NCBI RefSeq assembly: GCF_004134825.1 | Contig: NZ_SDPN01000003.1 | Span: forward strand, 124,001-188,000 | Origin: Agromyces albus | GTDB lineage: Bacteria > Actinomycetota > Actinomycetes > Actinomycetales > Microbacteriaceae | Length of the DNA: 64,000 nt | Direction: 5' to 3' | Part shown: positions 1 through 64,000 of the stretch, piece after piece | Layout: each line of letters begins with the position of its first letter | Position numbering within the stretch: the first letter of the stretch is position 1 | The notes under the pieces: generated by a model | The model's database searches: none | Told to the model about the DNA's origin: nothing | Seen by the model: only the letters and a program-made list of their open reading frames with translations | Translations under genes and position numbers: made by a program

Positions 1-500
1 CCTTCGCCGGCCTGGTCTTTCTTGTCGAAGATGACCGCGCGCCGGTTATGCAGCAGCAGAGGCCGCAGCACGCACGCAGTCTTGACGAAGCTCGACTTTC
101 CGGAGCCGACATCGCCCATAACGATCGTGTTCGGGCTCGACACCTCGCGCGGCGTCGAGTTGTAGGCGGTCACGGGGTCGTGCGCGATCGACGTGCGCGA
201 GAGCACGTCTCGCCCGATTACGACGCCCTTAGTGCCCGTGGGCGGGCCGATCAGTGCAGTATTGAGGATCTCGGCCTGTCGTGTCGACGTCGGAGCTCCG
301 ACGCCGGCAGGCGCGTAGAACCCGCGCGCGGCCTTCGATACCTTAGTGCGCAACTGCGTGCCGGGGAGATTCCACGGCACGACCTCGCTGGCGTTTGTCA
401 CGCGCTCCTCGAGCGGCGTCTCGGCCGGCGGCGCGAACGCGCGCAAGCCGGGCAGTGCCCAGATGCCCTTGCCCTTGTTCTCCGCCTTGTGCTCGCTCAC
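1..500 (-). CDS. VirB4-like conjugation ATPase, 3' part outside the window
   Basis: This is the N-terminal part (about 166 residues) of an ATPase that would power a type IV secretion channel; the rest lies left of the window. Translation from GTG at 500 gives a P/A-rich start, then the Walker A motif GDVGSGKSS near residue 140 followed by a VIFDKKDQ strand, as in actinobacterial conjugal ATPases. The GTG overlaps the stop of the upstream gene (GTGA at 497-500), so the two are translationally coupled. The operon context (SCO6880-type, VirB6-like and pilin-like proteins) supports a VirB4 role rather than a coupling ATPase, which is encoded separately near 8 kb. The Walker B region cannot be seen. 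Confidence 0.82.
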   Translation of the reverse strand, partial: MSEHKAENKGKGIWALPGLRAFAPPAETPLEERVTNASEVVPWNLPGTQLRTKVSKAARGFYAPAGVGAPTSTRQAEILNTALIGPPTGTKGVVIGRDVLSRTSIAHDPVTAYNSTPREVSSPNTIVMGDVGSGKSSFVKTACVLRPLLLHNRRAVIFDKKDQAGE

Positions 501-2146
501 GAGAGTGCCTCCTTCTCCGACTTGCCCGCCAACGCGCGGTAGATCCGCGCGGAGAACGACGAATCGTGCGCCGTGATGCCGCGGCCGATCGGCCACGTCG
601 TGCCGGATGCCGCGGCCTCGAATGAGTCCTGCCAGTCGAGGTATTCGATGCCGAGCCCGGTCGCGCACGTCTCGTCCAGCTGGCGTGATGCCCGCGCGAG
701 CTCGTCGCGCGATCGCGTCGAGATCGTCACGTATCCAACCCATGCCGCACCGTGGTGCCCGGTGCCGGCGCGAAGATCGATTCGCCGCCGCTTCGATGCC
801 GTCATTGCGGTTCCTGTCTCGTCAAGGTCGACCGCGCCGGCCTCGCTCTTGGAGATCGCCTCGGCCTGGTCGCGCACGAGATCTCGCTGCGCTGCGGCCT
901 TGGCCTCACCGGCGGGCACAAGGTGAATGTGGAAGCTCACCGATCGGATGAACTGGACGTCTCGACCGATGAGGAGATCCAGCGCCCACAGCTGCGTGCG
1001 CGGTGCGGTGGCGAGCGCGTCGGCGGTGATCTTCGCCGTGCGGTGCCACCACTCCACGGGCTCGCCCGTGAGCGGGTCGATGCCCTCCACGACGTGTGCG
1101 GAGAACTCGTCGTGCGATCGCACACCGAGCCGTGACGGGTGCACGTCCACGACGTAATCGATCGGCCGTGAGGGGTTCTGCTGGTGCAGCACCACCGCGG
1201 CGACCTGGCGTGCGGAGAGCACGTCGACCTGGCCCATGCGGGCCTCGGTCAGTCCACGGTGCGCGGATGCGATCTCCTCGTGCATGAGGCCACGCCAGCC
1301 ATCGCGGCCCTGGCCGTACTTGCGTGCAGAGTCGTAGAACGCCGGCGACAGCGGCCATTTGACCGTGACGAAGTGCCGTTGCACCATCGCTCCATCGCCG
1401 GTGCGGCGCAGCACTTCCTCGTAGGAATTGATCGCGTCCGCCGGCGCGTCGACGTCGAGGCTGTTGAGTACCCAGAACTCCTGCAACGCGGTATCTGCCG
1501 GCAGTACGCGCGTCATCGTCTGCACGTCCTCAACGAGCACGGACGGCACCGCTCGCGAGGCCAGGAACGCGCCCCAGCCCTCGGCCGCGCGGGTCATGAC
1601 TGACGTCGACTCGATGCCGCGTAGCTGGCCCGTCACCGAGAACGTGACAGCCAGATAGCCGCGCTCACCGATCGGAGCGTGCCACTGGATGCCAGGCACG
1701 CCGCGGCCGCCTTCGAGCCAGCCCATGCCGTCTGCCCCATCGGGGTTCGCGCGCATCGCGGCGAGCGTGCGCTGCGCCTCCCACTTCTGGGTGCGGCCCT
1801 TGGCCATACGCACGGCCTGCTCGGCCTGATCCCAGGCTGCGACGTCGTACGGCTCGAATGCGTCAGTGCCGGCGGCCAGACGGGCCTTCCAGCGACGCCG
1901 GCGGCGGCTGCGCTCCACGATCGTGCCGCGGTGCGTCTTGGCGGTGACGAGCATCGTCACGCCCACGCCGCCAAGGCCGATCAACAGCCCCGGCCAGCCG
2001 GCGAAGATCGTCACGATCATGCCGGCCACGACGAACCCGATGATCAGAGCAATTCGCGTCTTTGAGTGGGTGCCACCGAAAAACGAGCGGTGTCCGGACT
2101 CGCCGCCTAGATGCCGCACGATCGCGCGCGTCTGTGGCTGACTCAT
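497..2146 (-). CDS. SCO6880-type conjugal transfer membrane protein
   Basis: The 549-residue protein has two closely spaced hydrophobic helices at about residues 32-69, then a basic segment (RSRRRRRWK) and a long soluble region. This layout matches the SCO6880-type proteins that sit beside the VirB4 ATPase in actinobacterial conjugative elements and probably work like a PrgI or VirB4 N-terminal membrane partner. Its start overlaps the preceding stop (ATGA at 2143-2146) and its own stop overlaps the ATPase start, so it lies inside a tightly coupled operon. No catalytic motif is visible. The family assignment rests on layout and context and is inferred. Confidence 0.72.
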   Translation of the reverse strand: MSQPQTRAIVRHLGGESGHRSFFGGTHSKTRIALIIGFVVAGMIVTIFAGWPGLLIGLGGVGVTMLVTAKTHRGTIVERSRRRRRWKARLAAGTDAFEPYDVAAWDQAEQAVRMAKGRTQKWEAQRTLAAMRANPDGADGMGWLEGGRGVPGIQWHAPIGERGYLAVTFSVTGQLRGIESTSVMTRAAEGWGAFLASRAVPSVLVEDVQTMTRVLPADTALQEFWVLNSLDVDAPADAINSYEEVLRRTGDGAMVQRHFVTVKWPLSPAFYDSARKYGQGRDGWRGLMHEEIASAHRGLTEARMGQVDVLSARQVAAVVLHQQNPSRPIDYVVDVHPSRLGVRSHDEFSAHVVEGIDPLTGEPVEWWHRTAKITADALATAPRTQLWALDLLIGRDVQFIRSVSFHIHLVPAGEAKAAAQRDLVRDQAEAISKSEAGAVDLDETGTAMTASKRRRIDLRAGTGHHGAAWVGYVTISTRSRDELARASRQLDETCATGLGIEYLDWQDSFEAAASGTTWPIGRGITAHDSSFSARIYRALAGKSEKEALS

Positions 2147-3513
2147 GGTCGATCTCCCCCGATGTTCGAGCCTTGGTCATCCATCGGCGCGACCGCCTGA
2201 TTCGAGGCGGCCTCTCCGACTTCCCGAGCCTTCTCTGCCGCTCCAACCGCGGCCGCGGCAATGAGGGTCGGAACGCCGATCGCGGCTCCGACTCCCGTAG
2301 CGGACTCGGCTGCGCCCGCCGCAGCGAGCCCTTCTGCCCCGGCCGCTTCCCCGGCGCCGGCGCTGGCCGCGACCTTACTGCCGGCCGCGCCCGCGTCACC
2401 CGCTGCACCGTCTGCGGCTCGCGCCGCAGCGACATCAGAGAGTCCTCCGCCGCCAGCGCTCTGGACGGTCGACGGCTGCGCGTCGCTCGTGGCCGAGTTC
2501 GACGTGCTCGACGTGTTCGAACCGCTGTCGGCGCTCTGGCCGTACCTTTTACCAGCATCCGTCATGTTGTTCGAGCCGATCGGGCTCCCGCTCAGCGTCG
2601 GCCCGCTCGTGCCGCCCATCCCGGTCGGGATGACGGGCGCGAACTTGAGCAACAGCAACGGCGAGAGAGCCGCCATGAACAGGGCGATGATCGCGACGAG
2701 GAACGTCACGAGCGTTTGCAGCGGTTCGTTCTGCCCGAGTGTCACGATGCTGCCGGCCATCATGTTGAAGGCGAAGCCGAGTAGGAAGAACAGCAGCGGA
2801 TGCGCCGCGAGGATCCCGAGCCAGACCTGCACGAGACGGATGCCGAAGCTGCGCTTCGTGGGGTCGATGATCCAGACGATACCGAGCGGGATAAGCACGC
2901 CCGTGAAGTAGAGCGTGACCAGCTGCACGATGAGCATGAGCACCACCAAGAACAGGCCGATGACCATAAGCAGCATGAGCACGACCGCGACCACAACGCC
3001 GCCGGTGAGGGCCACCGGATCCGCGGTGTTGATCATGCCCTCCATTCGGGTAACGACCTGAGAGGTTGAACCCGAGACGCCCCAGGTGATGAACACGTTT
3101 GAGAGGGCGTGGAAGAAGTTCACCAGGACGTACCCAAGCATCGGGCCGAACATCGCGCCCGCCATGAACAGCGGGAAGTAGATGCCGATCGATTCCAAGA
3201 GATCGCGACCGGCCATCGTGCCGCGCGCCGTCCGCACAAACTGCGGAATCAGCAGCACGATCGCGGAAAAAATCGCGGTCGCAAACGCGATCGCATATGC
3301 GTTCAGGAACCACTCGGCCGTGAGATCGGGCAGCGTCGCCTTGGTGAGTGCCGGCAGCACGTCGTTGGCGAGCTGGGATGCGGCATCTTTCAATGCCTTA
3401 AAAGTGTTGCCCCACGGATCCTGCCAGTAATTGACGGCTCCGCCGATCGTTTCGCCAATACCGCTGATGAAGCAGACAGGGTCGGTGCATGCTTCATTCG
3501 CCTGGACCTGCAT
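2143..3513 (-). CDS. VirB6/TrbL-like polytopic conjugation membrane protein
   Basis: The 456-residue protein starts with a soluble N-terminus containing two cysteines, then has about six hydrophobic segments between residues 70 and 290. A long Ala/Gly/Ser-rich tail follows, ending in a likely cytoplasmic or disordered region. This is the form of VirB6/TrbL-type channel proteins of type IV secretion systems. The start codon overlaps the end of the upstream gene (TGATG at 3511-3515) and the 3' end overlaps the next start by four bases. The probable role is the inner-membrane platform of the mating channel; the family is judged from topology and neighbours only. Confidence 0.72.
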   Translation of the reverse strand: MQVQANEACTDPVCFISGIGETIGGAVNYWQDPWGNTFKALKDAASQLANDVLPALTKATLPDLTAEWFLNAYAIAFATAIFSAIVLLIPQFVRTARGTMAGRDLLESIGIYFPLFMAGAMFGPMLGYVLVNFFHALSNVFITWGVSGSTSQVVTRMEGMINTADPVALTGGVVVAVVLMLLMVIGLFLVVLMLIVQLVTLYFTGVLIPLGIVWIIDPTKRSFGIRLVQVWLGILAAHPLLFFLLGFAFNMMAGSIVTLGQNEPLQTLVTFLVAIIALFMAALSPLLLLKFAPVIPTGMGGTSGPTLSGSPIGSNNMTDAGKRYGQSADSGSNTSSTSNSATSDAQPSTVQSAGGGGLSDVAAARAADGAAGDAGAAGSKVAASAGAGEAAGAEGLAAAGAAESATGVGAAIGVPTLIAAAAVGAAEKAREVGEAASNQAVAPMDDQGSNIGGDRP

Positions 3514-4190
3514 CAGCAGCCCTCGGTGAAGCCGCTCCCGAGCGGGAATAGCTCTTCGGTCGGCCGTGGCTGGTTTGCTTCAAGCACCATCCATCCCGCA
3601 TTGCCCCATTCGAGCGTGTACGTGCTCGAAAGCCGGAAGGTCGGGTGCAGCTCCCCGTTGATCACGATTCCCGTCCCGATCGACACTCGTGCAGAGTCGT
3701 CCGAATAGGATTCGAGATTCCAGACGCCCGGAACCGTCGAGACGTAGAACGGCGTCTCATCGGGCACAAGCGAACCGGATACGTTCGGGTTCTTCGCGAG
3801 GAAGGCCGGAAGGTCATACTCAGAGTCCGGTGCCACCACTGCCGATTGGATCGTCCCCGCTTCCTCTTGAGTGGGAACAGGGAATTGCCCCATCCAGCGA
3901 ACAAAGGCAGCGGCGAATTCGACGGCGCCGTTGCTCGTATGTGGTGCGGCTTTCTGGGCCGCGAGCAGCATTGCGGCGTCGCGTGTGTCGCCCCCCATGC
4001 ATCCGGTCGGCTGGACGTCATCGCTGCTCGGCGAGGGTGTGACCGGGCTTGGGGTGCCGATGAGGATCGGAGCTTTGTCAGGTAGGTTCGCGGCGTACCA
4101 GATGCCCCCTGCAACGACGAGAGCCGCGATGGCGGCACCCGTGACGATCCAGGGCCATTTCCGTCGCGGAGGTCGCGCTTCGGTTCGCAT
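3513..4190 (-). CDS. Single-pass membrane protein of the conjugation operon, possibly VirB8/TcpC-like
   Basis: I place the start at ATG 4190, eight bases after the upstream stop, giving 225 residues; a longer frame to 4274 would overlap the pilin-like gene. The N-terminus is basic (RTEARPPRRK) and followed by one membrane helix at about residues 14-36. A Pro/Ser-rich linker and a roughly 150-residue outer domain follow. That shape is shared by VirB8- and TcpC-type assembly factors, whose outer domain has an NTF2-like fold, but no sequence motif proves it. The end of the protein seems to be a compact mixed alpha/beta domain (TYTLEWGNAGWMVLEA). An assembly role is inferred from position. Confidence 0.65.
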   Translation of the reverse strand: MRTEARPPRRKWPWIVTGAAIAALVVAGGIWYAANLPDKAPILIGTPSPVTPSPSSDDVQPTGCMGGDTRDAAMLLAAQKAAPHTSNGAVEFAAAFVRWMGQFPVPTQEEAGTIQSAVVAPDSEYDLPAFLAKNPNVSGSLVPDETPFYVSTVPGVWNLESYSDDSARVSIGTGIVINGELHPTFRLSSTYTLEWGNAGWMVLEANQPRPTEELFPLGSGFTEGC

Positions 4191-4198
4191 CCCGCGGC

Positions 4199-4513
4199 CT
4201 ATCCGAACAGCGCGAGGATCGCGCCCACGATCACGGCGAGGGCGGCGAGCACACCCAGCGAGATACCGGCCCACATCGCCTGAGTGCGAGCCGTCTTGTA
4301 CTCGTTCGGGTTGCCGCCAGTCGATGCGCTGGCCATCTTCACAATGCCGATGATCAGAAAGACGATTGCGAGGATGATGCCGATGCCCCAGAGGCCGGCG
4401 ACCAGCTTCTGCCAGAGTTCGGTGAACTCCATTCCGAACGCACCAAAGTCAGGGAGAATCCCATCCAAAGGATTCCTGATCTCATCCGCGAGGATGATGA
4501 TGTTTTTGAGCAT
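4199..4513 (-). CDS. Small two-helix membrane protein, pilin-like (VirB2/TrbC type)
   Basis: The 104-residue protein has two strong hydrophobic stretches (about residues 38-60 and 80-103) separated by a short polar loop (STGGNPNEYKTARTQ). This is the topology of VirB2/TrbC pilins and of the small subunits found in this position in actinobacterial conjugation operons. The N-terminal 35 residues are amphipathic, with no clear cleavable signal. It is the second gene of the minus-strand operon, 21 bases after the zinc-ribbon ATPase gene, with an A/G-rich but weak ribosome binding site. Whether it really forms a surface filament is unknown. Confidence 0.65.
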   Translation of the reverse strand: MLKNIIILADEIRNPLDGILPDFGAFGMEFTELWQKLVAGLWGIGIILAIVFLIIGIVKMASASTGGNPNEYKTARTQAMWAGISLGVLAALAVIVGAILALFG

Positions 4514-4534
4514 GCTTGTGCTTTCTCTTGGTGG

Positions 4535-5932
4535 TTAGCGGACGCTCTGCTGCAAGTAGGAGACGACGCCCGCGGCGGCGGCCGTGAACGCTTGCCGGGT
4601 CGCGGGCGCGAGAGAGTCGAGCGTCATTTGCCCGCGCTCGGCAATGTGCGTGTCGTAGGGAACCTCGAACACCTGGCGCACGTTCGCGTTCGTGATGATC
4701 CGGTTCACGCGCTCGACCACCTGCGGATGCTCGGGTCGGCCGTCGGTCAGGCGAACGATGCTCGCGTTGTCTGCCAATGCCGCGGCCTTGCCGCCGGCGG
4801 CCCGGAGCACGTCGAGCAGCGCCACTGCCTCGAGCACGGCATCGCCGGCGTTCATGACCGGCACCACGAGCGCGTCGGCCGTCTCGATCGCGCCTTGGAA
4901 CGCCGATGAGCTCGGCTGGTTCCCGGAATCCATCACCCGGATGCCGTAGAACTCATCCACAACGGCCGCGACGTCGCGCACGTTCTCACGGGTGAGACGA
5001 TCGCGCCGGCTGGTCGTGCCGATGACCGACGCAAACGACGTCTGCGGGGCTGTGTAGCCCGCAAGCTGTCCAGCGGTCCGGATCCCCGCGACGTCGCGCA
5101 CAAGTTCACCGATGCCGCGCGGCGGGTTCCCTTCGGCGCGGAAGGTGAGTGCACCGGGGTCGTCGGAAACCTCCATGATCGCGACGGAGCCGCCCCGCAC
5201 CGCGGCCAGCACGCCACCCAGCAAAAGGGCGCACGGGGTCTTGCCGGTGCCGCCCTTGGGGTTTGCGACAAGCACCGAGACGGCGCGTGTCCACGTCGCC
5301 TGTCGGATCGTCTGTTCGTCGCGCCGGCGCTCCTCCCTCGCTTTCAGTTCCGCGGCCTCGGCCGCACCTGGTGCCATGCGGATGCCGATACGCGAGAACG
5401 CGCCGCGCATGCCCTTAGTCGCCACGACCGGGGTGTCTGTGGTGGCCCCTGTGGAAAGCTCGCTGAACGGCTCCGAGAGAATGTGGGCCGGCGAAGCGGC
5501 CGGCGCGAACGGCTGGGACGCAGGAACGGTGGTGGGTCGGCGGGCCAGCGGCGGCATCACTCCGCGCGAGCGAGCCGGCGGTATCTCGACCGGCTCAGCC
5601 GACCCCTGGTCCGTCTCGGCAGGCTCCTCGTTGACGGCGATTGCCGCGGCCGCGTCCCGCACCGCGCGAAGCTCCTGGCCGTGCACCGTGTCTGGGTCCT
5701 CGACGTATCCGGTGGCGCGGTGCGCTCCCGGGAACGGTCCGACGGTCGCAGGCGTGTCCCGCTGAATGAGAGTTTCGTTGCTGGAGGCTTGCGGTTCATT
5801 GGCAGATTGCTGTTTGAGCATGGTTGCCCCGCATTGCGTGCAGAACTTCGAGCCGATTTGTCTCGAATCGCATGCCGGACACGTCGTCGCTTCAAGTGCG
5901 TCGCTCTTCGACGGCGAGAAAATCTCAGTCAT
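4535..5932 (-). CDS. MinD/ParA-type ATPase with N-terminal zinc ribbon, first gene of the conjugation operon
   Basis: The 465-residue protein opens with a four-cysteine zinc ribbon (C18, C21, C31, C34, in CPACD and CTQCG). A roughly 170-residue Pro/Ala/Thr-rich linker follows, then a MinD/ParA domain with a deviant-type Walker A (NPKGGTGKT, residues 224-232). Later it has an IRVMDSGN strand that fits the switch II region. MinD-like ATPases position or recruit protein complexes, and here it probably localises the transfer machine. The ribosome binding site is GAGGGG upstream of ATG 5932. The Ala/Pro linker and ribbon are unusual for partition ATPases. No ParB partner gene is adjacent, which argues against simple DNA partition. 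Confidence 0.8.
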   Translation of the reverse strand: MTEIFSPSKSDALEATTCPACDSRQIGSKFCTQCGATMLKQQSANEPQASSNETLIQRDTPATVGPFPGAHRATGYVEDPDTVHGQELRAVRDAAAAIAVNEEPAETDQGSAEPVEIPPARSRGVMPPLARRPTTVPASQPFAPAASPAHILSEPFSELSTGATTDTPVVATKGMRGAFSRIGIRMAPGAAEAAELKAREERRRDEQTIRQATWTRAVSVLVANPKGGTGKTPCALLLGGVLAAVRGGSVAIMEVSDDPGALTFRAEGNPPRGIGELVRDVAGIRTAGQLAGYTAPQTSFASVIGTTSRRDRLTRENVRDVAAVVDEFYGIRVMDSGNQPSSSAFQGAIETADALVVPVMNAGDAVLEAVALLDVLRAAGGKAAALADNASIVRLTDGRPEHPQVVERVNRIITNANVRQVFEVPYDTHIAERGQMTLDSLAPATRQAFTAAAAGVVSYLQQSVR

Positions 5933-5957
5933 GGCAGCCCCTCAGTCACCAGATCCC

Positions 5958-5978
5958 TGTCCCCCAAGCGAGGGTAAC
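5958..5978. promoter_or_regulatory. Imperfect inverted repeat upstream of the conjugation operon
   Basis: The core reads CCCCCAAGCGAGGGTAAC, about 26 bases before the operon start. It closely resembles the perfect repeat at 10478-10497 (TTACCCCCAAACGGGGGTAA), differing at four positions over 21. A shared operator linking the two transfer gene blocks is inferred. Confidence 0.4.
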
Positions 5979-6028
5979 GGATGCCACCGACTGTATCGCG
6001 CCGACTGTCCACATTGCTACTAAATAGC

Positions 6029-6048
6029 ATTCTTTGACATCGAAGAAT
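6029..6048. promoter_or_regulatory. Inverted repeat ATTCTT-N8-AAGAAT before the winged-helix gene
   Basis: Perfect six-base arms flank eight bases. The site sits in the divergent promoter region between the operon and the winged-helix gene, beside an A/T-rich stretch (CTAAATA) that could be a -10 element. It may be the operator of that regulator (inference). Confidence 0.35.
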
Positions 6049-6073
6049 CGGCCGCAGACGCTTCGCGTGGGGC

Positions 6074-6397
6074 ATGATTGGCTGCATGCCCAGGCGCGTG
6101 AATTTGGCGGGGATGCCCGTTCGCGCTGCCGCTGCCCATGAAGCGGTTTCAGGTCATGCCCGGTTGAGTGTGCTTCGGTATCTCCTTGATCATCCTGGTT
6201 CGAAGCGCCCGGAGATCGTGTCTGGCACGGGCGTGAGTCCCGGTGGCGTGCGCGCTGCTCTGGCGGAGCTCGAGTCGCTGGGTTACGTCGTGGGCGATAT
6301 CGATGCCCCGCGGAGAGGGCAGCGGGTCCGGTATACAGCGAGCCGGCATGCGCTGACCGATGACCTGACTGCGCTCGTGGCGTGGATCCTCCGATAG
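6074..6397 (+). CDS. Winged-helix transcriptional regulator
   Basis: The protein is up to 107 residues. Residues from about 25 form a typical winged helix: helices in SVLRYLLDHPGSKRPEIV, a recognition helix in SPGGVRAALAELESLGYV, and a wing in APRRGQRVRYTA, similar to MarR/ArsR-type regulators. It is divergent from the conjugation operon and so a likely regulator of it. The start is uncertain: ATG at 6074, 6086 or 6113 are all in frame and none has a strong ribosome binding site. It could also bind the palindromes just downstream. No ligand-binding cysteines or histidines typical of metal sensors are seen. Confidence 0.68.
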   Translation: MIGCMPRRVNLAGMPVRAAAAHEAVSGHARLSVLRYLLDHPGSKRPEIVSGTGVSPGGVRAALAELESLGYVVGDIDAPRRGQRVRYTASRHALTDDLTALVAWILR

Positions 6398-6430
6398 CCG
6401 TTCGTCGCGTAGCGCCATGCGGGGAGAGCA

Positions 6431-6599
6431 AGGGGCATGCCCCTCGCCAGCTGGCGGATGGGGAGGAAGCGATGCGCTCCGTGCCCACCCGCCGCTCGTG
6501 TTAGTCGCGGACTCTACCAATAATGCAGCGCCGCGACGCGGCGCCACGATGCTGTTTACCGCCGCGACCGCGGCGGGCGGCGCCTGACGGAGCAGGCGC
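6431..6599. repeat. Cluster of five palindromes in the gap before the DprA-like gene
   Basis: The 432-base gap between 6398 and 6829 holds no convincing gene but is rich in dyads. They are AGGGGCATGCCCCT (6431-6444), CGCCAGCTGGCG (6445-6456), GCGCCGCGACGCGGCGC (6528-6544), CCGCCGCGACCGCGGCGG (6559-6576) and GCGCCTG-N6-CAGGCGC (6580-6599). The first pair abut. The first could end transcription of the winged-helix gene, but no T run follows. The cluster may be a transfer or replication origin, a set of operators, or a structured RNA. All functions are inferred. Confidence 0.6.
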
Positions 6600-6829
6600 G
6601 ACGGAAGAGCGTTGATTGGAGCCGCGATGCGGGCACTGCCCTGGTGATTTGTTTGGCCATTCCGGCTGTCGATCGTAGCTCGCGACCGCAGTTTCGTTCC
6701 CAGATTGCCGGACGCGCCCGGAGGGCTTATTTCGCCCGACAATCAGGGCACTGCACCTTGTCTCTTCGCAATCGATCTCTCTTGCCGGAAGGCAAACAAA
6801 ATGATCGATCCGAGAGGACTACCACTGCC

Positions 6830-7618
6830 GTGACCTGGACCGCCGCACGAACCGCTCCCACCACCATCCACTCCGACGAAGAGAATCGCGCGCGGGTCGC
6901 TTTGGTCTGCGACGGGCTCTCAGGCGACCCAACCGTGGGTGCAGCCATCCGCCGATTGGGTGGTGCGGCTGAGCTGCTACATCACGTGCAGTCAGGCACC
7001 GACGACGACCCACTCAGCTCGTTCGGCCCCCTCGCGGCGCAGGCGCACGGCTCTCGAGTGGACAGCGTGATCACGATGACCGAACGGCTGGGCCTGGCCC
7101 TGATCTCCCCGCAGCACGAGAGCTGGCCACGGGGGCTGGACGCGCTCGGCGACGCAGCGCCGCTGCTGCTCTGGGTCCGAGGCGCCGAGACCGTCCTCGC
7201 CGAAGAAGCTGCCGCCATCGTCGGCCCCCGGCACCCGTCTCGCGAGGCGCGGCACGCGACGCTCGAGTTCGCAACCTCGTTGGCCGACCGTGGATGGGTG
7301 GTCGCCTCCGGGGTCGCGCCCGGGGTTGAGGAGCTCGCGCTCCGAGCTGCGACGGCGATGCGGGGCGCCACCATCGCCATCGCACCGATCGGCCTGGACC
7401 GTCACACCCCTACGGTCGCCACCTCGGTGACTGTGAGTGCTGAACCGCCGACTGCGGAGAGGACGGCGCGGAGCATCCGTCGTGCACGCCAGATCCTGGC
7501 GGCGACGGCAACCCGCATGATCGTGGTCGACGAAGCACGTTGCTGGAACGCACGAATGATCGCCGAGACCGCGCGAATGCTACGGCGCCCCGTTGGTCGC
7601 GCCGCTGCCACCGAATGA
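6830..7618 (+). CDS. DprA/Smf-like protein
   Basis: From GTG 6830 (GAGAGGA about 12 bases upstream) the product has 262 residues. The centre resembles the DprA Rossmann core: ALISPQHESWPRGLDAL, then AAIVGPRHPSREARHATLEFA, then GWVVASGVAPGVEELALRAA. DprA binds single-stranded DNA and loads RecA in natural transformation. It is shorter than chromosomal DprA (about 360-400 residues) and lacks the usual C-terminal winged helix. Inside a conjugative element it may handle incoming single-stranded DNA or help evade host defences (inference). The upstream frame extends to 6644, but that part looks non-coding. Confidence 0.75.
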   Translation: MTWTAARTAPTTIHSDEENRARVALVCDGLSGDPTVGAAIRRLGGAAELLHHVQSGTDDDPLSSFGPLAAQAHGSRVDSVITMTERLGLALISPQHESWPRGLDALGDAAPLLLWVRGAETVLAEEAAAIVGPRHPSREARHATLEFATSLADRGWVVASGVAPGVEELALRAATAMRGATIAIAPIGLDRHTPTVATSVTVSAEPPTAERTARSIRRARQILAATATRMIVVDEARCWNARMIAETARMLRRPVGRAAATE

Positions 7619-7680
7619 GACGAACCGGTCGCAACTATCGATGTTCGCCAATCGATCGCCAGGCCGGTGTCGTAGGTGGT

Positions 7681-9471
7681 TCATGTCGGGTGCGGCAGCG
7701 CTCGGAACGCCGCGATCGCGCCGCCTTGGACGAGCCAAAAGGCTCCGTCTGCAGCTTCACGCACATCCTGCGGCGGCACGACGTACGTGTGTTGGGCCCG
7801 GGCGGATCCGAGCCGATCGCCGGCTGCTTGTCCTGACGCTTCCATTCGCATCATCGTTCCGGCGTACTGGACGATTTCTTCGGGGTCCTTTGAACGCCCG
7901 AAGATGAGGGCGGCGCCGCTGGTCAGGGCACGACGCCGGCGGATGTCGTCGTTTGAGAGGCCGGCGGGGCTTTGTGTGGCGAGCACGAGTCCAACGCCGG
8001 CGGAGCGGGCTGTTTCGAAGAGGCTGCCTGCGGTGTCTCCGGGGTCCTGTGCCCCGGTGACGAGCTGGGGAAACTCGTCGACGATGACTAAGACTGGTGA
8101 TTTGTCGCCGGCCTCGAGCCTTGCGGAGAGGAAGTTCCGCAAGTCCAGGAGCAGCAGATCACCGACTCGCGCTTGCGCGTCGTCGACGGGGGAAAGCGGG
8201 ACCACAGTCAGGTCCGCTGGGGGTGCCGAGTAGGACCAGCCGTCTTCGGTGATCCATCGTTCCAGCGGCCGGAGCGCCACGGCGAGGCTCTGCAGCGCCC
8301 GACTTCCGGCGGTGGCACCGTTGCGGTCGACGGTCTGGTTCACGAGCGTGAGGTCGAACTGGTCTCGGACGTGCGGGCCGGGGTTCAAGAGCCGATCGCG
8401 GAGGTCAGCGGCGGACCGGATCGGTGCCTCAGCTTGCACCGCTTGGAGCACGCCTCGGATCTCGTCCAGGTAGTGCTGGTTCGCCCCGTCGGGGACGGGC
8501 ATTAGCCGCATCAGTTTCGCGGTGACCTGCTCCGCCGTCCCTGAGAACAGGTTCCATTGGCCGCCGATCGTCGCGGTGCGGCCGGCGGCGTGGGCCAGGG
8601 CGACCATGGATCGGGCGTCGGCCGGGTCGCCCTTCGCGTCAATCACGAACACCGGCCACCCGTACTGGAGAGCACAGAGCACGAAGCCGTTGATCAGCAC
8701 GGTCTTCCCGCTGCCGGATTCAGCGATGATCAACGCGCGGGCCGCGGACGACGAGTCCGGCATGAGGAGGTAGCGTCCGGTCGGGTCGACCCAGTCGCGG
8801 ACCTGTCGGGCGTCGTGGAACCGGTCAGCGATGCTCCGCACTGTGGAGCGGGTCACGAACCCGAACGCCTCCTGCCCGTCGACGGTGTGCGGCACGGTCA
8901 CCGCGCCGTCGCGAACACCGGTGATGCGACCCGTCTGCGGGTCGAGACGGATCCCGATCCGGTCCGCTGTGGCCGCGTCCGCGGCGCGCTTGCGGGCCAC
9001 TTCGATCCGTTCCTGCCGGAGCACGTCCTCGATCCGGCGCGCCCGGACCCTGTCCGCAATCTGGCGACGGCGAATGGACCAGGTCAGGGGCAGCAGGAGC
9101 ACCCCGGCGAGCAGGTTCACCATCGCCCATCGCCCGAACATTGGTGCAAGCTGTCCGACCCAGTCGCCGGCGAAGAACTGCTCCGCACCGCCCGATGCGA
9201 CCCACTCCACTAAGAGCACCGCCTCGATAGCGAGGAGCAGCGTCACCGCGATCGCCCCGATCGTGTTCACGACCCACTGGCCGCGCCGCACCTTCCAGAA
9301 CGATGCCTTCGTCGCGATCCTCTCCCCCGTGACCCGCGCAACTAGGACGGGTACGAGCAGCGGCAGGGCAACTAAGCCCACAACCACGAGCAGGCCTGCA
9401 CCCAGGATCGCTTCAATCCCGTCGCTCAGGCCGTCGGACTCCACAGGCACCGCGGTTTGCTCGACACTCAT
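7681..9471 (-). CDS. Conjugative coupling ATPase (TcpA/TraD/FtsK-like)
   Basis: The 596-residue protein has an N-terminal membrane region with about four hydrophobic helices (residues 20-45, 68-90 and 112-130). A coiled, basic stretch follows, then a P-loop ATPase: Walker A IAESGSGKT at about 249-257, the FVIDAKGDP strand, Walker B LVIVDEFPQL near 465, and LATQSP as sensor. Such proteins pump DNA to the mating channel. I chose ATG 9471 because it overlaps the upstream stop (ATGA at 9468-9471). It forms an operon with the Replic_Relax gene, the usual arrangement of a coupling protein with a relaxase-like partner. Confidence 0.85.
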   Translation of the reverse strand: MSVEQTAVPVESDGLSDGIEAILGAGLLVVVGLVALPLLVPVLVARVTGERIATKASFWKVRRGQWVVNTIGAIAVTLLLAIEAVLLVEWVASGGAEQFFAGDWVGQLAPMFGRWAMVNLLAGVLLLPLTWSIRRRQIADRVRARRIEDVLRQERIEVARKRAADAATADRIGIRLDPQTGRITGVRDGAVTVPHTVDGQEAFGFVTRSTVRSIADRFHDARQVRDWVDPTGRYLLMPDSSSAARALIIAESGSGKTVLINGFVLCALQYGWPVFVIDAKGDPADARSMVALAHAAGRTATIGGQWNLFSGTAEQVTAKLMRLMPVPDGANQHYLDEIRGVLQAVQAEAPIRSAADLRDRLLNPGPHVRDQFDLTLVNQTVDRNGATAGSRALQSLAVALRPLERWITEDGWSYSAPPADLTVVPLSPVDDAQARVGDLLLLDLRNFLSARLEAGDKSPVLVIVDEFPQLVTGAQDPGDTAGSLFETARSAGVGLVLATQSPAGLSNDDIRRRRALTSGAALIFGRSKDPEEIVQYAGTMMRMEASGQAAGDRLGSARAQHTYVVPPQDVREAADGAFWLVQGGAIAAFRALPHPT

Positions 9472-10190
9472 CCGACCCGCTCCCACAGCTCCGGCGTCAC
9501 GGTCGGGTCACCGACCGCAGGTTCCGGCGCGTCGCCCCACAGCCCGGCGTCGTCGCCGACCCACTTTCCACGCGCATCCAGCACCGGCAGAGTGACCAGC
9601 CGGTCGCGTTCGGTGCGGAAGATGAACCGGTCCGCCTCGCGGGCCACTACCCGCGCCGCGTCCGCGGTGCACAGGTACACAACCCGCGTCACCCGGGTCG
9701 TTGTCATCCGGGTCGCATGGTTCGTGTGGATTGCCTTGTACCGGTGCAGCGTCTTCGGGGTCAGCTCCACCTCCACGAGCTCGATCCGCTCCCCGCGCAC
9801 CGCGACCCCATCAACCTGGTGATCCTGGGTCGACCCGGGTCGCCGGTCCCGGTACCACGCGTACCCGCGGGCCAGGTACCGGGCCGACGCGGCCGCGACC
9901 GCGACCTCGTGGCGGGCAGTCTGTCGGTACAGGTTCGGCGCGGACCGGCCGATCGCCTGGTGCGTCGCCCACACCACCTGCCCGTCCTGGAAGTTCGGGC
10001 GGGCCCTATCCACCAAGCCGACGCCCGCCAGCCGGGCCACCCATTGCTGCGCCTTCCGACGGCTCACCGGCGACCCCGAATGGTCCCCAGCGAGCCCCGA
10101 CAGGGCCCACCGGATCGCTTCCACGTCCGCCATCCGGACCACGCTCAGCCACTCGAGCATCGCCTCATCACGACTCGTCAACTGCACCAT
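9468..10190 (-). CDS. Replication-relaxation (Replic_Relax) family protein, relaxase-like
   Basis: The 240-residue protein begins with a winged-helix region (SRDEAMLEWLSVVRMADVEAI up to about residue 70). A nuclease-like core follows, in which DHQVDGVAV and ELVEVELTPK fit a PD-(D/E)xK arrangement (D, then E-x-E and K). A basic helix and a strand (RVVYLCT) come next. This fits the actinobacterial Replic_Relax family. The gene overlaps the coupling ATPase by four bases and lies beside the large hairpin at 10285-10407, which makes it the best candidate in view for the protein that processes the transfer origin. No classical HUH relaxase (three-histidine motif) was seen in the window. Confidence 0.72.
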   Translation of the reverse strand: MVQLTSRDEAMLEWLSVVRMADVEAIRWALSGLAGDHSGSPVSRRKAQQWVARLAGVGLVDRARPNFQDGQVVWATHQAIGRSAPNLYRQTARHEVAVAAASARYLARGYAWYRDRRPGSTQDHQVDGVAVRGERIELVEVELTPKTLHRYKAIHTNHATRMTTTRVTRVVYLCTADAARVVAREADRFIFRTERDRLVTLPVLDARGKWVGDDAGLWGDAPEPAVGDPTVTPELWERVG

Positions 10191-10284
10191 CAGCCCCGCT
10201 CTACCCCTCTACTCACGCGCCCCTACCTGCTTCCATCGCCCTGCACACGACCGCCGCCGCACCTTTGCTTTGTTTCTTGTTGTT

Positions 10285-10407
10285 GTTCTTTCCCTGTCCT
10301 GCTGCCCCTGCTTTACTTCCCAACCTCCCTCAGGAACTCCGAAGGATGAGTGCGGGAGGTTGGGAAGCGCGCGAAGCGCGGCAGGGGCAGCAGGACAGGG
10401 AAAGAAC
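10285..10407. repeat. Long perfect hairpin, candidate oriT
   Basis: Bases 10285-10311 and 10381-10407 are perfect 27-bp inverted arms. Inside them 10317-10329 and 10354-10366 form a further perfect 13-bp pair (TTCCCAACCTCCC against its complement), around a 24-base loop. The right side also carries a small CGCGC-GAA-GCGCG hairpin at 10368-10380. No open reading frame explains it. It stands 95 bases upstream of the relaxase-like gene, typical of an origin of transfer. A strong bidirectional terminator is the main alternative, but no gene ends close by on the plus strand. Confidence 0.6.
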
Positions 10408-10446
10408 CGGGTGAACTGTTCGTTCACCTATTCGCGCCGGGTGAAC
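10408..10446. promoter_or_regulatory. GGTGAAC repeat group beside the hairpin
   Basis: CCGGGTGAAC occurs twice (10408-10416 region and 10437-10446). The first copy is part of a perfect inverted repeat GGTGAAC-N5-GTTCACC (10410-10428). These look like binding sites for a dimeric protein, either a transfer-origin accessory protein or a repressor. Function is inferred. Confidence 0.45.
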
Positions 10447-10477
10447 ACCCAAGCGCACGCCTATACAACCGGCATTC

Positions 10478-10497
10478 TTACCCCCAAACGGGGGTAA
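10478..10497. promoter_or_regulatory. Perfect 20-bp inverted repeat TTACCCCCAAACGGGGGTAA
   Basis: The eight-base arms and AAAC loop are perfect. It lies downstream of the DUF2637 gene and upstream of the hairpin and the Replic_Relax operon. A near copy precedes the conjugation operon at 5958-5978, which suggests a shared regulator, though an intrinsic hairpin role is possible. Confidence 0.45.
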
Positions 10498-10564
10498 CAC
10501 GCCGGGAGAACGGCACACGAGGATGTCTCGATCCTCGATGGCGGCGTCAAGGCCGGCAATGCGA

Positions 10565-11347
10565 CTATGCATCGACGGTCGCCCTGTCTACGAGCACGCC
10601 ATCGAGGCGCGCTCGTTCAACCCAGCGCTGCGCGGTGGTGGGTGCAACCCCGGCGGTGCGTGCCGCGCTCCGCACCGTCGCGCCCGTACCGACGAGCTCG
10701 AGCACCTCGACTCGCTTCGCGGTCCGATCCTCGAACTCGCCGACCCCATGCTCGGGTGGTGTGCTCGAAGCGACCGCACCGGACGCCGCTTGAACTGGAG
10801 TCTTAGTCGGAGTGTACTTCCCCCTAGTCGAACCCGGACGATCGATCGCACCCGGCCGCCGGGGGCCGCGTGCCGAGCGGTCATCGCGCCGGTACACCGT
10901 GGCGGCGGCGAGGTGGGTTGTCAGCAGCAACGCAATCGCCGGCACCGCGTTCACGATCACCGCCGGCGCCTGCCCAAGAATCATCGTGCTCGGGTCCGCG
11001 ATCGCAACGGCAGCCGCATTGCCGGCAACCGTGAGCGCGCTGAACAGGGCGAACGTGAACCACGGGAGCGTCCGCAGGAATTGTGATGGGGCCGGTACCA
11101 GGAGGGCGATCAGCATCGCCGCCAACGCGGGAAGGTCGACCACGATGGGGAACACGATCGCCCGGTCCGGTGGCATGCCGCCGACGTACAACGCCAAGTC
11201 GTGCAGTGCACCCCAGGACATGAAGATCGCGAGCGCACCCGCGGCGGCGATGAGCCATCCCAGAAAGATCCGGAGTGGCCGCGACGCCGAACGAAGTTGC
11301 AATGGGCCAGTCTCATTCTTGGCCGACCACCGAGGTTCTCGACTCAT
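10565..11347 (-). CDS. DUF2637 (SpdB-like) membrane protein with C-terminal helix-turn-helix
   Basis: The start at ATG 11347 follows a GGAG six bases upstream and gives 260 residues. Four membrane helices lie at about residues 25-48, 63-85, 95-116 and 127-150, in the pattern of DUF2637/SpdB proteins that help plasmids spread within actinomycete mycelium. After a basic, proline-rich linker the last 60 residues (ATVRSAARTAGVAPTTAQRW) form a predicted helix-turn-helix. The membrane-plus-HTH fusion could tether element DNA to the membrane. It lies between the hairpin and the tandem repeats, in the plasmid-like core of the element. Confidence 0.75.
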   Translation of the reverse strand: MSREPRWSAKNETGPLQLRSASRPLRIFLGWLIAAAGALAIFMSWGALHDLALYVGGMPPDRAIVFPIVVDLPALAAMLIALLVPAPSQFLRTLPWFTFALFSALTVAGNAAAVAIADPSTMILGQAPAVIVNAVPAIALLLTTHLAAATVYRRDDRSARGPRRPGAIDRPGSTRGKYTPTKTPVQAASGAVASSTPPEHGVGEFEDRTAKRVEVLELVGTGATVRSAARTAGVAPTTAQRWVERARLDGVLVDRATVDA

Positions 11348-11423
11348 TTGACGCTCCAATTGTCCGCGGTTCGCGCGCGTACTGATTCATTAGTGTTCAT
11401 TCCTGTTCTCTTCCTTCTTCTAA

Positions 11424-11519
11424 GGGGTACGATCACCGTCCCCCTGGCAGGTACGGAGACTGACCCTCTAAGGGGTACGGCGAGCGACCCCCTGAGGGGT
11501 ACGGTCAGCGTCCCCCTGG
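11424..11519. repeat. Four tandem 24-bp repeats (iteron-like)
   Basis: Units start at 11424, 11448, 11472 and 11496. The consensus is GGGGTACGGnnAGCGnCCCCCTGA; the second unit (11448-11471) is the most diverged. Junctions form ACCCC-CTGA-GGGGT dyads. The array overlaps the 3' end of the winged-helix gene. On the minus strand another frame reads it as an eight-residue repeat (R-G-T/S-L/V-x-V-P-L). Origin iterons, operators or a coding repeat are all possible. Confidence 0.7.
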
Positions 11520-11905
11520 CCCCGACCATGGAACGGCAACACCACCGCGTTATCCACAGCCCTCCGACCACCCACCGGTCGCGCGCTTGCCACGAGCAGC
11601 TCGTACTCCGCAGGCAGGCCGCGCCCGCCAGTGCGGACGCGCACAATCGCGCCCTTGCCGGTCAATTCCGAGATCGCGCGCTTCACCGCCTGTCGGGCTG
11701 CCGGCGACGCATTGTCCGGCGCCATGTACCCAAGCGCGATCGCCGCCATTTCCCGGCCGCCGAAGTACCGCCGCGGGAGGCGCCCATCTGGCGCCTCCTC
11801 ATCCCAGCACTCGAGCGCCATATGTAGAAGCAAGCGGGTCGCCGCATTGCCCAGCTGAAGTCGGGCCGCGAGGATCACTGCACCCTTCGCGGCATACAGG
11901 CCCAT
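11468..11905 (-). CDS. Winged-helix protein, possible replication or transfer-control factor
   Basis: I start at ATG 11905 with AGGGGG nine bases upstream (TTG 11914 is an alternative), giving 145 residues. The body is helical with a winged helix: AATRLLLHMALECWDEE, then a loop carrying RRYFGGREMAAIALGY, then AARQAVKRAISELTGKGAIVRV and a wing. This resembles N-terminal domains of plasmid replication proteins, but it is too short to be a full initiator. The last residues are encoded by the 24-bp repeats and run to a TAG in the third unit from the gene side. A frameshift there would extend the protein through the repeats, so the true C-terminus is uncertain. Confidence 0.62.
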   Translation of the reverse strand: MGLYAAKGAVILAARLQLGNAATRLLLHMALECWDEEAPDGRLPRRYFGGREMAAIALGYMAPDNASPAARQAVKRAISELTGKGAIVRVRTGGRGLPAEYELLVASARPVGGRRAVDNAVVLPFHGRGQGDADRTPQGVARRTP

Positions 11906-11941
11906 GGCAAACAACCCCCTGATGGTCGGACGACGCGAGGC

Positions 11942-12148
11942 TTACGCGAACGACTCCACGCCCGTTCGCGTGCGTGCCGTGGACTCGACCCACTCGACCA
12001 CCTCCTGTCGCTTGTACAGCACTGTCCGCTTCGTCGGCTTGTAGAACCGTGGCCCCTGACCCGTGTACCGCAGCTGTGCAAGCGCGCCCACGGACAGCCC
12101 GGTGATCTCGGACACCGCTTCCGGCTGAATGAACTCTTTGTCCATCAC
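11942..12148 (-). CDS. Excisionase-like helix-turn-helix protein
   Basis: The 68-residue protein has the compact MerR/Xis-type fold: FIQPEAVSEITGLSVGALAQLRYTGQGPRF and then VLYKRQEVVEWVES. Such proteins either direct integrase toward excision or activate element promoters. GAAGGG lies just upstream, and both GTG 12148 and ATG 12145 could serve as start. It is divergent from the XRE repressor gene across a region of TGACAAC repeats. Its distance from the integrase (over 21 kb) is large for a classical xis, so a regulator role is equally possible. Confidence 0.75.
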   Translation of the reverse strand: MMDKEFIQPEAVSEITGLSVGALAQLRYTGQGPRFYKPTKRTVLYKRQEVVEWVESTARTRTGVESFA

Positions 12149-12162
12149 GTTTCCCTTCGTAA

Positions 12163-12225
12163 TGACAACTCGCTGATGTTGTCGTTGTCAGATTCACGGT
12201 AGCAGGCTGCCTTCGACCTGACAAC
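12163..12225. promoter_or_regulatory. TGACAAC/GTTGTCA operator cluster between divergent regulators
   Basis: TGACAAC occurs at 12163-12169 and 12219-12225, its complement GTTGTCA at 12184-12190, and a partial GTTGTC at 12178-12183. The sites form inverted pairs between the excisionase-like gene and the XRE repressor. They are probably the repressor's binding sites, which would give autorepression plus control of the divergent genes. Confidence 0.55.
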
Positions 12226-12248
12226 AGCGAAAGCGGTAACCTGTCGAA

Positions 12249-12836
12249 ATGACGGACTACCGCGGGGAAGCCAGCATTGGGGCACGCATCCGCGCCGCCC
12301 GTCGCGAACGCGGCTACCGAACAACCCGTGAGCTGGCGGAGACCCTGACGGGCACGAAGATCACTGAATCGGTCCTCGAGAACATCGAGTCAGGGCGCAA
12401 AGCCGACCTGACCCTCGGCCAATTCCTCAGCATCGCGTACGCCCTCCGAGTGCCGCCGAGCTACTTGCTCGCTCCCCTCGTCCGACCCTCGGCGCACCTC
12501 GACCTGCAGAACATCACCGACGACCTTCAGGGCCTGAGCGCCGCCGAATTCGATGCCTGGTTTTCCGGAGCCTCCACCGGAGCGCACCGGCCCACATCGA
12601 CCGCAGAACGAAATGATCGGGAAAATCTCGATGCGTATCGGGAGTTGTTCGCTTTACGCCGGGAGATCGACCGGTTGAATGTCGTTGCCGCCCTCGAGGT
12701 AAGCGAGCGCGGCGGACCGGACGCTGGTGGCGCTAGCCCTGCGCTCGCCCGAATGGATGCGCTGCGAGCACGGGCCGACGAGCTCGCCCGGCTTCTCAGC
12801 ACTTCAGGCTTCGACACAAATACCCGAGAGTCGTAG
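12249..12836 (+). CDS. XRE-family repressor
   Basis: The 195-residue protein has an N-terminal XRE helix-turn-helix (residues 9-75: IGARIRAARRERGY, then TRELAETLTG, ITESVLENIESGRK and FLSIAYALRVPPSYLL). The C-terminal half is coiled-coil-like (ENLDAYRELFALRREIDRLNVV) and probably mediates dimers. No peptidase motif of CI/LexA type is present, so it should not self-cleave. Its position opposite an excisionase-like gene and the operator cluster suggest it keeps the element quiet. The start ATG has no clear ribosome binding site and may be leaderless. Confidence 0.82.
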   Translation: MTDYRGEASIGARIRAARRERGYRTTRELAETLTGTKITESVLENIESGRKADLTLGQFLSIAYALRVPPSYLLAPLVRPSAHLDLQNITDDLQGLSAAEFDAWFSGASTGAHRPTSTAERNDRENLDAYRELFALRREIDRLNVVAALEVSERGGPDAGGASPALARMDALRARADELARLLSTSGFDTNTRES

Positions 12837-13327
12837 CGCTCGATCTTGATCTGGTTCTACCCGATCTTGATCTGATTCAAGCAGAGCCCGACATCCCCAT
12901 GGGCTGAATGACGACGAGTCCACTGCCTCGAACGCGCAGGAACCGATCATGACGAGTACTTCCGCTGTTTCGACTTCCCATCGGTCGACTGCTTTGGGCG
13001 GCGGGCTTCCGAGCGGCTATCCGCCGAGAATGTTGGTTATGTCCGAATAAGCCCGGCACGTTCGCATCACGTGCGAATTGGCCGGTCCCCTCGATCTCCC
13101 CGCAAGAGGACACCTCACCGGGCCCGCATCGTGCGACGTTCCTCGGGCGCTATCGAGGACGACTCCAGGAATCGATCCACACCGAACGGTCACGAGAGAG
13201 ACGTTCGCGTCGCTCGACGGGATGGAGGCGTCGTCGCGAATCAGGCAGACCCGCGGGCGGCGGTTCTCGCACTATTGGAACATGACTCATCTGACCCGCA
13301 CGCGGTAGGAGACAATACTCTCGGTGA
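12837..13327. other. Gene-poor gap with short repeats
   Basis: No convincing gene is seen in these 491 bases. CGATCTTGATCTG occurs twice (12841-12853 and 12862-12874), 21 bases apart. GTTATGTCCGAAT at 13036-13048 recurs at 14955-14967. A dyad TTCGCA-N5-TGCGAA lies at 13061-13077. This marks the border between the element's core and its cargo. Confidence 0.5.
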
Positions 13328-14404
13328 ATGGTGAATAGTTCCGAAGGCGGTCAACGAGCCGTGCGGAAACGCGCGAAAGCTTCCATCGCGGGGACAGCGG
13401 ATCCGAACGCACCTGAGCGAAGCGACAGCCCTCGATCGCAGTGGTGGAAGCCAGATCCCCACACGATAGGTAATGACATCATTTCGGGCATCGTGGCGGG
13501 CGCCGTCGTAGGCGTGACCATTCTCGTGGCGCAGTTCTATGTTGAGGATCAGCGCATCGCGCGTGAGGAGAATCGCGAGGACGCCCAGATCGCCCGTGAA
13601 CATGTCCGCGAGGACGAGCAGGTAGCGCTGGCAACTCGACTTGAGAACCTCCGTTTCGTGCGGGCACTGTCGTCCATCGAGCCGATGGATCGCCCGTTCC
13701 GCGGGCTTGATCTCGAGGATATGGATCTAAGCGGCCTCAATCTCAATGGCGCAGACTTCTCGGAGTCGAACCTGCGCGGAGCTCGGCTTGAGGATACGAG
13801 GTTAGCGGGCGTCGACCTCCACGGGGCAGACCTCACCGGCGCCGATCTCTCGAGGGCTGATCTCAGCGGCGCCGATCTTGTGGGCACGACGTTCGAAGAT
13901 GCAAACTTCTCGATGGCTCATCTTCGGGGCGCTACGATCGGTAAGTTCAACGATGCGCCAGCATCGTCCGCCGCCATTTGGAACGATGCTGACTTGTCCG
14001 GCGCCGTGATGAGCACTGTTGATTTCAGCAGAACTGATCGTCTTTGGAGTCGTGACCTACTAGGAGCAACGATTGTCGGACCTAGCGATCTCTCAACGGT
14101 GCGGATTATTGATGAGGTCGATCCTCCGAATGGCGGCCCACTCAACGTGCGATACTGCGTCAGCCCGGATGTGGCTCTTCCGACAAATGTGAGAGACGCC
14201 ACTCCCGACGCTGACCATGAGGATTGTGCGGCCCTTCACAGCAGGTACCAATCGTTGGCGCTCCTGTATGCACGCGGAGATGGCCAGACATTGCCAGGGT
14301 CCATCGATCCTCCAGAGGACCTAATTTATCGGCTCGCGGCTACCTACTATCCACTGAGACATCGTGTGAATCCGGACTATGTGTTGAGCCAGGAGCCGGG
14401 ATGA
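13328..14404 (+). CDS. Membrane-anchored pentapeptide-repeat protein
   Basis: The 358-residue protein has a polar N-terminus, one membrane helix at about residues 50-70 and an acidic/basic coiled-coil (REENREDAQIAREHVRED). A pentapeptide-repeat block at about 125-200 follows (LDLEDMDLSGLNLNGADF, then ADLTGADLSRADLSGADL), which would form a right-handed beta-helix. A unique C-terminal domain of about 130 residues ends the protein. Membrane-tethered pentapeptide proteins of this form are often accessory and of unknown function. Its base composition is less GC-rich than the neighbours, consistent with transfer. ATG 13328 has no strong ribosome binding site. Confidence 0.75.
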   Translation: MVNSSEGGQRAVRKRAKASIAGTADPNAPERSDSPRSQWWKPDPHTIGNDIISGIVAGAVVGVTILVAQFYVEDQRIAREENREDAQIAREHVREDEQVALATRLENLRFVRALSSIEPMDRPFRGLDLEDMDLSGLNLNGADFSESNLRGARLEDTRLAGVDLHGADLTGADLSRADLSGADLVGTTFEDANFSMAHLRGATIGKFNDAPASSAAIWNDADLSGAVMSTVDFSRTDRLWSRDLLGATIVGPSDLSTVRIIDEVDPPNGGPLNVRYCVSPDVALPTNVRDATPDADHEDCAALHSRYQSLALLYARGDGQTLPGSIDPPEDLIYRLAATYYPLRHRVNPDYVLSQEPG

Positions 14405-14790
14405 GGAGCCTTAGTCGCGAACGGCACGATTGATTCTCCAGGGACACACTCCAGTCGTGATGTTAGAACGGAGGGACTCGGACCTCGGATCCTCGCGCGC
14501 TCGCGCCGGTTCACCGCCTTCAATTTGGGGTTGGCACAGTCCGGAACGATGCAGACGAGCTCGCCGGTTCTCGTTGCCTCGCGGAATCGCTCTGCAGCAC
14601 CCTCTGGCATGTACACGACGGAACCGTCAGATGTGCGCGCGAAGACTAAGCGGGGGTCATCCGAGCCGGTGAACTCCCGGAGGCCCGAACCGGCGTGGAT
14701 GTGCACGGCCGCACCATACAGCCACCCTCTGGCATTTCTCGATGCGTAGACGGCACGGAGAGAATCCGGCTTCACGTCGCTGTGCAGCAA
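14377..14790 (-). pseudogene. Fragment of a CoiA-like nuclease gene
   Basis: Bases 14497-14746 match 19276-19525 of the CoiA-like gene at 17935-19536 without gaps and with about a dozen differences, in the same orientation. The shared part encodes roughly the first 85 residues (SRNxRGWLYGAAVHIHAG onward). Beyond RRER the reading frame diverges into unrelated sequence, so the nuclease core is missing. It is probably a broken duplicate. It could still be translated as a small cysteine-bearing protein (CIVPDC), but no function is evident. Confidence 0.72.
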
Positions 14791-14946
14791 ACCGCAATGT
14801 CGTGTCCGCCGAGCTCCAGTGGCGTGTGCACGCGATCCGACGCCAGCCCCATCAGACGCTGATCTTACTTCCAGGTGTGACCGCGTCGTTCCGGATGAAC
14901 ATGTTGCCGAGCACCGCTCGACAACTCGCGTTGGATTTGATAGCCG

Positions 14947-14996
14947 ATAACTTCGTTATGTCCGAATGTAAATCCCCTACCTGCAGAAAATGCAGG
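14947..14996. repeat. Dyads and shared motifs in the gap before the HEPN gene
   Basis: ATAAC-TTC-GTTAT (14947-14959) is a perfect dyad and leads into GTTATGTCCGAAT (14955-14967), also present at 13036. CCTGCA-GAAAA-TGCAGG (14980-14996) is a short hairpin. The string AAATCC followed by CCTGCAGAA recurs at 20274-20292. These look like scars or signals at cassette borders. Confidence 0.4.
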
Positions 14997-15054
14997 ATCT
15001 AGCCTGCTAAGCCCCGCAAGCGGGTGACTCAGCGGGCGATTCCCGGCGCGGTCG

Positions 15055-16305
15055 CTATGAGTCGCTAGACCTCGAGAGCCAGTCTCTGACATCGAGTACC
15101 AGCTGGTCCGCGTCAATATCTGCCTCCCGAGCAAGGGACGCGATCTCGGTGGCGACGGCCTGGCTCGCAGATGTCACGCTCACGGCTCCCTCCGGTTGAT
15201 GCTGCCTAGTCAGTGCCTTCAACACCCAGATGACATCGGCTTTGAAAATGAGTCTGCCGCGCTCACCGGCGATTGCTACGGCAGCGCGAGCCTTGCCCTC
15301 AATAGTTCCTTTGGTGAGTGCGGCGATCGCTTGACCATCGATCGGGCCAGCGTCGAGCACGGCAGAGATTGTGTCTTGCATTCGACCCCAAGTGATGAGC
15401 GGCAGCTCGGGATCGACGGCGCGCAGGTTTCGGAAGGAGGCTGGCACGTCGCTTTCCCGCGGCTCGCGATCCCAGTCGTCGGGGACAGCTCGACCAATTG
15501 GATGCACATAGCCGGGTTGAGGCCCGCTGACCGATGCGCTCGGTTCGATCCGTCGCAGGAGGGCTGTGAAGCCCCCGGTGCCGCCCCAGACGTTCATTGA
15601 CTCCCTTCCGAACCGCGCCAAGACCTGTTGCGACACAGCCGCGAGAGGAAGCGGGCGTGTCATTCCTGCAAGGATCTCGCGCACGCCCTCTTCCACATCC
15701 TCGGCTTCCGAGCTCAGATCCTGAGCTTCGATGCGGGCTGACTTGCTATCAACCGGCGGTTGAGACAGCAAGGGTGACTCATCATCGTCGAGGGGCGGCG
15801 CGGCAAGGACGTCCTTCAAGAGGGTCGGTTCGAGACTGTCGGCGGGATGCCCTCCGGTAGCCAGCCGGTGCAGTAGCCCATGCTTGATCGACACGAGCCG
15901 GCCAGCTTCGGTAGTGGCACCCACCGCGATCAGGAGTCGCTCGGCCGTGTCAATTGCGCGGTAGGTGTCCGCGTCATCGAACTCGCGAAGATGCGCCCAG
16001 GCATTGCGAACCGCGATGAGCTCACTCGCATACGTTGCAGCTACGCGAGGCATGCTCGATGAGAACAGGTAGCCGTGCGCGCCGAGGCGCTCCGTAAGCA
16101 TGCGCAGCAGCGGCGCGACATCTCCGGCACCAACCGCAACCGAGTCGAAACCCACCCGCGCATCCTTCTCAGCAAGCAGGGCTGACCAATGGCCGACTTC
16201 CGGCAGCTTCTCTGCAACGACCTCCGAGACGAATGGGTCAAGGCCGCGCACGGCAGTCTTCAGCACGAACCGAATCGCGTCCTCGTTCTCCAACGCCGCC
16301 CCCAA
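15055..16305 (-). CDS. Swt1-type HEPN domain protein with possible LOTUS-like domain
   Basis: The 416-residue protein has an N-terminal helical domain with the motif RNAWAH (R100 to H105) and the context VRNAWAHLREFDDADTYRAIDTAERLL, which is characteristic of Swt1-type HEPN domains. HEPN proteins are often ribonucleases in anti-phage or toxin systems, with the R-x4-H motif as active site. Residues about 205-270 (a helix with LPLAAVSQQVLARFG, then GGFTALLRRIEP and PGYVHP) resemble an OST-HTH/LOTUS RNA-binding domain. The start is probably TTG 16305. No antitoxin partner is adjacent on the same strand. Confidence 0.68.
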   Translation of the reverse strand: MGAALENEDAIRFVLKTAVRGLDPFVSEVVAEKLPEVGHWSALLAEKDARVGFDSVAVGAGDVAPLLRMLTERLGAHGYLFSSSMPRVAATYASELIAVRNAWAHLREFDDADTYRAIDTAERLLIAVGATTEAGRLVSIKHGLLHRLATGGHPADSLEPTLLKDVLAAPPLDDDESPLLSQPPVDSKSARIEAQDLSSEAEDVEEGVREILAGMTRPLPLAAVSQQVLARFGRESMNVWGGTGGFTALLRRIEPSASVSGPQPGYVHPIGRAVPDDWDREPRESDVPASFRNLRAVDPELPLITWGRMQDTISAVLDAGPIDGQAIAALTKGTIEGKARAAVAIAGERGRLIFKADVIWVLKALTRQHQPEGAVSVTSASQAVATEIASLAREADIDADQLVLDVRDWLSRSSDS

Positions 16306-16497
16306 ACAATGCGTGAACTGCAGACTAGGGCCTGGACAGCGGACGAGGGTAAAAGCGGCGCGTTGGACCGTCCGTCGTTCCGCACAAGCGGATCCGCTTG
16401 CGGTCGTCCGTTGACCCCTGCCGTGCCGAGCGATCGGCGTCCATCCAGCCCATAGCCGGGTCGGTCTTCAAGCGCGACTCAAACTTTCAAAACTGAC

Positions 16498-16526
16498 ATT
16501 GAAGTGCATCTAGACAAACCTTCAAT
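16498..16526. promoter_or_regulatory. ATTGAAG-N15-CTTCAAT operator in an A/T-rich promoter region
   Basis: Perfect seven-base arms (16498-16504 and 16520-16526) lie in a notably A/T-rich stretch upstream of the gene at 16573. The related strings TTCAAAC and AATTGAAAA flank it. It probably controls that gene. Confidence 0.4.
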
Positions 16527-16572
16527 ATGCTTCTATGCGCCGATTCAAACACAAATTGAAAAGGAGTTCATT

Positions 16573-17061
16573 ATGAACGGCACACTCAGCATCCATGGCG
16601 ACCTCACGGTCCTCAGTGATCTTGCGTTGAAGATCGACGAATGGTTTCCTGGCGCGCTCGAAACGGCCGTGGCGTCCGATGCCTGGGGCGGCTGGACAGT
16701 CGACCGCATGACAGTACTGCTGGATCGCTTGCACCCCTGGCAGCTGCTCCTCGTAAGCTTCGTTGCTCGCTCGGGGGGCAGGCGGAGCGACCCCGAGGTG
16801 CGTGAGAAGTTCGCGATCGGCGACAGCGGCCTCCGCGGCCAGACCGGCGCGATCTCCAAGCACATTGAGACCATGAAGAAGGCAGGGCTGATTCCGGACG
16901 ACGCGAGCCACCTCGTGAAGGTAGACCGTACTGGATCCGTGCCAGCCTTCGCGATCCCCGGCGAGTTGATGCCGATCGTTGAGGCAGCACTCGGACAGCC
17001 GCAGGTCGAAAAGGCCCTCGACGACGCTCGACGGTCACAGGGTCTCAACGAGCGCAAGTGA
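16573..17061 (+). CDS. Unknown protein, possibly a DNA-binding regulator
   Basis: I do not recognise this 162-residue protein. ATG 16573 follows a strong AAAAGGAG site, better than the longer frame from 16504. The sequence is mostly helical. The segment LRGQTGAISKHIETMKKAGLI followed by a short strand pair (HLVKVDRTGSVPAFAI) could be a winged helix. The first part (LSIHGDLTVLSDLALKIDEWFPGAL) may be a helical dimerisation region. It is divergent from the HEPN gene across a promoter region with an inverted repeat, so it may regulate that gene or itself. Confidence 0.6.
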   Translation: MNGTLSIHGDLTVLSDLALKIDEWFPGALETAVASDAWGGWTVDRMTVLLDRLHPWQLLLVSFVARSGGRRSDPEVREKFAIGDSGLRGQTGAISKHIETMKKAGLIPDDASHLVKVDRTGSVPAFAIPGELMPIVEAALGQPQVEKALDDARRSQGLNERK

Positions 17062-17201
17062 GGCTGCTGCAACGCCAAACGGAGCCGACCGCGTGATTGC
17101 TCGTAAGCGGGACTCCTTCGGGCTCGTCCCCATGGGTTCCGGCATCCGCTGACCGCCGATCCAGACGGTCGGGTGGATGGCCAACGGCGTGGAGGTGCTC
17201 G

Positions 17202-17714
17202 TTAGTCCGGTTCGACCGTTTCCACCAGGTCGAGCAGCTGGGCCCATGCACCCTGCATCATCTCAGTAACGTCGGTGCCTGCTGCCCGGATCTGACCGAT
17301 CCGCACCACATGCCCCTTGGTGTGCTCCGACCATCGGCCCAGCGTCCCAACCTCGGTCGGTGACCACTCGAACGCCGACTTCACACTGTTCGTGTCCGCG
17401 TCGACGATGATGAACACGGTCACGTCAAACCCGAGGGTGCGGATCGGGGAGAACGTCTGCGACGGGCTCGCGTTGCGGTCGACTGACCGGGCTTTCACCT
17501 GGATACGGCGCCCGTCCGCAGCGGTCAGATCGTACGATTTCTCGGAGTTCTTCGCCAGCAGACCACCGTACGCGAGGGCAGCAGCGTACTCGGCGAGGTC
17601 TCCAAGTGGGGCGTTCTTCGTGCGGACGAGCCCTCGGCGTCGGAGCTCGGTGAGAATGTCGGCGTACAAGGTCAGCAGCTGTCCGACGGTCAACGTGTGA
17701 ATCGTGATTGGCAC
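17202..17714 (-). CDS. Small PD-(D/E)xK nuclease-like protein
   Basis: The 170-residue protein has a helix carrying LAEYAAALAYGG, then SYDLTAADGRRIQVKAR, which fits the E...D...(Q/E)-x-K pattern of restriction-endonuclease-like folds. Next come the strands DVTVFIIVDAD and SAFEWSP. Proteins of this form are common in defence islands and mobile elements, but substrates are unknown. The start GTG 17714 has a weak upstream GGGG; TTG or GTG codons further in are possible. It faces the CoiA-like gene from the same strand, 220 bases downstream of it, so the two may belong together. Confidence 0.6.
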   Translation of the reverse strand: MPITIHTLTVGQLLTLYADILTELRRRGLVRTKNAPLGDLAEYAAALAYGGLLAKNSEKSYDLTAADGRRIQVKARSVDRNASPSQTFSPIRTLGFDVTVFIIVDADTNSVKSAFEWSPTEVGTLGRWSEHTKGHVVRIGQIRAAGTDVTEMMQGAWAQLLDLVETVEPD

Positions 17715-17934
17715 ACCCCGATGATGGCAGGTGTGCCGGCGACGTCAATGCGCGCCGATAGCCTGACACCTGTGTTCATGACCGAACCTCGCACCATGCG
17801 GCACGACGGAGTCCGAGAAGAGCGCCGCACCCTGCTCGAGACCGTCGCCAGGGCGCAACCACTGCGGCAATTCACCGCGGAGATAAGTGCAGGGCCTCCC
17901 CCTGTGATTCGGATCAGATACGCCGCACAGATGG

Positions 17935-19536
17935 TCACCGGCGATGGCCAGGAGAGCACACGGGGTGATAGCCCAGATCCTCGTAGATGTCAGCGAGTGG
18001 GTACCTGCAAATCGCACACGCCTTCGGTTTCGGCGCTGCCAATGGTTGCCGTGCGTTCCTCACGACCTGATTGATGACATCATCGGCGTCGTGCGCTCTC
18101 GCCCGTGCGGCGATGCTCGCGCGGAGATCGTCCATCCTCTGCGTTGCCTCGGCGCGTTTCTGTTCGCTTGCGAGGTTGAGCACATGGAACGAGGTCCTAG
18201 ACGCACCGTGCCGAGTCGTTGGCTGGATCGTCTTGTAGACCAAGCCCATCACGGTCAGCGCGTTTAGCCATTGGGTAATCGGCTGGTGAACCTCTTCTGT
18301 GGTGACCTCTGAGCAATTCAATGACCTCGCCATTTCCGGAGTGCTCAGCCCGGTGCGGTGAGCCTTCCCCGCGATGAACTGGCGGAACAGTTTCTCCTGC
18401 CACATCTCGTGTGGGAAGGGGATCCCCGGTGTGGCATCGACTTCAACAGAGAGGTGAGCTGGCCATGCTCCGCCGTTTTTAGCGAGAACCGTGGTTCGGC
18501 GCTCCGATGCGAGCCATTGGTCGGTTCGTTCTTTGCGCAGTCGAGTGATTTGCCCGGCCTTCCGCGCACGGATCTGCGCGAGTCGTTGGCTCTTGGCTCG
18601 CTGACGTTCTTCCTCCTCGGCCCGCATTCTTGCTTGCTTGGATTCGGCAGCCGCCTGCGCCCTGACTTCCACCTCTCTCAACCGTGCGTAGTCCTCGCGC
18701 GCGCGGTACAGCGCTTGCAAGCTATCGGTCGTGAACCCGGATCCTACGAGTCGGAATGCGTCCAACGGCTCCGAGGTGAATTGACCGCGATACGTGCGGG
18801 CGGGCACGACGAACTGCCTGCCATTGTTCAGGTGGCGCAGAGAGGTCGCGGTTCCGATCTGGCCGAGCTCCGGGTTGATCCAAAGGACCGGGGCGCCGTC
18901 GAGCGTTGATGCTTCCTGCACGGCGTTGAGAAGCACTCCTAGCTCGCTGCCGCTCTCTGGCCGCAGATGAGGTGAGGTGTGACCCCACAACCAAATGTCA
19001 ACGATGTCGAGGGCCTTGTAGTGCTGGTGCCGTTCGTTCCAGGCGTCGACCGTGATCGGGCTGTACTGGACCTCGAACGCCGCTTTCCTCCCGGACTGCG
19101 ACGTGAACATCACGTCTGCCCGTCGCCGTCCGTCTTCGGTGGTCTCCTCCAGCTCGACCACTGCTTCCGGGTACTTCAGCCTCAGCCAGCGTGCGATAAG
19201 CAACTGCGCCTGGAGGTGATGAATACCCATGCCCGCATGCCCACCAGCGCCGGCGTGGTGGGCGAATCCATGCCGGCGCTCGCGCCGGTTCACCGCCTTC
19301 AATTTGGGGTTGGCGCAGTCCGGAACGATGCAGACAAGCTCGCCGGTTCTCGTTGCCTCGCGGAATCGCTCCGCAGCACCCTCTGGCATGTACACGACAG
19401 AACCGTCAGAGCCACGCGCGAAGACTAAGCGGGGGTCATCCGAGCCAGTGAACTCCCGGAGGCTCGAACCGGCGTGGATGTGCACGGCCGCACCGTACAG
19501 CCACCCTCTGACATTTCTCGATGCGACTGCCTTCAC
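17935..19536 (-). CDS. CoiA-like nuclease protein
   Basis: The 533-residue protein resembles competence protein CoiA in its N-terminal half. After a small cysteine-bearing region (CIVPDC) comes an amphipathic helix (HLQAQLLIARWLRLKYP), then ELEETTEDGRRRADVMF and AAFEVQYSPITVDAWNER, giving the PD-(D/E)xK nuclease signature (D, then E-x-Q). DIVDIWLWGH and LGVLLNAV follow. The C-terminal half has a long coiled-coil (about 290-345), a helix-rich region and a final zinc-like CAICRYP...CSPGH motif. GTG 19536 is the first usable start, although similarity to the fragment at 14377-14790 continues upstream, so the true start may have been altered. Confidence 0.75.
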   Translation of the reverse strand: MKAVASRNVRGWLYGAAVHIHAGSSLREFTGSDDPRLVFARGSDGSVVYMPEGAAERFREATRTGELVCIVPDCANPKLKAVNRRERRHGFAHHAGAGGHAGMGIHHLQAQLLIARWLRLKYPEAVVELEETTEDGRRRADVMFTSQSGRKAAFEVQYSPITVDAWNERHQHYKALDIVDIWLWGHTSPHLRPESGSELGVLLNAVQEASTLDGAPVLWINPELGQIGTATSLRHLNNGRQFVVPARTYRGQFTSEPLDAFRLVGSGFTTDSLQALYRAREDYARLREVEVRAQAAAESKQARMRAEEEERQRAKSQRLAQIRARKAGQITRLRKERTDQWLASERRTTVLAKNGGAWPAHLSVEVDATPGIPFPHEMWQEKLFRQFIAGKAHRTGLSTPEMARSLNCSEVTTEEVHQPITQWLNALTVMGLVYKTIQPTTRHGASRTSFHVLNLASEQKRAEATQRMDDLRASIAARARAHDADDVINQVVRNARQPLAAPKPKACAICRYPLADIYEDLGYHPVCSPGHRR

Positions 19537-19617
19537 GAGTGTTGACCGATATGAATCACTCTCTGGATGAACGTGCCTGTCGCTCGCTGACCATATGATC
19601 TGACCGAGAGAGGGCTA

Positions 19618-20079
19618 ATGACTGAGTTCGTTTCCGCCACCGCGGACATCCGCGGCGACTACCGCTACTCGCTGACGCGCGTCTGGGACGAAGCGCTGCC
19701 GACGATCACATTCGTGCTACTGAACCCGAGCACCGCCGACGCGCAGCAGCTCGATCCGACACTGCGGCGGTGCGTGAGTTTCGCGACGCGCGAGGGGTAC
19801 GGCGGCATGGTCATCCTCAACCTGTACGCGTTCCGCACCAAGTCCCCGAAGTTGATGAAGGCCGCGGCTGACCCGGTGGGACCGGAGAACGATCGCGTGC
19901 TCGCAGGTGCGACCGGCACCGTCGTCGCCGGGTGGGGCAACATCGCCGACCCCGAGCGCGTCGCCCAGGCGGTGGCGCTCCTGCCGCCGCTCCACGCGCT
20001 GGGGATCAACGAGGGTGGACAACCGACGCATCCGCTCTACGTGCTCGGCGATGCGCCGCTGATCGAGTGGATGCCGTAA
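19618..20079 (+). CDS. DUF1643 domain protein
   Basis: The 153-residue protein matches the DUF1643 pattern: YRYSLTRVWDE, FVLLNPSTADAQQLDPTLRRC, the glycine-rich GGMVILNLYAFR, and GWGNIADPERV. GAGAGAGGG lies upstream of ATG 19618. The family is widespread in phages and mobile elements; its biochemical role is not established. It is divergent from the CoiA-like gene, with about 80 bases between them. Confidence 0.82.
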   Translation: MTEFVSATADIRGDYRYSLTRVWDEALPTITFVLLNPSTADAQQLDPTLRRCVSFATREGYGGMVILNLYAFRTKSPKLMKAAADPVGPENDRVLAGATGTVVAGWGNIADPERVAQAVALLPPLHALGINEGGQPTHPLYVLGDAPLIEWMP

Positions 20080-20092
20080 CCGTGCGACGCGG

Positions 20093-20236
20093 GCGCTGAG
20101 GTTTCCGTAGAGCTTGTAGTTGCTCGAGCGGTGCCAGAGACCCCAGCGGGGCGCCTGCGCGGCGAGCTGGAACCACGGAGTTCCCATCTCGATCCCGAGC
20201 TGCTTGGCCTCGTCGCTCGCTTCAAGTCCGAGCGAG
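20093..20236 (-). pseudogene. Possible gene remnant
   Basis: On the minus strand this stretch reads as a protein-like segment (LGIEMGTPWFQLAAQAP, then HRSSNYKLYGNLSARVAR) with strong third-position GC. The frame then runs antisense through the DUF1643 gene, so it cannot be a complete gene. I do not recognise the family. It is bounded by the 43-bp repeat at 20231. Confidence 0.35.
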
Positions 20237-20273
20237 CTTTGTGGAAGTTCGATTAAGGGACTTCACCATCAGC
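20231..20273. repeat. 43-bp repeat, copy 1
   Basis: AGCGAGCTTTGTGGAA at the start and ACTTCACCATCAGC at the end are shared with 22969-23011. The two copies differ at only four positions and have the same orientation. They bracket a 2.7-kb segment holding the gene pair at 20.4-21.3 kb and the ECF sigma operon. The remainder of the 20080-20357 gap shows no gene. Confidence 0.6.
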
Positions 20274-20357
20274 AAATCCACAACCTGCAGAATTTGCGCG
20301 ATTCCAAGCCCCTCCCCCGCAATGGAACAGATGCAACCATCGTGTCGCCGCCGTCTC

Positions 20358-21008
20358 TCATCGCTCTACTTGGCGCAGGAGTGGCGGGAATGCAGCAACG
20401 ATCTGCTCGCGCGTGGCGGTCGTGTCTGCGAACGGGTATGGGTCGTATTGCGCCAGCCCGGCCTCTACGTAGTCGTGCTGCGACAATCTCGTCGCCGTCT
20501 CGTCCCATCCCCCCTCAAAGTAGATGACGTCCTCGTGACCAACTCGCCTGAAAAGCCCTACGAGCGGCTCGAAGGGGATCGAATAAAGCCACTTGTGCCG
20601 ATCGCGGTCGGACACCACCCAGATCATCGCCGGCCCGTGCTCTGACGAGGGATAGAACTCGAGCACAAATGAATGGATAAACAAGGTGATGAGTTCATGG
20701 ACGGTGAGCTCGGTTTGGCGCTTCGACTCCATGTCGTAGTACTCCCAATACGACCACCTGTCGTAAATTCCGGGAACACGATCCTTGAGCGGGTGCATCC
20801 CCAGCGAAACTCGCTCCCGTGGCAGGAAAGAGGACGTCTTCGCGGACTCGATCAAGCGCCGGATAGTGAACATGCCTACCAAGAGGTCGCGCTCGACGAG
20901 GAAGCCGGTTCGTGTCGTCCACCGCGTCATCTCGGAACGCCGCTCGAGCGCGGCGGCAACCTTCAATAGCTCTTCACGCCAAGGCACGGAATCTGCGATC
21001 ACCTGCAA
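20358..21008 (-). CDS. Unknown protein of about 216 residues
   Basis: I do not recognise it. It is soluble, acidic-aromatic and rich in Trp/Tyr (YDRWSYWEYYDMESKRQ, then ELTVHELITLFIHSFVLEF), with a later strand-rich region (AMIWVVSDRDRHKWLYSIP, and DVIYFEGGWDE). The ELITLFIHSF helix with a histidine is reminiscent of a phage-encoded or toxin-like enzyme core, but no known motif is complete. The start is TTG 21008 or GTG 21002. It is followed upstream on the same strand by the two-helix membrane protein gene, so the two could form a pair. Confidence 0.6.
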   Translation of the reverse strand: MQVIADSVPWREELLKVAAALERRSEMTRWTTRTGFLVERDLLVGMFTIRRLIESAKTSSFLPRERVSLGMHPLKDRVPGIYDRWSYWEYYDMESKRQTELTVHELITLFIHSFVLEFYPSSEHGPAMIWVVSDRDRHKWLYSIPFEPLVGLFRRVGHEDVIYFEGGWDETATRLSQHDYVEAGLAQYDPYPFADTTATREQIVAAFPPLLRQVER

Positions 21009-21043
21009 AGTCTCGCAGTGTCAGGTTCGCAACTGGGGATCCC

Positions 21044-21343
21044 TCAGTGCGATGCTGTTGTCGCTCCAAGCGAATGACGCTTGGACCTCGAGCGCTGAAT
21101 CCACCCGAGAACCAGGAGCAGCAGCCCGCAGATCAGAGTCAGCGCGCCGAGCATGAGAAGCGAGCGCTCGCCCGGCGTGGCAGCACTGAGCTGGACCATG
21201 AGGTCATGATGCTCGGTGCCGGCAAGATGGTCGACGGCAAACACCCGGCTTGAGTGCGAGAACAGTGCGGCGAAGACGAGACCGACCCCAACGAGCGCCA
21301 AGCCGCAGCCGCCCAAGAGCAGCTGACTCCAATCCGGCTTCAT
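21044..21343 (-). CDS. Small two-helix membrane protein
   Basis: The 99-residue protein has a first membrane helix at about residues 8-28, an outer polar loop of about 35 residues, a second helix at about 60-82 and a basic tail (QRSRSKRHS). ATG 21343 has GGGGAGG upstream. The family is unknown. It is 36 bases upstream of the 216-residue protein gene on the same strand and probably co-transcribed. Confidence 0.6.
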   Translation of the reverse strand: MKPDWSQLLLGGCGLALVGVGLVFAALFSHSSRVFAVDHLAGTEHHDLMVQLSAATPGERSLLMLGALTLICGLLLLVLGWIQRSRSKRHSLGATTASH

Positions 21344-21553
21344 CGCGCCTCCCCTCGGAATGCAGAGCGCTCAAAGCCTCCCACGTTCCGCCGGAGCAGG
21401 GCACGGCGCTTCCGATCCCTCTCCTTCTTGACCTGTATGGGCTCCAAACGCGACTGATCCGGCTGCAATGAAGATTATGGTCACGCAGAGTTAAGAGGCG
21501 GGCTCGTGCGGACATGTCCTTTGTGAGCGCATTCCCTAGGAGAGGGCAGAACG

Positions 21554-22207
21554 ATGGACTGGTTGGACGAGGCCGTACGCGAGGCGGCGCCGCCCGCACT
21601 GGGATCGAACCCCGCCACGAGCGAGCGCGCCGCCGCAGTCGCGGCAGAAGCGGTCGCTGGTCGCGGCCGGCCGGGTGCTTGGCATTCACGGTTGCGACGG
21701 CTCGCCGGCGGCGCAGGCCTCGGGCTTGGTGTTTTGGCTCTCGGTGTCTGCGCGGCGGCGGCCTCACCGGCGGTCATCGACTGGTTGGGTTGGTCGCCTG
21801 ATGTCGTCGCCCAACGCACGTTTGACTTGGATGACGGCGTCGAGCTCGGACTCTGTGAAGTGTTCATCCGAGTCGCCCCCGAGTACGGCTCCGTGCCCGA
21901 TGAGGAGGCCGACCGTCGGACCGAAGCAGCCCGACGGTTCCTTTCCGAGCACGATTGGGATCCGCTCATCGCCTCGGTCACCGCCGAGGAGATCCAAACG
22001 GCGTTCGAGCGCGACCAGGCGCAACGGGAGTCGATCACCACGGACACGATGACCCCGCCGCCCGCAACGCTCTCCGGCGCCGCAACCAGCCTGATCGCCG
22101 ATCGCATCCGCGCCGAGTTCGAAGAGGCGGGCCACCTCCAAGATGGCGTCGCGCTCGAAGGCGCCGCGGGCCCCTGCGCCGCCGAGAACGACGGAACCGC
22201 AGAATGA
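21554..22207 (+). CDS. Single-pass membrane protein, possible anti-sigma partner
   Basis: The 217-residue protein has about 50 cytoplasmic residues, one membrane helix at about 52-75 (GGAGLGLGVLALGVCAAAA) and an outer domain rich in acidic residues. AGGAGAGGG precedes ATG 21554. Its end overlaps the sigma-factor start (ATGA at 22204-22207). This is the usual arrangement for an ECF sigma factor and a membrane partner, though here the partner comes first. No zinc-binding anti-sigma motif (HxxxCxxC) is seen, so the anti-sigma role is inferred from position only. Confidence 0.6.
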   Translation: MDWLDEAVREAAPPALGSNPATSERAAAVAAEAVAGRGRPGAWHSRLRRLAGGAGLGLGVLALGVCAAAASPAVIDWLGWSPDVVAQRTFDLDDGVELGLCEVFIRVAPEYGSVPDEEADRRTEAARRFLSEHDWDPLIASVTAEEIQTAFERDQAQRESITTDTMTPPPATLSGAATSLIADRIRAEFEEAGHLQDGVALEGAAGPCAAENDGTAE

Positions 22208-22731
22208 TCGGCAATCGTCGTCAGGCCGGCGACGAACGCCTGACGGCCGCGTACACCGCCAACGCGACCGACCTGCTCACGTACTTCGCTCGACGGGTGG
22301 AGATCCCGGCTGACGCGGCGGACCTGCTCGGGGAAACGTTCCTGATCGCCACCCGGCGCAGCAGCCGCCTCCCCGTGGACGACGAGGAGGCGCGGATGTG
22401 GCTATTCGGGATCGCCCGGAATGTTCTCGCCAACGCCGCACGCGGCACGGCGCGTCGGCACCGGTTCACCGCTGGGCTCAGAGAGCACCTCGCCACACTC
22501 CCGCCGGAGGCACCCGGCGACCGGGCCCTCGACGTCCGAGCGGCGCTCGACGCCATCCGGGCAGATCAGGCCGAACTGGTGCGGCTGGTCCTCTGGGACG
22601 GATTCACCGTCCCCCAGGCGGCCGTCATCCTCGGGATCACCGAATCCACCGCCCGCGGACGCTACCAGCGTGCACGCACTAACCTCCGCACCCAGTTGCA
22701 CGACTACCAGCACGAATGGAGCAACACGTGA
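22204..22731 (+). CDS. ECF-type sigma factor
   Basis: From ATG 22204 the product has 175 residues. Region 2 is visible in DLLTYFARRVEIPADAADLLGETFLIATRR and MWLFGIARNVLANAARG. Region 4 is visible in VRLVLWDGFTVPQAAVILGITESTARGRYQRARTNL, including a helix-turn-helix. Both regions have the spacing of ECF sigma-70 factors. It redirects RNA polymerase to a small regulon, perhaps the cargo genes themselves. The stop overlaps the GTG of a following small frame (GTGA at 22728-22731). Confidence 0.85.
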   Translation: MIGNRRQAGDERLTAAYTANATDLLTYFARRVEIPADAADLLGETFLIATRRSSRLPVDDEEARMWLFGIARNVLANAARGTARRHRFTAGLREHLATLPPEAPGDRALDVRAALDAIRADQAELVRLVLWDGFTVPQAAVILGITESTARGRYQRARTNLRTQLHDYQHEWSNT

Positions 22732-23042
22732 GCGCCCACCCCATCGATCCCGCCGCCCCCAGTCTGCCGCCGACGCAATCGATCGACATCACGGCCTACC
22801 TTCCCAGCCCCATCGACGAGCCATCCGGCTGAGGCGCACTCGATATTCGGTCCCCGCACCGGAACTTCCATCGGGGTGCTGACCTCAACGGTCGCTCGGC
22901 AGATCGCGATTCCGTTTGAGTCGCCCGAGGATGCCCGGTGGTGGAGCTTTGAACGCCTCGTCATCCGAAGCGAGCTTTGTGGAAATCCGATTAAGCCACT
23001 TCACCATCAGCCCTTATCAGACCCGGTTTTGCTTGGCTCGTA
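22728..23042 (+). pseudogene. Small coupled frame and degraded gene after the sigma factor
   Basis: GTG 22728 overlaps the sigma stop and starts a 34-residue frame (ending PSPIDEPSG) that stops at 22832. A different frame from about 22840 then reads as protein-like sequence (FGPRTGTSIGVLTSTVARQ, IPFESPEDARWWSFERLVI) until TAG at 23040-23042. The simplest reading is one gene broken by a stop and a frameshift. The tail contains copy 2 of the 43-bp repeat. A functional 34-residue peptide cannot be ruled out. Confidence 0.45.
22969..23011. repeat. 43-bp repeat, copy 2
   Basis: Same orientation as copy 1 at 20231-20273, with four differences. Both copies keep the same reading frame as short protein-like tails (SELCGxxIKxLHHQ), so the repeat may be a remnant of a duplicated gene end rather than a recombination site. 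Confidence 0.6.
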
Positions 23043-23167
23043 GCGCTCGTTGTCATGTGAAAAAGACAACGGTCTTTGCCCGTACCGAGCAACATCGCGA
23101 ATCCGCGATCCGCGCGCCTACTCCTCGTTCAGGTGGGGCCGACCTGCACGCCGGTACGGTGGTGGTC

Positions 23168-24043
23168 GTGGAACTGACCGAATCCTGGCGCGATGTGATG
23201 CCCCAGCCGCTGCTGGAGCGGTACCGTTTCGCTGAAACACGCAACGCTGCGATGTTGATCAGATCGACGCACCCTCAAGAGTTCGAAGACCTGTGTCGTG
23301 TTCTTGAAGCGTTTTACTTCGATCTAGACCGCATCGTCCGGCCTGGCGGGTCGAAGCATCTGATCTCGCTCGAGCTCGACGAGGCGTTCCGAGAGCTTGG
23401 CTGGCGCGAAGGCAGGTACGACCAGGAGCTGACGACCACGCTCACGCTTGAGCCGTACCGCGCAGCCGGTGAGAGGGCGAAAAGGCGGCGCAGCACCGTC
23501 AACGAGTATGGCGGCCACAAGATCGACAACGTAAAGGGCCGTATCGGGCTTGACGTCGAGTGGAACCCGAAGGACGGCAACCTCGACCGAGACTTCGGTA
23601 ACTTCCGCGCGCTCTACGACGGCGGCGCGCTCGACGCAGGGGTGATCGTCACCCGCACTGTCACCGGCATGCGGGACCTCTGGGTCGACACGATTGCGCG
23701 CAGCAAGGAGATCGCACCAAGCGAGGCCTGGGCGAATGAGTGGGCGCAGCGAATCGAGAAGACGCCGAACGATCCTCTCGGCACGAGCACGACGTCGAAC
23801 TTCGAAAAGCTCGTTCCCCGAGTCAAGCGCGGTGACGGCGGTGGATGCCCGATTCTCGCGATTGCCATCACGACCGAGCTCTACGACTGGCCCCATGATC
23901 TGGACATGGCGATTCGCAACCTTGCGCGGAGCGTAGACCGTGGCGTCACGCCAGAACGCCTTGGCCATCGGATGGGGCTGGTTCACACTGACGCGATCGC
24001 ACCGGAACTCCTTAGGTCAGACGACGACCTCGAGGACCAATAG
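23168..24043 (+). CDS. BglII/BstYI-like type II restriction endonuclease
   Basis: From GTG 23168 the protein has 291 residues (the start is uncertain; several GTG codons precede it). The central part HKIDNVKGRIGLDVEWN followed by GNLDRDFGNFRALYDGGALDAGVIVTR strongly resembles the BglII/BstYI endonuclease family. The D and E-x-N residues (about D120 and E131) form the catalytic site. The family cuts sequences with a GATC core (AGATCT, RGATCY); specificity here is unknown. It precedes a GIY-YIG nuclease, McrBC and an MT-A70 methyltransferase on the same strand, which together look like one restriction cluster. Confidence 0.78.
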   Translation: MELTESWRDVMPQPLLERYRFAETRNAAMLIRSTHPQEFEDLCRVLEAFYFDLDRIVRPGGSKHLISLELDEAFRELGWREGRYDQELTTTLTLEPYRAAGERAKRRRSTVNEYGGHKIDNVKGRIGLDVEWNPKDGNLDRDFGNFRALYDGGALDAGVIVTRTVTGMRDLWVDTIARSKEIAPSEAWANEWAQRIEKTPNDPLGTSTTSNFEKLVPRVKRGDGGGCPILAIAITTELYDWPHDLDMAIRNLARSVDRGVTPERLGHRMGLVHTDAIAPELLRSDDDLEDQ

Positions 24044-24134
24044 CGGGCATTGCCGCTCACTTGTTCCTGGTGGGCACAGCGTCGGGTGTCAGGGGCAGGA
24101 GTCTCGGACTAGTGGCGGTCGATAATCTGACGCA

Positions 24135-24683
24135 ATGAGGCTAGAGATCGAGTGGACGCGGGCTGGCTTCGAGCGATTGGGGTTCGTGGGATGGAAGACA
24201 TTCGGTGCACTCGAATCGAGAGACCTTCCGCCTCGGCACGGCGTTTACGTGGTGGTCCGCGAACCCGGCCCGCGCCCCGTTTTCCTCGTTGAGAGCGTCG
24301 GTGGCCTGCACAAGCGGAAGGCCTTGACGGTCGGGGTCGACGTACTCGAGACGGCGTGGGGCGATAACGCAGAGGTCGTCTACGTAGGCAAAGCCGGGGG
24401 CAAGCACGGGCTGAGGGACCGCTTGTGGGACTATGCGCGGCAGGGCCGCGGTCGGTCAGCGGGGCACGCCGGCGGGCGCTTCGTCTGGCAACTCCCCTCG
24501 AGTGAGGCTCTGCTCGTCGGTTGGCGGGCGACGGAAGATCTCGATGTGGGCGACGTTGAAGAGGCTCTCCTCGCTCTGCACATCGAACAGTTCGGCCGCC
24601 GACCCTTCGCGAACATGAAAGACGGCTACAAGATGGCGCCCAACGACGCGAGGCGTTTCCTCGCCGATGCTTTCGCCCAATAG
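24135..24683 (+). CDS. GIY-YIG nuclease-like protein
   Basis: The 182-residue protein has the two halves of a GIY-YIG active site: HGVYVVVREPG and, after an unusually long insert, NAEVVYVGKAGG. LRDRLWDYARQGRG provides the arginine-bearing helix, and DVGDVEEALLALHIEQFGRRPFAN contains the catalytic-type glutamate and asparagine. The inserted region is richer than in minimal GIY-YIG domains. ATG 24135 has a weak ribosome binding site. The gene sits between the BglII-like nuclease and McrB, all in the same direction, so it may be part of the same system. Confidence 0.72.
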   Translation: MRLEIEWTRAGFERLGFVGWKTFGALESRDLPPRHGVYVVVREPGPRPVFLVESVGGLHKRKALTVGVDVLETAWGDNAEVVYVGKAGGKHGLRDRLWDYARQGRGRSAGHAGGRFVWQLPSSEALLVGWRATEDLDVGDVEEALLALHIEQFGRRPFANMKDGYKMAPNDARRFLADAFAQ

Positions 24684-24699
24684 ACGCCGACTCTCGCAC

Positions 24700-24714
24700 G
24701 CCGCGCGAAGCGGC
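24700..24714. terminator. Short GC hairpin after the GIY-YIG gene
   Basis: GCCGC-GCGAA-GCGGC lies 17 bases after the stop codon. No T run follows, as often in actinobacteria. It may separate the first two genes of the cluster from mcrBC. Confidence 0.3.
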
Positions 24715-24802
24715 GCCCTGACCGCCCCGCTGTAGGTTTACCTAGGGGCGACGTCGCCTTCGCGACCCTATTTTGCGGCCGCCACGAATGTGAGGAGGGC
24801 AC

Positions 24803-26614
24803 ATGCCAGTTCGGACTCTCGGCGTGCTGTCGCTGACCAAATACATCCACTTCTCCGACGTACTCGCCCACCTGGCGGCACTTGTCCCGGGGTCAACCAC
24901 GGCTCAGGACGTCCACGCGGACCCACTGTTGGAACCGCTCTGGGACGACGTCGTCCAGTACGCTCCACGGCCGGCGAACTCGCGGGCCGTCAGTGCTACC
25001 GCGGCTGAGGTCGTGCAGGATGACGAACTGCTCAGCGCCGCACGCGCCAGGCGCCCCGAGGGTCCTCTCCTTCTTTGGTGCGCGCTCGTCTTCGCAGACA
25101 AGCGACTTGAGGCTGCTGTCCGAGAAGTGCTGACCGACGCGGACGGTCGGTTCATCGAGGGGGTTCTGAACAAGGACTCGCTCACGATTGCGCTGGCCAG
25201 CCGTTCCGACTTCGCGGCGACGAAGGCGATCACCAATGTCCTTCAAAACATGCACCAGGCCGGCATCTTCATCCCCGAACGATCCGGTTCGACAATCGTC
25301 GGAGTGCAGCAGTTCCTCCCGACCGCATTCGTTGTCCCGTCACTGCTCCGTCTCATTCAGAACCGGGTCGAATACTGGGCGGACGACACGCGATTCGCGC
25401 CGGCGTCATCTGCTCACACACTCGACTTCGCGTTGGCTCTCGGTGCGAACCACTGGCTGGGCCTCACCCGTGACGAGTTCATCCGCGCCTCTCGTGGTGC
25501 GGGGATGCCGGTTCCCGCGACCGCGCGGAAACCTGTACCCGCCGAGCTCGCCGAGCTCGCCGAGATGCTCACCGCGAAACGACAGGTCGTCCTTCAGGGC
25601 CCCCCGGGTACGGGCAAGACACACCTCGCGACCGCATACATTGACTGGGCTACCGACGGGCGGCGTCAGGAGAGCCGCCTGCAGGCGATCCTCGACGCGC
25701 TGCCGCTACGCGAGCGGACACCCGTTCGTATCGCGGACGAGGTGGAGCGGCTGGGGCTGTCCGCGCTGTGGGACATCGTGCAGTTCCACCCGTCGTACGA
25801 GTACAACGACTTTGTGCGGACCCTCGCGGCTCAGCCAGTGCCGGGTGGCGTGACTTTCGTCGCGCAGCACCGCATTTTGAGCCTCATCGCCGCGGCCGGC
25901 GTCGAACTCGCAGCGCGCGGCTCTGACTGCGAACTCGTGCTTGTGCTTGACGAGGTGAACCGCGGAAACATCCCGAGCATCTTTGGTGAGTTGTTGTATG
26001 CCCTCGAGTACCGCGGCCAGCCCGTCGCAACGGCGTACTCGGTGGACGGTGACGCTTCCATCACCATTCCCGAAAGCCTGAGCGTCATCGGCACGATGAA
26101 CACGGCTGACCGCTCAATCGCGGTCATCGACTATGCCCTACGCCGCAGGTTTGTTTTCATCACGGTGCCGGCGACCGAGCGCCCGCTCGTGAGTCACACC
26201 GGGTACGTCGATGAGCATCACCGCGCGGCGGCGCTGCAAATGTTCGCCGCAGTGCACAATGCGCTCGGCGGCTCCTTGGCAGGCATCCAGGTCGGCCCGA
26301 GTTACTACCTGCCTTCGGGTGTGGCAGTGGATCTCGATGCCGGACTCCGCGAGCTCGCCTCGCGATTTGTCTACGAGGTCCTCCCCCTGCTCGGCGAGTA
26401 TGTGCTCGAGGGCGAGCTTGACGACGGCGACCTAGCTCGCTTGGTCGGAGACTTGGGAATCGACCCAGCCACCCCCGCACGCGACCAAGTGGATGCTCTG
26501 CGTGTCGCGCTTCTGGATCGAACAGCGCCCGCGCTGGTCGGGACGCTGCCGAACGAATCCGGCGATGCCAGGGCGGACGACGAAGCGACCGAGGAAGACA
26601 CCGAGCCGCGGTGA
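24803..26614 (+). CDS. mcrB: McrB-type GTPase/AAA+ subunit
   Basis: The 603-residue protein has an N-terminal helical domain (about 1-250) that I do not recognise. An McrB-type AAA+ motor follows: Walker A LQGPPGTGKT near residue 264, Walker B LVLVLDEVNRGNIPSIFGELLYALE near 378, and the McrB signature GTMNTADRSIAVIDYALRRRF near 432. McrB hexamers hydrolyse GTP to drive McrC cleavage of modified DNA. The N-terminus would recognise DNA and differs from the classical E. coli domain. GAGGAGGG precedes ATG 24803. The stop overlaps the mcrC start. Confidence 0.88.
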   Translation: MPVRTLGVLSLTKYIHFSDVLAHLAALVPGSTTAQDVHADPLLEPLWDDVVQYAPRPANSRAVSATAAEVVQDDELLSAARARRPEGPLLLWCALVFADKRLEAAVREVLTDADGRFIEGVLNKDSLTIALASRSDFAATKAITNVLQNMHQAGIFIPERSGSTIVGVQQFLPTAFVVPSLLRLIQNRVEYWADDTRFAPASSAHTLDFALALGANHWLGLTRDEFIRASRGAGMPVPATARKPVPAELAELAEMLTAKRQVVLQGPPGTGKTHLATAYIDWATDGRRQESRLQAILDALPLRERTPVRIADEVERLGLSALWDIVQFHPSYEYNDFVRTLAAQPVPGGVTFVAQHRILSLIAAAGVELAARGSDCELVLVLDEVNRGNIPSIFGELLYALEYRGQPVATAYSVDGDASITIPESLSVIGTMNTADRSIAVIDYALRRRFVFITVPATERPLVSHTGYVDEHHRAAALQMFAAVHNALGGSLAGIQVGPSYYLPSGVAVDLDAGLRELASRFVYEVLPLLGEYVLEGELDDGDLARLVGDLGIDPATPARDQVDALRVALLDRTAPALVGTLPNESGDARADDEATEEDTEPR

Positions 26615-27960
26615 GCCCACGCGTCGAAGTCCTCACTCTCACCGAATACGGCGAGAGCGTCATCGACGATGAGCTCGCCCAGTTGGTCGACGACGACTTC
26701 TGGATGGCGTTGGGCGTGACTGTTAGCAAACAGCCCGGTGACATCGGGTGGAAGGTGAAGGCGGACGCGCTGTCGGGCATCGCCCGCGCGCGGACGCGGG
26801 AGCTCGACTTGACTGTGCGAATCATGCCGAAGCTCGCGGGTGCCGACCTTGTCTTCCTGGCGGACTACGCCTACGGCCAGCGAAGTGGGGCGCTACGCCG
26901 ACCGGACGCTGCACGCGTGGGCGTCGATAGCCAGCACAACGACCCCATCGCGACGCTACTTATCTGGTACGTGCAGTCCGTGAACGACTTCGCTACACGG
27001 TGGCTCCGCCGGTCCTATCGCAGCCGTCGCGTTACGCTCGATGGTCGGGTTCGCGGCCGCGTCCTCATCGGCCCGTACATGGCGCGCAGCCTCACCTCCG
27101 GACGGGCGAACGAGATTCCGTGCGTCGTGACGGAACGCACCATCGACACCGCGAACAACCGGGTCCTAAAGGCGGGCTTGCGTCGGGTTGCGAAGCTCGC
27201 GATGACATTGCCCGTCCCTGCAGCGCGGCGAGCGGTTCGCCGAGCCGTGGCGGGGGCACTGCCCCGCTTTGCCGAGGTGACTGATGTCGAGATTGGATCC
27301 GGGCAGCTGCGTGCAACAAGCACGAAGGGACCGGAGCGGCACTACGAGAGCATCCTCGCGACCACGCGGGACCTCCTCGAAGGCCGATTCCTCGGTCAGA
27401 CCCTCGGTCAGGCGCAGGTGGACTCGTTTCTGTGGAGCATGCCCCACTTGTTTCAGGAGGCCGTTCGCGGCATCCTCGATGCAAGCGAAGACTTCACCAT
27501 GGACGCGGCGCGGCGGCCGACTGCCAAGTACTACGACGCGAATGGGGCACGTCTGCGGTCATCGACCATCGACCCCGACTTCATACTTGCCAGTGACGAC
27601 GGCGCGCTGGTGCTCGACGCGAAGTACAAGGACGCTCTCGGCATTGGAGGTACGGACACCGAACTCGTCGAGAGCACGACCGGCCCTCGGCTTCGCGTGT
27701 CGCGAAGCGACCTCTATCAGCTCGCCGCCTACCGTCAGCATGCGGCATGGAAGGGCGCCCCGGTGGCGCTCATCTACCCCGTCGCAGTGGCACCCAATGC
27801 CGACCTGCCCAAGCCTTACGTCGTCGAAGGCCTGGGAGACCCGATCTGGTTGACGTTCATCGACGTCGGATCTCGTGCGCGCGAGCACGTCGGCGCGTTC
27901 CTCGAACGCATCGCGGAGCTTCGACGCTCCCCCAAGGGGTCGGACTCGCCGGTAGCCTGA
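26611..27960 (+). CDS. mcrC: McrC-type nuclease subunit
   Basis: The 449-residue protein starts with a GTG overlapping the mcrB stop (GTGA at 26611-26614). The N-terminal beta-rich part (LTLTEYGESVI, ARTRELDLTVRIMPK) fits McrC. The C-terminal nuclease has IDPDFILAS at about 320 and VLDAKYK at about 334, a PD-(D/E)xK pair, followed by a helix with DLYQLAAYRQHA. The YGQRSGALRRPD and IPCVVTERTIDTANNRVLKAGL segments are also typical. Together with McrB it should form a complete modification-dependent or target-specific nuclease. Confidence 0.86.
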   Translation: MSPRVEVLTLTEYGESVIDDELAQLVDDDFWMALGVTVSKQPGDIGWKVKADALSGIARARTRELDLTVRIMPKLAGADLVFLADYAYGQRSGALRRPDAARVGVDSQHNDPIATLLIWYVQSVNDFATRWLRRSYRSRRVTLDGRVRGRVLIGPYMARSLTSGRANEIPCVVTERTIDTANNRVLKAGLRRVAKLAMTLPVPAARRAVRRAVAGALPRFAEVTDVEIGSGQLRATSTKGPERHYESILATTRDLLEGRFLGQTLGQAQVDSFLWSMPHLFQEAVRGILDASEDFTMDAARRPTAKYYDANGARLRSSTIDPDFILASDDGALVLDAKYKDALGIGGTDTELVESTTGPRLRVSRSDLYQLAAYRQHAAWKGAPVALIYPVAVAPNADLPKPYVVEGLGDPIWLTFIDVGSRAREHVGAFLERIAELRRSPKGSDSPVA

Positions 27961-27975
27961 TGTCGGAGGTCGGCT

Positions 27976-28005
27976 CCAAGATCTAATCTATTGACGACCA
28001 AGATC
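27976..28005. promoter_or_regulatory. Direct repeat CCAAGATC before the methyltransferase gene
   Basis: CCAAGATC occurs at 27976-27983 and 27998-28005, 22 bases apart (two helical turns). The two contain AGATCT and AGATCC, both fitting the RGATCY pattern of BstYI-type enzymes. They could be operators, or a methylation-sensitive switch if the system recognises RGATCY; this is speculative. Confidence 0.35.
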
Positions 28006-28018
28006 CAATGGAGAAGCC

Positions 28019-28888
28019 GTGACTCTGACCCTGACTGCGCCTGAGCCCACCCGCCCGCGAGCCGAGCCGCTTCGCGAGGAATCTGAAGCCCCGCCGCTGC
28101 CAACTGTCGACGGTGGTTTCAAGACCATCCTGGCCGACCCGCCGTGGCGCTTCGCAAATCGAACGGGCAAGGTCGCACCCGAGCACCGTCGTCTCGACCG
28201 GTACAGCACGATGGACCTCGACGCCATCAAGGCTCTGCCCGTGAGTGAGGTCGTCGCGCAGAATGCGCATCTCTATCTTTGGGTCCCGAACGCCCTACTT
28301 CCCGAGGGCATCGCGGTCATGGAGGCTTGGGGCTTTCGCTATGTCTCGAACATCATCTGGGCGAAGCGCCGCAAGGACGGCGGACCCGACGGTCGCGGAG
28401 TGGGGTTCTACTTCCGCAACGTAACCGAGATCCTGCTGTTCGGCGTACGTGGAAGCATGCGGACTCTGGCGCCGGCCCGCTCGCAGGTCAACATGATTGA
28501 GACCCGCAAGCGCGAGCACAGCCGCAAGCCCGACGAGCAGTATCCGTTCATCGAGGCGTGCTCACCTGGCCCATTTCTTGAGATGTTCTCCCGCCATGCC
28601 CGCAAGGGGTGGATTCTATGGGGCGACGAGGCGGACGAGGAGCTCGAGCCGCGCGGCAGGGTACACCGCGGCTACGGGGGCGGCGAGATTGAGGCGCCAG
28701 CCGTTGCTCGCTACGAGCGTCTCGACGGCGAGGTGGCCGAGGCGCTCGGGCAACAACTGCGCGCGTTCTACGAGTCGGGCCTCAGCATTCGCGACCTTCA
28801 GAAGACGACCGGGTATTCGATTCAACGCGTACGCGGCCTCCTCGAGCGTGCGGGCGCGGATCTTCGCCCACGCGGCGGGGCCCACTAG
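28019..28888 (+). CDS. MT-A70 family adenine-N6 methyltransferase
   Basis: From GTG 28019 the protein has 289 residues. It carries FKTILADPPWRF (DPPW, about residues 40-43), the MT-A70 catalytic motif, and NAHLYLWVPNALLPEGI, IIWAKRRKDG, GVGFYFRNVTEILLFGVRG and RKPDEQYPFIEACSPGP, all typical of MT-A70 DNA methyltransferases. The C-terminal 50 residues (GLSIRDLQKTTGYSIQRVRGLLERAG) form a helix-turn-helix. It methylates adenine in DNA and is the likely protective enzyme of the cluster. GGAGAAG lies upstream. Confidence 0.85.
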   Translation: MTLTLTAPEPTRPRAEPLREESEAPPLPTVDGGFKTILADPPWRFANRTGKVAPEHRRLDRYSTMDLDAIKALPVSEVVAQNAHLYLWVPNALLPEGIAVMEAWGFRYVSNIIWAKRRKDGGPDGRGVGFYFRNVTEILLFGVRGSMRTLAPARSQVNMIETRKREHSRKPDEQYPFIEACSPGPFLEMFSRHARKGWILWGDEADEELEPRGRVHRGYGGGEIEAPAVARYERLDGEVAEALGQQLRAFYESGLSIRDLQKTTGYSIQRVRGLLERAGADLRPRGGAH

Positions 28889-28973
28889 GCGCCGTTCCGG
28901 ACAGCGGAGCATCAGCACACCTCCGGTGTGGAAAACTCCGGCTTCCGGGCGGCTGTCGCAGTAGCCTCCCTAC

Positions 28974-29072
28974 ATGTCAGTCGTCTTGCAGATGCCCCCG
29001 AGCTTCAACGAGGACTGGTGGTCGACCGAGCCACAGCTGCATAGCTGGAACGGAAACGAAGAGACGGGGTAG
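28974..29072 (+). CDS. Possible 32-residue small protein
   Basis: ATG 28974 opens a short frame (MSVVLQMPPSFNEDWW to GNEETG) with protein-like composition and three tryptophans. No ribosome binding site is clear. It could equally be chance. It sits between the methyltransferase and the ligase genes. Confidence 0.3.
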   Translation: MSVVLQMPPSFNEDWWSTEPQLHSWNGNEETG

Positions 29073-29092
29073 TTGCGGCGTACGCTGGCGGC

Positions 29093-30085
29093 GTGAGCTT
29101 GCCCGCATCGTTGCGACGTTCACCCGAGCTTGCTCTCGCGAGGGCGATCGCGGAGCTGCCTGGTGCGTCGGCGCTTCCGGGCGGCTGCTTCTTTGAGCCG
29201 AAGTGGGACGGGTTCAGGATCGCTCTGGTGCGAGATGCAGAGATACATCTCTGGTCGAGGCAGGGAAAAGACCTAACGCGGTACTTTCCCGAGCTGGCCG
29301 TGGCTGCTGGCGAGATCCCGGAGGGATGTGTCGTCGACGGTGAGGCCGTTGTGTGGAATGCGGGCCGACTCGATTTCGACGCGCTGCAGCGACGTCTCAG
29401 CACCGGGGCGGCCAAGGTGGGCCCTCTCGCGTATGCGCAGCCCGCATCCTATGTCGCGTTTGACGTCCTGGCCATCGCCGGACGCGACGTGCGAGGGATC
29501 GTCCTCCAGCACCGACGCGCATTGCTCGAGGAGCTTGCATCGACGTGGACCCCGCCGCTGAACCTCTCCCCCGTTACTCGGGATTATGACGAGGCTCGCG
29601 ACTGGCTCGCGACGATGCCGGCAACCGGCATCGAGGGCATCGTCGTCAAGGGCGCCGCTCAACGCTATGAAGGTGGACAACGTCAGTGGTTGAAGGTGAA
29701 GCACCGCGACACCATTGACGTCATCGCGGGTGCAGTGATCGGGCCGATGAGCAGGCCCGAGGCGGTCGTCGTCGGCCTCCCTGTCGCCGGCGAGCTTCGG
29801 ATCGCCGGCCGCTCGACGCCCCTCCCCCCGCACGTCGCGCGCACGCTCTCGACCTACCTGCAGCCACCCGAAGGTGAGCACCCGTGGCCGGGGGTCGTCT
29901 CGCCTGGCGCGGTCGACCGCTTCAACACCGGCCGGGATCCTGTGCGGCTCACGCTCGTTCAGCCGTTAGTCATCGAAGTATCGGCCGACGTGGCACTCTC
30001 AGGGCGGTCGTTCCGCCACGCGGTTCGGTTCATCCGTATACGTCCCGAGCTCGACGTCGCCGAGGTCGAATGGCCTGCCACGTAA
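29093..30085 (+). CDS. ATP-dependent DNA ligase (LigD ligase-domain type)
   Basis: The 330-residue protein starts at GTG 29093. The active-site lysine is in EPKWDGFR (motif I), followed by WSRQGKDLTRYFPEL, CVVDGEAVVW (motif III), FDVLAIAGRDVR, GIEGIVVKG (motif IV) and WLKVKHRDTID (motif V). It contains the nucleotidyltransferase and OB-fold only, like LigC-type or stand-alone LigD ligases, with no primase or nuclease domain. It seals nicks and double-strand breaks. Carried on the element, it may repair DNA after restriction or during transfer (inference). Confidence 0.85.
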   Translation: MSLPASLRRSPELALARAIAELPGASALPGGCFFEPKWDGFRIALVRDAEIHLWSRQGKDLTRYFPELAVAAGEIPEGCVVDGEAVVWNAGRLDFDALQRRLSTGAAKVGPLAYAQPASYVAFDVLAIAGRDVRGIVLQHRRALLEELASTWTPPLNLSPVTRDYDEARDWLATMPATGIEGIVVKGAAQRYEGGQRQWLKVKHRDTIDVIAGAVIGPMSRPEAVVVGLPVAGELRIAGRSTPLPPHVARTLSTYLQPPEGEHPWPGVVSPGAVDRFNTGRDPVRLTLVQPLVIEVSADVALSGRSFRHAVRFIRIRPELDVAEVEWPAT

Positions 30086-30185
30086 GGCCCGGCTACCTCA
30101 TAAACGACAACCGCCGCGAGCGTGTCTTCCTCGATCACGGTACCGGAGGGTCAGCCCGCTGTGAGGCGCTGGCCTGGTCGTTCCG

Positions 30186-30491
30186 TCAGCCGAACAGGTA
30201 TGAGAGCTTCTCGTTGTGGATGAACCTGATCTCATCGGGCGCGTGAAAATCAACGTCACCCGAGACGACGATGCAGTCCTCGTCCCCGTCCCTGCTGAAC
30301 ACATCCGGCATCAGGGGCTTGTTCGCGCCCGCAGCGCCAAGGAACCGAAGAAAGTCCTGCACGCCTCCCGCTGTCGTCAGGCCTAGGTCGATCTTTCGAC
30401 CCGTCGCCTTCTCGCGAAGGCGGGCGCTCAGCTGGCCCCGCTCGTTCTCGTACTCCTCGATGTAGCACTTCGTGCTCTTGACCTGACTCAT
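30186..30491 (-). CDS. Unknown small protein
   Basis: The 101-residue protein (KCYIEEYENERGQLSARLRE, then DVDFHAPDEIRFIHN) is not recognised. ATG 30491 has GGGGCGAG upstream. It looks like a compact alpha/beta protein with acidic character. It is convergent with the ligase gene and alone on its strand. Confidence 0.55.
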   Translation of the reverse strand: MSQVKSTKCYIEEYENERGQLSARLREKATGRKIDLGLTTAGGVQDFLRFLGAAGANKPLMPDVFSRDGDEDCIVVSGDVDFHAPDEIRFIHNEKLSYLFG

Positions 30492-30635
30492 GCTCGCCCC
30501 AACCCACGTTGATCGTCCAACCCTATGGGTGCTTTACGTGGGGCCGGGGGAACTTCCCGCGGTCGACTACACCCCAGAACGAGGTCAGGTCGGCACCGAT
30601 GCAGTCACTTCTCCCAGTGGCGATACCATCGCCCA

Positions 30636-31088
30636 ATGGAACCCTGGGTTGTCGCTCTGCTTGCCGCCGGCATCCCCGCGTTCGCCGCAGCCTTGACGTA
30701 CGCGATCTCGGAGTGGCTTCGCGCGCGCCGCGCATCGAGTGATCGCCGAGCTGCGGTGTTCGCTCGCTTGGAGACCGGCCTCGAGCGGGTCGCGATCGTT
30801 GAAACGATGCCGCGGCTGCTGCGGCGCTGGAAGAGGCCAGACGTCGCGATCGTGCAGGCCACGACATCGCTGTTCGAGGTGCTGCCGCGGCGAGAATGGG
30901 TTTTGGTGTACTGGCTGGCCGAGGAAGCGTACCGACTCACGGTCGCACGGGGCTTCGAGGAACGGGCGCAAATCGCTACCAGGATGTCCAGCACGATCCT
31001 CGCGTGGCGTATGCGACGCCGTCGCATGCGCGAGCGTTTGGCGATCGACTTGGCGTCTCGCGAGCAGACGATCCTCGACTACTCCTGA
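30636..31088 (+). CDS. Unknown membrane-anchored small protein
   Basis: ATG 30636 (MEPWVVALLAAG) is the likely start, giving 150 residues; earlier frames look non-coding. One hydrophobic helix lies near residues 4-24, then a basic, helical cytoplasmic region (RARRASSDRRAAVFARLETGL) and a second helical segment. I do not recognise the family. Confidence 0.5.
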   Translation: MEPWVVALLAAGIPAFAAALTYAISEWLRARRASSDRRAAVFARLETGLERVAIVETMPRLLRRWKRPDVAIVQATTSLFEVLPRREWVLVYWLAEEAYRLTVARGFEERAQIATRMSSTILAWRMRRRRMRERLAIDLASREQTILDYS

Positions 31089-31174
31089 CCCCTAACAACG
31101 CCCTTGTAGGCGGGACGATCGTAGAATTGGTCCTGCGCGGGCCGGCGCGCTCCCCGATTTGAGAGGAGCCCAGT

Positions 31175-31486
31175 ATGGCCCGTGACGCACCCCGTTGGCA
31201 TCCGCTCCTGGCCGCGGTGGAAGGCCCGATCTTGACGTGGCGGATGCTCGACCCGGAGGGCCGCGAGTATGGAGTGATCCGGCTCGTCAGAGTCGGTGGC
31301 GAACCGAAGTATCGAACCGAGTTCCGCGGGAAACTCATCGGCTACGGCGGCACGCTTCGCCAGGCTTGCGAGCGGGTGCACTACGAGTACATTGCGGCCC
31401 ATGCCCCGCAAGGCGGCCATGCTGCGACGTATCCGATCCATACCCCGAGCACAGCGAGTTCAAACGCCCAGAGATTGTCGATCTGA
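31175..31486 (+). CDS. Unknown small protein
   Basis: The 103-residue protein starts at ATG 31175 with GAGAGGAG upstream. It carries the strands GPILTWRMLD and VIRLVRVGG. The gene starts just downstream of a GC-rich spacer and is otherwise unassigned. The C-terminal 20 residues are low-complexity. Confidence 0.5.
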   Translation: MARDAPRWHPLLAAVEGPILTWRMLDPEGREYGVIRLVRVGGEPKYRTEFRGKLIGYGGTLRQACERVHYEYIAAHAPQGGHAATYPIHTPSTASSNAQRLSI

Positions 31487-31504
31487 CTGCATTGCCGGCC
31501 GGGG

Positions 31505-31672
31505 TCAAGAGTCGATAGCTTCGACGCTGGGCGCGCTGCGGTCGACGCGCCACGAGAGCAGCTGCCACCCTTCGGGCACCTGCGCCTCGACCCGCCGCCG
31601 GCCCTCGTTGTAGCTATCTGCGTCGACTTCGATCTGCCGCGTCTCGGTTGATCGGATCGTCCCGATTATTCG
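31505..31672 (-). CDS. Unknown 55-residue protein
   Basis: ATG 31672 follows GGAAGGAG with ideal spacing. The sequence (MRIIGTIRSTETRQIEV then EAQVPEGWQLLSWRVDRS) looks like a small beta-rich protein. The family is not recognised. It is too short for homology by eye. Confidence 0.5.
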   Translation of the reverse strand, partial: RIIGTIRSTETRQIEVDADSYNEGRRRVEAQVPEGWQLLSWRVDRSAPSVEAIDS

Positions 31673-31674
31673 CA

Positions 31675-31906
31675 TTACGCCCGCTCCTTCCGTCGATGCG
31701 ATCGACAGCCGACGCCCATACCCAGGCGCGGTGAGTCGACCCGTCGTGCAGCGTGAACTCCACCCAGACCGCACGATCGCTCCAAGCAACAGCCTTGCCG
31801 CGAAGGGTTCGGATCGCTTCGCGTCGCCTGTGATGCGAGCGGCCTTCGCGGTGACGTAGGCGGCGACGTGCGCCACAGCGAGGATCCAGAAGAGGACAGC
31901 AACCAT
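31675..31906 (-). pseudogene. Unsettled small reading frames upstream of the 55-residue gene
   Basis: Two minus-strand frames each look partly real. One begins MVAVLFWILAVAHVAAYVTAKAA (a membrane helix). Another, lacking a start codon, reads RAVWVEFTLHDGSTHRAWVW. A frameshifted small membrane-protein gene is possible. The space 31907-32177 shows nothing further. Confidence 0.3.
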
Positions 31907-32177
31907 CGCGAGCCCGGGGAAGAACTCCGCACGGCCAGGCTCACCGTGAGCACGACGACGTAGACGACGTGCGCTGAAGCCCGAAAGTCCGGGGCTCTAC
32001 CGTGGCAGTCATTCGCGGCAGGACCATATTCTGACGCTCCGCATGGAAGACGCCCGCATAGGTCGACGTCGGCCGGGTACCGCAGAGCGGGCTACGGCGG
32101 CACCCGCGGTTGGCGCTTCTGCGCGGATATGCGGCCACCACTAGTGCACACACGATGCTCGCCAATATGGTGTGCGC

Positions 32178-33032
32178 ATGTCGACGTTCAATACCTTGGT
32201 AGAGATCCCTCGTCCTGTGGATGGCGTGGACCCTGTCGTCTATATCGAACTCAAGACCCAGGAAGCCCGCGAGATCGCCGCGGCGAACACAAAAGCGCGA
32301 GAATTCATCGCGGGCCTAGGGGAGTCCGATAAGTGGGCGCGCGCCTGGCGGTTGCTCTTGATCGGCGCGATCGGCGTCGGGCTCGTTGGCGGCGGCGTCT
32401 TCCTCGCGTGGCAGGCAATCGAAAGTGAGAATCTCGCTGCAGGTATCGCCGCCGCGGCAGTGGTCGCCGTGCTCGCCGTCGCGCTCTTTCTCAACCCTTT
32501 GCAAACTATCGAGCGCGACATCGTTTATCGGCGGTGGTCAGACACGATCGTGGCGAGCTACTACGCGCAGTTCGCCCACGACAAGGGGCGTCTCAGCGAT
32601 CTTCGGCTTGCTGGTCGCAAGGCGTCGGAGCAGTTTGCCCTGCTCGCCGTGACCCATGAGAAGGTCGCCGCCGGGTCGGCCGCTGCGATCAGCGCCATCA
32701 TGCAGGCTGTCGCCGCCGCAGGAGCCGACGCGGAAGACGAACCCGATGACAAGGCCGAGCCGACGACGGTCACTGTGACGCCTCCCGAGGACCAGATGAG
32801 CACCCTCGATGAACTCATCGACGCGTTCAAAATTGAAGCAGCGGGTCCCGACGACCTGATCTACGAATCAAGCGGGCATCCCGCCGGCATCGATATCAAG
32901 GCGACAACGGGCGAGTACAGCGGCAAGCCGACGACAGTCAGCGCAGCTCCGTCGAAAGTGACTGTGACAGTAAGGTCTGCAAAACTCGGCAAAGCTTCGA
33001 CAGTGGAGTTCATGTGGACCGTGAACGCCTGA
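32178..33032 (+). CDS. Two-helix membrane protein with cytoplasmic tail, unknown role
   Basis: ATG 32178 gives 284 residues. Two adjacent membrane helices (about residues 58-80 and 86-108) are followed by NPLQTIERDIVYRRWSDTIVASYYAQF, a long helix and an acidic tail ending in a strand-rich segment (TVTVRSAKLGKASTVEFMW). The NP-x-IER-W-Y pattern after two helices recalls the TRADD-N-associated membrane domain found in bacterial conflict systems, but this is a weak resemblance. It is the last cargo gene before the integrase. Confidence 0.55.
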   Translation: MSTFNTLVEIPRPVDGVDPVVYIELKTQEAREIAAANTKAREFIAGLGESDKWARAWRLLLIGAIGVGLVGGGVFLAWQAIESENLAAGIAAAAVVAVLAVALFLNPLQTIERDIVYRRWSDTIVASYYAQFAHDKGRLSDLRLAGRKASEQFALLAVTHEKVAAGSAAAISAIMQAVAAAGADAEDEPDDKAEPTTVTVTPPEDQMSTLDELIDAFKIEAAGPDDLIYESSGHPAGIDIKATTGEYSGKPTTVSAAPSKVTVTVRSAKLGKASTVEFMWTVNA

Positions 33033-33506
33033 AACATGTCGCGTTGTCCTCGAGGCCGAGCTCCGATTAGGAGAGGATCTCCGACGAAGAGGTCGCCTTG
33101 CCGGGAGCCTTGGGCGAGTTTGGCACCAGAGGCCGCAAAATGCGTTATCCCGACCCGCGCTCTTCAGTGGGCTTACTCCCCGTCAACCAACCAACGCACC
33201 AAAGGCAACGCGATTATCAGCGCCTACGACAAGAATCGTGGGGACGTCCGACCGCGCTCCTTCATCCGGTGATGCCCGAGCCGCCAAGCCATACGGCGGA
33301 CTGTTGCACATCCCGGTGATCATGAAGACCGAAGTCCCCCGTATTCACTGGGATCGCCCGTGCTCGGCTACTGAGATACCGCGGCGTTGGTGCCGACTGA
33401 AATCGAACGGTCCTCTGGGTGCTACCCATCACGCCGGTGGATTCGCCCACGCCTCTACCATTGGTGCATCTATGGCTTTGAGTGACGAGTTGGTGGTTTC
33501 TAGCGA
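33033..33506. other. Gap before the integrase
   Basis: No gene is convincing in these 474 bases. One short plus-strand frame (33036-33272) looks like chance. The region may hold integrase arm sites or the integrase promoter; no clear repeats were found by eye. Confidence 0.4.
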
Positions 33507-34607
33507 ATGGCAAGCATCGAGACGTATTCGACGAAGGCAGGGAAGCGCTATCGGGTGCGCTATCGCAAGCCAGACCATTCCCAGGGTGCAAAGCGAGGCT
33601 TCCGCACCAAGCGGGAGGCCGAGCTGTACCTTGCGTCAATCGAGATCTCGAAGGCACGTGGCGAGTTCGTCGAACATGGGGCGGCGCGCGCAACGATAGC
33701 CGAGCTGGGGCAGGCTTGGCTGTCGACTCAAACGCACCTAAAACCCTCGACCTATCGCACCGTAGCTGACGCATGGCGTCTTCGGGTTGAGCCAAGATGG
33801 GGGCGATATCCGGTCTCCGCCATCCAGCACAGTGACGTGCAGGCATGGGTGTCAGAGCTCTCCGCCTCCCGCTCCCCGACCGTGGTAATTCGCAGCTTCG
33901 GGGTGCTGGCCGCGATCTTAGATGTCGCCGTGCGCGATCGGCGCATTCTCTCCAATCCGGCACGAGGAATCACACTGCCGCGCAAAGAGCGCAAGACGCA
34001 CTCGTATCTAACACACGAGCAGGTCCACCGGCTCGCCACCGAGGCCGGTCCCCGCGCGGCTCTGGTGTTGACTCTCGCCTATACCGGCCTGAGATGGGGT
34101 GAGGTAGCTGCGCTCCGTGTCAGAAGCGTTGATTTCGAACGCCGGCGCATCAACGTCACCGAGAACGCCGTCGAAGTCGGAGGGGTGATTCACGTCGGCT
34201 CGCCGAAAACCTATAAGACCCGCTCCGTCCCAACGCCGCGGTTCCTTCACCCCTACCTCAACGATCAGATAAGTGGCCGGGAAGGTGACGAGCTCCTGTT
34301 CCCCGGCCCCAATGGCGACTACATGCGCCGGACTAGAACAAGCACCGGGTCGAAGTCCTGGTTCAAGACTGCGCTTCGGAACGCCTCGCTCGAGCCGATG
34401 ACCATCCACGACCTCCGGCACACTGCCGCCTCGCTCGCCGTCAGCTCAGGCGCGAACGTGAAAGCCGTCCAGCGGATGCTCGGTCACGCCTCCGCAGCAA
34501 TGACCTTGGACGTCTACAGCGACCTCTTCGACGATGACCTCGATGCGGTTTCAGACCGCCTCGATCAGGCCGTTGCGGCTGCAAGTGTGTCCAAACCGCG
34601 TCCATAG
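33507..34607 (+). CDS. Tyrosine recombinase integrase
   Basis: The 366-residue protein has an N-terminal AP2-like arm-binding region (residues 1-60), a core-binding SAM-like domain (62-150) and the catalytic domain. Active-site residues visible are R196 (YTGLRWGEV), a lysine near 234-237 (SPKTYKTRS), H301 and R304 (HDLRHTAAS), H327 (MLGHAS) and the nucleophile Y337 (LDVYSDL). All are intact, so it should be active. It sits 69 bases from the 3' end of tRNA-Ser(GCU), pointing at it, as expected for an element integrated there. No excisionase gene is adjacent. Confidence 0.92.
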   Translation: MASIETYSTKAGKRYRVRYRKPDHSQGAKRGFRTKREAELYLASIEISKARGEFVEHGAARATIAELGQAWLSTQTHLKPSTYRTVADAWRLRVEPRWGRYPVSAIQHSDVQAWVSELSASRSPTVVIRSFGVLAAILDVAVRDRRILSNPARGITLPRKERKTHSYLTHEQVHRLATEAGPRAALVLTLAYTGLRWGEVAALRVRSVDFERRRINVTENAVEVGGVIHVGSPKTYKTRSVPTPRFLHPYLNDQISGREGDELLFPGPNGDYMRRTRTSTGSKSWFKTALRNASLEPMTIHDLRHTAASLAVSSGANVKAVQRMLGHASAAMTLDVYSDLFDDDLDAVSDRLDQAVAAASVSKPRP

Positions 34608-34630
34608 CCCTTTGGTCGCCAAAAGAAAGT

Positions 34631-34664
34631 CGCCATCTGCCCCGGAATTTCGGGGCAAATGGCG
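34631..34664. terminator. Strong hairpin between integrase and tRNA
   Basis: CGCCAT-CT-GCCCCG, a GAATTT loop, then CGGGGC-AA-ATGGCG form a long stem, followed by TCTCTG. It probably ends integrase transcription and protects the convergent tRNA gene. Confidence 0.65.
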
Positions 34665-34675
34665 TCTCTGTCTTG

Positions 34676-34764
34676 CGGAGACGGCGGGATTTGAACCCGC
34701 GGTCCCCTTACGGGGACTCCACCTTAGCAGGGTGGTGCACTCGGCCGGACTATGCGACGTCTCC
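34676..34764 (-). tRNA. tRNA-Ser(GCU), likely attachment site of the element
   Basis: The minus strand folds as a serine tRNA: acceptor GGAGACG with CGTCTCC, anticodon stem CCACC/GGTGG around loop CTGCTAA (anticodon GCT), a long variable arm, and a T arm with GGTTCAAATC. The discriminator is G; CCA is not encoded. The 3' end faces the integrase, the standard position for an attachment site. The boundary between element and chromosome is probably within this 3' part. Confidence 0.95.
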
Positions 34765-34843
34765 TCGTGAACGCTTGCGCGAACACGCGAGAGCCATCAT
34801 AACCCGGCCGTGCCGTCGATGACGATTCGGCCGAATTGCGGCG

Positions 34844-36154
34844 CTACTGGTCGTCGAGGGTGCGGCCTGCCGAACAGCGCGCCTCGGCGGCGGTCTGCCC
34901 CGTCACGTCGCTCGGCAGCGCCTCGACGGGCGCCGCAGCAACAGGCGCGTCGGCCGGCGCCTCTTCGGCGGGAACCTCTTCAGCCGGAACCTCTTCGGCC
35001 GGCGCTTCCGCCGGGGGCGCGGCAACCGCGTTCGGGTCGCCCACCGAGGCGAACTGCGCCTCGGCGGCGGCCGGGTCGAACGTCACGGGCAAGTCGTTCT
35101 GCAGGGCCGTGTTGACGAGCTCGGCGGAATCCGTGGGGGCGACCGCCCCGCTGTCGACGTATCCGGTGGGGTACTGGATGAACGCGATCTTGTTGAGGTC
35201 GGTGTCTTTCAGCGCCTTGGCGATCGAGATCATGCGCGTGGGATCCATGAGGCTGTCGGACAGCTGCATGTTGGCGAGCGCGGCCTTCGCGATCGAGTAG
35301 AGCTTCCCGGGGTCGCCGAGCGTGCCGCTCGACTGCAGCGTGCGCGCGAGTGACGAGAGGAACACCTGCTGATTCGAGATGCGGGCCAGATCGCTGCCGT
35401 CGCCGACGCCGTGGCGAGTGCGGAGGAACTGCAGGGCGGGAATTCCCTTGAGGTTGTGGGTGCCGGCCGAGAGGAACGTGCCGGTGTACTCGTCTTCGAT
35501 CGGCTCGGCGACGCACACGTCGACGCCGCCCACCGCTTCGGAGAGCCCTGCGACACCGAGGAACTGCACGATGCCCGCGAAGGGGATGGTGACCCCGGTG
35601 AGCTCCTCGACCGTCTTCACGACGCACGGCATGCCGCCATGGGAGAGCACCGAGTTGATCTTCACGTCGGATTGCTCGTAGAGCGGGTCGCCTGAGGGGT
35701 CTTCAGGGTCGGTGCACGCCGGCACGTCGACGAGCATGTCACGCGGGAAGCTCACGACCGAGGCATTCGAGTGGTCTTCGGAGATGTGCAGGAGCATCGT
35801 CACGTCGTTGAGGACCGCGGTCTCCTCGTCGGGATCGCCGAACGCCTCGCCCTGGCCCGCTCGGCTGTCGCTGCCGACGATGAGGATGTTCACGCCGCCT
35901 TCGATGGCGCCGACATCGGGGACACCGTCGAGCACCGCTTCATTGCCGAGGGTGATCGTGGGCTGCGCGGTGCTTGCGAGATCCCAGGCGGCGTAGGCCG
36001 CGACTGCTGAACCGGAGACGAGAGTGACTGCGACGACGGAGCCGACGACCTTTGCGAGGGTCTTCCAGGCATTGTGCCGCTTCAGCCGACCGTGACGCGC
36101 GACGGCAGGACTCTTCGCTGCGCGACGGGAGCTGTGACGTAACTCTTCGTTCAC
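34844..36154 (-). CDS. LCP-family cell-wall glycopolymer ligase 1
   Basis: GTG 36154 (GAAGGGA upstream) gives 436 residues; a longer frame would run into the tRNA. After a basic cytoplasmic start and one membrane helix (about 35-57) comes an LCP domain: IVGSDSRAG, LNDVTMLLHIS, VSFPRDMLVDVP and FLRTRHGVGDGSDLARISNQQ, carrying the Arg/Asp ligands for the polyprenyl-phosphate sugar. LCP enzymes attach teichoic-acid-like or arabinogalactan-type polymers to peptidoglycan. The C-terminal tail is low-complexity (VPAEEVPAEEAP). A close relative lies 250 bases upstream on the same strand. Confidence 0.9.
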   Translation of the reverse strand: MNEELRHSSRRAAKSPAVARHGRLKRHNAWKTLAKVVGSVVAVTLVSGSAVAAYAAWDLASTAQPTITLGNEAVLDGVPDVGAIEGGVNILIVGSDSRAGQGEAFGDPDEETAVLNDVTMLLHISEDHSNASVVSFPRDMLVDVPACTDPEDPSGDPLYEQSDVKINSVLSHGGMPCVVKTVEELTGVTIPFAGIVQFLGVAGLSEAVGGVDVCVAEPIEDEYTGTFLSAGTHNLKGIPALQFLRTRHGVGDGSDLARISNQQVFLSSLARTLQSSGTLGDPGKLYSIAKAALANMQLSDSLMDPTRMISIAKALKDTDLNKIAFIQYPTGYVDSGAVAPTDSAELVNTALQNDLPVTFDPAAAEAQFASVGDPNAVAAPPAEAPAEEVPAEEVPAEEAPADAPVAAAPVEALPSDVTGQTAAEARCSAGRTLDDQ

Positions 36155-36181
36155 CGGTGTCCCTTCTCTCTCAGGTTCGCG

Positions 36182-36266
36182 CGGAGGGCGTGGGATTCGA
36201 ACCCACGAGGCATTGCTGCCCACTGGTTTTCAAGACCAGCTCCATCGGCCGCTCGGACAGCCCTCC
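36182..36266 (-). tRNA. tRNA-Ser(UGA)
   Basis: The minus strand folds with acceptor GGAGGGC/GCCCTCC, anticodon stem CTGGT/ACCAG around CTTGAAA (anticodon TGA), a long variable arm and T arm GGTTCGAATCC. The discriminator is G. It lies between the two LCP genes. Confidence 0.95.
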
Positions 36267-36400
36267 TCGCCCGCACACCGCAACACCGTCTCTATGACGG
36301 CACATCTACGTGCAGGCAGGCCCCGATTCTAGCCGACGCGCATTCCGACGAGCCTTTCAGCCCTGTCTGGGAGTGTCCTGATGCGGGCCGGATGTCGCGA

Positions 36401-37690
36401 TCAGCCCTCGTTGGCGCTCGCGCAGCGCACTTCCGCGGCCGTCTGGCCGGTGACGTCGCCGGGCAGCGGTTCGGGCGGTGCACCGGCCTCGGCGGGAGGG
36501 TCGGTGGGAGCCTCGGACGCCGGCGCCTCCTCGGCGGGCGGCGGCGCCGTGGGATCTTCGACCGTGCCGAACTCCGCGCCCGCGATGGCATTCGGATCGA
36601 ACTGCACCGGCCGGTCGGCCTGCAGCGCCGCATTCACGATCGCCGCCGACTCCGAAGGCTCGACGGAGGCGAAGTCCTCGGTGTACACGGTCGGATATTG
36701 CACGAAGGCGACCTTCGACAGGTCGACGTCCTGCATCATCCGCGCGATCGCGACGAGCCGCGTCGGGTCCTGCAGGGCCGTCGACAGGGTCATGTTCGAG
36801 AGCACCGCCTTGGCGATCGAGTAGAGCTTCACCGGGTCGCCGAGCGTGCCCTCGCTCTGCAGGGTGCGCATGAGCGAGGCGAGGAACGTCTGCTGGTTCG
36901 AGATGCGGCCGAGGTCGCTGCCATCGCCCACGCCGTGCCGCGACCGGAGGAACGCGAGCGCTTCCATTCCCGAGATCGAATGCCTGCCCGCGTCGAGGTT
37001 GAGGCCCGAGTACTCATCGACGACCGGCTCGGCGAGGCACACCTCGACGCCACCGACGGCCTCGGAGAGCGCCGCGACACCATAGAACTCGACGATGCCG
37101 CCGAGCGGAATCTGCACTCCCGTGAGCTGCTCCACCGTCGTGCCGACGCAGCCGAGCCCGCCGTGCGAGAGCACGGTGTTGAGCTTCACGCCCGACATCG
37201 CCGGGAGCGGTTCGCCTTCGGGGTTCTCGGGATCGGTGCACTCGGGCACCTCCACCACGAGGTCGCGTGGGAAGCTCACGACCTCGACGTGCGAATGGTC
37301 CTGGGAGATGTGCAGCAACATGGTCACGTCGTTGAGCACGGCCGACTCCTCTTCGGGATCGCCGAACGCGCCGTCGTCGGGCCGCTTGTCGCTGCCGACG
37401 AGGATGAAGCTGAGTCCCCCTTCCATCGCGCCGATGTCGGGCACGCCCTCGAGCATCTCCTCGCTCTCGAGCTCGACAGGGGGCTTCACCGATCCGACGA
37501 GGTCGATCACCGCGAAGGCCGCCACCGATCCGGCGCTCACCGCGAGCACTGCGACGACGGATGCCGCGAGCTTCAGGTAGGCCCGCGCGGCATCGTGTCG
37601 CGGCAGTCGGCCGTGTCTCGGCACGTCGGCGGAATCGGCGATCGAGACCTGCTCATCGACGACCGAGGCCTGCTCAGAGCCACCGCTCAC
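36401..37690 (-). CDS. LCP-family cell-wall glycopolymer ligase 2
   Basis: The 429-residue protein has one membrane helix (about 39-63) and the LCP core: ILVGSDKRPDDG, LNDVTMLLHISQDHSHVEVVSFPRDLVVEVP, and FLRSRHGVGDGSDLGRISNQQTFL. It is a close paralogue of the protein at 34844-36154, including the tail GDVTGQTAAEVRC near the end. The C-terminus is Pro/Ala-rich. Bacteria often carry several LCP enzymes with overlapping roles; a tandem copy here suggests local duplication. Confidence 0.9.
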   Translation of the reverse strand: MSGGSEQASVVDEQVSIADSADVPRHGRLPRHDAARAYLKLAASVVAVLAVSAGSVAAFAVIDLVGSVKPPVELESEEMLEGVPDIGAMEGGLSFILVGSDKRPDDGAFGDPEEESAVLNDVTMLLHISQDHSHVEVVSFPRDLVVEVPECTDPENPEGEPLPAMSGVKLNTVLSHGGLGCVGTTVEQLTGVQIPLGGIVEFYGVAALSEAVGGVEVCLAEPVVDEYSGLNLDAGRHSISGMEALAFLRSRHGVGDGSDLGRISNQQTFLASLMRTLQSEGTLGDPVKLYSIAKAVLSNMTLSTALQDPTRLVAIARMMQDVDLSKVAFVQYPTVYTEDFASVEPSESAAIVNAALQADRPVQFDPNAIAGAEFGTVEDPTAPPPAEEAPASEAPTDPPAEAGAPPEPLPGDVTGQTAAEVRCASANEG

Positions 37691-37747
37691 GGAACCCTCC
37701 CCGAACTGGATCTTATCCGCGTGACCGGGAATCCGCCCGTGGAAGGG

Positions 37748-38638
37748 TCAGGAGAGCGAGTCGAGCACCGAGGCGAGACCGGCGTGGTCGATGTCGCCCG
37801 TCACCTCGCCGGCCGCTTCCCGCACCTCGGCGGGTGCCTGGCCCATCGCGACCGACCGGCCCGCGGCTCCCGCCCACGTGAACATCTCGATGTCGTTGCG
37901 GCCGTCGCCGATCGCGATCACGCGGTCGACCGGCAGGTCGAGCCAGCCGCGCACGCGCTCGAGGGCCGTGGCCTTGCTGACGCCCTCGGGCGCGATGTCG
38001 AGCCAGGCGGTCCAGCCGATCGCGTAGCTCACCTGGTGCAGGCCCATCTCCTCGACGATGCTGAGGAACTCCTCGAGCTCGTGGTCGGGTGAGACGACGA
38101 CGACACGGGTCGCCCGCTGGTCGAGCAGTTGTTCGAACGGGACCTCGCGGGCGTTGTCGAGGTTCCAGTCGCTCATGCCCTCGGTGTACAGGCGGAAGCC
38201 GTTGGGCTCCTCGACCATGAACCGGCCGTCGGGCAGGAACGAGCGGATGCGCTCGAGCACCTCGGTGGGGTCGAAGGTCTCGACGTGGGCGCGGACATAG
38301 CCGTCGGATGCCTCGTCGTCGCGCCGCATCGTGATGGCGCCGTTGGCGCACACGACGTACTCGGGCGTGAGCCCGAGCCGCTCGAGCACGGGATGGGTCG
38401 TCGCCCACGAACGGCCGGTCGCGAGGGTGACCTCATGCCCGCGATCGCGGACCGCCGCGACCGCGTCGGCGACGACCTGGTCGATCGACTCGTCTTCGTG
38501 CATGATCGTGCCGTCGATGTCGAGCACGACGAGCCAGCGCCCGTCGGGGGCGACGTCGACGGCGTGCGGGCGCTGCGATGCGGACGCCTCGTGACGTTCG
38601 GGCGCTCGGTTCTCGCCGGGAGCGGGTTGCTGCGACAT
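37748..38638 (-). CDS. HAD-superfamily phosphatase (Cof type)
   Basis: ATG 38638 gives 296 residues. It has LVVLDIDGTI near the start (the nucleophile Asp and general acid), TLATGRSWATTHPVLERLG in the second motif region, and VIAIGDGRNDIEMF, the Mg-binding motif of Cof-type HAD enzymes. The cap domain lies between. It probably dephosphorylates a sugar or cofactor phosphate. The start is eight bases from the serS stop, so the two probably form an operon. Confidence 0.85.
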   Translation of the reverse strand: MSQQPAPGENRAPERHEASASQRPHAVDVAPDGRWLVVLDIDGTIMHEDESIDQVVADAVAAVRDRGHEVTLATGRSWATTHPVLERLGLTPEYVVCANGAITMRRDDEASDGYVRAHVETFDPTEVLERIRSFLPDGRFMVEEPNGFRLYTEGMSDWNLDNAREVPFEQLLDQRATRVVVVSPDHELEEFLSIVEEMGLHQVSYAIGWTAWLDIAPEGVSKATALERVRGWLDLPVDRVIAIGDGRNDIEMFTWAGAAGRSVAMGQAPAEVREAAGEVTGDIDHAGLASVLDSLS

Positions 38639-38646
38639 CCGATCGC

Positions 38647-39918
38647 CTATCGAGCCGCGACGGGCTCGAGCACGTCGAGGCCGCCGAGGTAGCCGCGCAG
38701 CGCCTCGGGCACGAGCACCGAGCCGTCGGCCTGCTGGTGGGTCTCGAGGATCGCGACGATCCAGCGAGTGGTGGCGAGCGTGCCGTTGAGGGTCGCAACG
38801 GGAGCCGTCTTGCCGCTCTCGGTGCGGTGGCGGATGTCGAGGCGGCGCGCTTGGAAGGTCGTGCAGTTCGAGGTCGAGGTGAGCTCGCGGTAGGCCGCTT
38901 GCGTGGGCACCCATGCCTCGACGTCGTACTTGCGGGCGGCGCTCGAGCCGAGGTCGCCCGCGGCCGTGTCGATCACCCGGTAGGCGAGGCCCAGGTCTTG
39001 GAGCATGCCCTCCTGCCATCCGAGCAGTCGCTCGTGCTCCGCCTCGGCGTCGGCCGGGTCGACATAGCTGAACATCTCGAGCTTGTTGAACTGGTGCACC
39101 CGGATGATGCCGCGCGTGTCGCGCCCGTGGCTGCCGGCCTCGCGGCGGTAGCACGTCGACCAGCCCGCATAGCGCAGCGGACCGTTCGAGAGGTCGATGA
39201 TCTCGTCGGCGTGATAGCCGGCGAGCGCGACCTCGCTCGTGCCGGTGAGGTAGAGGTCGTCGTCGGGCAGGTAGTAGATGTCTTCAGCGTGAGCCCCGAG
39301 GAATCCGGTGCCCTGCATGATCTCGGGCCGCACGAGCGTGGGCGTGATGAGCGGCGTGAAGCCCGCGGCGAGCGCACGATCGAGGCCCATCGACATGATC
39401 GCGAGCTCGAGGCGCGCGCCGACGCCCTTCAGGTAGTGGAACCGCGCCCCCGACACCTTCGCGCCGCGCTGCATGTCGATCGCGTCGAGGAGTTCGCCGA
39501 TCTCGAGGTGGTCGCGCGGCTCGAAGCCGAACGCGGGAACCTCGCCCACCTCGCGGAGCACGATGTAGTCGTCTTCGCCGCCAGCGGGCACACCGTCGAG
39601 GACGACGTTGCCGATGCGCTGCACGGCCTCGGTGAACGCAGTCTCGGCGTCGCTGGCCTGCTGGCTCGCGGCCTTCACTCGCGCGGAGAGCTGTTGCACC
39701 TCGGCGACGAGCGCGGCCTTCTGCTCTTTGGGCGCCTGCGCGACCTGCTTGCCGAAGGTGTTCTGCTCGGCGCGGAGCGACTCGAACGTGGTGATCGCGC
39801 TGCGGCGCGCGGCATCCGCTTCGACGGCGTCATCGACGAAGGCCACGGACTCGCCACGGAGCTCTTGCGAACGCTTGATCAGTTCGGGGTTCTCGCGGAG
39901 CAGCAGGGGGTCGATCAC
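38647..39918 (-). CDS. serS: Seryl-tRNA synthetase
   Basis: GTG 39918 ([11 protein letters not shown]) matches the typical SerS N-terminus, giving 423 residues. The N-terminal coiled-coil arm (about 30-100: [20 protein letters not shown]) binds the tRNA variable arm. The class II catalytic core has motif 2 ([26 protein letters not shown]) and motif 3 ([19 protein letters not shown]). Two tRNA-Ser genes lie within 5 kb, a coherent serine cluster. It charges tRNA-Ser in the cytoplasm. Confidence 0.97.
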
Positions 39919-40013
39919 CCGAGCAAGTCTAGCCGTGGGCATCCGCCGGTCCGGTCCGGCTCATGCGCGTGGTTCCGGGCCTGCGCACGGCTGGATGGAA
40001 TACCGTTGGCAGC

Positions 40014-41042
40014 GTGGCGAGACTGGGGAGGCAGGGTTCGACGGATGCCGCGAGCACGCGCCCGCGCGCAGCCGTCATCTTCAATCCCACGAAGCAGGGT
40101 GTCGACGCGCTGCGCGACGCCGTGCGGCAAGCCGAGTCGCGGCAGGGGTTCGCCCCGTCGCTGTGGATCGAGACGCTCGAGCACGACCCGGGCAGCAGCA
40201 TGGCGCTCGAGGCGCTCGCCGCCGGGGTCGACCTCGTGATCGCAGCCGGGGGCGACGGCACGGTGCGCGCGGTGGCGGCGGGACTCCGCGGCAGTGGCGT
40301 GCCCCTCGGCCTCGTGCCGCTCGGCACCGGCAACCTGTTCGCACGCAACCTCGAGATCCCCGTGAACGACCCCGACGACGCCGTCGTGCTCGCCTTCTCG
40401 GGCTTCGAGCATGCCGTCGACGTGCTCGTCGCCGACGTCACAAGGCCCGACGGCACCAACGAGACGCACGTCTCCCTCGTGATGGCCGGCATCGGCATCG
40501 ACGCGGCGATGATCTCGAACACCAATCCCGACCTGAAGAAGAAGGTCGGCTGGCTCGCCTACGTCGACGCAGGGCTGCGCGCGATCCCCGCGTCGAAGCC
40601 GTTCCGCATCACGCACCGGCTCGACCTCGGCCGGCACCACCGCTCGCGGGTGTCGAGCATCCTCGTGGCGAACCTCGGCTACCTGCCGGGCAACATCGAG
40701 CTCATCCCCGACGCGGAGGTCGACGACGGCAAGCTCGACGTCGTGCTGCTGCAGCCACGCAACGTCTTCGGCTGGATCCTCATCTGGCGCAAGGTGACGT
40801 GGGAGAACCGGGTGCTGCGCAAGAGCGCGGTCGGCCGCCAGTTCATCGCGCTCACCGGCGACAAGCGGCGAAGCGAGATCCTCTACTCCCGGGGCCGCGC
40901 CGTCGACATCGACATCGAGGGTGCGCCAGAGGAGTTCGAGATCGACGGCGACGAGTTCGGCACGGTCGCGTCGGTGCGGTTCCGCGTCGACCCGGCGGCG
41001 CTCATCGTTCGAGTCGGTCGCGGACTTCGCGTCGGTCGCTGA
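40014..41042 (+). CDS. Diacylglycerol kinase-like lipid kinase
   Basis: From GTG 40014 the protein has about 342 residues; GTG or ATG codons further upstream are possible. The motif IAAGGDGTVRAVAAGL with PLGLVPLGTGNLFARNLEIP identifies the DAGK/YegS catalytic fold. AVIFNPTKQG at the start and ILVANLGYLPGNIELIPDAEVDDGKLDV later are also typical. It phosphorylates a lipid or sphingoid base using ATP at the membrane. The last codons run through 18-bp tandem repeats shared with the convergent gene. Confidence 0.88.
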   Translation: MARLGRQGSTDAASTRPRAAVIFNPTKQGVDALRDAVRQAESRQGFAPSLWIETLEHDPGSSMALEALAAGVDLVIAAGGDGTVRAVAAGLRGSGVPLGLVPLGTGNLFARNLEIPVNDPDDAVVLAFSGFEHAVDVLVADVTRPDGTNETHVSLVMAGIGIDAAMISNTNPDLKKKVGWLAYVDAGLRAIPASKPFRITHRLDLGRHHRSRVSSILVANLGYLPGNIELIPDAEVDDGKLDVVLLQPRNVFGWILIWRKVTWENRVLRKSAVGRQFIALTGDKRRSEILYSRGRAVDIDIEGAPEEFEIDGDEFGTVASVRFRVDPAALIVRVGRGLRVGR

Positions 41043-41340
41043 CGTCGCGTCGGTCGCTGACGTGGCGTCGGTCGCTGCGGCGGCGAAGCGCCGTCGAGAA
41101 GGACCAGGTGAACACGAGGCCGAGGGCGGATGCCACGGATGCCAGCGCGAGCGCGGGCATCAAAAGGGTGTAGGCCAGGTTCTGGAACGCCCACATGGCG
41201 ATGATCTCGTCACTCGGCTCCTCGCCGCTCCACGAGACGCTCTGCATCTCGAGCATCGCCGTCGTGATCCACCACAGCCCGACCAGCGCGAGTACGCAGA
41301 TGGCCCCCAGGGCGATCTGCGCCGGATGAGGCGCCCTCAC
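41002..41340 (-). CDS. Small membrane protein, repeat-encoded tail
   Basis: The 112-residue protein has two membrane helices (about 8-28 and 55-80). The C-terminus is highly charged (SDRRHVSDRRDVSDRREVRDR), encoded by the 18-bp repeats and overlapping the end of the convergent kinase gene by 41 bases. The family is not recognised. The start overlaps the next gene's stop (ATGA at 41337-41340). Confidence 0.72.
   Translation of the reverse strand: MRAPHPAQIALGAICVLALVGLWWITTAMLEMQSVSWSGEEPSDEIIAMWAFQNLAYTLLMPALALASVASALGLVFTWSFSTALRRRSDRRHVSDRRDVSDRREVRDRLER
41011..41082. repeat. Four tandem 18-bp repeats in overlapping convergent gene ends
   Basis: Units start at 41011, 41029, 41047 and 41065, with consensus GCGTCGGTCGCTGACGTC. 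The kinase stop (TGA, 41040-41042) falls inside the second unit. On the minus strand the array encodes a six-residue repeat (SDRR + two) of the membrane protein tail. Array length probably varies between strains. Confidence 0.75.
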
Positions 41341-41933
41341 CGGCCAGAATCCCTACGTCGTCCGAAGATCGCCATCGAGGCGAGCGCCACGACCACGCCG
41401 ATCACCCCGGCCTGCACCAGCCCCGGTGCGAGCGACATGGCGAACTGTGCGAGGGTCGCGTCGTACCCGGTCCCCGGGCGACCCATGTAGCCTCCGGGGT
41501 CCGAGGCGTAGCTCCAGAACAGGCCGACCCCGAGGAGGACGCAGCCGACGCCGGCGCCCAGCGCGATCCAGAGCCAGCGCCAGCGAGTGCGGCGCTCCTC
41601 GGCCTCGTCGACGCCGTCGAGATCGGGCTCCGCGAATACGGCCGGATCGACCGATGCGTCGGGCGCCGCGGCATCCGCCGACCGGATCTCGGAGGTCGTG
41701 GGCGGCATTGCGACGTGCGCGTGCTCCGCCGGCTCGGCGGACCTCACCGCGACAGGTGGGACCGGTGGGATGCGCCCGGACGCCGGCGCGGTCGGGGCCT
41801 GCGGCGATCGCACGACGTTCTGCGGCGGTGTCGCCACCGAGGCCGCCTCCGATTCGGGCGACGGCACATACCCGCGCTGGAACCGTGGATCGAACCTCGG
41901 GTCGATGTCCTGTGCGCTCCGGCCCTCACTCAT
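41337..41933 (-). CDS. Membrane protein with Pro-rich cytoplasmic region
   Basis: ATG 41933 (GAGGGG upstream; GTG 41939 possible) gives 198 residues. About 100 Pro/Ala/Glu-rich residues precede two membrane helices (about 122-145 and 165-187). It is translationally coupled to the small membrane protein at 41002-41340. Probably a cell-envelope or secretion accessory; the family is not known. Confidence 0.7.
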   Translation of the reverse strand: MSEGRSAQDIDPRFDPRFQRGYVPSPESEAASVATPPQNVVRSPQAPTAPASGRIPPVPPVAVRSAEPAEHAHVAMPPTTSEIRSADAAAPDASVDPAVFAEPDLDGVDEAEERRTRWRWLWIALGAGVGCVLLGVGLFWSYASDPGGYMGRPGTGYDATLAQFAMSLAPGLVQAGVIGVVVALASMAIFGRRRDSGR

Positions 41934-42013
41934 GGTCACCCCTCATGATCGATCAGGGTCACAGTACCGCGCACGAGCCATCGGGGAGCGACGCCGGAGT
42001 TGTCCGACTCCGT

Positions 42014-43864
42014 TCAGCTCACGAACGAGAGCGAACTCCACCCGGTTCCGACAACCGACCGGGGCTTCCATCCGGAGAATCCATCGCCCGGGTAGAGCCA
42101 GAGACGGCCGGAGGCGTCCCGCCCCATCACGTCGTCGTTGCCGTCTCCGGTGAAGTCGCCCGAGCCGAACACCGCATCGAACCCGCCCCAACCGGTGCCG
42201 ACGAGGGAGGGTGGCGCCCATCCGCCGGATCCCGACGACGGGTGCACGTGGAGCTGCCCGGCGCTGTTGCGCCCCATGACGTTCGCACGGCCGTACCCGC
42301 CGAAGTCACCGACCGCGAAGACCTGGTCGTAGACGTTCCAGCCGACACCCACCTTCGACACGGATCCGAACCCGCCGGCGCCGTCGCCCGGATACAGCCA
42401 GAGGTTGCCCGCGCCATCCCGCGCCAGCAGGTCGACGTGGCCGTCTCCGGAGAAGTCGCCGGGACTGAAGATCGAGTTCATGACGCTCCAACCGGTGCCG
42501 ACCACGCCCCAGTCGAGCCAGCCGCCCGAGCCGTCGCCTCGGTAGAGGAACAGGCGCCCTGCGCCGTCACGCGCCATCACGTCGGCATGCCCGTCGCCCG
42601 AGAAGTCGCCCGCCGCGAACACGTGGTTCATCGCCCCCCAACCCGAACCGATGGTGGAGACGCCCGACCAGCCGGATGCCCCGTCGCCCGCGTACATGAG
42701 CAGGCCTCCTCCTCTCGAGCGCACGATCACGTCGGGATCGTCGTCACCCGAGAAGTCACGATCCAGTCGCGAGAACTCGATGCTCAGATCGAGCAGCGCC
42801 TCGTCGCCGTCTCCGATGGTCACCACCTCGGACGCGTTGGGCCGGGGAGTCCAGCTCTCATCGCCGTCGACCCGGATGCGATACGACCCCGGTGCGAGCC
42901 CGGTGAGGGTGTAGTAGCCGGTATCGGCGGAAGCCGTCGGCGACACCGGCGTCGTTCCGGCGCCCTCCCACACAGGCTCGGCTCCGGTGCCGGCGTCGCG
43001 CTCGAGTTGCACCGAGAGGAACGGCGTCACCTCTGGATCGCCGCATCTCGGGCACAGGATGTTGCCGCTGAGTCGCGTGTACCGGTACATCGTCACGTCG
43101 ACACCGGTGCGCACCTCACCGCTGGCGAGGTCGAGGCCACTTTCGAGGATCGCGGGCTGGTACTCCGTGGCGGTCGAGAACCGGAGCGAGTACTCGGCCG
43201 GAGGAAGGCCGTCGAACGTGTAGATCCCATCGGCAGCCGTCAGCATGGTGTCGACGGTGACCGGCACGTCGCCGCCCTCCGGATCGAACGCGGAGGCCGT
43301 CACCCGAACTGCCCCCAACGGCACGCCATCCGTGTTGCGCACCGTTCCCGCGAGCGACGCGCCAGGGGGCAGCGTGATGTCTCGCTGCAGCGCTTCCTCG
43401 CCGAGTTGGAAGCGTGTCACGTTCGGCGAGGGAACCGGATGCGACGGCCACCACATGGTCGCGAATCCTTCGTCGCCGACGTCGTCGAACTCGAGTTCGT
43501 ACGAGCCGCGAGGCAACGACTCGAACAGGTAGCGACCTTCTGCGTCGGTCTGCGTCTTCATCTCGGTCCAGCTGCCGTTGAAGGCGCTGTAGAGCCGTGC
43601 GGTGACGACGACTTCGCCGTCACCCGCAGGCGTCGACGCGCTTCCGAGCGTGACCGTGCCCGAGATCGACGGGGTCTCCGCCGCCATGGCGGGAGTCAGC
43701 GCGAGCGACTGCGACGCGGCGGCGAGAGCGAGGGCTGCCAACACGGCCATACCCAGCCGCCGGCCCATGCGGCGGCGCGCCGGCCGCCCGTATGCAGGGC
43801 CCGCGCCCTGCCGATCGTCGATGTACTTCCCCCGGTCATCGACGTACCCCACTTTGCGCGACAT
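42014..43864 (-). CDS. Secreted protein with carboxypeptidase-regulatory-like and FG-GAP repeats
   Basis: The 616-residue protein has a long positively charged N-terminus and a signal sequence ending near AMAAETP (about residue 62). Two to three carboxypeptidase-regulatory-like (Ig-like) domains follow (SISGTVTLGS, ASLAGTVRNTDG, TRLSGNILCPRC). The C-terminal half consists of at least five FG-GAP/VCBS repeats (GDFSGDGHADVMARDGAGRLFLYRGDG), a calcium-binding beta-propeller. It is probably cell-surface or secreted, with adhesion as a possible role. The gene stands alone. Confidence 0.82.
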   Translation of the reverse strand: MSRKVGYVDDRGKYIDDRQGAGPAYGRPARRRMGRRLGMAVLAALALAAASQSLALTPAMAAETPSISGTVTLGSASTPAGDGEVVVTARLYSAFNGSWTEMKTQTDAEGRYLFESLPRGSYELEFDDVGDEGFATMWWPSHPVPSPNVTRFQLGEEALQRDITLPPGASLAGTVRNTDGVPLGAVRVTASAFDPEGGDVPVTVDTMLTAADGIYTFDGLPPAEYSLRFSTATEYQPAILESGLDLASGEVRTGVDVTMYRYTRLSGNILCPRCGDPEVTPFLSVQLERDAGTGAEPVWEGAGTTPVSPTASADTGYYTLTGLAPGSYRIRVDGDESWTPRPNASEVVTIGDGDEALLDLSIEFSRLDRDFSGDDDPDVIVRSRGGGLLMYAGDGASGWSGVSTIGSGWGAMNHVFAAGDFSGDGHADVMARDGAGRLFLYRGDGSGGWLDWGVVGTGWSVMNSIFSPGDFSGDGHVDLLARDGAGNLWLYPGDGAGGFGSVSKVGVGWNVYDQVFAVGDFGGYGRANVMGRNSAGQLHVHPSSGSGGWAPPSLVGTGWGGFDAVFGSGDFTGDGNDDVMGRDASGRLWLYPGDGFSGWKPRSVVGTGWSSLSFVS

Positions 43865-43971
43865 AGCCGGAACGTACCAATGTTGAGGACTTCTCGCAAC
43901 GTCGATCGCCGAAGGCGGTGCGACCGGGGCGAGGCGGCCCGGCGAGGGAGCCGTTGCACGGCCGCGCAGGC

Positions 43972-44925
43972 TCAGTCTGGCTCGCCGCTCAGCAGGCCGC
44001 GCAACCAGTCGCGCGCCTCGATGAAGATCTCGTCGTCGTACTTCGAGTGATAGGAGACTTCTTGGCGATCGGCTCGCGGATACGAACCGAGGAACAGCAC
44101 ATTGGGGCTCGTGCGGCGCAGGCCGAGCAACGCGTCGGCGACGCGCTCGTCGGCGATGTGGCCGTCGAGGTCGACGACGAAGCGGTAGCGGCCGAGGGCG
44201 TCGCCGATGGGCCGCGACTGGAGGAGCGAGAGGTTCACGCCTCGGGTGGAGAACTGCTCGAGCATCGCGAGCAGCGAGCCCGGCTCGTCGGTCGGGAGCT
44301 CGATGATGAGGCTCGTCTTGTCGGCTCCCGTGGGTTCGGTGAGCACGTGGGAGCGGCTCACGAGCACGAAGCGCGTGACGGCGTTGGGGTTGTCGCCGAT
44401 GTCATGGGCGAGCACCACGAGGTCGAGGTGCTCGGTGATGCCGGGCGGTGCCACCGCGGCATCCGCTTGGCTGCCCTCGAACAGGGATGCCGCGGCCTGC
44501 ACGTTGCTCGTCGCCGGGATGTGCCCGTGGTCGGGCAGCTCCCGTTCGAGCCAGCGGCGCGACTGCGCGTAGGCGACCGGGTGGGCGTTCACGACGTGCA
44601 CGTCGGCGAGGGTCGTGCCCTCGCGGGCGACGAGCACGAAGTTCACGGGCACGAGGTACTCGCCGATGATGCGCAGCCCCGGCACGGTCGCGAGCGCGTC
44701 CTGCGTGGCCGAGACGCCGCCCTCGATCGAGTTCTCGATCGCGATCATCGCCGCGATCGAACGGCCGCTCGTGACATCCGCGAGTGCCTCGCCGACGTTG
44801 TTGACCGAGCGCCAATGCTTGCCCGCGGCCTCGGGCACTTGTTTCAGCGCCGCTTCGGTGAAGGTTCCGGCCGGACCCAGATAGGAGTAGGTCTCCTCGG
44901 GCGAAGCAGGCGCGGCATCCATCAT
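43972..44925 (-). CDS. pheA: Prephenate dehydratase
   Basis: ATG 44925 (MMDAAPASP) gives 317 residues. The PDT domain has YLGPAGTFTEAAL, IAAMIAIENSIEGGV and NAVTRFVLVSR (the TRF substrate motif). The C-terminal ACT domain (about 205-285) carries GSLLAMLEQFSTRGVNLSLLQSRP, the phenylalanine-binding region. It converts prephenate to phenylpyruvate in phenylalanine biosynthesis. The gene stands alone, divergent from the DUF445 gene. Confidence 0.95.
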   Translation of the reverse strand: MMDAAPASPEETYSYLGPAGTFTEAALKQVPEAAGKHWRSVNNVGEALADVTSGRSIAAMIAIENSIEGGVSATQDALATVPGLRIIGEYLVPVNFVLVAREGTTLADVHVVNAHPVAYAQSRRWLERELPDHGHIPATSNVQAAASLFEGSQADAAVAPPGITEHLDLVVLAHDIGDNPNAVTRFVLVSRSHVLTEPTGADKTSLIIELPTDEPGSLLAMLEQFSTRGVNLSLLQSRPIGDALGRYRFVVDLDGHIADERVADALLGLRRTSPNVLFLGSYPRADRQEVSYHSKYDDEIFIEARDWLRGLLSGEPD

Positions 44926-45009
44926 GCAGGCAAGCCTAGCCAGCGCCCGGGCGGCGAAGCGGTTAGCGTCGAAACCGACCGCAATCCGATGCGCGATGGA
45001 GGTCTGGTC

Positions 45010-46287
45010 ATGACCGTGATCGAAGATCTGCGAGTGGTGCCGACCGATGCCGAACGGCTGGTCGCGCTGCGGCGCATGAAGCGCGTCGCGACGAGCCTGC
45101 TCGCCGTCGCCGCTGTGGTGTTCGCGGTGTCGTTCGCGCTGCAGGACGCCGTGCAGTGGCTCGCCTACGTCCGCGCCGCCGCCGAGGGCGCGATGGTCGG
45201 CGCGATCGCCGACTGGTTCGCGGTGACGGCGCTCTTCCGGCATCCGCTCGGGCTGCCGATCCCCCACACCGCGATCATCCCGAACCGCAAGGACGAGATC
45301 GGGGCGAGCCTCGGTGCGTTCGTCGAGAACGAGTTCCTCTCCGACGAGGTCGTGCTCGGCAAGCTCGAGTCGATGGGCGTTGCGCGGCGCCTCGGCGAGT
45401 GGCTCGCGATGCCCGAGCACGCCGAACGGCTCACCGCCGAGGTCTCCGTCGCCGCGCGCGGGGTGCTCACCCTCCTCGGCGACGAGGATGTCGAGGACGT
45501 GATCGAGAACCTCGCCCGCCGGCACGTCTTCGCGCCCGAGTGGGGTCCGGCGATCGGGCGCCTCGGCGCTCGGCTCGTGGAGTCCGACCAGCAGCGCACG
45601 GCGATCGACGTCGTGCTCGAGAAGGCCGAAGGATGGCTCGAGTCCCATCCCGAGGCGTTCGGCAGCATGGTCTCCGACCGCCTGCCGCGCTGGCTTCCCG
45701 GATTCGTCGATCGCATGGTCGACGACCGCGCCTCACGAGAGGTGCGGTCGTTCGTGCGCGCCGTGCGCGTCGACCCGAGGCATCCGCTGCGGATCGCGAT
45801 CGACCGCTACCTCGCCGACCTCACCGACGATCTCCAGCACGACCCGGACATGATCGCCCGCGTCGAGTCGCTGAAGGCCGAGCTCCTCGAGAGCGCCCGG
45901 CTGCGCGAGTTCGCCGGCGAGGTGTGGGAGTCGGTGAAGCACACGCTCGCCGAGTCGCTCGCCGACGAGCACAGTGAACTGCGCGCCGGGCTGCGCTCGG
46001 CGGTCATCGAGGTGGGATCGCGCCTCGCGAGCGACGAGGAGCTCGCGGCCAAGGTCGACGCCTGGGTCGCGGATGCCGCAGCCTACGTCGTGCGCACCTA
46101 CCGGCACGAGATCGCCGGGGTCATCACCGAGACCGTCGAGCGGTGGGACCCGCGCGAGACCACCGAGAAGCTCGAGCTCCAGGTGGGCCGCGACCTGCAG
46201 TTCATCCGCATCAACGGCACCGTGGTCGGCGCGCTCGCCGGGCTCGCGATCTTCACGGTCGCGACCGGAGTGGGCGCGCTCCTCTGA
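45010..46287 (+). CDS. DUF445 membrane protein
   Basis: ATG 45010 with GGAGG eight bases upstream gives 425 residues. An N-terminal helix (about 26-50) is followed by the DUF445 signature RAAAEGAMVGAIADWFAVTALFRHPLGLPIPHTAIIPNRKDEIG. A long helical middle region follows and a final membrane helix near the C-terminus (FIRINGTVVGALAGL). Function is not established; the family is widespread in envelope contexts. Confidence 0.9.
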   Translation: MTVIEDLRVVPTDAERLVALRRMKRVATSLLAVAAVVFAVSFALQDAVQWLAYVRAAAEGAMVGAIADWFAVTALFRHPLGLPIPHTAIIPNRKDEIGASLGAFVENEFLSDEVVLGKLESMGVARRLGEWLAMPEHAERLTAEVSVAARGVLTLLGDEDVEDVIENLARRHVFAPEWGPAIGRLGARLVESDQQRTAIDVVLEKAEGWLESHPEAFGSMVSDRLPRWLPGFVDRMVDDRASREVRSFVRAVRVDPRHPLRIAIDRYLADLTDDLQHDPDMIARVESLKAELLESARLREFAGEVWESVKHTLAESLADEHSELRAGLRSAVIEVGSRLASDEELAAKVDAWVADAAAYVVRTYRHEIAGVITETVERWDPRETTEKLELQVGRDLQFIRINGTVVGALAGLAIFTVATGVGALL

Positions 46288-46333
46288 GAAATGACCGCGT
46301 GACGGACCGGGGCGCCGGTGACAGACTGGGGGG

Positions 46334-47965
<1,632 letters not shown>

Positions 47966-47974
47966 CGCGCCTCC

Positions 47975-48085
47975 CCGGTGGTCGAGTAGCGCCGCGCGCC
48001 AGCGCGACGCGTATCGAGATTACCCAACGTGCACGTGCGGGCAGGGTGGTTTCGATACGGCGCTGCGCGCCTACTCAACCACCGG
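47975..48085. repeat. REP-type palindromic element, dimeric copy
   Basis: CCGGTGGTCGAGTAGC at the left pairs with GCCTACTCAACCACCGG at the right; inside lie GCGCCGCGCG...CGTATCGAGATTACC and GGTGGTTTCGATACGGCGC. This is two copies of one unit in opposite orientation. A shorter single copy lies at 59249-59295. Such elements act as transcription ends or spacer repeats between genes. Here it separates pgm from the amidase gene, which is convergent. Confidence 0.75.
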
Positions 48086-48087
48086 AG

Positions 48088-49434
48088 CTACGCGAGCGAG
48101 AAGTAGCTGACGTAGCCGCCGCCGGTGGCGAGGGCCTGGTCGACGTCCCAGTAATCGGCGTCCTTGGTGTGCCCGCCGACCCAGACCTTGGTTCCGGTCT
48201 CGGTGTGCTCGACGCGCGTGACGACGGCCGTGTGGTCGCGGTCGCCGGAGGAGTCCCAGTCGAACTGCGCGATGTCGCCGACCTTCACGAGCGAACGCTG
48301 CGAATCGTCGAGCGCCGTCGCCCGGTCGGGGCGCGCGGCGAGGTAGTCGCGGAGCGCGGTGGAGCTCACCCACGCGGCACCCATCGCACCGGTAGCCGCG
48401 TCGTGGTACCACTCGCCGTCCATCGTCCAGCCGCGGGCGATGAGCGACTGGCTCGCGAAGTTCGCGCAGTCGACACCGCTCAAGACGGTGTACTGCGCGG
48501 TGTTGTAACTGCTCCAGTAGGTGAGCACGTAGCCGACCTGCGCGTCGATGGCCGGGTTGGTCGTGTAGGCGAGGGTGAGGGCGTGCGGCACGGACTGCGT
48601 CGAGGCATGCACGATGCCGGGGAGCTCGGTGGTGAATGCCGCGGGAACGGATGCGCCGGCGGCGACGGTCGCGCCGGGCGCCTCGACGTCGACGGGCTCG
48701 CCCGCGACATCCGCGAATCGCACCTCCGCGCTGCCGAGCGCGTTCTCGGCGACGGCCGGCACGGCGAACGTCACGTGGCTCTCGTCGATCGCGACGATCG
48801 CCGCGGGAACGCCCGCGACGGTGACGGATGCGACCTGATCGAGCTCCTCGCCGGTGACGGTGACCTGCGTGCCGCCGGTGAAGGGCGCCTCGGCGACCGA
48901 CAGGCCGCTCGTGATCGCGGGGCCGTCGTCCGTGTCGATGAGCGAGACGAGTTCGTCGACAGCGGCCGCTTCAACGGGATCGACCGTCTCGGCGACCGTG
49001 GCGACCGCCTCACGAGCCGAGACGACCCTCGTCGCGCCCTCACCGGCGGACGCAGCGACCGTGCCGAACGCGCTCACGCCCATGATCGCGGCGACGCAAC
49101 CGAACGCGATGGAACGGCGCATCCCCGGCGCAGGTCGTCGATTTCGAACTGGATCGGCACGATGGCGAGGCTCGCGCGGCCCCTCCGAAGCCGTCTCGGG
49201 TTCGGCGGGCGCGGCTGCGGCCGAATCGGACGAGTCGACGGGAGCGGGATCCCCGAGGGAGCCGGTGGAATCGGCGGGAGCCGGGTCGCCGACCGCGTAT
49301 GAATCGGTCGGAGCGGGGTCACCGATCGCGGGTGAATCGGCAGGAGTGAGGTCGCCGAGGGCGGCGTACGAGACGGAAGGGGGTTCACGGAACGTCGAAC
49401 GGCGGCGCGATGGCAGCATGAAGTTCTGAAACAC
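48088..49434 (-). CDS. Secreted amidase-domain protein with IPT/TIG-like domain
   Basis: GTG 49434 gives 448 residues; a start at residue 105 (MRRSIAFGC, the signal sequence) is also plausible. The N-terminal part repeats GDPAPADS-like units. After the membrane/signal helix comes an IPT/TIG-like domain (GGTQVTVTGEELDQVASVTVAGVPAAIV). A C-terminal amidase_6 domain follows: LTYWSSYNTAQY, SGVDCANFASQSLIARGW (catalytic Cys), VGDIAQFDWDSSGDRDHTAVVTRVEH (His) and WVGGHTKDADYWDV. It probably cleaves peptidoglycan cross-bridges outside the cell. Confidence 0.82.
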   Translation of the reverse strand: MFQNFMLPSRRRSTFREPPSVSYAALGDLTPADSPAIGDPAPTDSYAVGDPAPADSTGSLGDPAPVDSSDSAAAAPAEPETASEGPREPRHRADPVRNRRPAPGMRRSIAFGCVAAIMGVSAFGTVAASAGEGATRVVSAREAVATVAETVDPVEAAAVDELVSLIDTDDGPAITSGLSVAEAPFTGGTQVTVTGEELDQVASVTVAGVPAAIVAIDESHVTFAVPAVAENALGSAEVRFADVAGEPVDVEAPGATVAAGASVPAAFTTELPGIVHASTQSVPHALTLAYTTNPAIDAQVGYVLTYWSSYNTAQYTVLSGVDCANFASQSLIARGWTMDGEWYHDAATGAMGAAWVSSTALRDYLAARPDRATALDDSQRSLVKVGDIAQFDWDSSGDRDHTAVVTRVEHTETGTKVWVGGHTKDADYWDVDQALATGGGYVSYFSLA

Positions 49435-49520
49435 GTGGGGATCTTCCGGTCGGCATTTCGGGGGACCGCGTCACCCCATCACGACCGAATGTGAGGGAAC
49501 CTCCTAAACGCTGGGAGAGC

Positions 49521-49541
49521 CGTGAGAGCGCGCTCACCCAG
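49521..49541. promoter_or_regulatory. CebR-like operator sequence upstream of the amidase gene
   Basis: CGTGAGAGCGCGCTCACC and the following CAGTG match the site at 51859-51881 at all but one position in the core (G for T). It lies about 90 bases upstream of the amidase gene start and just after the MFS gene end. It may extend the LacI regulator's reach, or be a chance relic. Confidence 0.4.
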
Positions 49542-49544
49542 TGT

Positions 49545-50927
49545 TCAGGCGGGCACGCTCGTACGCCGCATCGCCAGGCGGAGCACGGCGATGATGAGCG
49601 GCACGAGCACGAGCACCGCCACGACGTTCACCACCGCGAAGCCGCCGATGCCGAGGATCACCCCGGAGAGGGCAGCGGATGCCGCCGCCGTCACGTTCAT
49701 CGCGGCATCCGTGGCGCCCTGCAACGGCACCCGGACCGCCGGGTCGACCGAGGTCGTGAGCAGCGTCGATCCGCCGATGAGGCCGCACGACCAGCCGAGC
49801 CCGAGGAGACCGAGCGCGACGGGCACGAGCAGCATGTCGTCGCCCGCGGCGAGGATGCCGATGAGCGTCGCTGCGAAGAGGATGACCGCTCCGCCGACGA
49901 TGACGCGCACCGGGCCGACCCGGTCGACGAGCCAGCCGACGATGGGGCTCGCGCCGTACATGCCGAACACGTGGATGCTGATGACCACCCCGACGAGCGT
50001 GAGCGACAGCCCGTGGTCGGTCATGTGCACCGGCGTCATGACCATGACGCCGACCATCACCGTGTGCGAGCACACGATGGCGAGGACCGCGACGAGGGAG
50101 CGCGGATTGCGCATCGCCGTGCGCAGCGCCTGCCAGGCGCCGACGCGCTCTGCGACCGGAGCCGTGTCGGCGACCGCGGCTGGCGCCGCCTCGTCGGCGA
50201 CATCGAGGGCCGGCACGTCTGGGGCGATCGGAGCCGAGCCGGCGACGTCGGCGACCCCATCGGGAGCGATCGGTGGATCATCGTCGGGGTCGGCGGCGGA
50301 CGCGCTCGTCGCGGCATCCGATGCGAGCGCTCCGGCCCGCGGCACCCGCAGGAGCGCGGCGACGAGCACGGTCGAGAGGCCGAACACGGCACCCGAGAGC
50401 AGGAACGGCCCGACGAACGGCGGGAGTCCGAGCGCGCGGCCCAGGACGTCTCCCGTGTCCGCGAGCAGGGGGCCGGCGACCGAGCCGAGTGTCGTCGCCC
50501 ACAGCACGAGCGACATGGCGCGAGCCTCGAAACCGGGTGCTGCCACTTCGGTGGCCGCGAATCGTGCCTGCAGGCCCGCGGCAGCGCCCGCGCCGAACAC
50601 TGCGAGCGCGAGGAAGACGAGCGGGATCCAGCCACCCGCCGACCCCACCACGATGAGCACGGCGCCGACGAAGGCGAGCCCGTAGCCGGCGGCGAGGGCG
50701 ACATGGCGGCCGGAGCGCACCGCGAGCCGTGCGAGCGGAATCGCCGAGACCGCGGCCCCGAGGACGGTCGCGGACTGAGCCAGGCCGGCGAGCACGGCGG
50801 TGCCGGTGAGGTCTTGGGCGAGGAGCGCCGCGACCGCGACGCCGGACGCCACGCCGACACCCGCGAGCAGCTGATTGACGATCAGCACCGCGAGCGAGAC
50901 GCCGCGCCGCGGCATCCGTTCAGCCAT
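49545..50927 (-). CDS. Major facilitator superfamily transporter
   Basis: The 460-residue protein has about twelve membrane helices in two bundles of six, separated by a long acidic loop (ASDAATSASAADPDDDPPIAPDG). GYGLAFVGAVL and the basic loop VGWLVDRVGPVR fit an MFS signature. It resembles drug or sugar exporters. The start overlaps the end of the VanY gene by eight bases, so the two may be co-transcribed. The substrate cannot be told from sequence. Confidence 0.85.
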   Translation of the reverse strand: MAERMPRRGVSLAVLIVNQLLAGVGVASGVAVAALLAQDLTGTAVLAGLAQSATVLGAAVSAIPLARLAVRSGRHVALAAGYGLAFVGAVLIVVGSAGGWIPLVFLALAVFGAGAAAGLQARFAATEVAAPGFEARAMSLVLWATTLGSVAGPLLADTGDVLGRALGLPPFVGPFLLSGAVFGLSTVLVAALLRVPRAGALASDAATSASAADPDDDPPIAPDGVADVAGSAPIAPDVPALDVADEAAPAAVADTAPVAERVGAWQALRTAMRNPRSLVAVLAIVCSHTVMVGVMVMTPVHMTDHGLSLTLVGVVISIHVFGMYGASPIVGWLVDRVGPVRVIVGGAVILFAATLIGILAAGDDMLLVPVALGLLGLGWSCGLIGGSTLLTTSVDPAVRVPLQGATDAAMNVTAAASAALSGVILGIGGFAVVNVVAVLVLVPLIIAVLRLAMRRTSVPA

Positions 50928-51735
50928 AGTCTGGCGCTGCCGGGAGGCCGAAGAACTCTTCGAGGGTCACGACGCCAGTCTCGTGCATCTCGGTCGCGAG
51001 GGGCACCCCCACATAGCGGAAGTGCCACGGCTCGAACGAGTACCCGGTCACCGGGGTCTTATCGGCCGGATATCGCAGGATGAACCCGAATCGCCACGCG
51101 TTGTCGCGCAGCCAGATGCCCTCGGGCAGCTCGGCGAGGCACGGGTCGAGCGAGCACTCCCCCGACAGCGGGCCGATGTCGATCGTGAGCCCGGTCTGGT
51201 GCTCGCTGAATCCCGGGCGCGCGGTGGTGAGGTCGTCGCCGTCGTAGACGTTCTCCTGGGCGCTGTACGACCGGTAGGCGCTGTTCGAGGCGAGCTCGAG
51301 CCCGGCCTCGTCGAACGCCGCCTGGAACATCGAGACCACGGCGTCGGATGCCTCCTGCCGAAGCAGCGGCTCGTTGGTGTGCTCGACCGGTACGTCGACG
51401 AGGTCTGGCGGTTCGAAGTCCTGCGGGGTGAGCGGCCGGAGCTTGTTGACGACGACCCAGATGCTCATGGGGTCGTCGAGGGAGTGCGCAGCCCGATCGA
51501 ACGTGTCGACGGGCGCCGGCGGCGGAGGCTCGGCCGGCGCGGGTCGCACGGTCGGAGTCTCGGTGGGGTCGGATGCCGCGCTCGGGCCGGTATCGCCGTT
51601 CGAATCGTCGCCCGCAACGGCCCCGATCACGACCACGCTCGCGGCGATCAGTACGAGGCTCAGGGAGAGCGCCACGACCAGGCGCCGGTTCTGCCTGACG
51701 CGATCGGAGGGCTCTCGACGCTCGCTTGCAGACAC
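50920..51735 (-). CDS. VanY-type D-alanyl-D-alanine carboxypeptidase
   Basis: The 271-residue protein has a basic start and one membrane anchor (about 18-40), then a VanY/M15 domain: LASNSAYRSYSAQENVYDG, GFSEHQTGLTIDIG (zinc ligands His and Asp), NAWRFGFILRYP and FEPWHFRYVG (zinc His). It removes the terminal D-Ala from peptidoglycan stem peptides outside the membrane. No vanHAX-like genes are nearby, so it is probably housekeeping rather than resistance. Confidence 0.92.
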   Translation of the reverse strand: MSASERREPSDRVRQNRRLVVALSLSLVLIAASVVVIGAVAGDDSNGDTGPSAASDPTETPTVRPAPAEPPPPAPVDTFDRAAHSLDDPMSIWVVVNKLRPLTPQDFEPPDLVDVPVEHTNEPLLRQEASDAVVSMFQAAFDEAGLELASNSAYRSYSAQENVYDGDDLTTARPGFSEHQTGLTIDIGPLSGECSLDPCLAELPEGIWLRDNAWRFGFILRYPADKTPVTGYSFEPWHFRYVGVPLATEMHETGVVTLEEFFGLPAAPDYG

Positions 51736-51804
51736 GGTTTCGAGTGTACGCCCGCGGCCGCGGGGCGCTCGGGCGGGTCACGTCTCGGTAACGGAACCCT
51801 CGAA

Positions 51805-51874
51805 TGAGAGCGCTCTCTTGACAATGCGATCCACGGCTGCTTATCATCAGGGCTGCATCGTGAGAGCGCTCTCA
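51805..51874 (+). promoter_or_regulatory. Promoter flanked by two LacI/CebR-type operators
   Basis: TGAGAGCGCTCTCT (51805-51818) and TGAGAGCGCTCTCA (51861-51874) are near-identical palindromes. Between them is TTGACA (51818-51823) and TATCAT (51842-51847), an 18-base spacing. CebR of Streptomyces binds the related palindrome TGGGAGCGCTCCCA and is relieved by cellobiose. The repressor encoded at 56726 should act here and shut off the sugar operon. Confidence 0.85.
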
Positions 51875-51935
51875 CCCAGTGGGCCAGCGCGTCCTCACGT
51901 GACCATTCCGACACCACGCACACAAGGGAGTGACC

Positions 51936-53201
51936 GTGAAGCTTTCACGACGCACCAAGGCGATCGCAGCCATCGCAAGCGCCGCATCCATCGCCATCAT
52001 CGCCACCGGTTGTTCGTCTCCGTCCGACTCGGGCGGCGGCGACGGCAAGGTCGAACTGACCGTCGCCACGTTCAACGACTTCGGCTACTCGGACGAGCTC
52101 CTCCAGGAGTACATGGACGAGAACCCGAACGTCACGATCGTGCACAACCGGGCCGCCACCTCGAACGACGCCCGCGCGAACTACTTCCAGAAGCTCGGCA
52201 AGGAAGGCCTCGCCGACATCGAGGCCGTCGAGGTCGACTGGTTCACCGAGGCCATGGAGTACTCCGACCTGCTCGCCGAGGTCCCCGAGGACGCCAAGGG
52301 CCGCTGGCTCGACTGGAAGGAGGCTGCCGCCACCGACGGTGAGGGCCGCCTCGTCGGCTTCGGCACCGACGTCGGCCCGCAGGGCATCTGCTACCGCTCC
52401 GACCTGTTCGCCGCAGCAGGCCTGCCGACCGACCGCACCGAGGTCGCTGCACTCCTCGAGGGCGACTGGGACAACTTCTTCAACGTCGCCGACCAGTACA
52501 AGGCCGCGACCGGCAAGCCCTTCATCGACTCGGCCAACTCCGTGCTCCAGGGCATCGTGAACCAGCTCGAGACCGCCTATGAGGAGCCCGACGGCACTGC
52601 CGTCGCCACTGAGAACGCCGACATCCAAGACGCCTACAACACCGTCGTCGAGCGCGCGGTGCCGATCTCGGCCTACGCAGGCCAGTGGAGCGACGACTGG
52701 TTCGCCTCGATGGCCAACGGCGAGTTCGCCGCGATGCTCTGCCCGGGCTGGATGCACGGCGTCATCTCGGGGAGCGCTCCTGAGGTCGCGGGCTGGGACG
52801 TCGCCGACGTCTTCCCCGGCGGCGGTGGCAACTGGGGCGGCTCGTACCTGACGGTCCCCGCCGACGGCAAGAACGTCGACGAGGCCCTGAAGCTCGCCGA
52901 CTGGCTCACCGCGCCCGAGCAGCAGGTCAAGGCGTTCGTGAACGCCGGCACCTTCCCGAGCCAGGCCGCCGCCTACGAGGACGAGGGCCTCACCGCCTTC
53001 ACCAACGAGTACTTCAACGACGCGCCCACCGGTGAGATCGGCATCAACCGTGCCGAGGCCGTGACCGTCGCGACCTTCAAGGGTCCGAAGTTCTTCCAGT
53101 TCCACGACGCGCTCCAGAACGCGGTCACGCGAGTCTTCGACGGCGTCGAGGACCAGCAGACCTCATGGAACACATGGGTCACCGAGGTCGGCGCCTTCTA
53201 G
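51936..53201 (+). CDS. ABC transporter substrate-binding lipoprotein, CebE-like
   Basis: GTG 51936 follows AAGGGAG with good spacing and gives about 421 residues. A lipoprotein signal (IIATGC) anchors the mature protein at the outer face. The body is a type 1 extracellular solute-binding protein (VELTVATFNDFGYSDELLQEYMDENPNV, then GWDVADVFPGGGGNWGGSYLTVP and ALKLADWLTAPEQQ). With two permeases, a GH1 enzyme and a LacI repressor, the set matches cellobiose systems. Expression should be induced by cello-oligosaccharides. Confidence 0.9.
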   Translation: MKLSRRTKAIAAIASAASIAIIATGCSSPSDSGGGDGKVELTVATFNDFGYSDELLQEYMDENPNVTIVHNRAATSNDARANYFQKLGKEGLADIEAVEVDWFTEAMEYSDLLAEVPEDAKGRWLDWKEAAATDGEGRLVGFGTDVGPQGICYRSDLFAAAGLPTDRTEVAALLEGDWDNFFNVADQYKAATGKPFIDSANSVLQGIVNQLETAYEEPDGTAVATENADIQDAYNTVVERAVPISAYAGQWSDDWFASMANGEFAAMLCPGWMHGVISGSAPEVAGWDVADVFPGGGGNWGGSYLTVPADGKNVDEALKLADWLTAPEQQVKAFVNAGTFPSQAAAYEDEGLTAFTNEYFNDAPTGEIGINRAEAVTVATFKGPKFFQFHDALQNAVTRVFDGVEDQQTSWNTWVTEVGAF

Positions 53202-53288
53202 CCCAACCGTGCGGGTCGCGTCGCCCAGGCGGCGCGACCCGCGCAACCCCCGACCCGCCGTCCTCGTCCTCGTTTTCAGGAGCATCCC

Positions 53289-54266
53289 GTGACCGCCACC
53301 GCGACGCGCCCGCCGGCGCCCCCGACGAGCCGCCCGCCGCGGCCGCCGCGTGTCATCTCGTTCAGCCAGCGCCTCAGCCGATGGGACCTCAAGGTCTCGC
53401 CGTACCTCTACATCTCGCCGTTCTTCATCATGTTCGCGGTCGTCGGGCTCTTCCCGATCGCGTTCACGGCCGTGATCTCGTTCATGGACTGGGACCTCGT
53501 GCGCAACTCGGGCCAGTTCATCGGCTTCGACCAGTACGCCTGGATCCTCGGCCAGCCGCAGTTCTGGACGGCGCTGCGCAACACCTTCAGCATCTTCCTG
53601 TTCTCGGCCGTGCCGCAGCTCATCGCCGCGATCTTCATCGCCGCGATGCTCGACCGCAACATCCGGGCGAAGACCTTCTGGCGCATGGGCGTGCTCGTGC
53701 CCTTCGTCATGGCGCCCGTCGCCGTCGCGCTCATCTTCAGCAACATGTTCGGCGACAACCACGGGCTCGTGAACAACATCCTCACCGACGTCGGCCTGCC
53801 CGCGATCCAGTGGCACAAGGACGCGTTCTGGAGCCACGTCGCGATCGCCACGATGGTGAACTTCCGCTGGACGGGCTATAACACGCTCATCCTGCTCGCG
53901 GCCATGCAGGCGATCCCGCGCGACTACTACGAGGCCGCGACCGTCGACGGCGCCGGCGCATTCCGCCAGTTCCGCAGCATCACGCTCCCATCGCTCAAGC
54001 CGACGCTCATCTTCGTCATCATCACCGCGACGATCGGCGGCTTGCAGATCTTCGACGAGCCGCGCATGTTCGACCAGTTCGGCCGCGGCGGCGCCGCACA
54101 GCAGTGGCTCACGATCACCCTCTACCTCTACGACATCGGCTGGGGACAGTGGAACTTCGGCAGGGCGGCAGCGCTCGCGTGGATCCTGTTCCTGATCATC
54201 CTGATCATCGGCCTCATCAACCTGCTCGTGACGAGACGACTCGTCCGAGACGAAGGGCGGCGTTAG
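53289..54266 (+). CDS. ABC sugar permease, CebF-like
   Basis: The 325-residue protein has about six membrane helices and the EAA loop (RDYYEAATVDGAGAFRQFRSITLPSLKP) that contacts the ATPase. The N-terminus is cytoplasmic and Pro-rich. CAGGAG lies upstream of GTG 53289. It forms the channel with the next gene's product. No ATPase gene is in the cluster; a shared MsiK-type ATPase elsewhere probably serves it (known for such systems). Confidence 0.92.
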   Translation: MTATATRPPAPPTSRPPRPPRVISFSQRLSRWDLKVSPYLYISPFFIMFAVVGLFPIAFTAVISFMDWDLVRNSGQFIGFDQYAWILGQPQFWTALRNTFSIFLFSAVPQLIAAIFIAAMLDRNIRAKTFWRMGVLVPFVMAPVAVALIFSNMFGDNHGLVNNILTDVGLPAIQWHKDAFWSHVAIATMVNFRWTGYNTLILLAAMQAIPRDYYEAATVDGAGAFRQFRSITLPSLKPTLIFVIITATIGGLQIFDEPRMFDQFGRGGAAQQWLTITLYLYDIGWGQWNFGRAAALAWILFLIILIIGLINLLVTRRLVRDEGRR

Positions 54267-54268
54267 CC

Positions 54269-55198
54269 ATGACCGCACTCGAGACTCCTCCGATCTCCAC
54301 GACCGAGGCATCCGACAGCGAGCGGATGCCGCAGCCGCGCGCGACCCGGGGCCGCAACCGCACCACGAAGATCCGCGGCGTGCGCGCCGGGTTCTGGGTC
54401 TACGTCGGCCTCGGCGTCGTGCTCGTCGGCGCACTGTTCCCCTTCTATTGGTCGTTCCTCATCGGCTCGGGCGACTCGTCGACGATCAACGACCCCAACA
54501 TGTCGTGGATCCCGGGCGGCAACTTCCTCGAGAACGCGGCGACGGTCGTGAACGACCCGGCCGTGAACTTCTGGCGCGCGCTCGGCAACTCGATCACGAG
54601 CTCCCTGCTCATCGCGGCATCCGTCGTCGTGACCTCGACGCTCGCCGGATGGGCCTTCGCGAAGCTGCGGTTCCCTGGCAGCAAGCCGCTGCTCGTCTTC
54701 GTCGTCGCGACGATGGCGGTGCCGATGCAGCTCGGCGTCGTGCCGCTGTACATCCTGTTCTCGGACCTCGGCTGGACCGGCAACATCGGCGCCATCGTCA
54801 TCCCGGCCGTCACGAGCGCCTTCGGGGTGTTCTGGATGACGCAGTACCTGCAGCAGTCGGTCCCCGATGAGCTCATCGAAGCGGCACGCGTCGACGGCGC
54901 CTCGATGATCCGCACGTTCTGGACGATCGGGGTCGTCGCCGCGCGGCCGGCCGCCGCGATGCTCGGACTGTTCACGTTCGTCACGGCCTGGAACAACTTC
55001 TTCTGGCCGTTCATCGTGCTCGACCGCAGCGACCCGACCCTGCCCGTCGCCCTCTCGCTGCTGCAGTCGAACCACTTCGTGGACTACTCGATCGTGCTCG
55101 CCGGCGTGCTGCTGTCGACGCTGCCCCTGCTGCTGCTCTTCGTCTTCGCCGGCAAGCAGCTCGTTTCCGGAATCATGCAAGGAGCCGTCAAGGGATGA
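54269..55198 (+). CDS. ABC sugar permease, CebG-like
   Basis: ATG 54269 starts the 309-residue protein, a few bases after the upstream stop, with AAGGGCGG upstream. It has about six membrane helices and the EAA loop (DELIEAARVDGASMIRTFWTIGVVAARP). The start of the GH1 gene overlaps its stop (ATGA at 55195-55198). It pairs with CebF-like permease to import oligosaccharides. Confidence 0.92.
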   Translation: MTALETPPISTTEASDSERMPQPRATRGRNRTTKIRGVRAGFWVYVGLGVVLVGALFPFYWSFLIGSGDSSTINDPNMSWIPGGNFLENAATVVNDPAVNFWRALGNSITSSLLIAASVVVTSTLAGWAFAKLRFPGSKPLLVFVVATMAVPMQLGVVPLYILFSDLGWTGNIGAIVIPAVTSAFGVFWMTQYLQQSVPDELIEAARVDGASMIRTFWTIGVVAARPAAAMLGLFTFVTAWNNFFWPFIVLDRSDPTLPVALSLLQSNHFVDYSIVLAGVLLSTLPLLLLFVFAGKQLVSGIMQGAVKG

Positions 55199-56721
55199 CC
55201 ACCGCCCAGTACCCCGCCGCCGCCCGCCCCGATGGCTCGCTCGTCGAGCGTGCAGCGGATGCGGCATCCGTCGCCCGGCCCTTTCCCGCCGACTTCCTCT
55301 TCGGCGCGGCGACCGCGGCCTACCAGATCGAGGGCGCCGCGTTCGAGGACGGCCGGACCGCGTCGATCTGGGACGCCTTCAGCCGGGTGCCGGGCGCGGT
55401 CGTGAACGCCGACAACGGCGATGTCGCGTGCGACCATTACCACCGGATGCCGCAGGACGTCGCCCTCATGCAGCAACTCGGCCTGCAGACCTACCGGTTC
55501 TCGACGTCATGGTCGCGCGTGCGCCCCGACGGCGGACCGGTGAACCCGAAGGGCGTCGACTTCTACTCGCGGCTCGTCGACGAGTTGCTCGGCGCGGGCA
55601 TCAAGCCGTGGCTGACCCTCTACCACTGGGATCTGCCGCAAGCGCTCGAAGAGAAGGGCGGGTGGGCGAACCGCGACACCGCGTTCCTGTTCCGCGACTA
55701 CGCGCTCGACGTGCACGAGGCACTCGGCGACCGGGTCGACGTGTGGACGACGCTCAACGAACCGTGGTGCTCGTCGTTCCTCAGCTACACGGGCGGGGCG
55801 CATGCCCCAGGGCGCCAGGATGTCGCAGCAGGGCTCGCCGCAGGCCACCACCTGCTGCTCGCGCACGGCCTCGCCGTGCAGGCGCTGCGCGAGCGCGACC
55901 CCGGGCTCGAGCTCGGCATCACGCTCAACCTGACCGTCGCGAAGCCCGTCGACCCGACGAACCCTGGCGATCTCGACGCTGCCCGCCGCATCGACGGGCA
56001 GTTCAACCGGTTCTTCCTCGATCCGATCTTCCTCGGCGCGTACGCCGACGACCTGCTGGCGGATGTCGGTCACCTCGGTCTCGATGCGGTCGTGCAGCCC
56101 GGCGACCTCGAGGTGATCTCGACGCCCATCGACACGCTCGGCGTGAACTACTACCACGGAGAGCTCGTGAGCGACCGGCCCGCCGAGCACCCGCTGCTCG
56201 CCGCGGCGCCGACCGACCGCCCGACACGGTCGCCGTACCCGGCGGCCGACGGGGTGTTCAACCATCCCCAGGGCCTGCCGCTCACGGCGATGGAGTGGGA
56301 GGTGCAGCCCGACGGCCTGCGCGAGCTCCTCGTGCGCGTGCAGCGGGACTACGCGGCATCCGCCGGTGTCCGTCTCTACGTGACCGAGAATGGTGCAGCC
56401 TACGAGGATGTCGTCGGGGGCGACGGCCGCGTGCACGACAGAGAGCGGGCGGACTTCCTCGAGGCGCACCTCGGTGCGATCCTCGACGCCATCGACGAGG
56501 GCGTGCCGGTGCACGGCTACTTCTACTGGTCGGTCATGGACAATTTCGAGTGGGCGTGGGGCTACGACAAGCGCTTCGGCCTCGTGCGCGTCGACTACGA
56601 CACGCAGGAGCGCACGGTGAAGGACAGCGGCCTGGCCTACGCGTCGATCATCCGCGAGCGGTCGCTGCCGCGAACTCTCGCCGCACAAACCACCGATCGC
56701 ACCGCTGCGGAAATAGACTGA
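55195..56721 (+). CDS. GH1 beta-glucosidase
   Basis: The 508-residue protein is a glycoside hydrolase family 1 enzyme: FPADFLFGAATAAYQIEG, YRFSTSWSRVRPDG, TLNEPW (acid/base Glu near 188), YVTENG (nucleophile Glu near 396) and GYFYWSVMDNFEWAWGYDKRFG. It hydrolyses cellobiose or aryl-beta-glucosides in the cytoplasm after import. Its placement at the end of the transporter operon corresponds to bglC in Streptomyces. Confidence 0.95.
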   Translation: MTTAQYPAAARPDGSLVERAADAASVARPFPADFLFGAATAAYQIEGAAFEDGRTASIWDAFSRVPGAVVNADNGDVACDHYHRMPQDVALMQQLGLQTYRFSTSWSRVRPDGGPVNPKGVDFYSRLVDELLGAGIKPWLTLYHWDLPQALEEKGGWANRDTAFLFRDYALDVHEALGDRVDVWTTLNEPWCSSFLSYTGGAHAPGRQDVAAGLAAGHHLLLAHGLAVQALRERDPGLELGITLNLTVAKPVDPTNPGDLDAARRIDGQFNRFFLDPIFLGAYADDLLADVGHLGLDAVVQPGDLEVISTPIDTLGVNYYHGELVSDRPAEHPLLAAAPTDRPTRSPYPAADGVFNHPQGLPLTAMEWEVQPDGLRELLVRVQRDYAASAGVRLYVTENGAAYEDVVGGDGRVHDRERADFLEAHLGAILDAIDEGVPVHGYFYWSVMDNFEWAWGYDKRFGLVRVDYDTQERTVKDSGLAYASIIRERSLPRTLAAQTTDRTAAEID

Positions 56722-56725
56722 CCAT

Positions 56726-57754
56726 ATGCACGGGGGTGGTGGAGTCACGGCACGGCCCGCAGCGCCGACGCTCGAGGCGGTCGCGCGTGAGGCGAATGTC
56801 TCCCGCGCGACGGTGAGCCGGGTCGTGAACGGCTCCCCCAAGGTGCGGCCCGACGTGGTGACGGCCGTGAACGCGGCGATCGCGAAGCTGAACTACGTGC
56901 CGAACCGCGCGGCCCGTTCGCTCGCGAGCCGCACGACCCAGGCGATCGCGCTCGTCGTTCCCGAAGACACCACGAGGTTCTTCGGAGATCCCTACTTCGC
57001 CGCGATCGTGCAGGGCATCACCAGGCGCCTCGACGAGAGCGAATACCTCCTGAACCTGCTCATCTCGACGAATGACCCCGCCCGCAAGACCATGCGGTAC
57101 CTGCGATCGGGCGTCGTCGACGGGGCACTCGTCGTCTCGCATCACGAGGGCGACGACTCGCTGTGGGAGGCCGTGGGCGCAGTGCCGATGGTGTTCGGCG
57201 GCCGCCCGTCGCGCGAGACCGACTCCGAGATCTACGTCGACGTCGACAACGTCGAGGGCGGCATGACCGGCACCGAGCACCTCATCGCGATCAACCGACA
57301 GCGCATCGGCACCATCACGGGCCCCCTCGACATGCCCGCGGGCATCGACCGGCTCGAGGGCTTCCGTCAGGCGATGGAGCGCGCGGGCCGACCCTCCGAC
57401 GCCGTCGAGACCGCGGACTTCACCGTGGCCGGCGCCGTCGCCGCCACCCGCCGGCTGCTCACCCAGGTGCCCGACCTCGACGGTCTCTTCGTGGCGAGCG
57501 ACCTCATGGCGACCGGCGCCCTCTCGGTGCTGCGCGAGCGCGGACGCCGTGTCCCAGAAGACGTCGCCGTGGTCGGCTTCGACGACAGCCCGGCCGCGAC
57601 GTCGTCGGCGATCCCGCTCACGACGGTGCACCAGCCCTCGGCCGACATGGGCTTCGCGATGGCCGACCTGCTGCTGAGGGTGCTCGCCGGCGACACCACG
57701 GTGCCGCGTCGCAACATCATGCCGACGCGGCTGGTGCGGCGCGCTTCGGCGTAG
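56726..57754 (+). CDS. LacI-family repressor, CebR-like
   Basis: The 342-residue protein has an N-terminal LacI helix-turn-helix (TLEAVAREANVSRATVSRVVNGSPKVRPDV), a hinge (NRAARSLASRTT) and a periplasmic-binding-like sensor (IALVVPEDTTRFFGDPYFAAIVQGI, then DLDGLFVASDLMATGAL and VAVVGFDDSPAATSS). It should bind the palindromes at 51805-51874 and release on sugar binding. It is last in the gene set; it may have a promoter of its own or be read from the operon. Confidence 0.92.
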   Translation: MHGGGGVTARPAAPTLEAVAREANVSRATVSRVVNGSPKVRPDVVTAVNAAIAKLNYVPNRAARSLASRTTQAIALVVPEDTTRFFGDPYFAAIVQGITRRLDESEYLLNLLISTNDPARKTMRYLRSGVVDGALVVSHHEGDDSLWEAVGAVPMVFGGRPSRETDSEIYVDVDNVEGGMTGTEHLIAINRQRIGTITGPLDMPAGIDRLEGFRQAMERAGRPSDAVETADFTVAGAVAATRRLLTQVPDLDGLFVASDLMATGALSVLRERGRRVPEDVAVVGFDDSPAATSSAIPLTTVHQPSADMGFAMADLLLRVLAGDTTVPRRNIMPTRLVRRASA

Positions 57755-57767
57755 CCGCCGGCATCCG

Positions 57768-58658
57768 TCACCCCGCGGGCGCGCCGACCTGGAACTCGAC
57801 GTCGGCGACGCCCGAGAAGCGGGCGCGCATGACGGCGATCGCCTCGGGGTTCTCGTCGACGAGCACGAAGCGGCGGCCGAGCGTCGCCGCGACGGCGCCG
57901 GTCGTGCCGCTGCCCGCGAAGAAGTCGAGCACCCAGTCACCCTCACGCGTCGATGCCTGCACGATGCGTCGCAAGATGCCCTCGGGCTTCTGCGTCGGGT
58001 AGCCCGTCTTCTCGCGGCCCGTCGGCGAGACGATCGTGTGCCACCAGACATCCGTCGGCAGCTTGCCGAGCTCGGCCTTCTCGGGCGTGACGAGCCCGGG
58101 CGCCATGTACGGCTCGCGGTCGACGGCGCTCGAGTCGAACCAGTACCCACCGGGGTTCTTCACGTAGACGAGGATCGTGTCGTGCTTCGTCGGCCAGCGG
58201 CGCTTCGCCCGGGCCCCGTAGTCGTACGCCCACACGATCTCGTTGAGGAAGCACTCGCGCCCGAAGAGCGCGTCGAGCAGCACCTTCGCGTAGTGCGCCT
58301 CGCGATAGTCGAGATGCAGGTAGAGGGTGCCGTCGTCGGCGAGCACGCGCCAGGCCTCGGCGAGGCGTGGCTCGAGGAAGCCCCAGTAGTCCTCGAAGCG
58401 GTCGTCGTAGCGCAGCAGGTCGCCGCGGATGCGCTCGTAGCGCTTGCCCTGGAACCCCGTGATGGCTCCGGATGTCGCGGTGTGCGCCACATCCGTCGCG
58501 TCGGGGAGCCGCACGTGGTGTGTCGACCGCCGCTCCTGGGCACGCCCGGTGTTGAACGGCGGGTCGAGGTAGACGAGGGTGAACTGCCCGTCTGGCAGGG
58601 TCGGGAGCACGTCGAGGTTGTCCGCATGGATGATGCGGCTGGGTTCGTCGGCGCTCAC
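57768..58658 (-). CDS. Site-specific DNA methyltransferase (beta class)
   Basis: GTG 58658 gives 296 residues. Motif IV LVYLDPPFNTGRAQ lies near the N-terminus and the SAM-binding FFAGSGTTGAVAATLGRRF near the C-terminus, the order of beta-class N4-cytosine/N6-adenine methyltransferases. ILRRIVQAST, GYPTQKPEG and NPGGYWFDSSAVDREPY fill the target region. No restriction enzyme gene is adjacent, so it is probably an orphan host methyltransferase. It is convergent with the repressor gene. Confidence 0.88.
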   Translation of the reverse strand: MSADEPSRIIHADNLDVLPTLPDGQFTLVYLDPPFNTGRAQERRSTHHVRLPDATDVAHTATSGAITGFQGKRYERIRGDLLRYDDRFEDYWGFLEPRLAEAWRVLADDGTLYLHLDYREAHYAKVLLDALFGRECFLNEIVWAYDYGARAKRRWPTKHDTILVYVKNPGGYWFDSSAVDREPYMAPGLVTPEKAELGKLPTDVWWHTIVSPTGREKTGYPTQKPEGILRRIVQASTREGDWVLDFFAGSGTTGAVAATLGRRFVLVDENPEAIAVMRARFSGVADVEFQVGAPAG

Positions 58659-58732
58659 TCGCCCAGTCTGCCAGCCCGGGGTTCCAGCGGCGTGCCGATC
58701 GGCGTAGCGTGAGCCGCGTACGAGGGGGCGCC

Positions 58733-59236
58733 ATGCACGCAGTCGTGATCTTCGAGTCCATCTGGGGAAACACCGAGCAGCTCGCCCGCGAGGTCGCCGC
58801 CGGCATCGGCGGCGAGCGCACCGACGTGATCGACGCGGCATCCGCGCCGGCAGCGCTCGACGACGACGTCGACCTGCTCGTGGTCGGCGGACCGACGCAC
58901 GCGTTCACGATGTCGACCGCATCGACGCGTGAGTCGGCGAGGCAGCAGGGCGCCGTGCACATCCCGGCCTGGGGCATCCGCGAGTGGATCGAGTCGCTCG
59001 CCTCGCCCGCCCGAGCCGTGCCCGTCGCGACGTTCGACACGCGAGTCGTCAGCCCGCGACTGCCGGGGTCGGCCGCGAAGAAGGCGATGAAACGGCTCGT
59101 CGCGGCCGGGTTCCGTGCGGCCGCGAAGCCCGAGACGTTCGACGTGCACGGCTACTCGGGGCCCGTCGCCGACGGCGAGCTCGATCGCGCGCGGAAGTGG
59201 GGCACGGAGATCGCCGGGCGGCTTCCGCTCGGGTGA
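58733..59236 (+). CDS. Flavodoxin-like protein
   Basis: ATG 58733 (AGGGGG upstream) gives 167 residues. It has FESIWGNTEQLAREVAAGIG (FMN phosphate loop), VVGGPTHAFTMSTAS and VPVATFDTRVVSP, as in flavodoxin family proteins of actinobacteria. It probably binds FMN and carries electrons or senses redox state. It stands alone. Confidence 0.85.
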   Translation: MHAVVIFESIWGNTEQLAREVAAGIGGERTDVIDAASAPAALDDDVDLLVVGGPTHAFTMSTASTRESARQQGAVHIPAWGIREWIESLASPARAVPVATFDTRVVSPRLPGSAAKKAMKRLVAAGFRAAAKPETFDVHGYSGPVADGELDRARKWGTEIAGRLPLG

Positions 59237-59248
59237 GCGTTGCGCACA

Positions 59249-59295
59249 GGTGGTTTCGATACGCGTCCGGCTGCGCCGGGCGCTACTCAACCACC
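59249..59295. repeat. REP-type palindromic element, single copy
   Basis: GGTGGTTTCGATACGCG at the left pairs with CGCTACTCAACCACC at the right, around GTCCGGCTGCGCCGGG. It matches the unit at 47975-48085. It sits between two convergent genes and could serve as a bidirectional terminator. Confidence 0.75.
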
Positions 59296-59297
59296 GG

Positions 59298-59615
59298 TCA
59301 GGCGCGGTCGACGTCGAGGCGGATGCGCCCGCGGAACCGGTCGGGGTCGCCCTCGTCGGCGTCGGCCGCCGCGAAGGAGATGCCCTTGTCGCCGTCGGGC
59401 GTGGGGGCCTGAACGGGGAGCCGGCTCTGCCGGTCGAGCTCGGCCTGCGCCTCGTGCTTACGGGGGGCGAACACCTCGTCGCCGATGAACATCACGCCGC
59501 CACCGCCGCCGCCACGACGCGTCTTGTCGGAGAGGTCGACCCAGCCGCGCCCCACGGCGAGCCAGATGAAGGCGACGACGAGTGCGGCGATCCCGAGCCA
59601 GATCCACCAATCCAC
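59298..59615 (-). CDS. Small membrane protein
   Basis: The 105-residue protein has one N-terminal membrane helix (WWIWLGIAALVVAFIWLAVG), a glycine-rich linker and a charged tail (DKTRRGGGGGG, then DEGDPDRFRGRIRLDVDR). The family is not recognised. It is convergent with the flavodoxin-like gene. Confidence 0.68.
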   Translation of the reverse strand: MDWWIWLGIAALVVAFIWLAVGRGWVDLSDKTRRGGGGGGVMFIGDEVFAPRKHEAQAELDRQSRLPVQAPTPDGDKGISFAAADADEGDPDRFRGRIRLDVDRA

Positions 59616-59712
59616 CCGGCGATTCTAACGGGGATCTCTGGGCGTTCCATCCGCTGTCCACAGGCCCTCGCCGACCGGGCGTGTCGCACCGCCGACCGAG
59701 GGCTCGAGCGGC

Positions 59713-60762
59713 TCACGGCACGCGGTAGAGCCACTCCTCGGTCGCGAACTTCGACTCGGCGAGCGCCTCGGCCTCGGCCAACTCGTCGGCGCTGACGCTG
59801 CCGGCCGTCGCCCCGTAGAGGTCGGTGAACGTCTGCTTCAGGCTCTCGATGATGGCGGCGCGGCTGAGACCGGTCTGGCTGCGCAGCGGGTCGACGCGCT
59901 TGGCGGCCGACGCGATTCCCTTGTCGCTGATCTTCTCGCGACCGATGCGCAGCACCTCGAGCATCTTGGCGTTGTCGAGGTCGTAGGCCATCGTCACATG
60001 GTGCAGCACGCCGCCCGAGCCGAGGCGCTTCTGCGCGGCGCCGCCGATCTTGCCGAGCGGGCTCGCGATGTCGTTCAGCGGCTGGTAGGTCGCCTCGATG
60101 CCGAGGCCCCTGAGCCCCTGCAGCACCCAGTCGTCGAGGTAGGCGTAGGAGTCGGCGAAGCTCATGCCCTGCACGAGTTCGCCCGGCACGTAGAGCGAGT
60201 AGGTCACGACGTTGCCGCGCTCCATCATCATCGCCCCGCCGCCCGAGATGCGTCGCACGACCTCGAAGCCGTACTTCTCGGCGCCCTCGGGATCGACCTC
60301 GTTCTTCACCGACTGGAAGCTGCCGATGACGACGGCCGACTCGTCCCACTCCCAGAAGCGCAGGGTGGGTTTGCGGCGGCCCTCGCCGACACGGGTCGCG
60401 AGCACCTCGTCGAGCGCGAGGTGGGTGCGGGGAGGTACCGCGGCGTCGTGCACGACCTCCCATTCGAAATCGGCCCAGCTCCTGGCATCCGTCATCGCCC
60501 GGCGCACCGCCACCGCGACGGCCTCTGCCGAGAACCCGAGCAGCACGGTGCCGGGCCGAAGCGCAGCGGTGATCGCCTGCGCGATCTGCTTGGCGTCGGA
60601 TGCCGCGGGCAGCCCGTCGAGCGCCCGGTCGAAGTCGCCGAGCGCCTCGTCGGGCTCGAGGAAGAAGTCGCCCGCGACGCGGGGATTGCGGATGACGTCG
60701 TCGACGACGTCGAAGTCGACGACCACGAGCTTGCCGCCGGGCACCTTGTATTCACCGTGCAT
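59713..60762 (-). CDS. Lipoate-protein ligase with N-terminal accessory domain
   Basis: The 349-residue protein begins with a domain like the lipoate-ligase C-terminal accessory part (HGEYKVPGGKLVVVDFDV, RVAGDFFLEPDEALGDFDRAL). The LplA-type catalytic domain follows: RFWEWDESAVVIGSFQ, VVRRISGGGAMM, and the lysine-bearing SPLGKIGGAAQKRLGSGGVLHHVTMAYD. In E. coli LplA the accessory part is at the C-terminus, so the order is reversed. It attaches lipoate to 2-oxoacid dehydrogenases or glycine-cleavage H protein. Confidence 0.85.
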   Translation of the reverse strand: MHGEYKVPGGKLVVVDFDVVDDVIRNPRVAGDFFLEPDEALGDFDRALDGLPAASDAKQIAQAITAALRPGTVLLGFSAEAVAVAVRRAMTDARSWADFEWEVVHDAAVPPRTHLALDEVLATRVGEGRRKPTLRFWEWDESAVVIGSFQSVKNEVDPEGAEKYGFEVVRRISGGGAMMMERGNVVTYSLYVPGELVQGMSFADSYAYLDDWVLQGLRGLGIEATYQPLNDIASPLGKIGGAAQKRLGSGGVLHHVTMAYDLDNAKMLEVLRIGREKISDKGIASAAKRVDPLRSQTGLSRAAIIESLKQTFTDLYGATAGSVSADELAEAEALAESKFATEEWLYRVP

Positions 60763-60845
60763 GCGCTACAGCCTACGGATGCGAGACGACAAGCGAGCGC
60801 GGATGCCGCGGGTGCGCCTACGATCCCATCAGGAGGGGACCACGG

Positions 60846-61493
60846 ATGACGACGCTCTACCTTGCTCGCCACGGCGAGACCGAATGGCATGCCGAGCACC
60901 GATATGCAGGCTCATCCGACGTGGCGCTCACCGCACGCGGACGGGAGCAGGCCGCTGCACTGCGCGACTGGGCCGCGACGGCGCAGCTCGCGGGCATCGT
61001 GGCCTCGCCGCTCAGCCGGGCGAGGCTGAGCGCGGAGCCCGCCGCGCAGGCGACCGGACTGCAGCTCCGCATCGATGCGAGGCTCGTCGAGATCGACTTC
61101 GGCGCCGGCGAGGGCATGTCGCCCGGCGAGCTGGCAGCGACCTATCCCGACGAGTGGTCGGACTTCGAGCGACGGCCGGCGTGGCATCCGCTGCCCGGCG
61201 GTGAGCCCGGCGTCGACGGGGTCGCACGAGCGATGCCCGCGCTCGAGGAGCTGGCGACCGAGTTCCCGCAGCCCGACGACCGCGTGCTCGTGGTGTTCCA
61301 CGCGACGCTCATGCGGCTGCTCGTGTGCGAGCTCGTCGGCATCGATCCCGACCACTACCGCGACGTGTTCCCCGTGGTCGACGGCTGCTCGCTGCTCACG
61401 CTCGAGTTCCCGTGGCAGGGCGAGTCGAAGGGCGCGGGGCGGGCGCGACTGCTCGGGTTCAACGTGCCGCCCGTGCCGGCGGGCACGGCGTAG
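60846..61493 (+). CDS. Histidine phosphatase (phosphoglycerate mutase-like)
   Basis: The 215-residue protein has the RHG motif (LYLARHGETEWHAEHRYAG) with the catalytic His, TARGREQAAALRDW, IDFGAGEGMSPGELAATYP and VLVVFHATLMRLLVCEL (second His). The enzyme probably hydrolyses small phosphate esters. AGGAGGG lies upstream of ATG 60846. Confidence 0.9.
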   Translation: MTTLYLARHGETEWHAEHRYAGSSDVALTARGREQAAALRDWAATAQLAGIVASPLSRARLSAEPAAQATGLQLRIDARLVEIDFGAGEGMSPGELAATYPDEWSDFERRPAWHPLPGGEPGVDGVARAMPALEELATEFPQPDDRVLVVFHATLMRLLVCELVGIDPDHYRDVFPVVDGCSLLTLEFPWQGESKGAGRARLLGFNVPPVPAGTA

Positions 61494-61501
61494 GCCGAGC
61501 G

Positions 61502-62350
61502 TCAGTCCGTCGCGAAGCGCTCGTCGAGCCACCTGATCAGGTCGGCCCGCACCTCGGCGCGATTCTTCTCGTTGAAGATCTCGTGCCGGTCGCCCTCGTA
61601 GACGATGAGCTGCGCGTCGACGAGACCGCACCTGCGCACGTAGTCGCGGAGGAGGCGCACGGTGTTCCGCTCGGAGGAGACCGGGTCGTCTGAGCCGACC
61701 ATGATGAGCAACGGCAGCTCGGACGGGATGCGCCGCGACGGCCACGTCGTGAGCCGGAACACGTCGACCCAGCCGAGGAGCTGCTGGATCGTGCGATCCG
61801 TCGTGTACGGATCGGCCTGGAACGCCTTGGCGACGGCCGGGTCGCTGCTCAGCCACTCGACGGAGGTGCCGCCGGGTCGCTCGAAGCCCTTGTTGAGGTT
61901 GCCGAGGTTCCCGTAGCCCGGGATGAGCCGCGCGGTGCCCGACAGCACGACTCCGTCGAACGCGTCGGGCATGCGATTGAGCACATGCTGTGCCATGAAC
62001 GATCCCCATGAGTGCCCGAGCAGCACGAGCGGCACGTCGGGCCCCTCGGTCTCGCGGATGATTCCGGTGAACTGCTGCATGGCGTCGATCGCGGCGCGCA
62101 CGCCGCCCGGGCCGAGTCGCCCCATGCGCGTGAGGTCGCCGCCGTGCTGCTCGAAGCCGGTCTGCCCGTGACCGCGGTGGTCGTCGGCCCACACCGAGTA
62201 CCCGGCCTCGTTCAGCGCCTCGATGAGCTCGGAGTATCGGCCGATGTGCTCGCCGATGCCGTGCGCGAGCTGCACGACCGCGGTCGCCTCGGGCACCCGC
62301 CACGACCGGTAGTGGATGTGCACGCCGTACGCGTCGGTGAAGATCGGCAT
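61502..62350 (-). CDS. Alpha/beta hydrolase (monoacylglycerol lipase-like)
   Basis: ATG 62350 gives 282 residues. AVVQLAHGIGEHIGRYSELIEALNEAGYSVWADDHRGHG, the nucleophile elbow LLGHSWGSFMAQHV (GHSWG), then GSDDPVSS and VYEGDRHEIFNE supply the Ser-Asp-His triad of lysophospholipase or monoglyceride lipase type. It probably acts on membrane lipids or small esters. Confidence 0.88.
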   Translation of the reverse strand: MPIFTDAYGVHIHYRSWRVPEATAVVQLAHGIGEHIGRYSELIEALNEAGYSVWADDHRGHGQTGFEQHGGDLTRMGRLGPGGVRAAIDAMQQFTGIIRETEGPDVPLVLLGHSWGSFMAQHVLNRMPDAFDGVVLSGTARLIPGYGNLGNLNKGFERPGGTSVEWLSSDPAVAKAFQADPYTTDRTIQQLLGWVDVFRLTTWPSRRIPSELPLLIMVGSDDPVSSERNTVRLLRDYVRRCGLVDAQLIVYEGDRHEIFNEKNRAEVRADLIRWLDERFATD

Positions 62351-62373
62351 GCGGCCATTGTGGCACCGCGAGG

Positions 62374-63219
62374 TCAGGCCACGCGGGTGATCTCGACCGT
62401 GACGAAGAGTTCGGAGGTGCTCGCTCCGGCGTAGACGCCGCGCAACGGCGGAACATCGCTGTAGTCGCGGCCACGGCCGACGAGCACGTGGAGGTCGCCG
62501 ACCTCGACGAGGTTCGTCGGATCGTAACCGTGCCACTCCCCCGCGAACCACTCGACCCACGCGTGCGATTCACCGACGACCGTGTCGCCGATCGCGGCGC
62601 CCGCGTCGGGATGCAGGTAGCCCGAGACGTAGCGAGCGGGGATGCCGATCGAGCGCAAAGCGCCGATCGCGAGGTGCGCGATGTCTTGACACACGCCCTT
62701 GCGCTCGCCCCACGCCTCCCTCGCGGTCGAGTGCACGCCCGTGACCCCGAACATGTACTCCATGGCGCCGCCGACGGCGCGGCACACCTCGAGGGCGGTC
62801 TCGCCGACGGGCGCGCCCTCGGCCGCGATCTCCGCGGCGAGCGTGGCGACGTCTGGCGGCGGCGCCGTGACGAGCGAGGGAGTGGATGCCTCGACGAGCG
62901 TGAGCGTCGACTTCGCAGCCTCTGCCAGCTCCTCCCAGGAGAGCTCGCCGCGCCGGTGCGGGGCGGGCCGCACCTCGACGAGGCTCGTCGCCGTGACCGC
63001 GAGCTCGCGGTGCGGGGTCAGCACCTCGAACGTCGAGACCCTCGTGCCCCAGTAGTCGAGGTAGGAGTGCTGGGTCGCGCCCGGGCGGATGTCGAGTCCG
63101 GCCTGCAGCACGAACTGCTCGCCGCCCGAGTGCGGCAGCATGCGCGCCTCGTTGTACGACGCGGTCGCGGGCTGCTCGTAGCTGAAGCCCGTGCGGTGCA
63201 CGATGCGGATGCGGCTCAT
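62374..63219 (-). CDS. Transglutaminase-like protein
   Basis: The 281-residue protein has the N-terminal beta-rich domain (MSRIRIVHRTGFSYEQPATASYNEARMLP) and a transglutaminase core: KGVCQDIAHLAIGALRSIGIPARYVSGYLHP (catalytic Cys), GESHAWVEWFAGEWHGYDPTN (His) and Asp. With the alpha-E protein gene overlapping its start, the pair matches the common actinobacterial transglutaminase/alpha-E set. The physiological substrate is not known. Confidence 0.88.
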   Translation of the reverse strand: MSRIRIVHRTGFSYEQPATASYNEARMLPHSGGEQFVLQAGLDIRPGATQHSYLDYWGTRVSTFEVLTPHRELAVTATSLVEVRPAPHRRGELSWEELAEAAKSTLTLVEASTPSLVTAPPPDVATLAAEIAAEGAPVGETALEVCRAVGGAMEYMFGVTGVHSTAREAWGERKGVCQDIAHLAIGALRSIGIPARYVSGYLHPDAGAAIGDTVVGESHAWVEWFAGEWHGYDPTNLVEVGDLHVLVGRGRDYSDVPPLRGVYAGASTSELFVTVEITRVA

Positions 63220-64000
63220 GAGACCTCTCCGATCCAGACGGGCGCGACGCTCGTCGGGAAGTAGCGCTGCCGGATCGCCTCGCTCGCCGACGACGTGACC
63301 GATTGCACATGCTCCATGTGCGCCGTCAGGTCGGTGAGGATTTCGGCGATCGGGCGGTACTCGAGCTCGGAGCGGATCTGCCCGAGCAGCCGCTGCCCCT
63401 GGTCGGTGACGCCGACGCGGCCGGCACGCGGGTCGATCTCTCGCAGCGATTCTTCGGCACGGATGACGCTCGAGATGATCGACCGCGGGAAGAGCCGGTC
63501 GAGCAGCAGGAACTCGGCGGCCGACTGGGTCGACGGCACCCCGCGATAGCTACGGAGGTAGGCCTCGTACCCGCCGCAGCTGCGGAGGATCGTGGTCCAG
63601 CTCGGCCCGCTCGCCTCGGTGAGCGAGCGTGTCGCGAGGAGGCGTGCGGTCATGTCGGCGCGCTCGAGAGCGCGTCCGAGCGAGAAGAAGTGCCAAGCCT
63701 CGTCGCGACTCGTCGCGGAGTCGACGACGCCGATCGCGAGCGCTGAGCGGTCGCGGACCCAACGGAAGAACTCGTGCGTCTTGTCGCCGGCGACTCGTCG
63801 CGGCATCCGTGCGTTCGTCTGGTTCAGCGCCTCCCACAGCTCGGTCGAGACGATCTCGCGGGCGCGCCGTGCGTTCTCGCGGGCGGCGGCGATGGAGTGC
63901 GCGATCGAGGCCGGGTGCGTGCGGTCGACGGCGAGGAGGGCGATGACGTCGTCGCGGCCGAGCGGCACGTCTTCATTCGCCTCGCTGCCCATCACGGAGA
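63216..64000 (-). CDS. Alpha-E domain protein, 5' part cut by window edge
   Basis: The visible part is helix-rich (ALERADMTARLLATRSL and EAYLRSYRGVPSTQSAAEFLLLDRLFPRSI), typical of alpha-E (DUF403) proteins that accompany transglutaminase-like genes. The last residues overlap the transglutaminase start (ATGA at 63216-63219). The family's N-terminus (SRIAESLFWIGRYVERAED type) is missing, so the true start lies beyond 64000. Confidence 0.85.
   Translation of the reverse strand, partial: SVMGSEANEDVPLGRDDVIALLAVDRTHPASIAHSIAAARENARRAREIVSTELWEALNQTNARMPRRVAGDKTHEFFRWVRDRSALAIGVVDSATSRDEAWHFFSLGRALERADMTARLLATRSLTEASGPSWTTILRSCGGYEAYLRSYRGVPSTQSAAEFLLLDRLFPRSIISSVIRAEESLREIDPRAGRVGVTDQGQRLLGQIRSELEYRPIAEILTDLTAHMEHVQSVTSSASEAIRQRYFPTSVAPVWIGEVS

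What the first reader, a model, noticed from the sequence alone, without database searches (positions are those of the whole stretch)
23168..28888. BglII/BstYI-like nuclease, GIY-YIG nuclease, McrBC and MT-A70 methyltransferase in one co-directional cluster
Five co-directional genes combine a specific-cutting nuclease family, a second nuclease fold, an NTP-driven nuclease complex and an adenine methyltransferase with DPPW. Type II systems and McrBC are normally separate. A single composite defence in which the methyltransferase protects host DNA from all three nucleases would be unusual. The intact active-site motifs suggest a working system, but that the parts act together is inference from gene order.
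Basis: partly seen in the sequence, partly recalled or inferred. Interest (0 to 1): 0.72.

Follow-up and report, generated by a model that had tools for sequence, protein, structure and literature searches.

The report
One methylase guarding two DNA cutters
On a mobile element in an actinobacterium, one DNA-methylating enzyme appears to mark a single six-letter DNA word so that two quite different DNA-cutting machines beside it spare the cell's own DNA and cut unmarked invaders, an arrangement that turns up again in a second bacterium.

Summary
The five genes are real, intact and co-directional. Homologues show what belongs together. The BglII-like nuclease usually sits beside an MT-A70 methyltransferase (MT). 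This McrBC subfamily does too: 14 of 14 loci opened, against 0 of 20 loci of other McrB subfamilies. Both partners use one MT subfamily, whose nearest tested relative (71% identical, M.Nph3I) makes RG6mATCY. The window thus joins two RGATCY modules on one MT. A second locus (Gordonia spumicola) has MT-BglII-McrB-McrC in a different order, on a different McrBC branch. HTH-bearing MTs (21 of 22) carry two or more RGATCY sites just upstream of their own start, whether the partner is BglII, McrBC, both or none; MTs without HTH almost never do (1 of 63). That is independent evidence for a shared target and suggests self-regulation. The McrB N-terminal domain is predicted to fold like BrxA/SspB and, more weakly, type IIS recognition domains. 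The GIY-YIG gene looks like an unlinked passenger. So the shared-methyltransferase idea is supported for two nucleases, not three. McrBC-type restriction-modification is known (LlaJI, PcaRCI); this 6mA/RGATCY subfamily, the doubled effector and the self-site pair were not found in my searches. Target and protection are inferred, not measured.

The parts
23168..24043 (+). BglII/BstYI-family restriction endonuclease (291 aa, GTG start), predicted to cut unmethylated RGATCY
   Evidence: PF09195 E 1.2e-25; BstYI hit in PDB, E 9.6e-5; 30% over 231 aa to R.Nph3I, tested RGATCY cutter in PMC10734518
24135..24683 (+). GIY-YIG-like small protein; probable passenger, not part of the system
   Evidence: conserved GVY/YxGKA/R/E/N positions in 6 homologues; without the other genes elsewhere
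24803..26614 (+). McrB-like AAA+ subunit; residues 1-246 are a BrxA-like putative DNA-reading domain
   Evidence: same domain on another C-terminus in L070
26611..27960 (+). McrC-like PD-(D/E)xK nuclease subunit, overlaps mcrB by 4 bp
   Evidence: PF10117 E 1.3e-24; IDPDF...LDAKYK
27979..28006 (.). putative operator: two RGATCY sites (AGATCT 27979-27984, AGATCC 28001-28006), 22 bp apart, in the 58-bp gap upstream of the methyltransferase
28019..28888 (+). MT-A70 adenine methyltransferase with C-terminal HTH_58; predicted to make RG(6mA)TCY
   Evidence: PF05063 E 1.7e-27 and PF19575; PADLOC MTase_II E 1.1e-126; 71% over 178 aa to M.Nph3I
33507..34607 (+). tyrosine integrase of the carrier element
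   Evidence: PF00589 E 2.9e-24
34675..34699 (.). right attachment repeat in the end of tRNA-Ser(gct); the identical 25 bp lies at G000:C35:115440-115464, 43.2 kb to the left and outside the window

Best explanation
The cassette is a restriction-modification system with one modification enzyme and two restriction modules for the same word, RGATCY. The HTH-bearing MT-A70 enzyme methylates the adenine (RG6mATCY) in host DNA. Unmethylated incoming RGATCY sites are cut directly by the BglII/BstYI-type nuclease. They are also read by the BrxA-like N-terminal domain of McrB, which assembles an NTP-driven McrBC complex whose McrC subunit cuts. Two RGATCY sites in the methyltransferase promoter region make the enzyme's own target part of its switch, through binding by its HTH domain, or through methylation, or both. 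The GIY-YIG gene is a passenger. Shown by computation: gene content, partner swapping on one MT subfamily, recurrence of the composite, the self-site pair, the predicted N-domain fold. Inferred: actual target, methylation sensitivity of both nucleases, McrBC acting on unmethylated DNA, and direction of regulation.
For: McrBC of this subfamily shares its gene cluster with the MT in 14 of 14 loci (window, 4 plasmid loci opened, 9 genome loci found by McrC alone), 12 of them without a BglII-like gene; 0 of 20 loci of other McrB subfamilies have this MT or a BglII-like gene. BglII-like genes sit with the same MT subfamily without McrBC (46 of the 79 MT loci of the viral scan). McrBC-linked MTs are not a lineage of their own (AU p 6e-36); a BglII-linked MT (L002) is sister to a McrBC-linked one (L044) with 100/98 support. 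Second composite L054 with another gene order, on another McrBC branch (AU p 2e-6). Target anchor: 71% to M.Nph3I and 30% to R.Nph3I, tested for RG6mATCY/RGATCY in PMC10734518. Self-sites: of MT loci with a usable upstream region, 21 of 22 with the HTH domain have two or more RGATCY upstream, 1 of 63 without it; in the thinned set AGATCT is the top of 64 palindromes (31 seen, 1.5 expected), in BglII-, McrBC-, both- and none-linked loci alike. McrB N-domain resembles BrxA (Z 10.1; L070 copy 10.8), SspB, Nt.BspD6I, FokI, BpuJI.
Against: Nothing here is a measured activity or methylome. M.Nph3I lacks the HTH region and in vitro strongly preferred GGATCC over the other three RGATCY words (PMC10734518 passage), whereas the self-sites are mostly AGATCT, so specificities may differ in detail. 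The BglII-like enzyme is only 30% identical to the tested cutter. Only 2 of 14 McrBC loci have the BglII-like gene, so two effectors are not needed for the module to persist. The MT tree is poorly resolved (5 of 28 inner branches starred). The BglII tree does not exclude a common origin of the two composites' nucleases (AU p 0.098), so independent assembly rests on the McrBC tree and gene order. L066 (HTH in another reading frame) has no RGATCY pair, and L069, whose MT is among the closest to the window's over the part held, has none either; its C-terminus is cut off. No RGATCY lies in the 219 bp upstream of the BglII-like gene. Foldseek alone gave no significant match for the N-domain, and middling Z values are common.
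Confidence: 0.7

Rival explanations
1. Two independent neighbours: a BglII-like/MT-A70 type II system and a McrBC type IV system that attacks modified foreign DNA, side by side in a defence island.
For: McrBC is classically type IV; both modules occur apart.
Against: 12 of 14 McrBC loci have the same MT and no BglII-like gene, against 0 of 20 control McrB loci with this MT. A type IV enzyme would not be expected to travel with its own RGATCY methylase. Same AGATCT pair in McrBC-only loci.
Confidence: 0.1
2. A McrBC-type restriction-modification system (LlaJI/PcaRCI-like) that picked up a BglII-like gene which is silent, inactive or of a different specificity; only McrBC restricts.
For: McrBC-MT without BglII is the commoner state (12 of 14 loci); the BglII-like gene is separated from the MT by three genes in the window and no RGATCY site lies just upstream of it.
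Against: The BglII-like ORF is intact with active-site residues, its relatives occur with the same MT subfamily in many elements, and the combination occurs in two genera with different orders.
Confidence: 0.12
3. McrBC reads the methylated site and acts as a guard or suicide device that punishes foreign or competing RGATCY methylases, held in check by tight MT regulation.
For: Classical McrBC is methylation-dependent; the self-site pair suggests MT dose matters; some winged-helix domains sense 6mA (start of the abstract of PMC11037411).
Against: A resident fully methylating MT would expose the host genome permanently; LlaJI and PcaRCI show the opposite polarity with the same architecture (PMC1459862, PMC8989522).
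Confidence: 0.05
4. All components including the GIY-YIG nuclease form one system with three nucleases.
For: Co-directional position between the BglII-like gene and mcrB.
Against: GIY-YIG gene not found in the other cassettes held and without the other genes elsewhere; 91- and 119-bp gaps on either side.
Confidence: 0.03

Closest known systems
R-M system Nph3I of Nitratiruptor phage NrS-3 (BglII-family R.Nph3I + M.Nph3I, RGATCY)
   Same: MT 71% identical over 178 aa; BglII-family nuclease 30% over 231 aa; adjacent R and M genes
   Different: no McrBC annotated in the 5.5 kb seen; the 209-aa MT ends before the HTH region; I did not examine its promoter
LlaJI (Lactococcus) R-M with McrB-like R1 and McrC-like R2
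   Same: McrBC-type nuclease with unique N-terminal specificity part, restricting unmethylated DNA (PMC1459862 abstract and Discussion); target sites in the promoter control expression (PMC11779793 passage)
   Different: two 5mC methyltransferases, target GACGC, no extra type II endonuclease
PcaRCI (Pectobacterium) R-M with McrBC-like PcaIAB and Dcm-like M.PcaI
   Same: McrBC-like nuclease acting on unmethylated DNA with an unrelated N-terminal domain (PMC8989522 section 22)
   Different: 5mC at CCNGG; its host's other nuclease PcaRCII attacks the methylated site, the opposite of a second isospecific cutter
DNA-methyltransferase-associated McrB branches in the CoCoNuT census
   Same: McrB genes linked to predicted DNA methyltransferases, noted as surprising and left for a later paper (PMC11090510 passages)
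   Different: LlaJI, BsuMI and BrxA do not occur in its main text; the planned later paper was not seen, so overlap with this subfamily is possible
BrxA / SspB / FokI-BspD6I-BpuJI recognition-domain fold
   Same: predicted fold of the McrB N-domain
   Different: no sequence match to them; fused to a McrB AAA+ part here

Membership tests
BglII/BstYI type II restriction endonucleases | Endonuc-BglII domain | tested here: met
   PF09195 E 1.2e-25, 90.6 bits against cut-off 26
BglII/BstYI type II restriction endonucleases | acidic active-site positions (D..D/E-x-Q/E; residue roles recalled) | tested here: met
   D120, D129, E131 align with D, E, Q of BstYI
BglII/BstYI type II restriction endonucleases | cuts AGATCT/RGATCY | not testable with these tools
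   needs enzyme assay
RG6mATCY MT-A70 methyltransferases (M.Nph3I type) | MT-A70 domain with DPPW | tested here: met
   PF05063 E 1.7e-27, ADPPW at 39
RG6mATCY MT-A70 methyltransferases (M.Nph3I type) | close similarity to a tested member | tested here: met
   71% over 178 aa
RG6mATCY MT-A70 methyltransferases (M.Nph3I type) | 6mA at RGATCY in host DNA | not testable with these tools
   no methylome; the promoter RGATCY pair is indirect evidence
McrBC-type R-M (LlaJI/PcaRCI kind) | McrB AAA+ with unrelated N-terminal domain, McrC PD-(D/E)xK, linked methyltransferase | tested here: met
McrBC-type R-M (LlaJI/PcaRCI kind) | restricts unmethylated DNA | not testable with these tools
   needs transformation or cleavage assay
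Type IV McrBC (methyl-dependent) | no cognate methyltransferase | tested here: not met
   MT in the McrBC cluster in 14 of 14 loci
BrxA/SspB/type IIS recognition-domain fold | shared fold over most of the domain | tested here: inconclusive
   VIA Z 10.1 and 10.8 to BrxA over 160 and 158 residues; Foldseek E no better than 0.081
GIY-YIG nucleases | significant GIY-YIG profile match | tested here: inconclusive
   best GIY-YIG Pfam E 0.15, in one homologue of six; motif residues conserved

The most novel reading that the evidence does not exclude
A 'double-barrelled' RGATCY restriction-modification architecture: one HTH-bearing MT-A70 methylase, controlled by a pair of its own target sites, licenses two mechanistically unrelated restriction machines (a BglII-type endonuclease and an NTP-driven McrBC whose McrB reads the same word through a BrxA/FokI-like module). 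The parts are mixed freely around the methylase and have been assembled into this composite more than once, and the McrB reading module can also be moved onto another C-terminus (L070).
Probability: 0.5. Interest if true: 0.75.

Novelty: new variant of a known kind. Interest (0 to 1): 0.68.

Why it matters
If true, it is a clear natural case of one methylation mark serving two unrelated nucleases, which explains how restriction modules can be gained without gaining a new methylase and why phages must escape both. It gives a defined candidate target (RGATCY) to a McrBC subfamily, so the question of how McrBC-type machines can act on unmethylated DNA, and which part reads the site, becomes directly testable in E. 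coli using Dam methylation as the switch. The self-site pair gives a sequence signature to find such systems.

Tried and rejected
Rejected: GIY-YIG as a system component. Rejected as unlikely: McrBC as an unrelated type IV neighbour. Considered and left open: an ancestral composite with repeated BglII loss instead of two assemblies (BglII tree AU p 0.098). Led nowhere: viral scans with the GIY-YIG protein, the McrC alignment, the N-domain alignment and the GIY alignment found no confirmed relatives; the viral scan with McrB gave one locus of another subfamily (L043); the L070 fusion protein had no match in the phage collection; its C-terminal part stayed at low confidence, so its nuclease nature is a motif guess by eye; PDB sequence searches with the N-domain (two hits, E 0.11 and 0.44, unrelated) and the GIY alignment (none) gave nothing usable. 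A search for an attachment repeat inside the window found none because the left copy lies outside it. That something is not in print is claimed only for these searches: MT-A70+McrBC+restriction-modification, LlaJI+McrB+methyltransferase, McrB+CoCoNuT+type IV restriction, BglII+BstYI+MT-A70, RGATCY+McrB, LlaJI+promoter etc., McrBC-like+methyltransferase etc., two restriction endonucleases+one methyltransferase etc., MT-A70+McrB; the library lacks most subscription journals and REBASE was not available.

Rows dropped or not opened: L001, L013 and L062 (duplicates of the window and L003). In some searches, 13 of 101 MT loci lacked a usable upstream region or the motif; one search thinned the remaining 88 to 79 at 90% identity and split them by profile score (465) as a proxy for the HTH domain; one search repeats the count on all 88 by a direct search for the HTH part (22 with, 63 without, 3 cut off). 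The BglII tree used 18 of 59 sequences and its output warns of long branches. Of 13 BglII-like plasmid records 9 were opened (not H3, H9, H10, H11). Of 6 plasmid records where McrB covers at least 80%, 4 were opened (not H15 and H19, which have near-identical lengths and scores to H14 and H18). Of 25 GIY plasmid records 5 were opened.
Full report
What is there. The window lies on contig C35 of genome G000; its relatives by sequence are actinobacterial. The cluster sits on an element flanked by a tyrosine integrase (33507-34607) and tRNA-Ser(gct). A perfect 25-bp copy of the tRNA end (window 34675-34699) occurs at C35:115440-115464, so the element is probably about 43.2 kb long and the window starts inside it. 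The five ORFs 23168-28888 are intact and co-directional: a BglII/BstYI-family nuclease (PF09195, E 1.2e-25), a small GIY-YIG-like protein, an McrB-like AAA+ protein, an McrC-like PD-(D/E)xK protein (PF10117, E 1.3e-24) and an MT-A70 methyltransferase (PF05063, E 1.7e-27) with a C-terminal HTH_58 domain. PADLOC's best model for the MT is a type II methyltransferase (E 1.1e-126).

Which genes belong together. I looked at each gene's relatives. (a) BglII-like gene: of 13 plasmid records with a match I opened nine. Six have an MT-A70 methyltransferase next to it, two have a Dam-type adenine methylase, and in one the match lies at the record edge with no MT seen; none of the nine shows McrB or McrC in the stretch opened. 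The best relative in viral contigs (L003, 51%) has the MT divergently beside it. (b) McrBC: full-length McrB relatives on the four plasmids opened all have an MT-A70 gene beside mcrB and no BglII-like gene in the stretch opened. A pattern scan of one genome for each of 84,980 species with the McrC alignment gave nine confirmed loci; all nine have the MT in the same cluster, beside mcrB in eight and with the BglII-like gene between in L054. With the window, where the MT follows mcrC, that is 14 of 14. As a control I opened about 15 kb around 20 McrB genes of other subfamilies (the next best matches): 0 of 20 have this MT and 0 of 20 have a BglII-like gene. (c) GIY-YIG: five of 25 plasmid relatives opened stand without the other genes, the family occurs in 31 of 299 genomes of the bacterial family, and 0 of 34 such loci outside the window show any of the other genes, though 29 of them have only about 1.5 kb on each side. 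No other R-M locus held has it. So the cassette is MT + BglII-like + McrBC, with GIY-YIG as a probable passenger.

One methyltransferase subfamily for both nucleases. The window MT is 67-80% identical to the four McrBC-linked plasmid MTs and 56-74% to seven BglII-linked ones. In the tree, which is poorly resolved overall (5 of 28 inner branches starred), the two kinds interleave: the BglII-linked MT of L002 (a genome of the same family, no McrBC within the 16 kb examined) is sister to the McrBC-linked MT of L044 (100/98), and holding all 14 McrBC-linked MTs together is rejected (AU p 6e-36). Of 101 MT loci held, 54 have a BglII-like gene, 12 McrBC, 2 both and 33 neither; in the MT-seeded viral scan alone it is 46 BglII-like, 33 neither and no McrBC of 79, many loci being cut by contig ends.

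The composite is not unique to the window. Gordonia spumicola (L054) has MT, BglII-like, mcrB and mcrC in that order, co-directional, without GIY-YIG. In the McrB+McrC tree L054 groups with Gordonia otitidis (L056, no BglII-like gene; 100/100) and the window with L044 (100/99); holding the two composites together is rejected (AU p 2e-6). Their BglII-like genes fall in one clade with L003 (99/99); there the window+L054 pairing is not rejected (p 0.098; 18 of 59 sequences used, long-branch warning). Two assemblies are therefore likely, given different gene orders and different McrBC branches, but repeated loss from an older composite is not excluded. Among 11 genomes with this McrBC that I searched, only the two composite carriers have a BglII-like gene anywhere.

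The target. The nearest tested relative of the MT is M.Nph3I of phage NrS-3 (NRS3_07, BCD83123.1; 71% over 178 aa). In PMC10734518 (passages seen) this enzyme converts RGATCY to RG6mATCY, with a strong preference for GGATCC in vitro, and the neighbouring BglII-family R.Nph3I (30% to the window's) cuts RGATCY and is completely inhibited by 6mA. An Acinetobacter system with a nuclease of the same family gives m6A:RGATCY, and Dam methylation protects against it (PMC10287943, passages).

A self-site pair. Independently of that homology, the promoter regions point to the same word. In 15 of 15 cassettes checked (14 McrBC loci and L003) at least one RGATCY lies within 150 bp upstream of the MT start used, and in 14 of 15 exactly two (in L044 two more lie just inside the annotated start). 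In a wider test of 88 MT loci with a usable upstream region, 21 of 22 MTs with the C-terminal HTH part have two or more RGATCY upstream, against 1 of 63 without it; three are cut off and have none. In the thinned set (19 HTH-type loci) there are 44 RGATCY sites where 4.8 are expected, AGATCT ranks first of 64 palindromes (31 against 1.5), and YGATCR is not enriched (7 against 10.9). The 21 loci with the pair, spaced 12 to 24 bp, have as partner BglII (six), McrBC (twelve), both (two) or none found (one). Random 270-bp windows in the same loci have such a pair in 2.2%. The exception is L066, whose HTH part is in another frame; L069, cut off before that part and close to the window's MT over what is held, also has no pair. 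In the window the pair is AGATCT 27979 and AGATCC 28001. The correlation with the HTH domain suggests that the MT binds there, or that methylation of the pair feeds back, or both. Precedents seen only as abstract starts or a reference title: SsoII, Ecl18kI, CfrBI; for LlaJI, promoter target sites control expression (PMC11779793 passage).

How McrBC could read the site. The first 256 residues of McrB match no Pfam family. The predicted structure of residues 1-246 is good (pLDDT 83.6, pTM 0.85). Foldseek alone is not significant, but structural alignment of its candidates puts BrxA (7zge, Z 10.1, 160 residues, 3.6 A) and 3bhw (Z 10.0) first, then SspB (7.0) and Nt.BspD6I (5.3). The same domain from L070, where it is joined to a different C-terminus near an MT-A70 gene, gives BrxA 10.8, SspB 7.2, Nt.BspD6I 6.0, FokI 5.1 and the BpuJI-DNA complex 4.5. 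The BrxA paper itself reports the BrxA-SspB-BpuJI likeness (PMC9240713 passages). I read this as a DNA-recognition module. Z values of this size are suggestive only.

What it resembles. McrBC-type enzymes that restrict unmethylated DNA with their own methylase exist: LlaJI (PMC1459862, abstract and Discussion) and PcaRCI (PMC8989522, abstract, section 22 and passages). A census notes methyltransferase-linked McrB branches and defers them (PMC11090510 passages). So the kind is known. New, as far as my searches go (listed under Tried and rejected), are the 6mA/RGATCY McrBC subfamily, its pairing with an isospecific BglII-type nuclease under one methylase, its recurrence, and the conserved self-site pair.

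Limits. No activity, methylome or expression was measured. The link of McrBC to RGATCY rests on its strict association with this MT and on the self-site pair; the roles of the catalytic residues are recalled.

Noticed in passing
L064 (IMGVR_UViG_3300029200_000001) 1980-3335: Viral contig with an HTH-bearing MT 88% identical to the Gordonia spumicola MT and three RGATCY upstream; no BglII-like or McrBC gene in the 11 kb held: possible phage-borne protection against this kind of system.
   Followed up: partly
L070 221-1357: The McrB N-terminal domain joined to an unrelated C-terminus with a D...EVK motif (by eye), near an MT-A70 gene with an N-terminal HTH_3: the reading module may be swappable between effectors.
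   Followed up: partly
window 27979-28006: Two RGATCY sites between mcrC and the MT; the same kind of pair lies upstream of HTH-bearing MTs elsewhere.
   Followed up: yes
window 29093-30085: ATP-dependent DNA ligase (PF01068, E 7.3e-31) directly downstream of the cassette on the same strand.
   Followed up: no
window 17935-19536: CoiA-nuclease-like protein (PF06054) on the minus strand, next to a DUF1643 gene (19618-20079), in the same element.
   Followed up: no
L008 and L011 (Acinetobacter and Dyadobacter plasmids): BglII-like nuclease with a Dam-type adenine methylase instead of MT-A70 and a small HTH regulator: the methylase partner differs here.
   Followed up: no
L066 863-1730: MT with its HTH part in a different reading frame and no RGATCY pair upstream, the exception to the self-site pattern.
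   Followed up: partly
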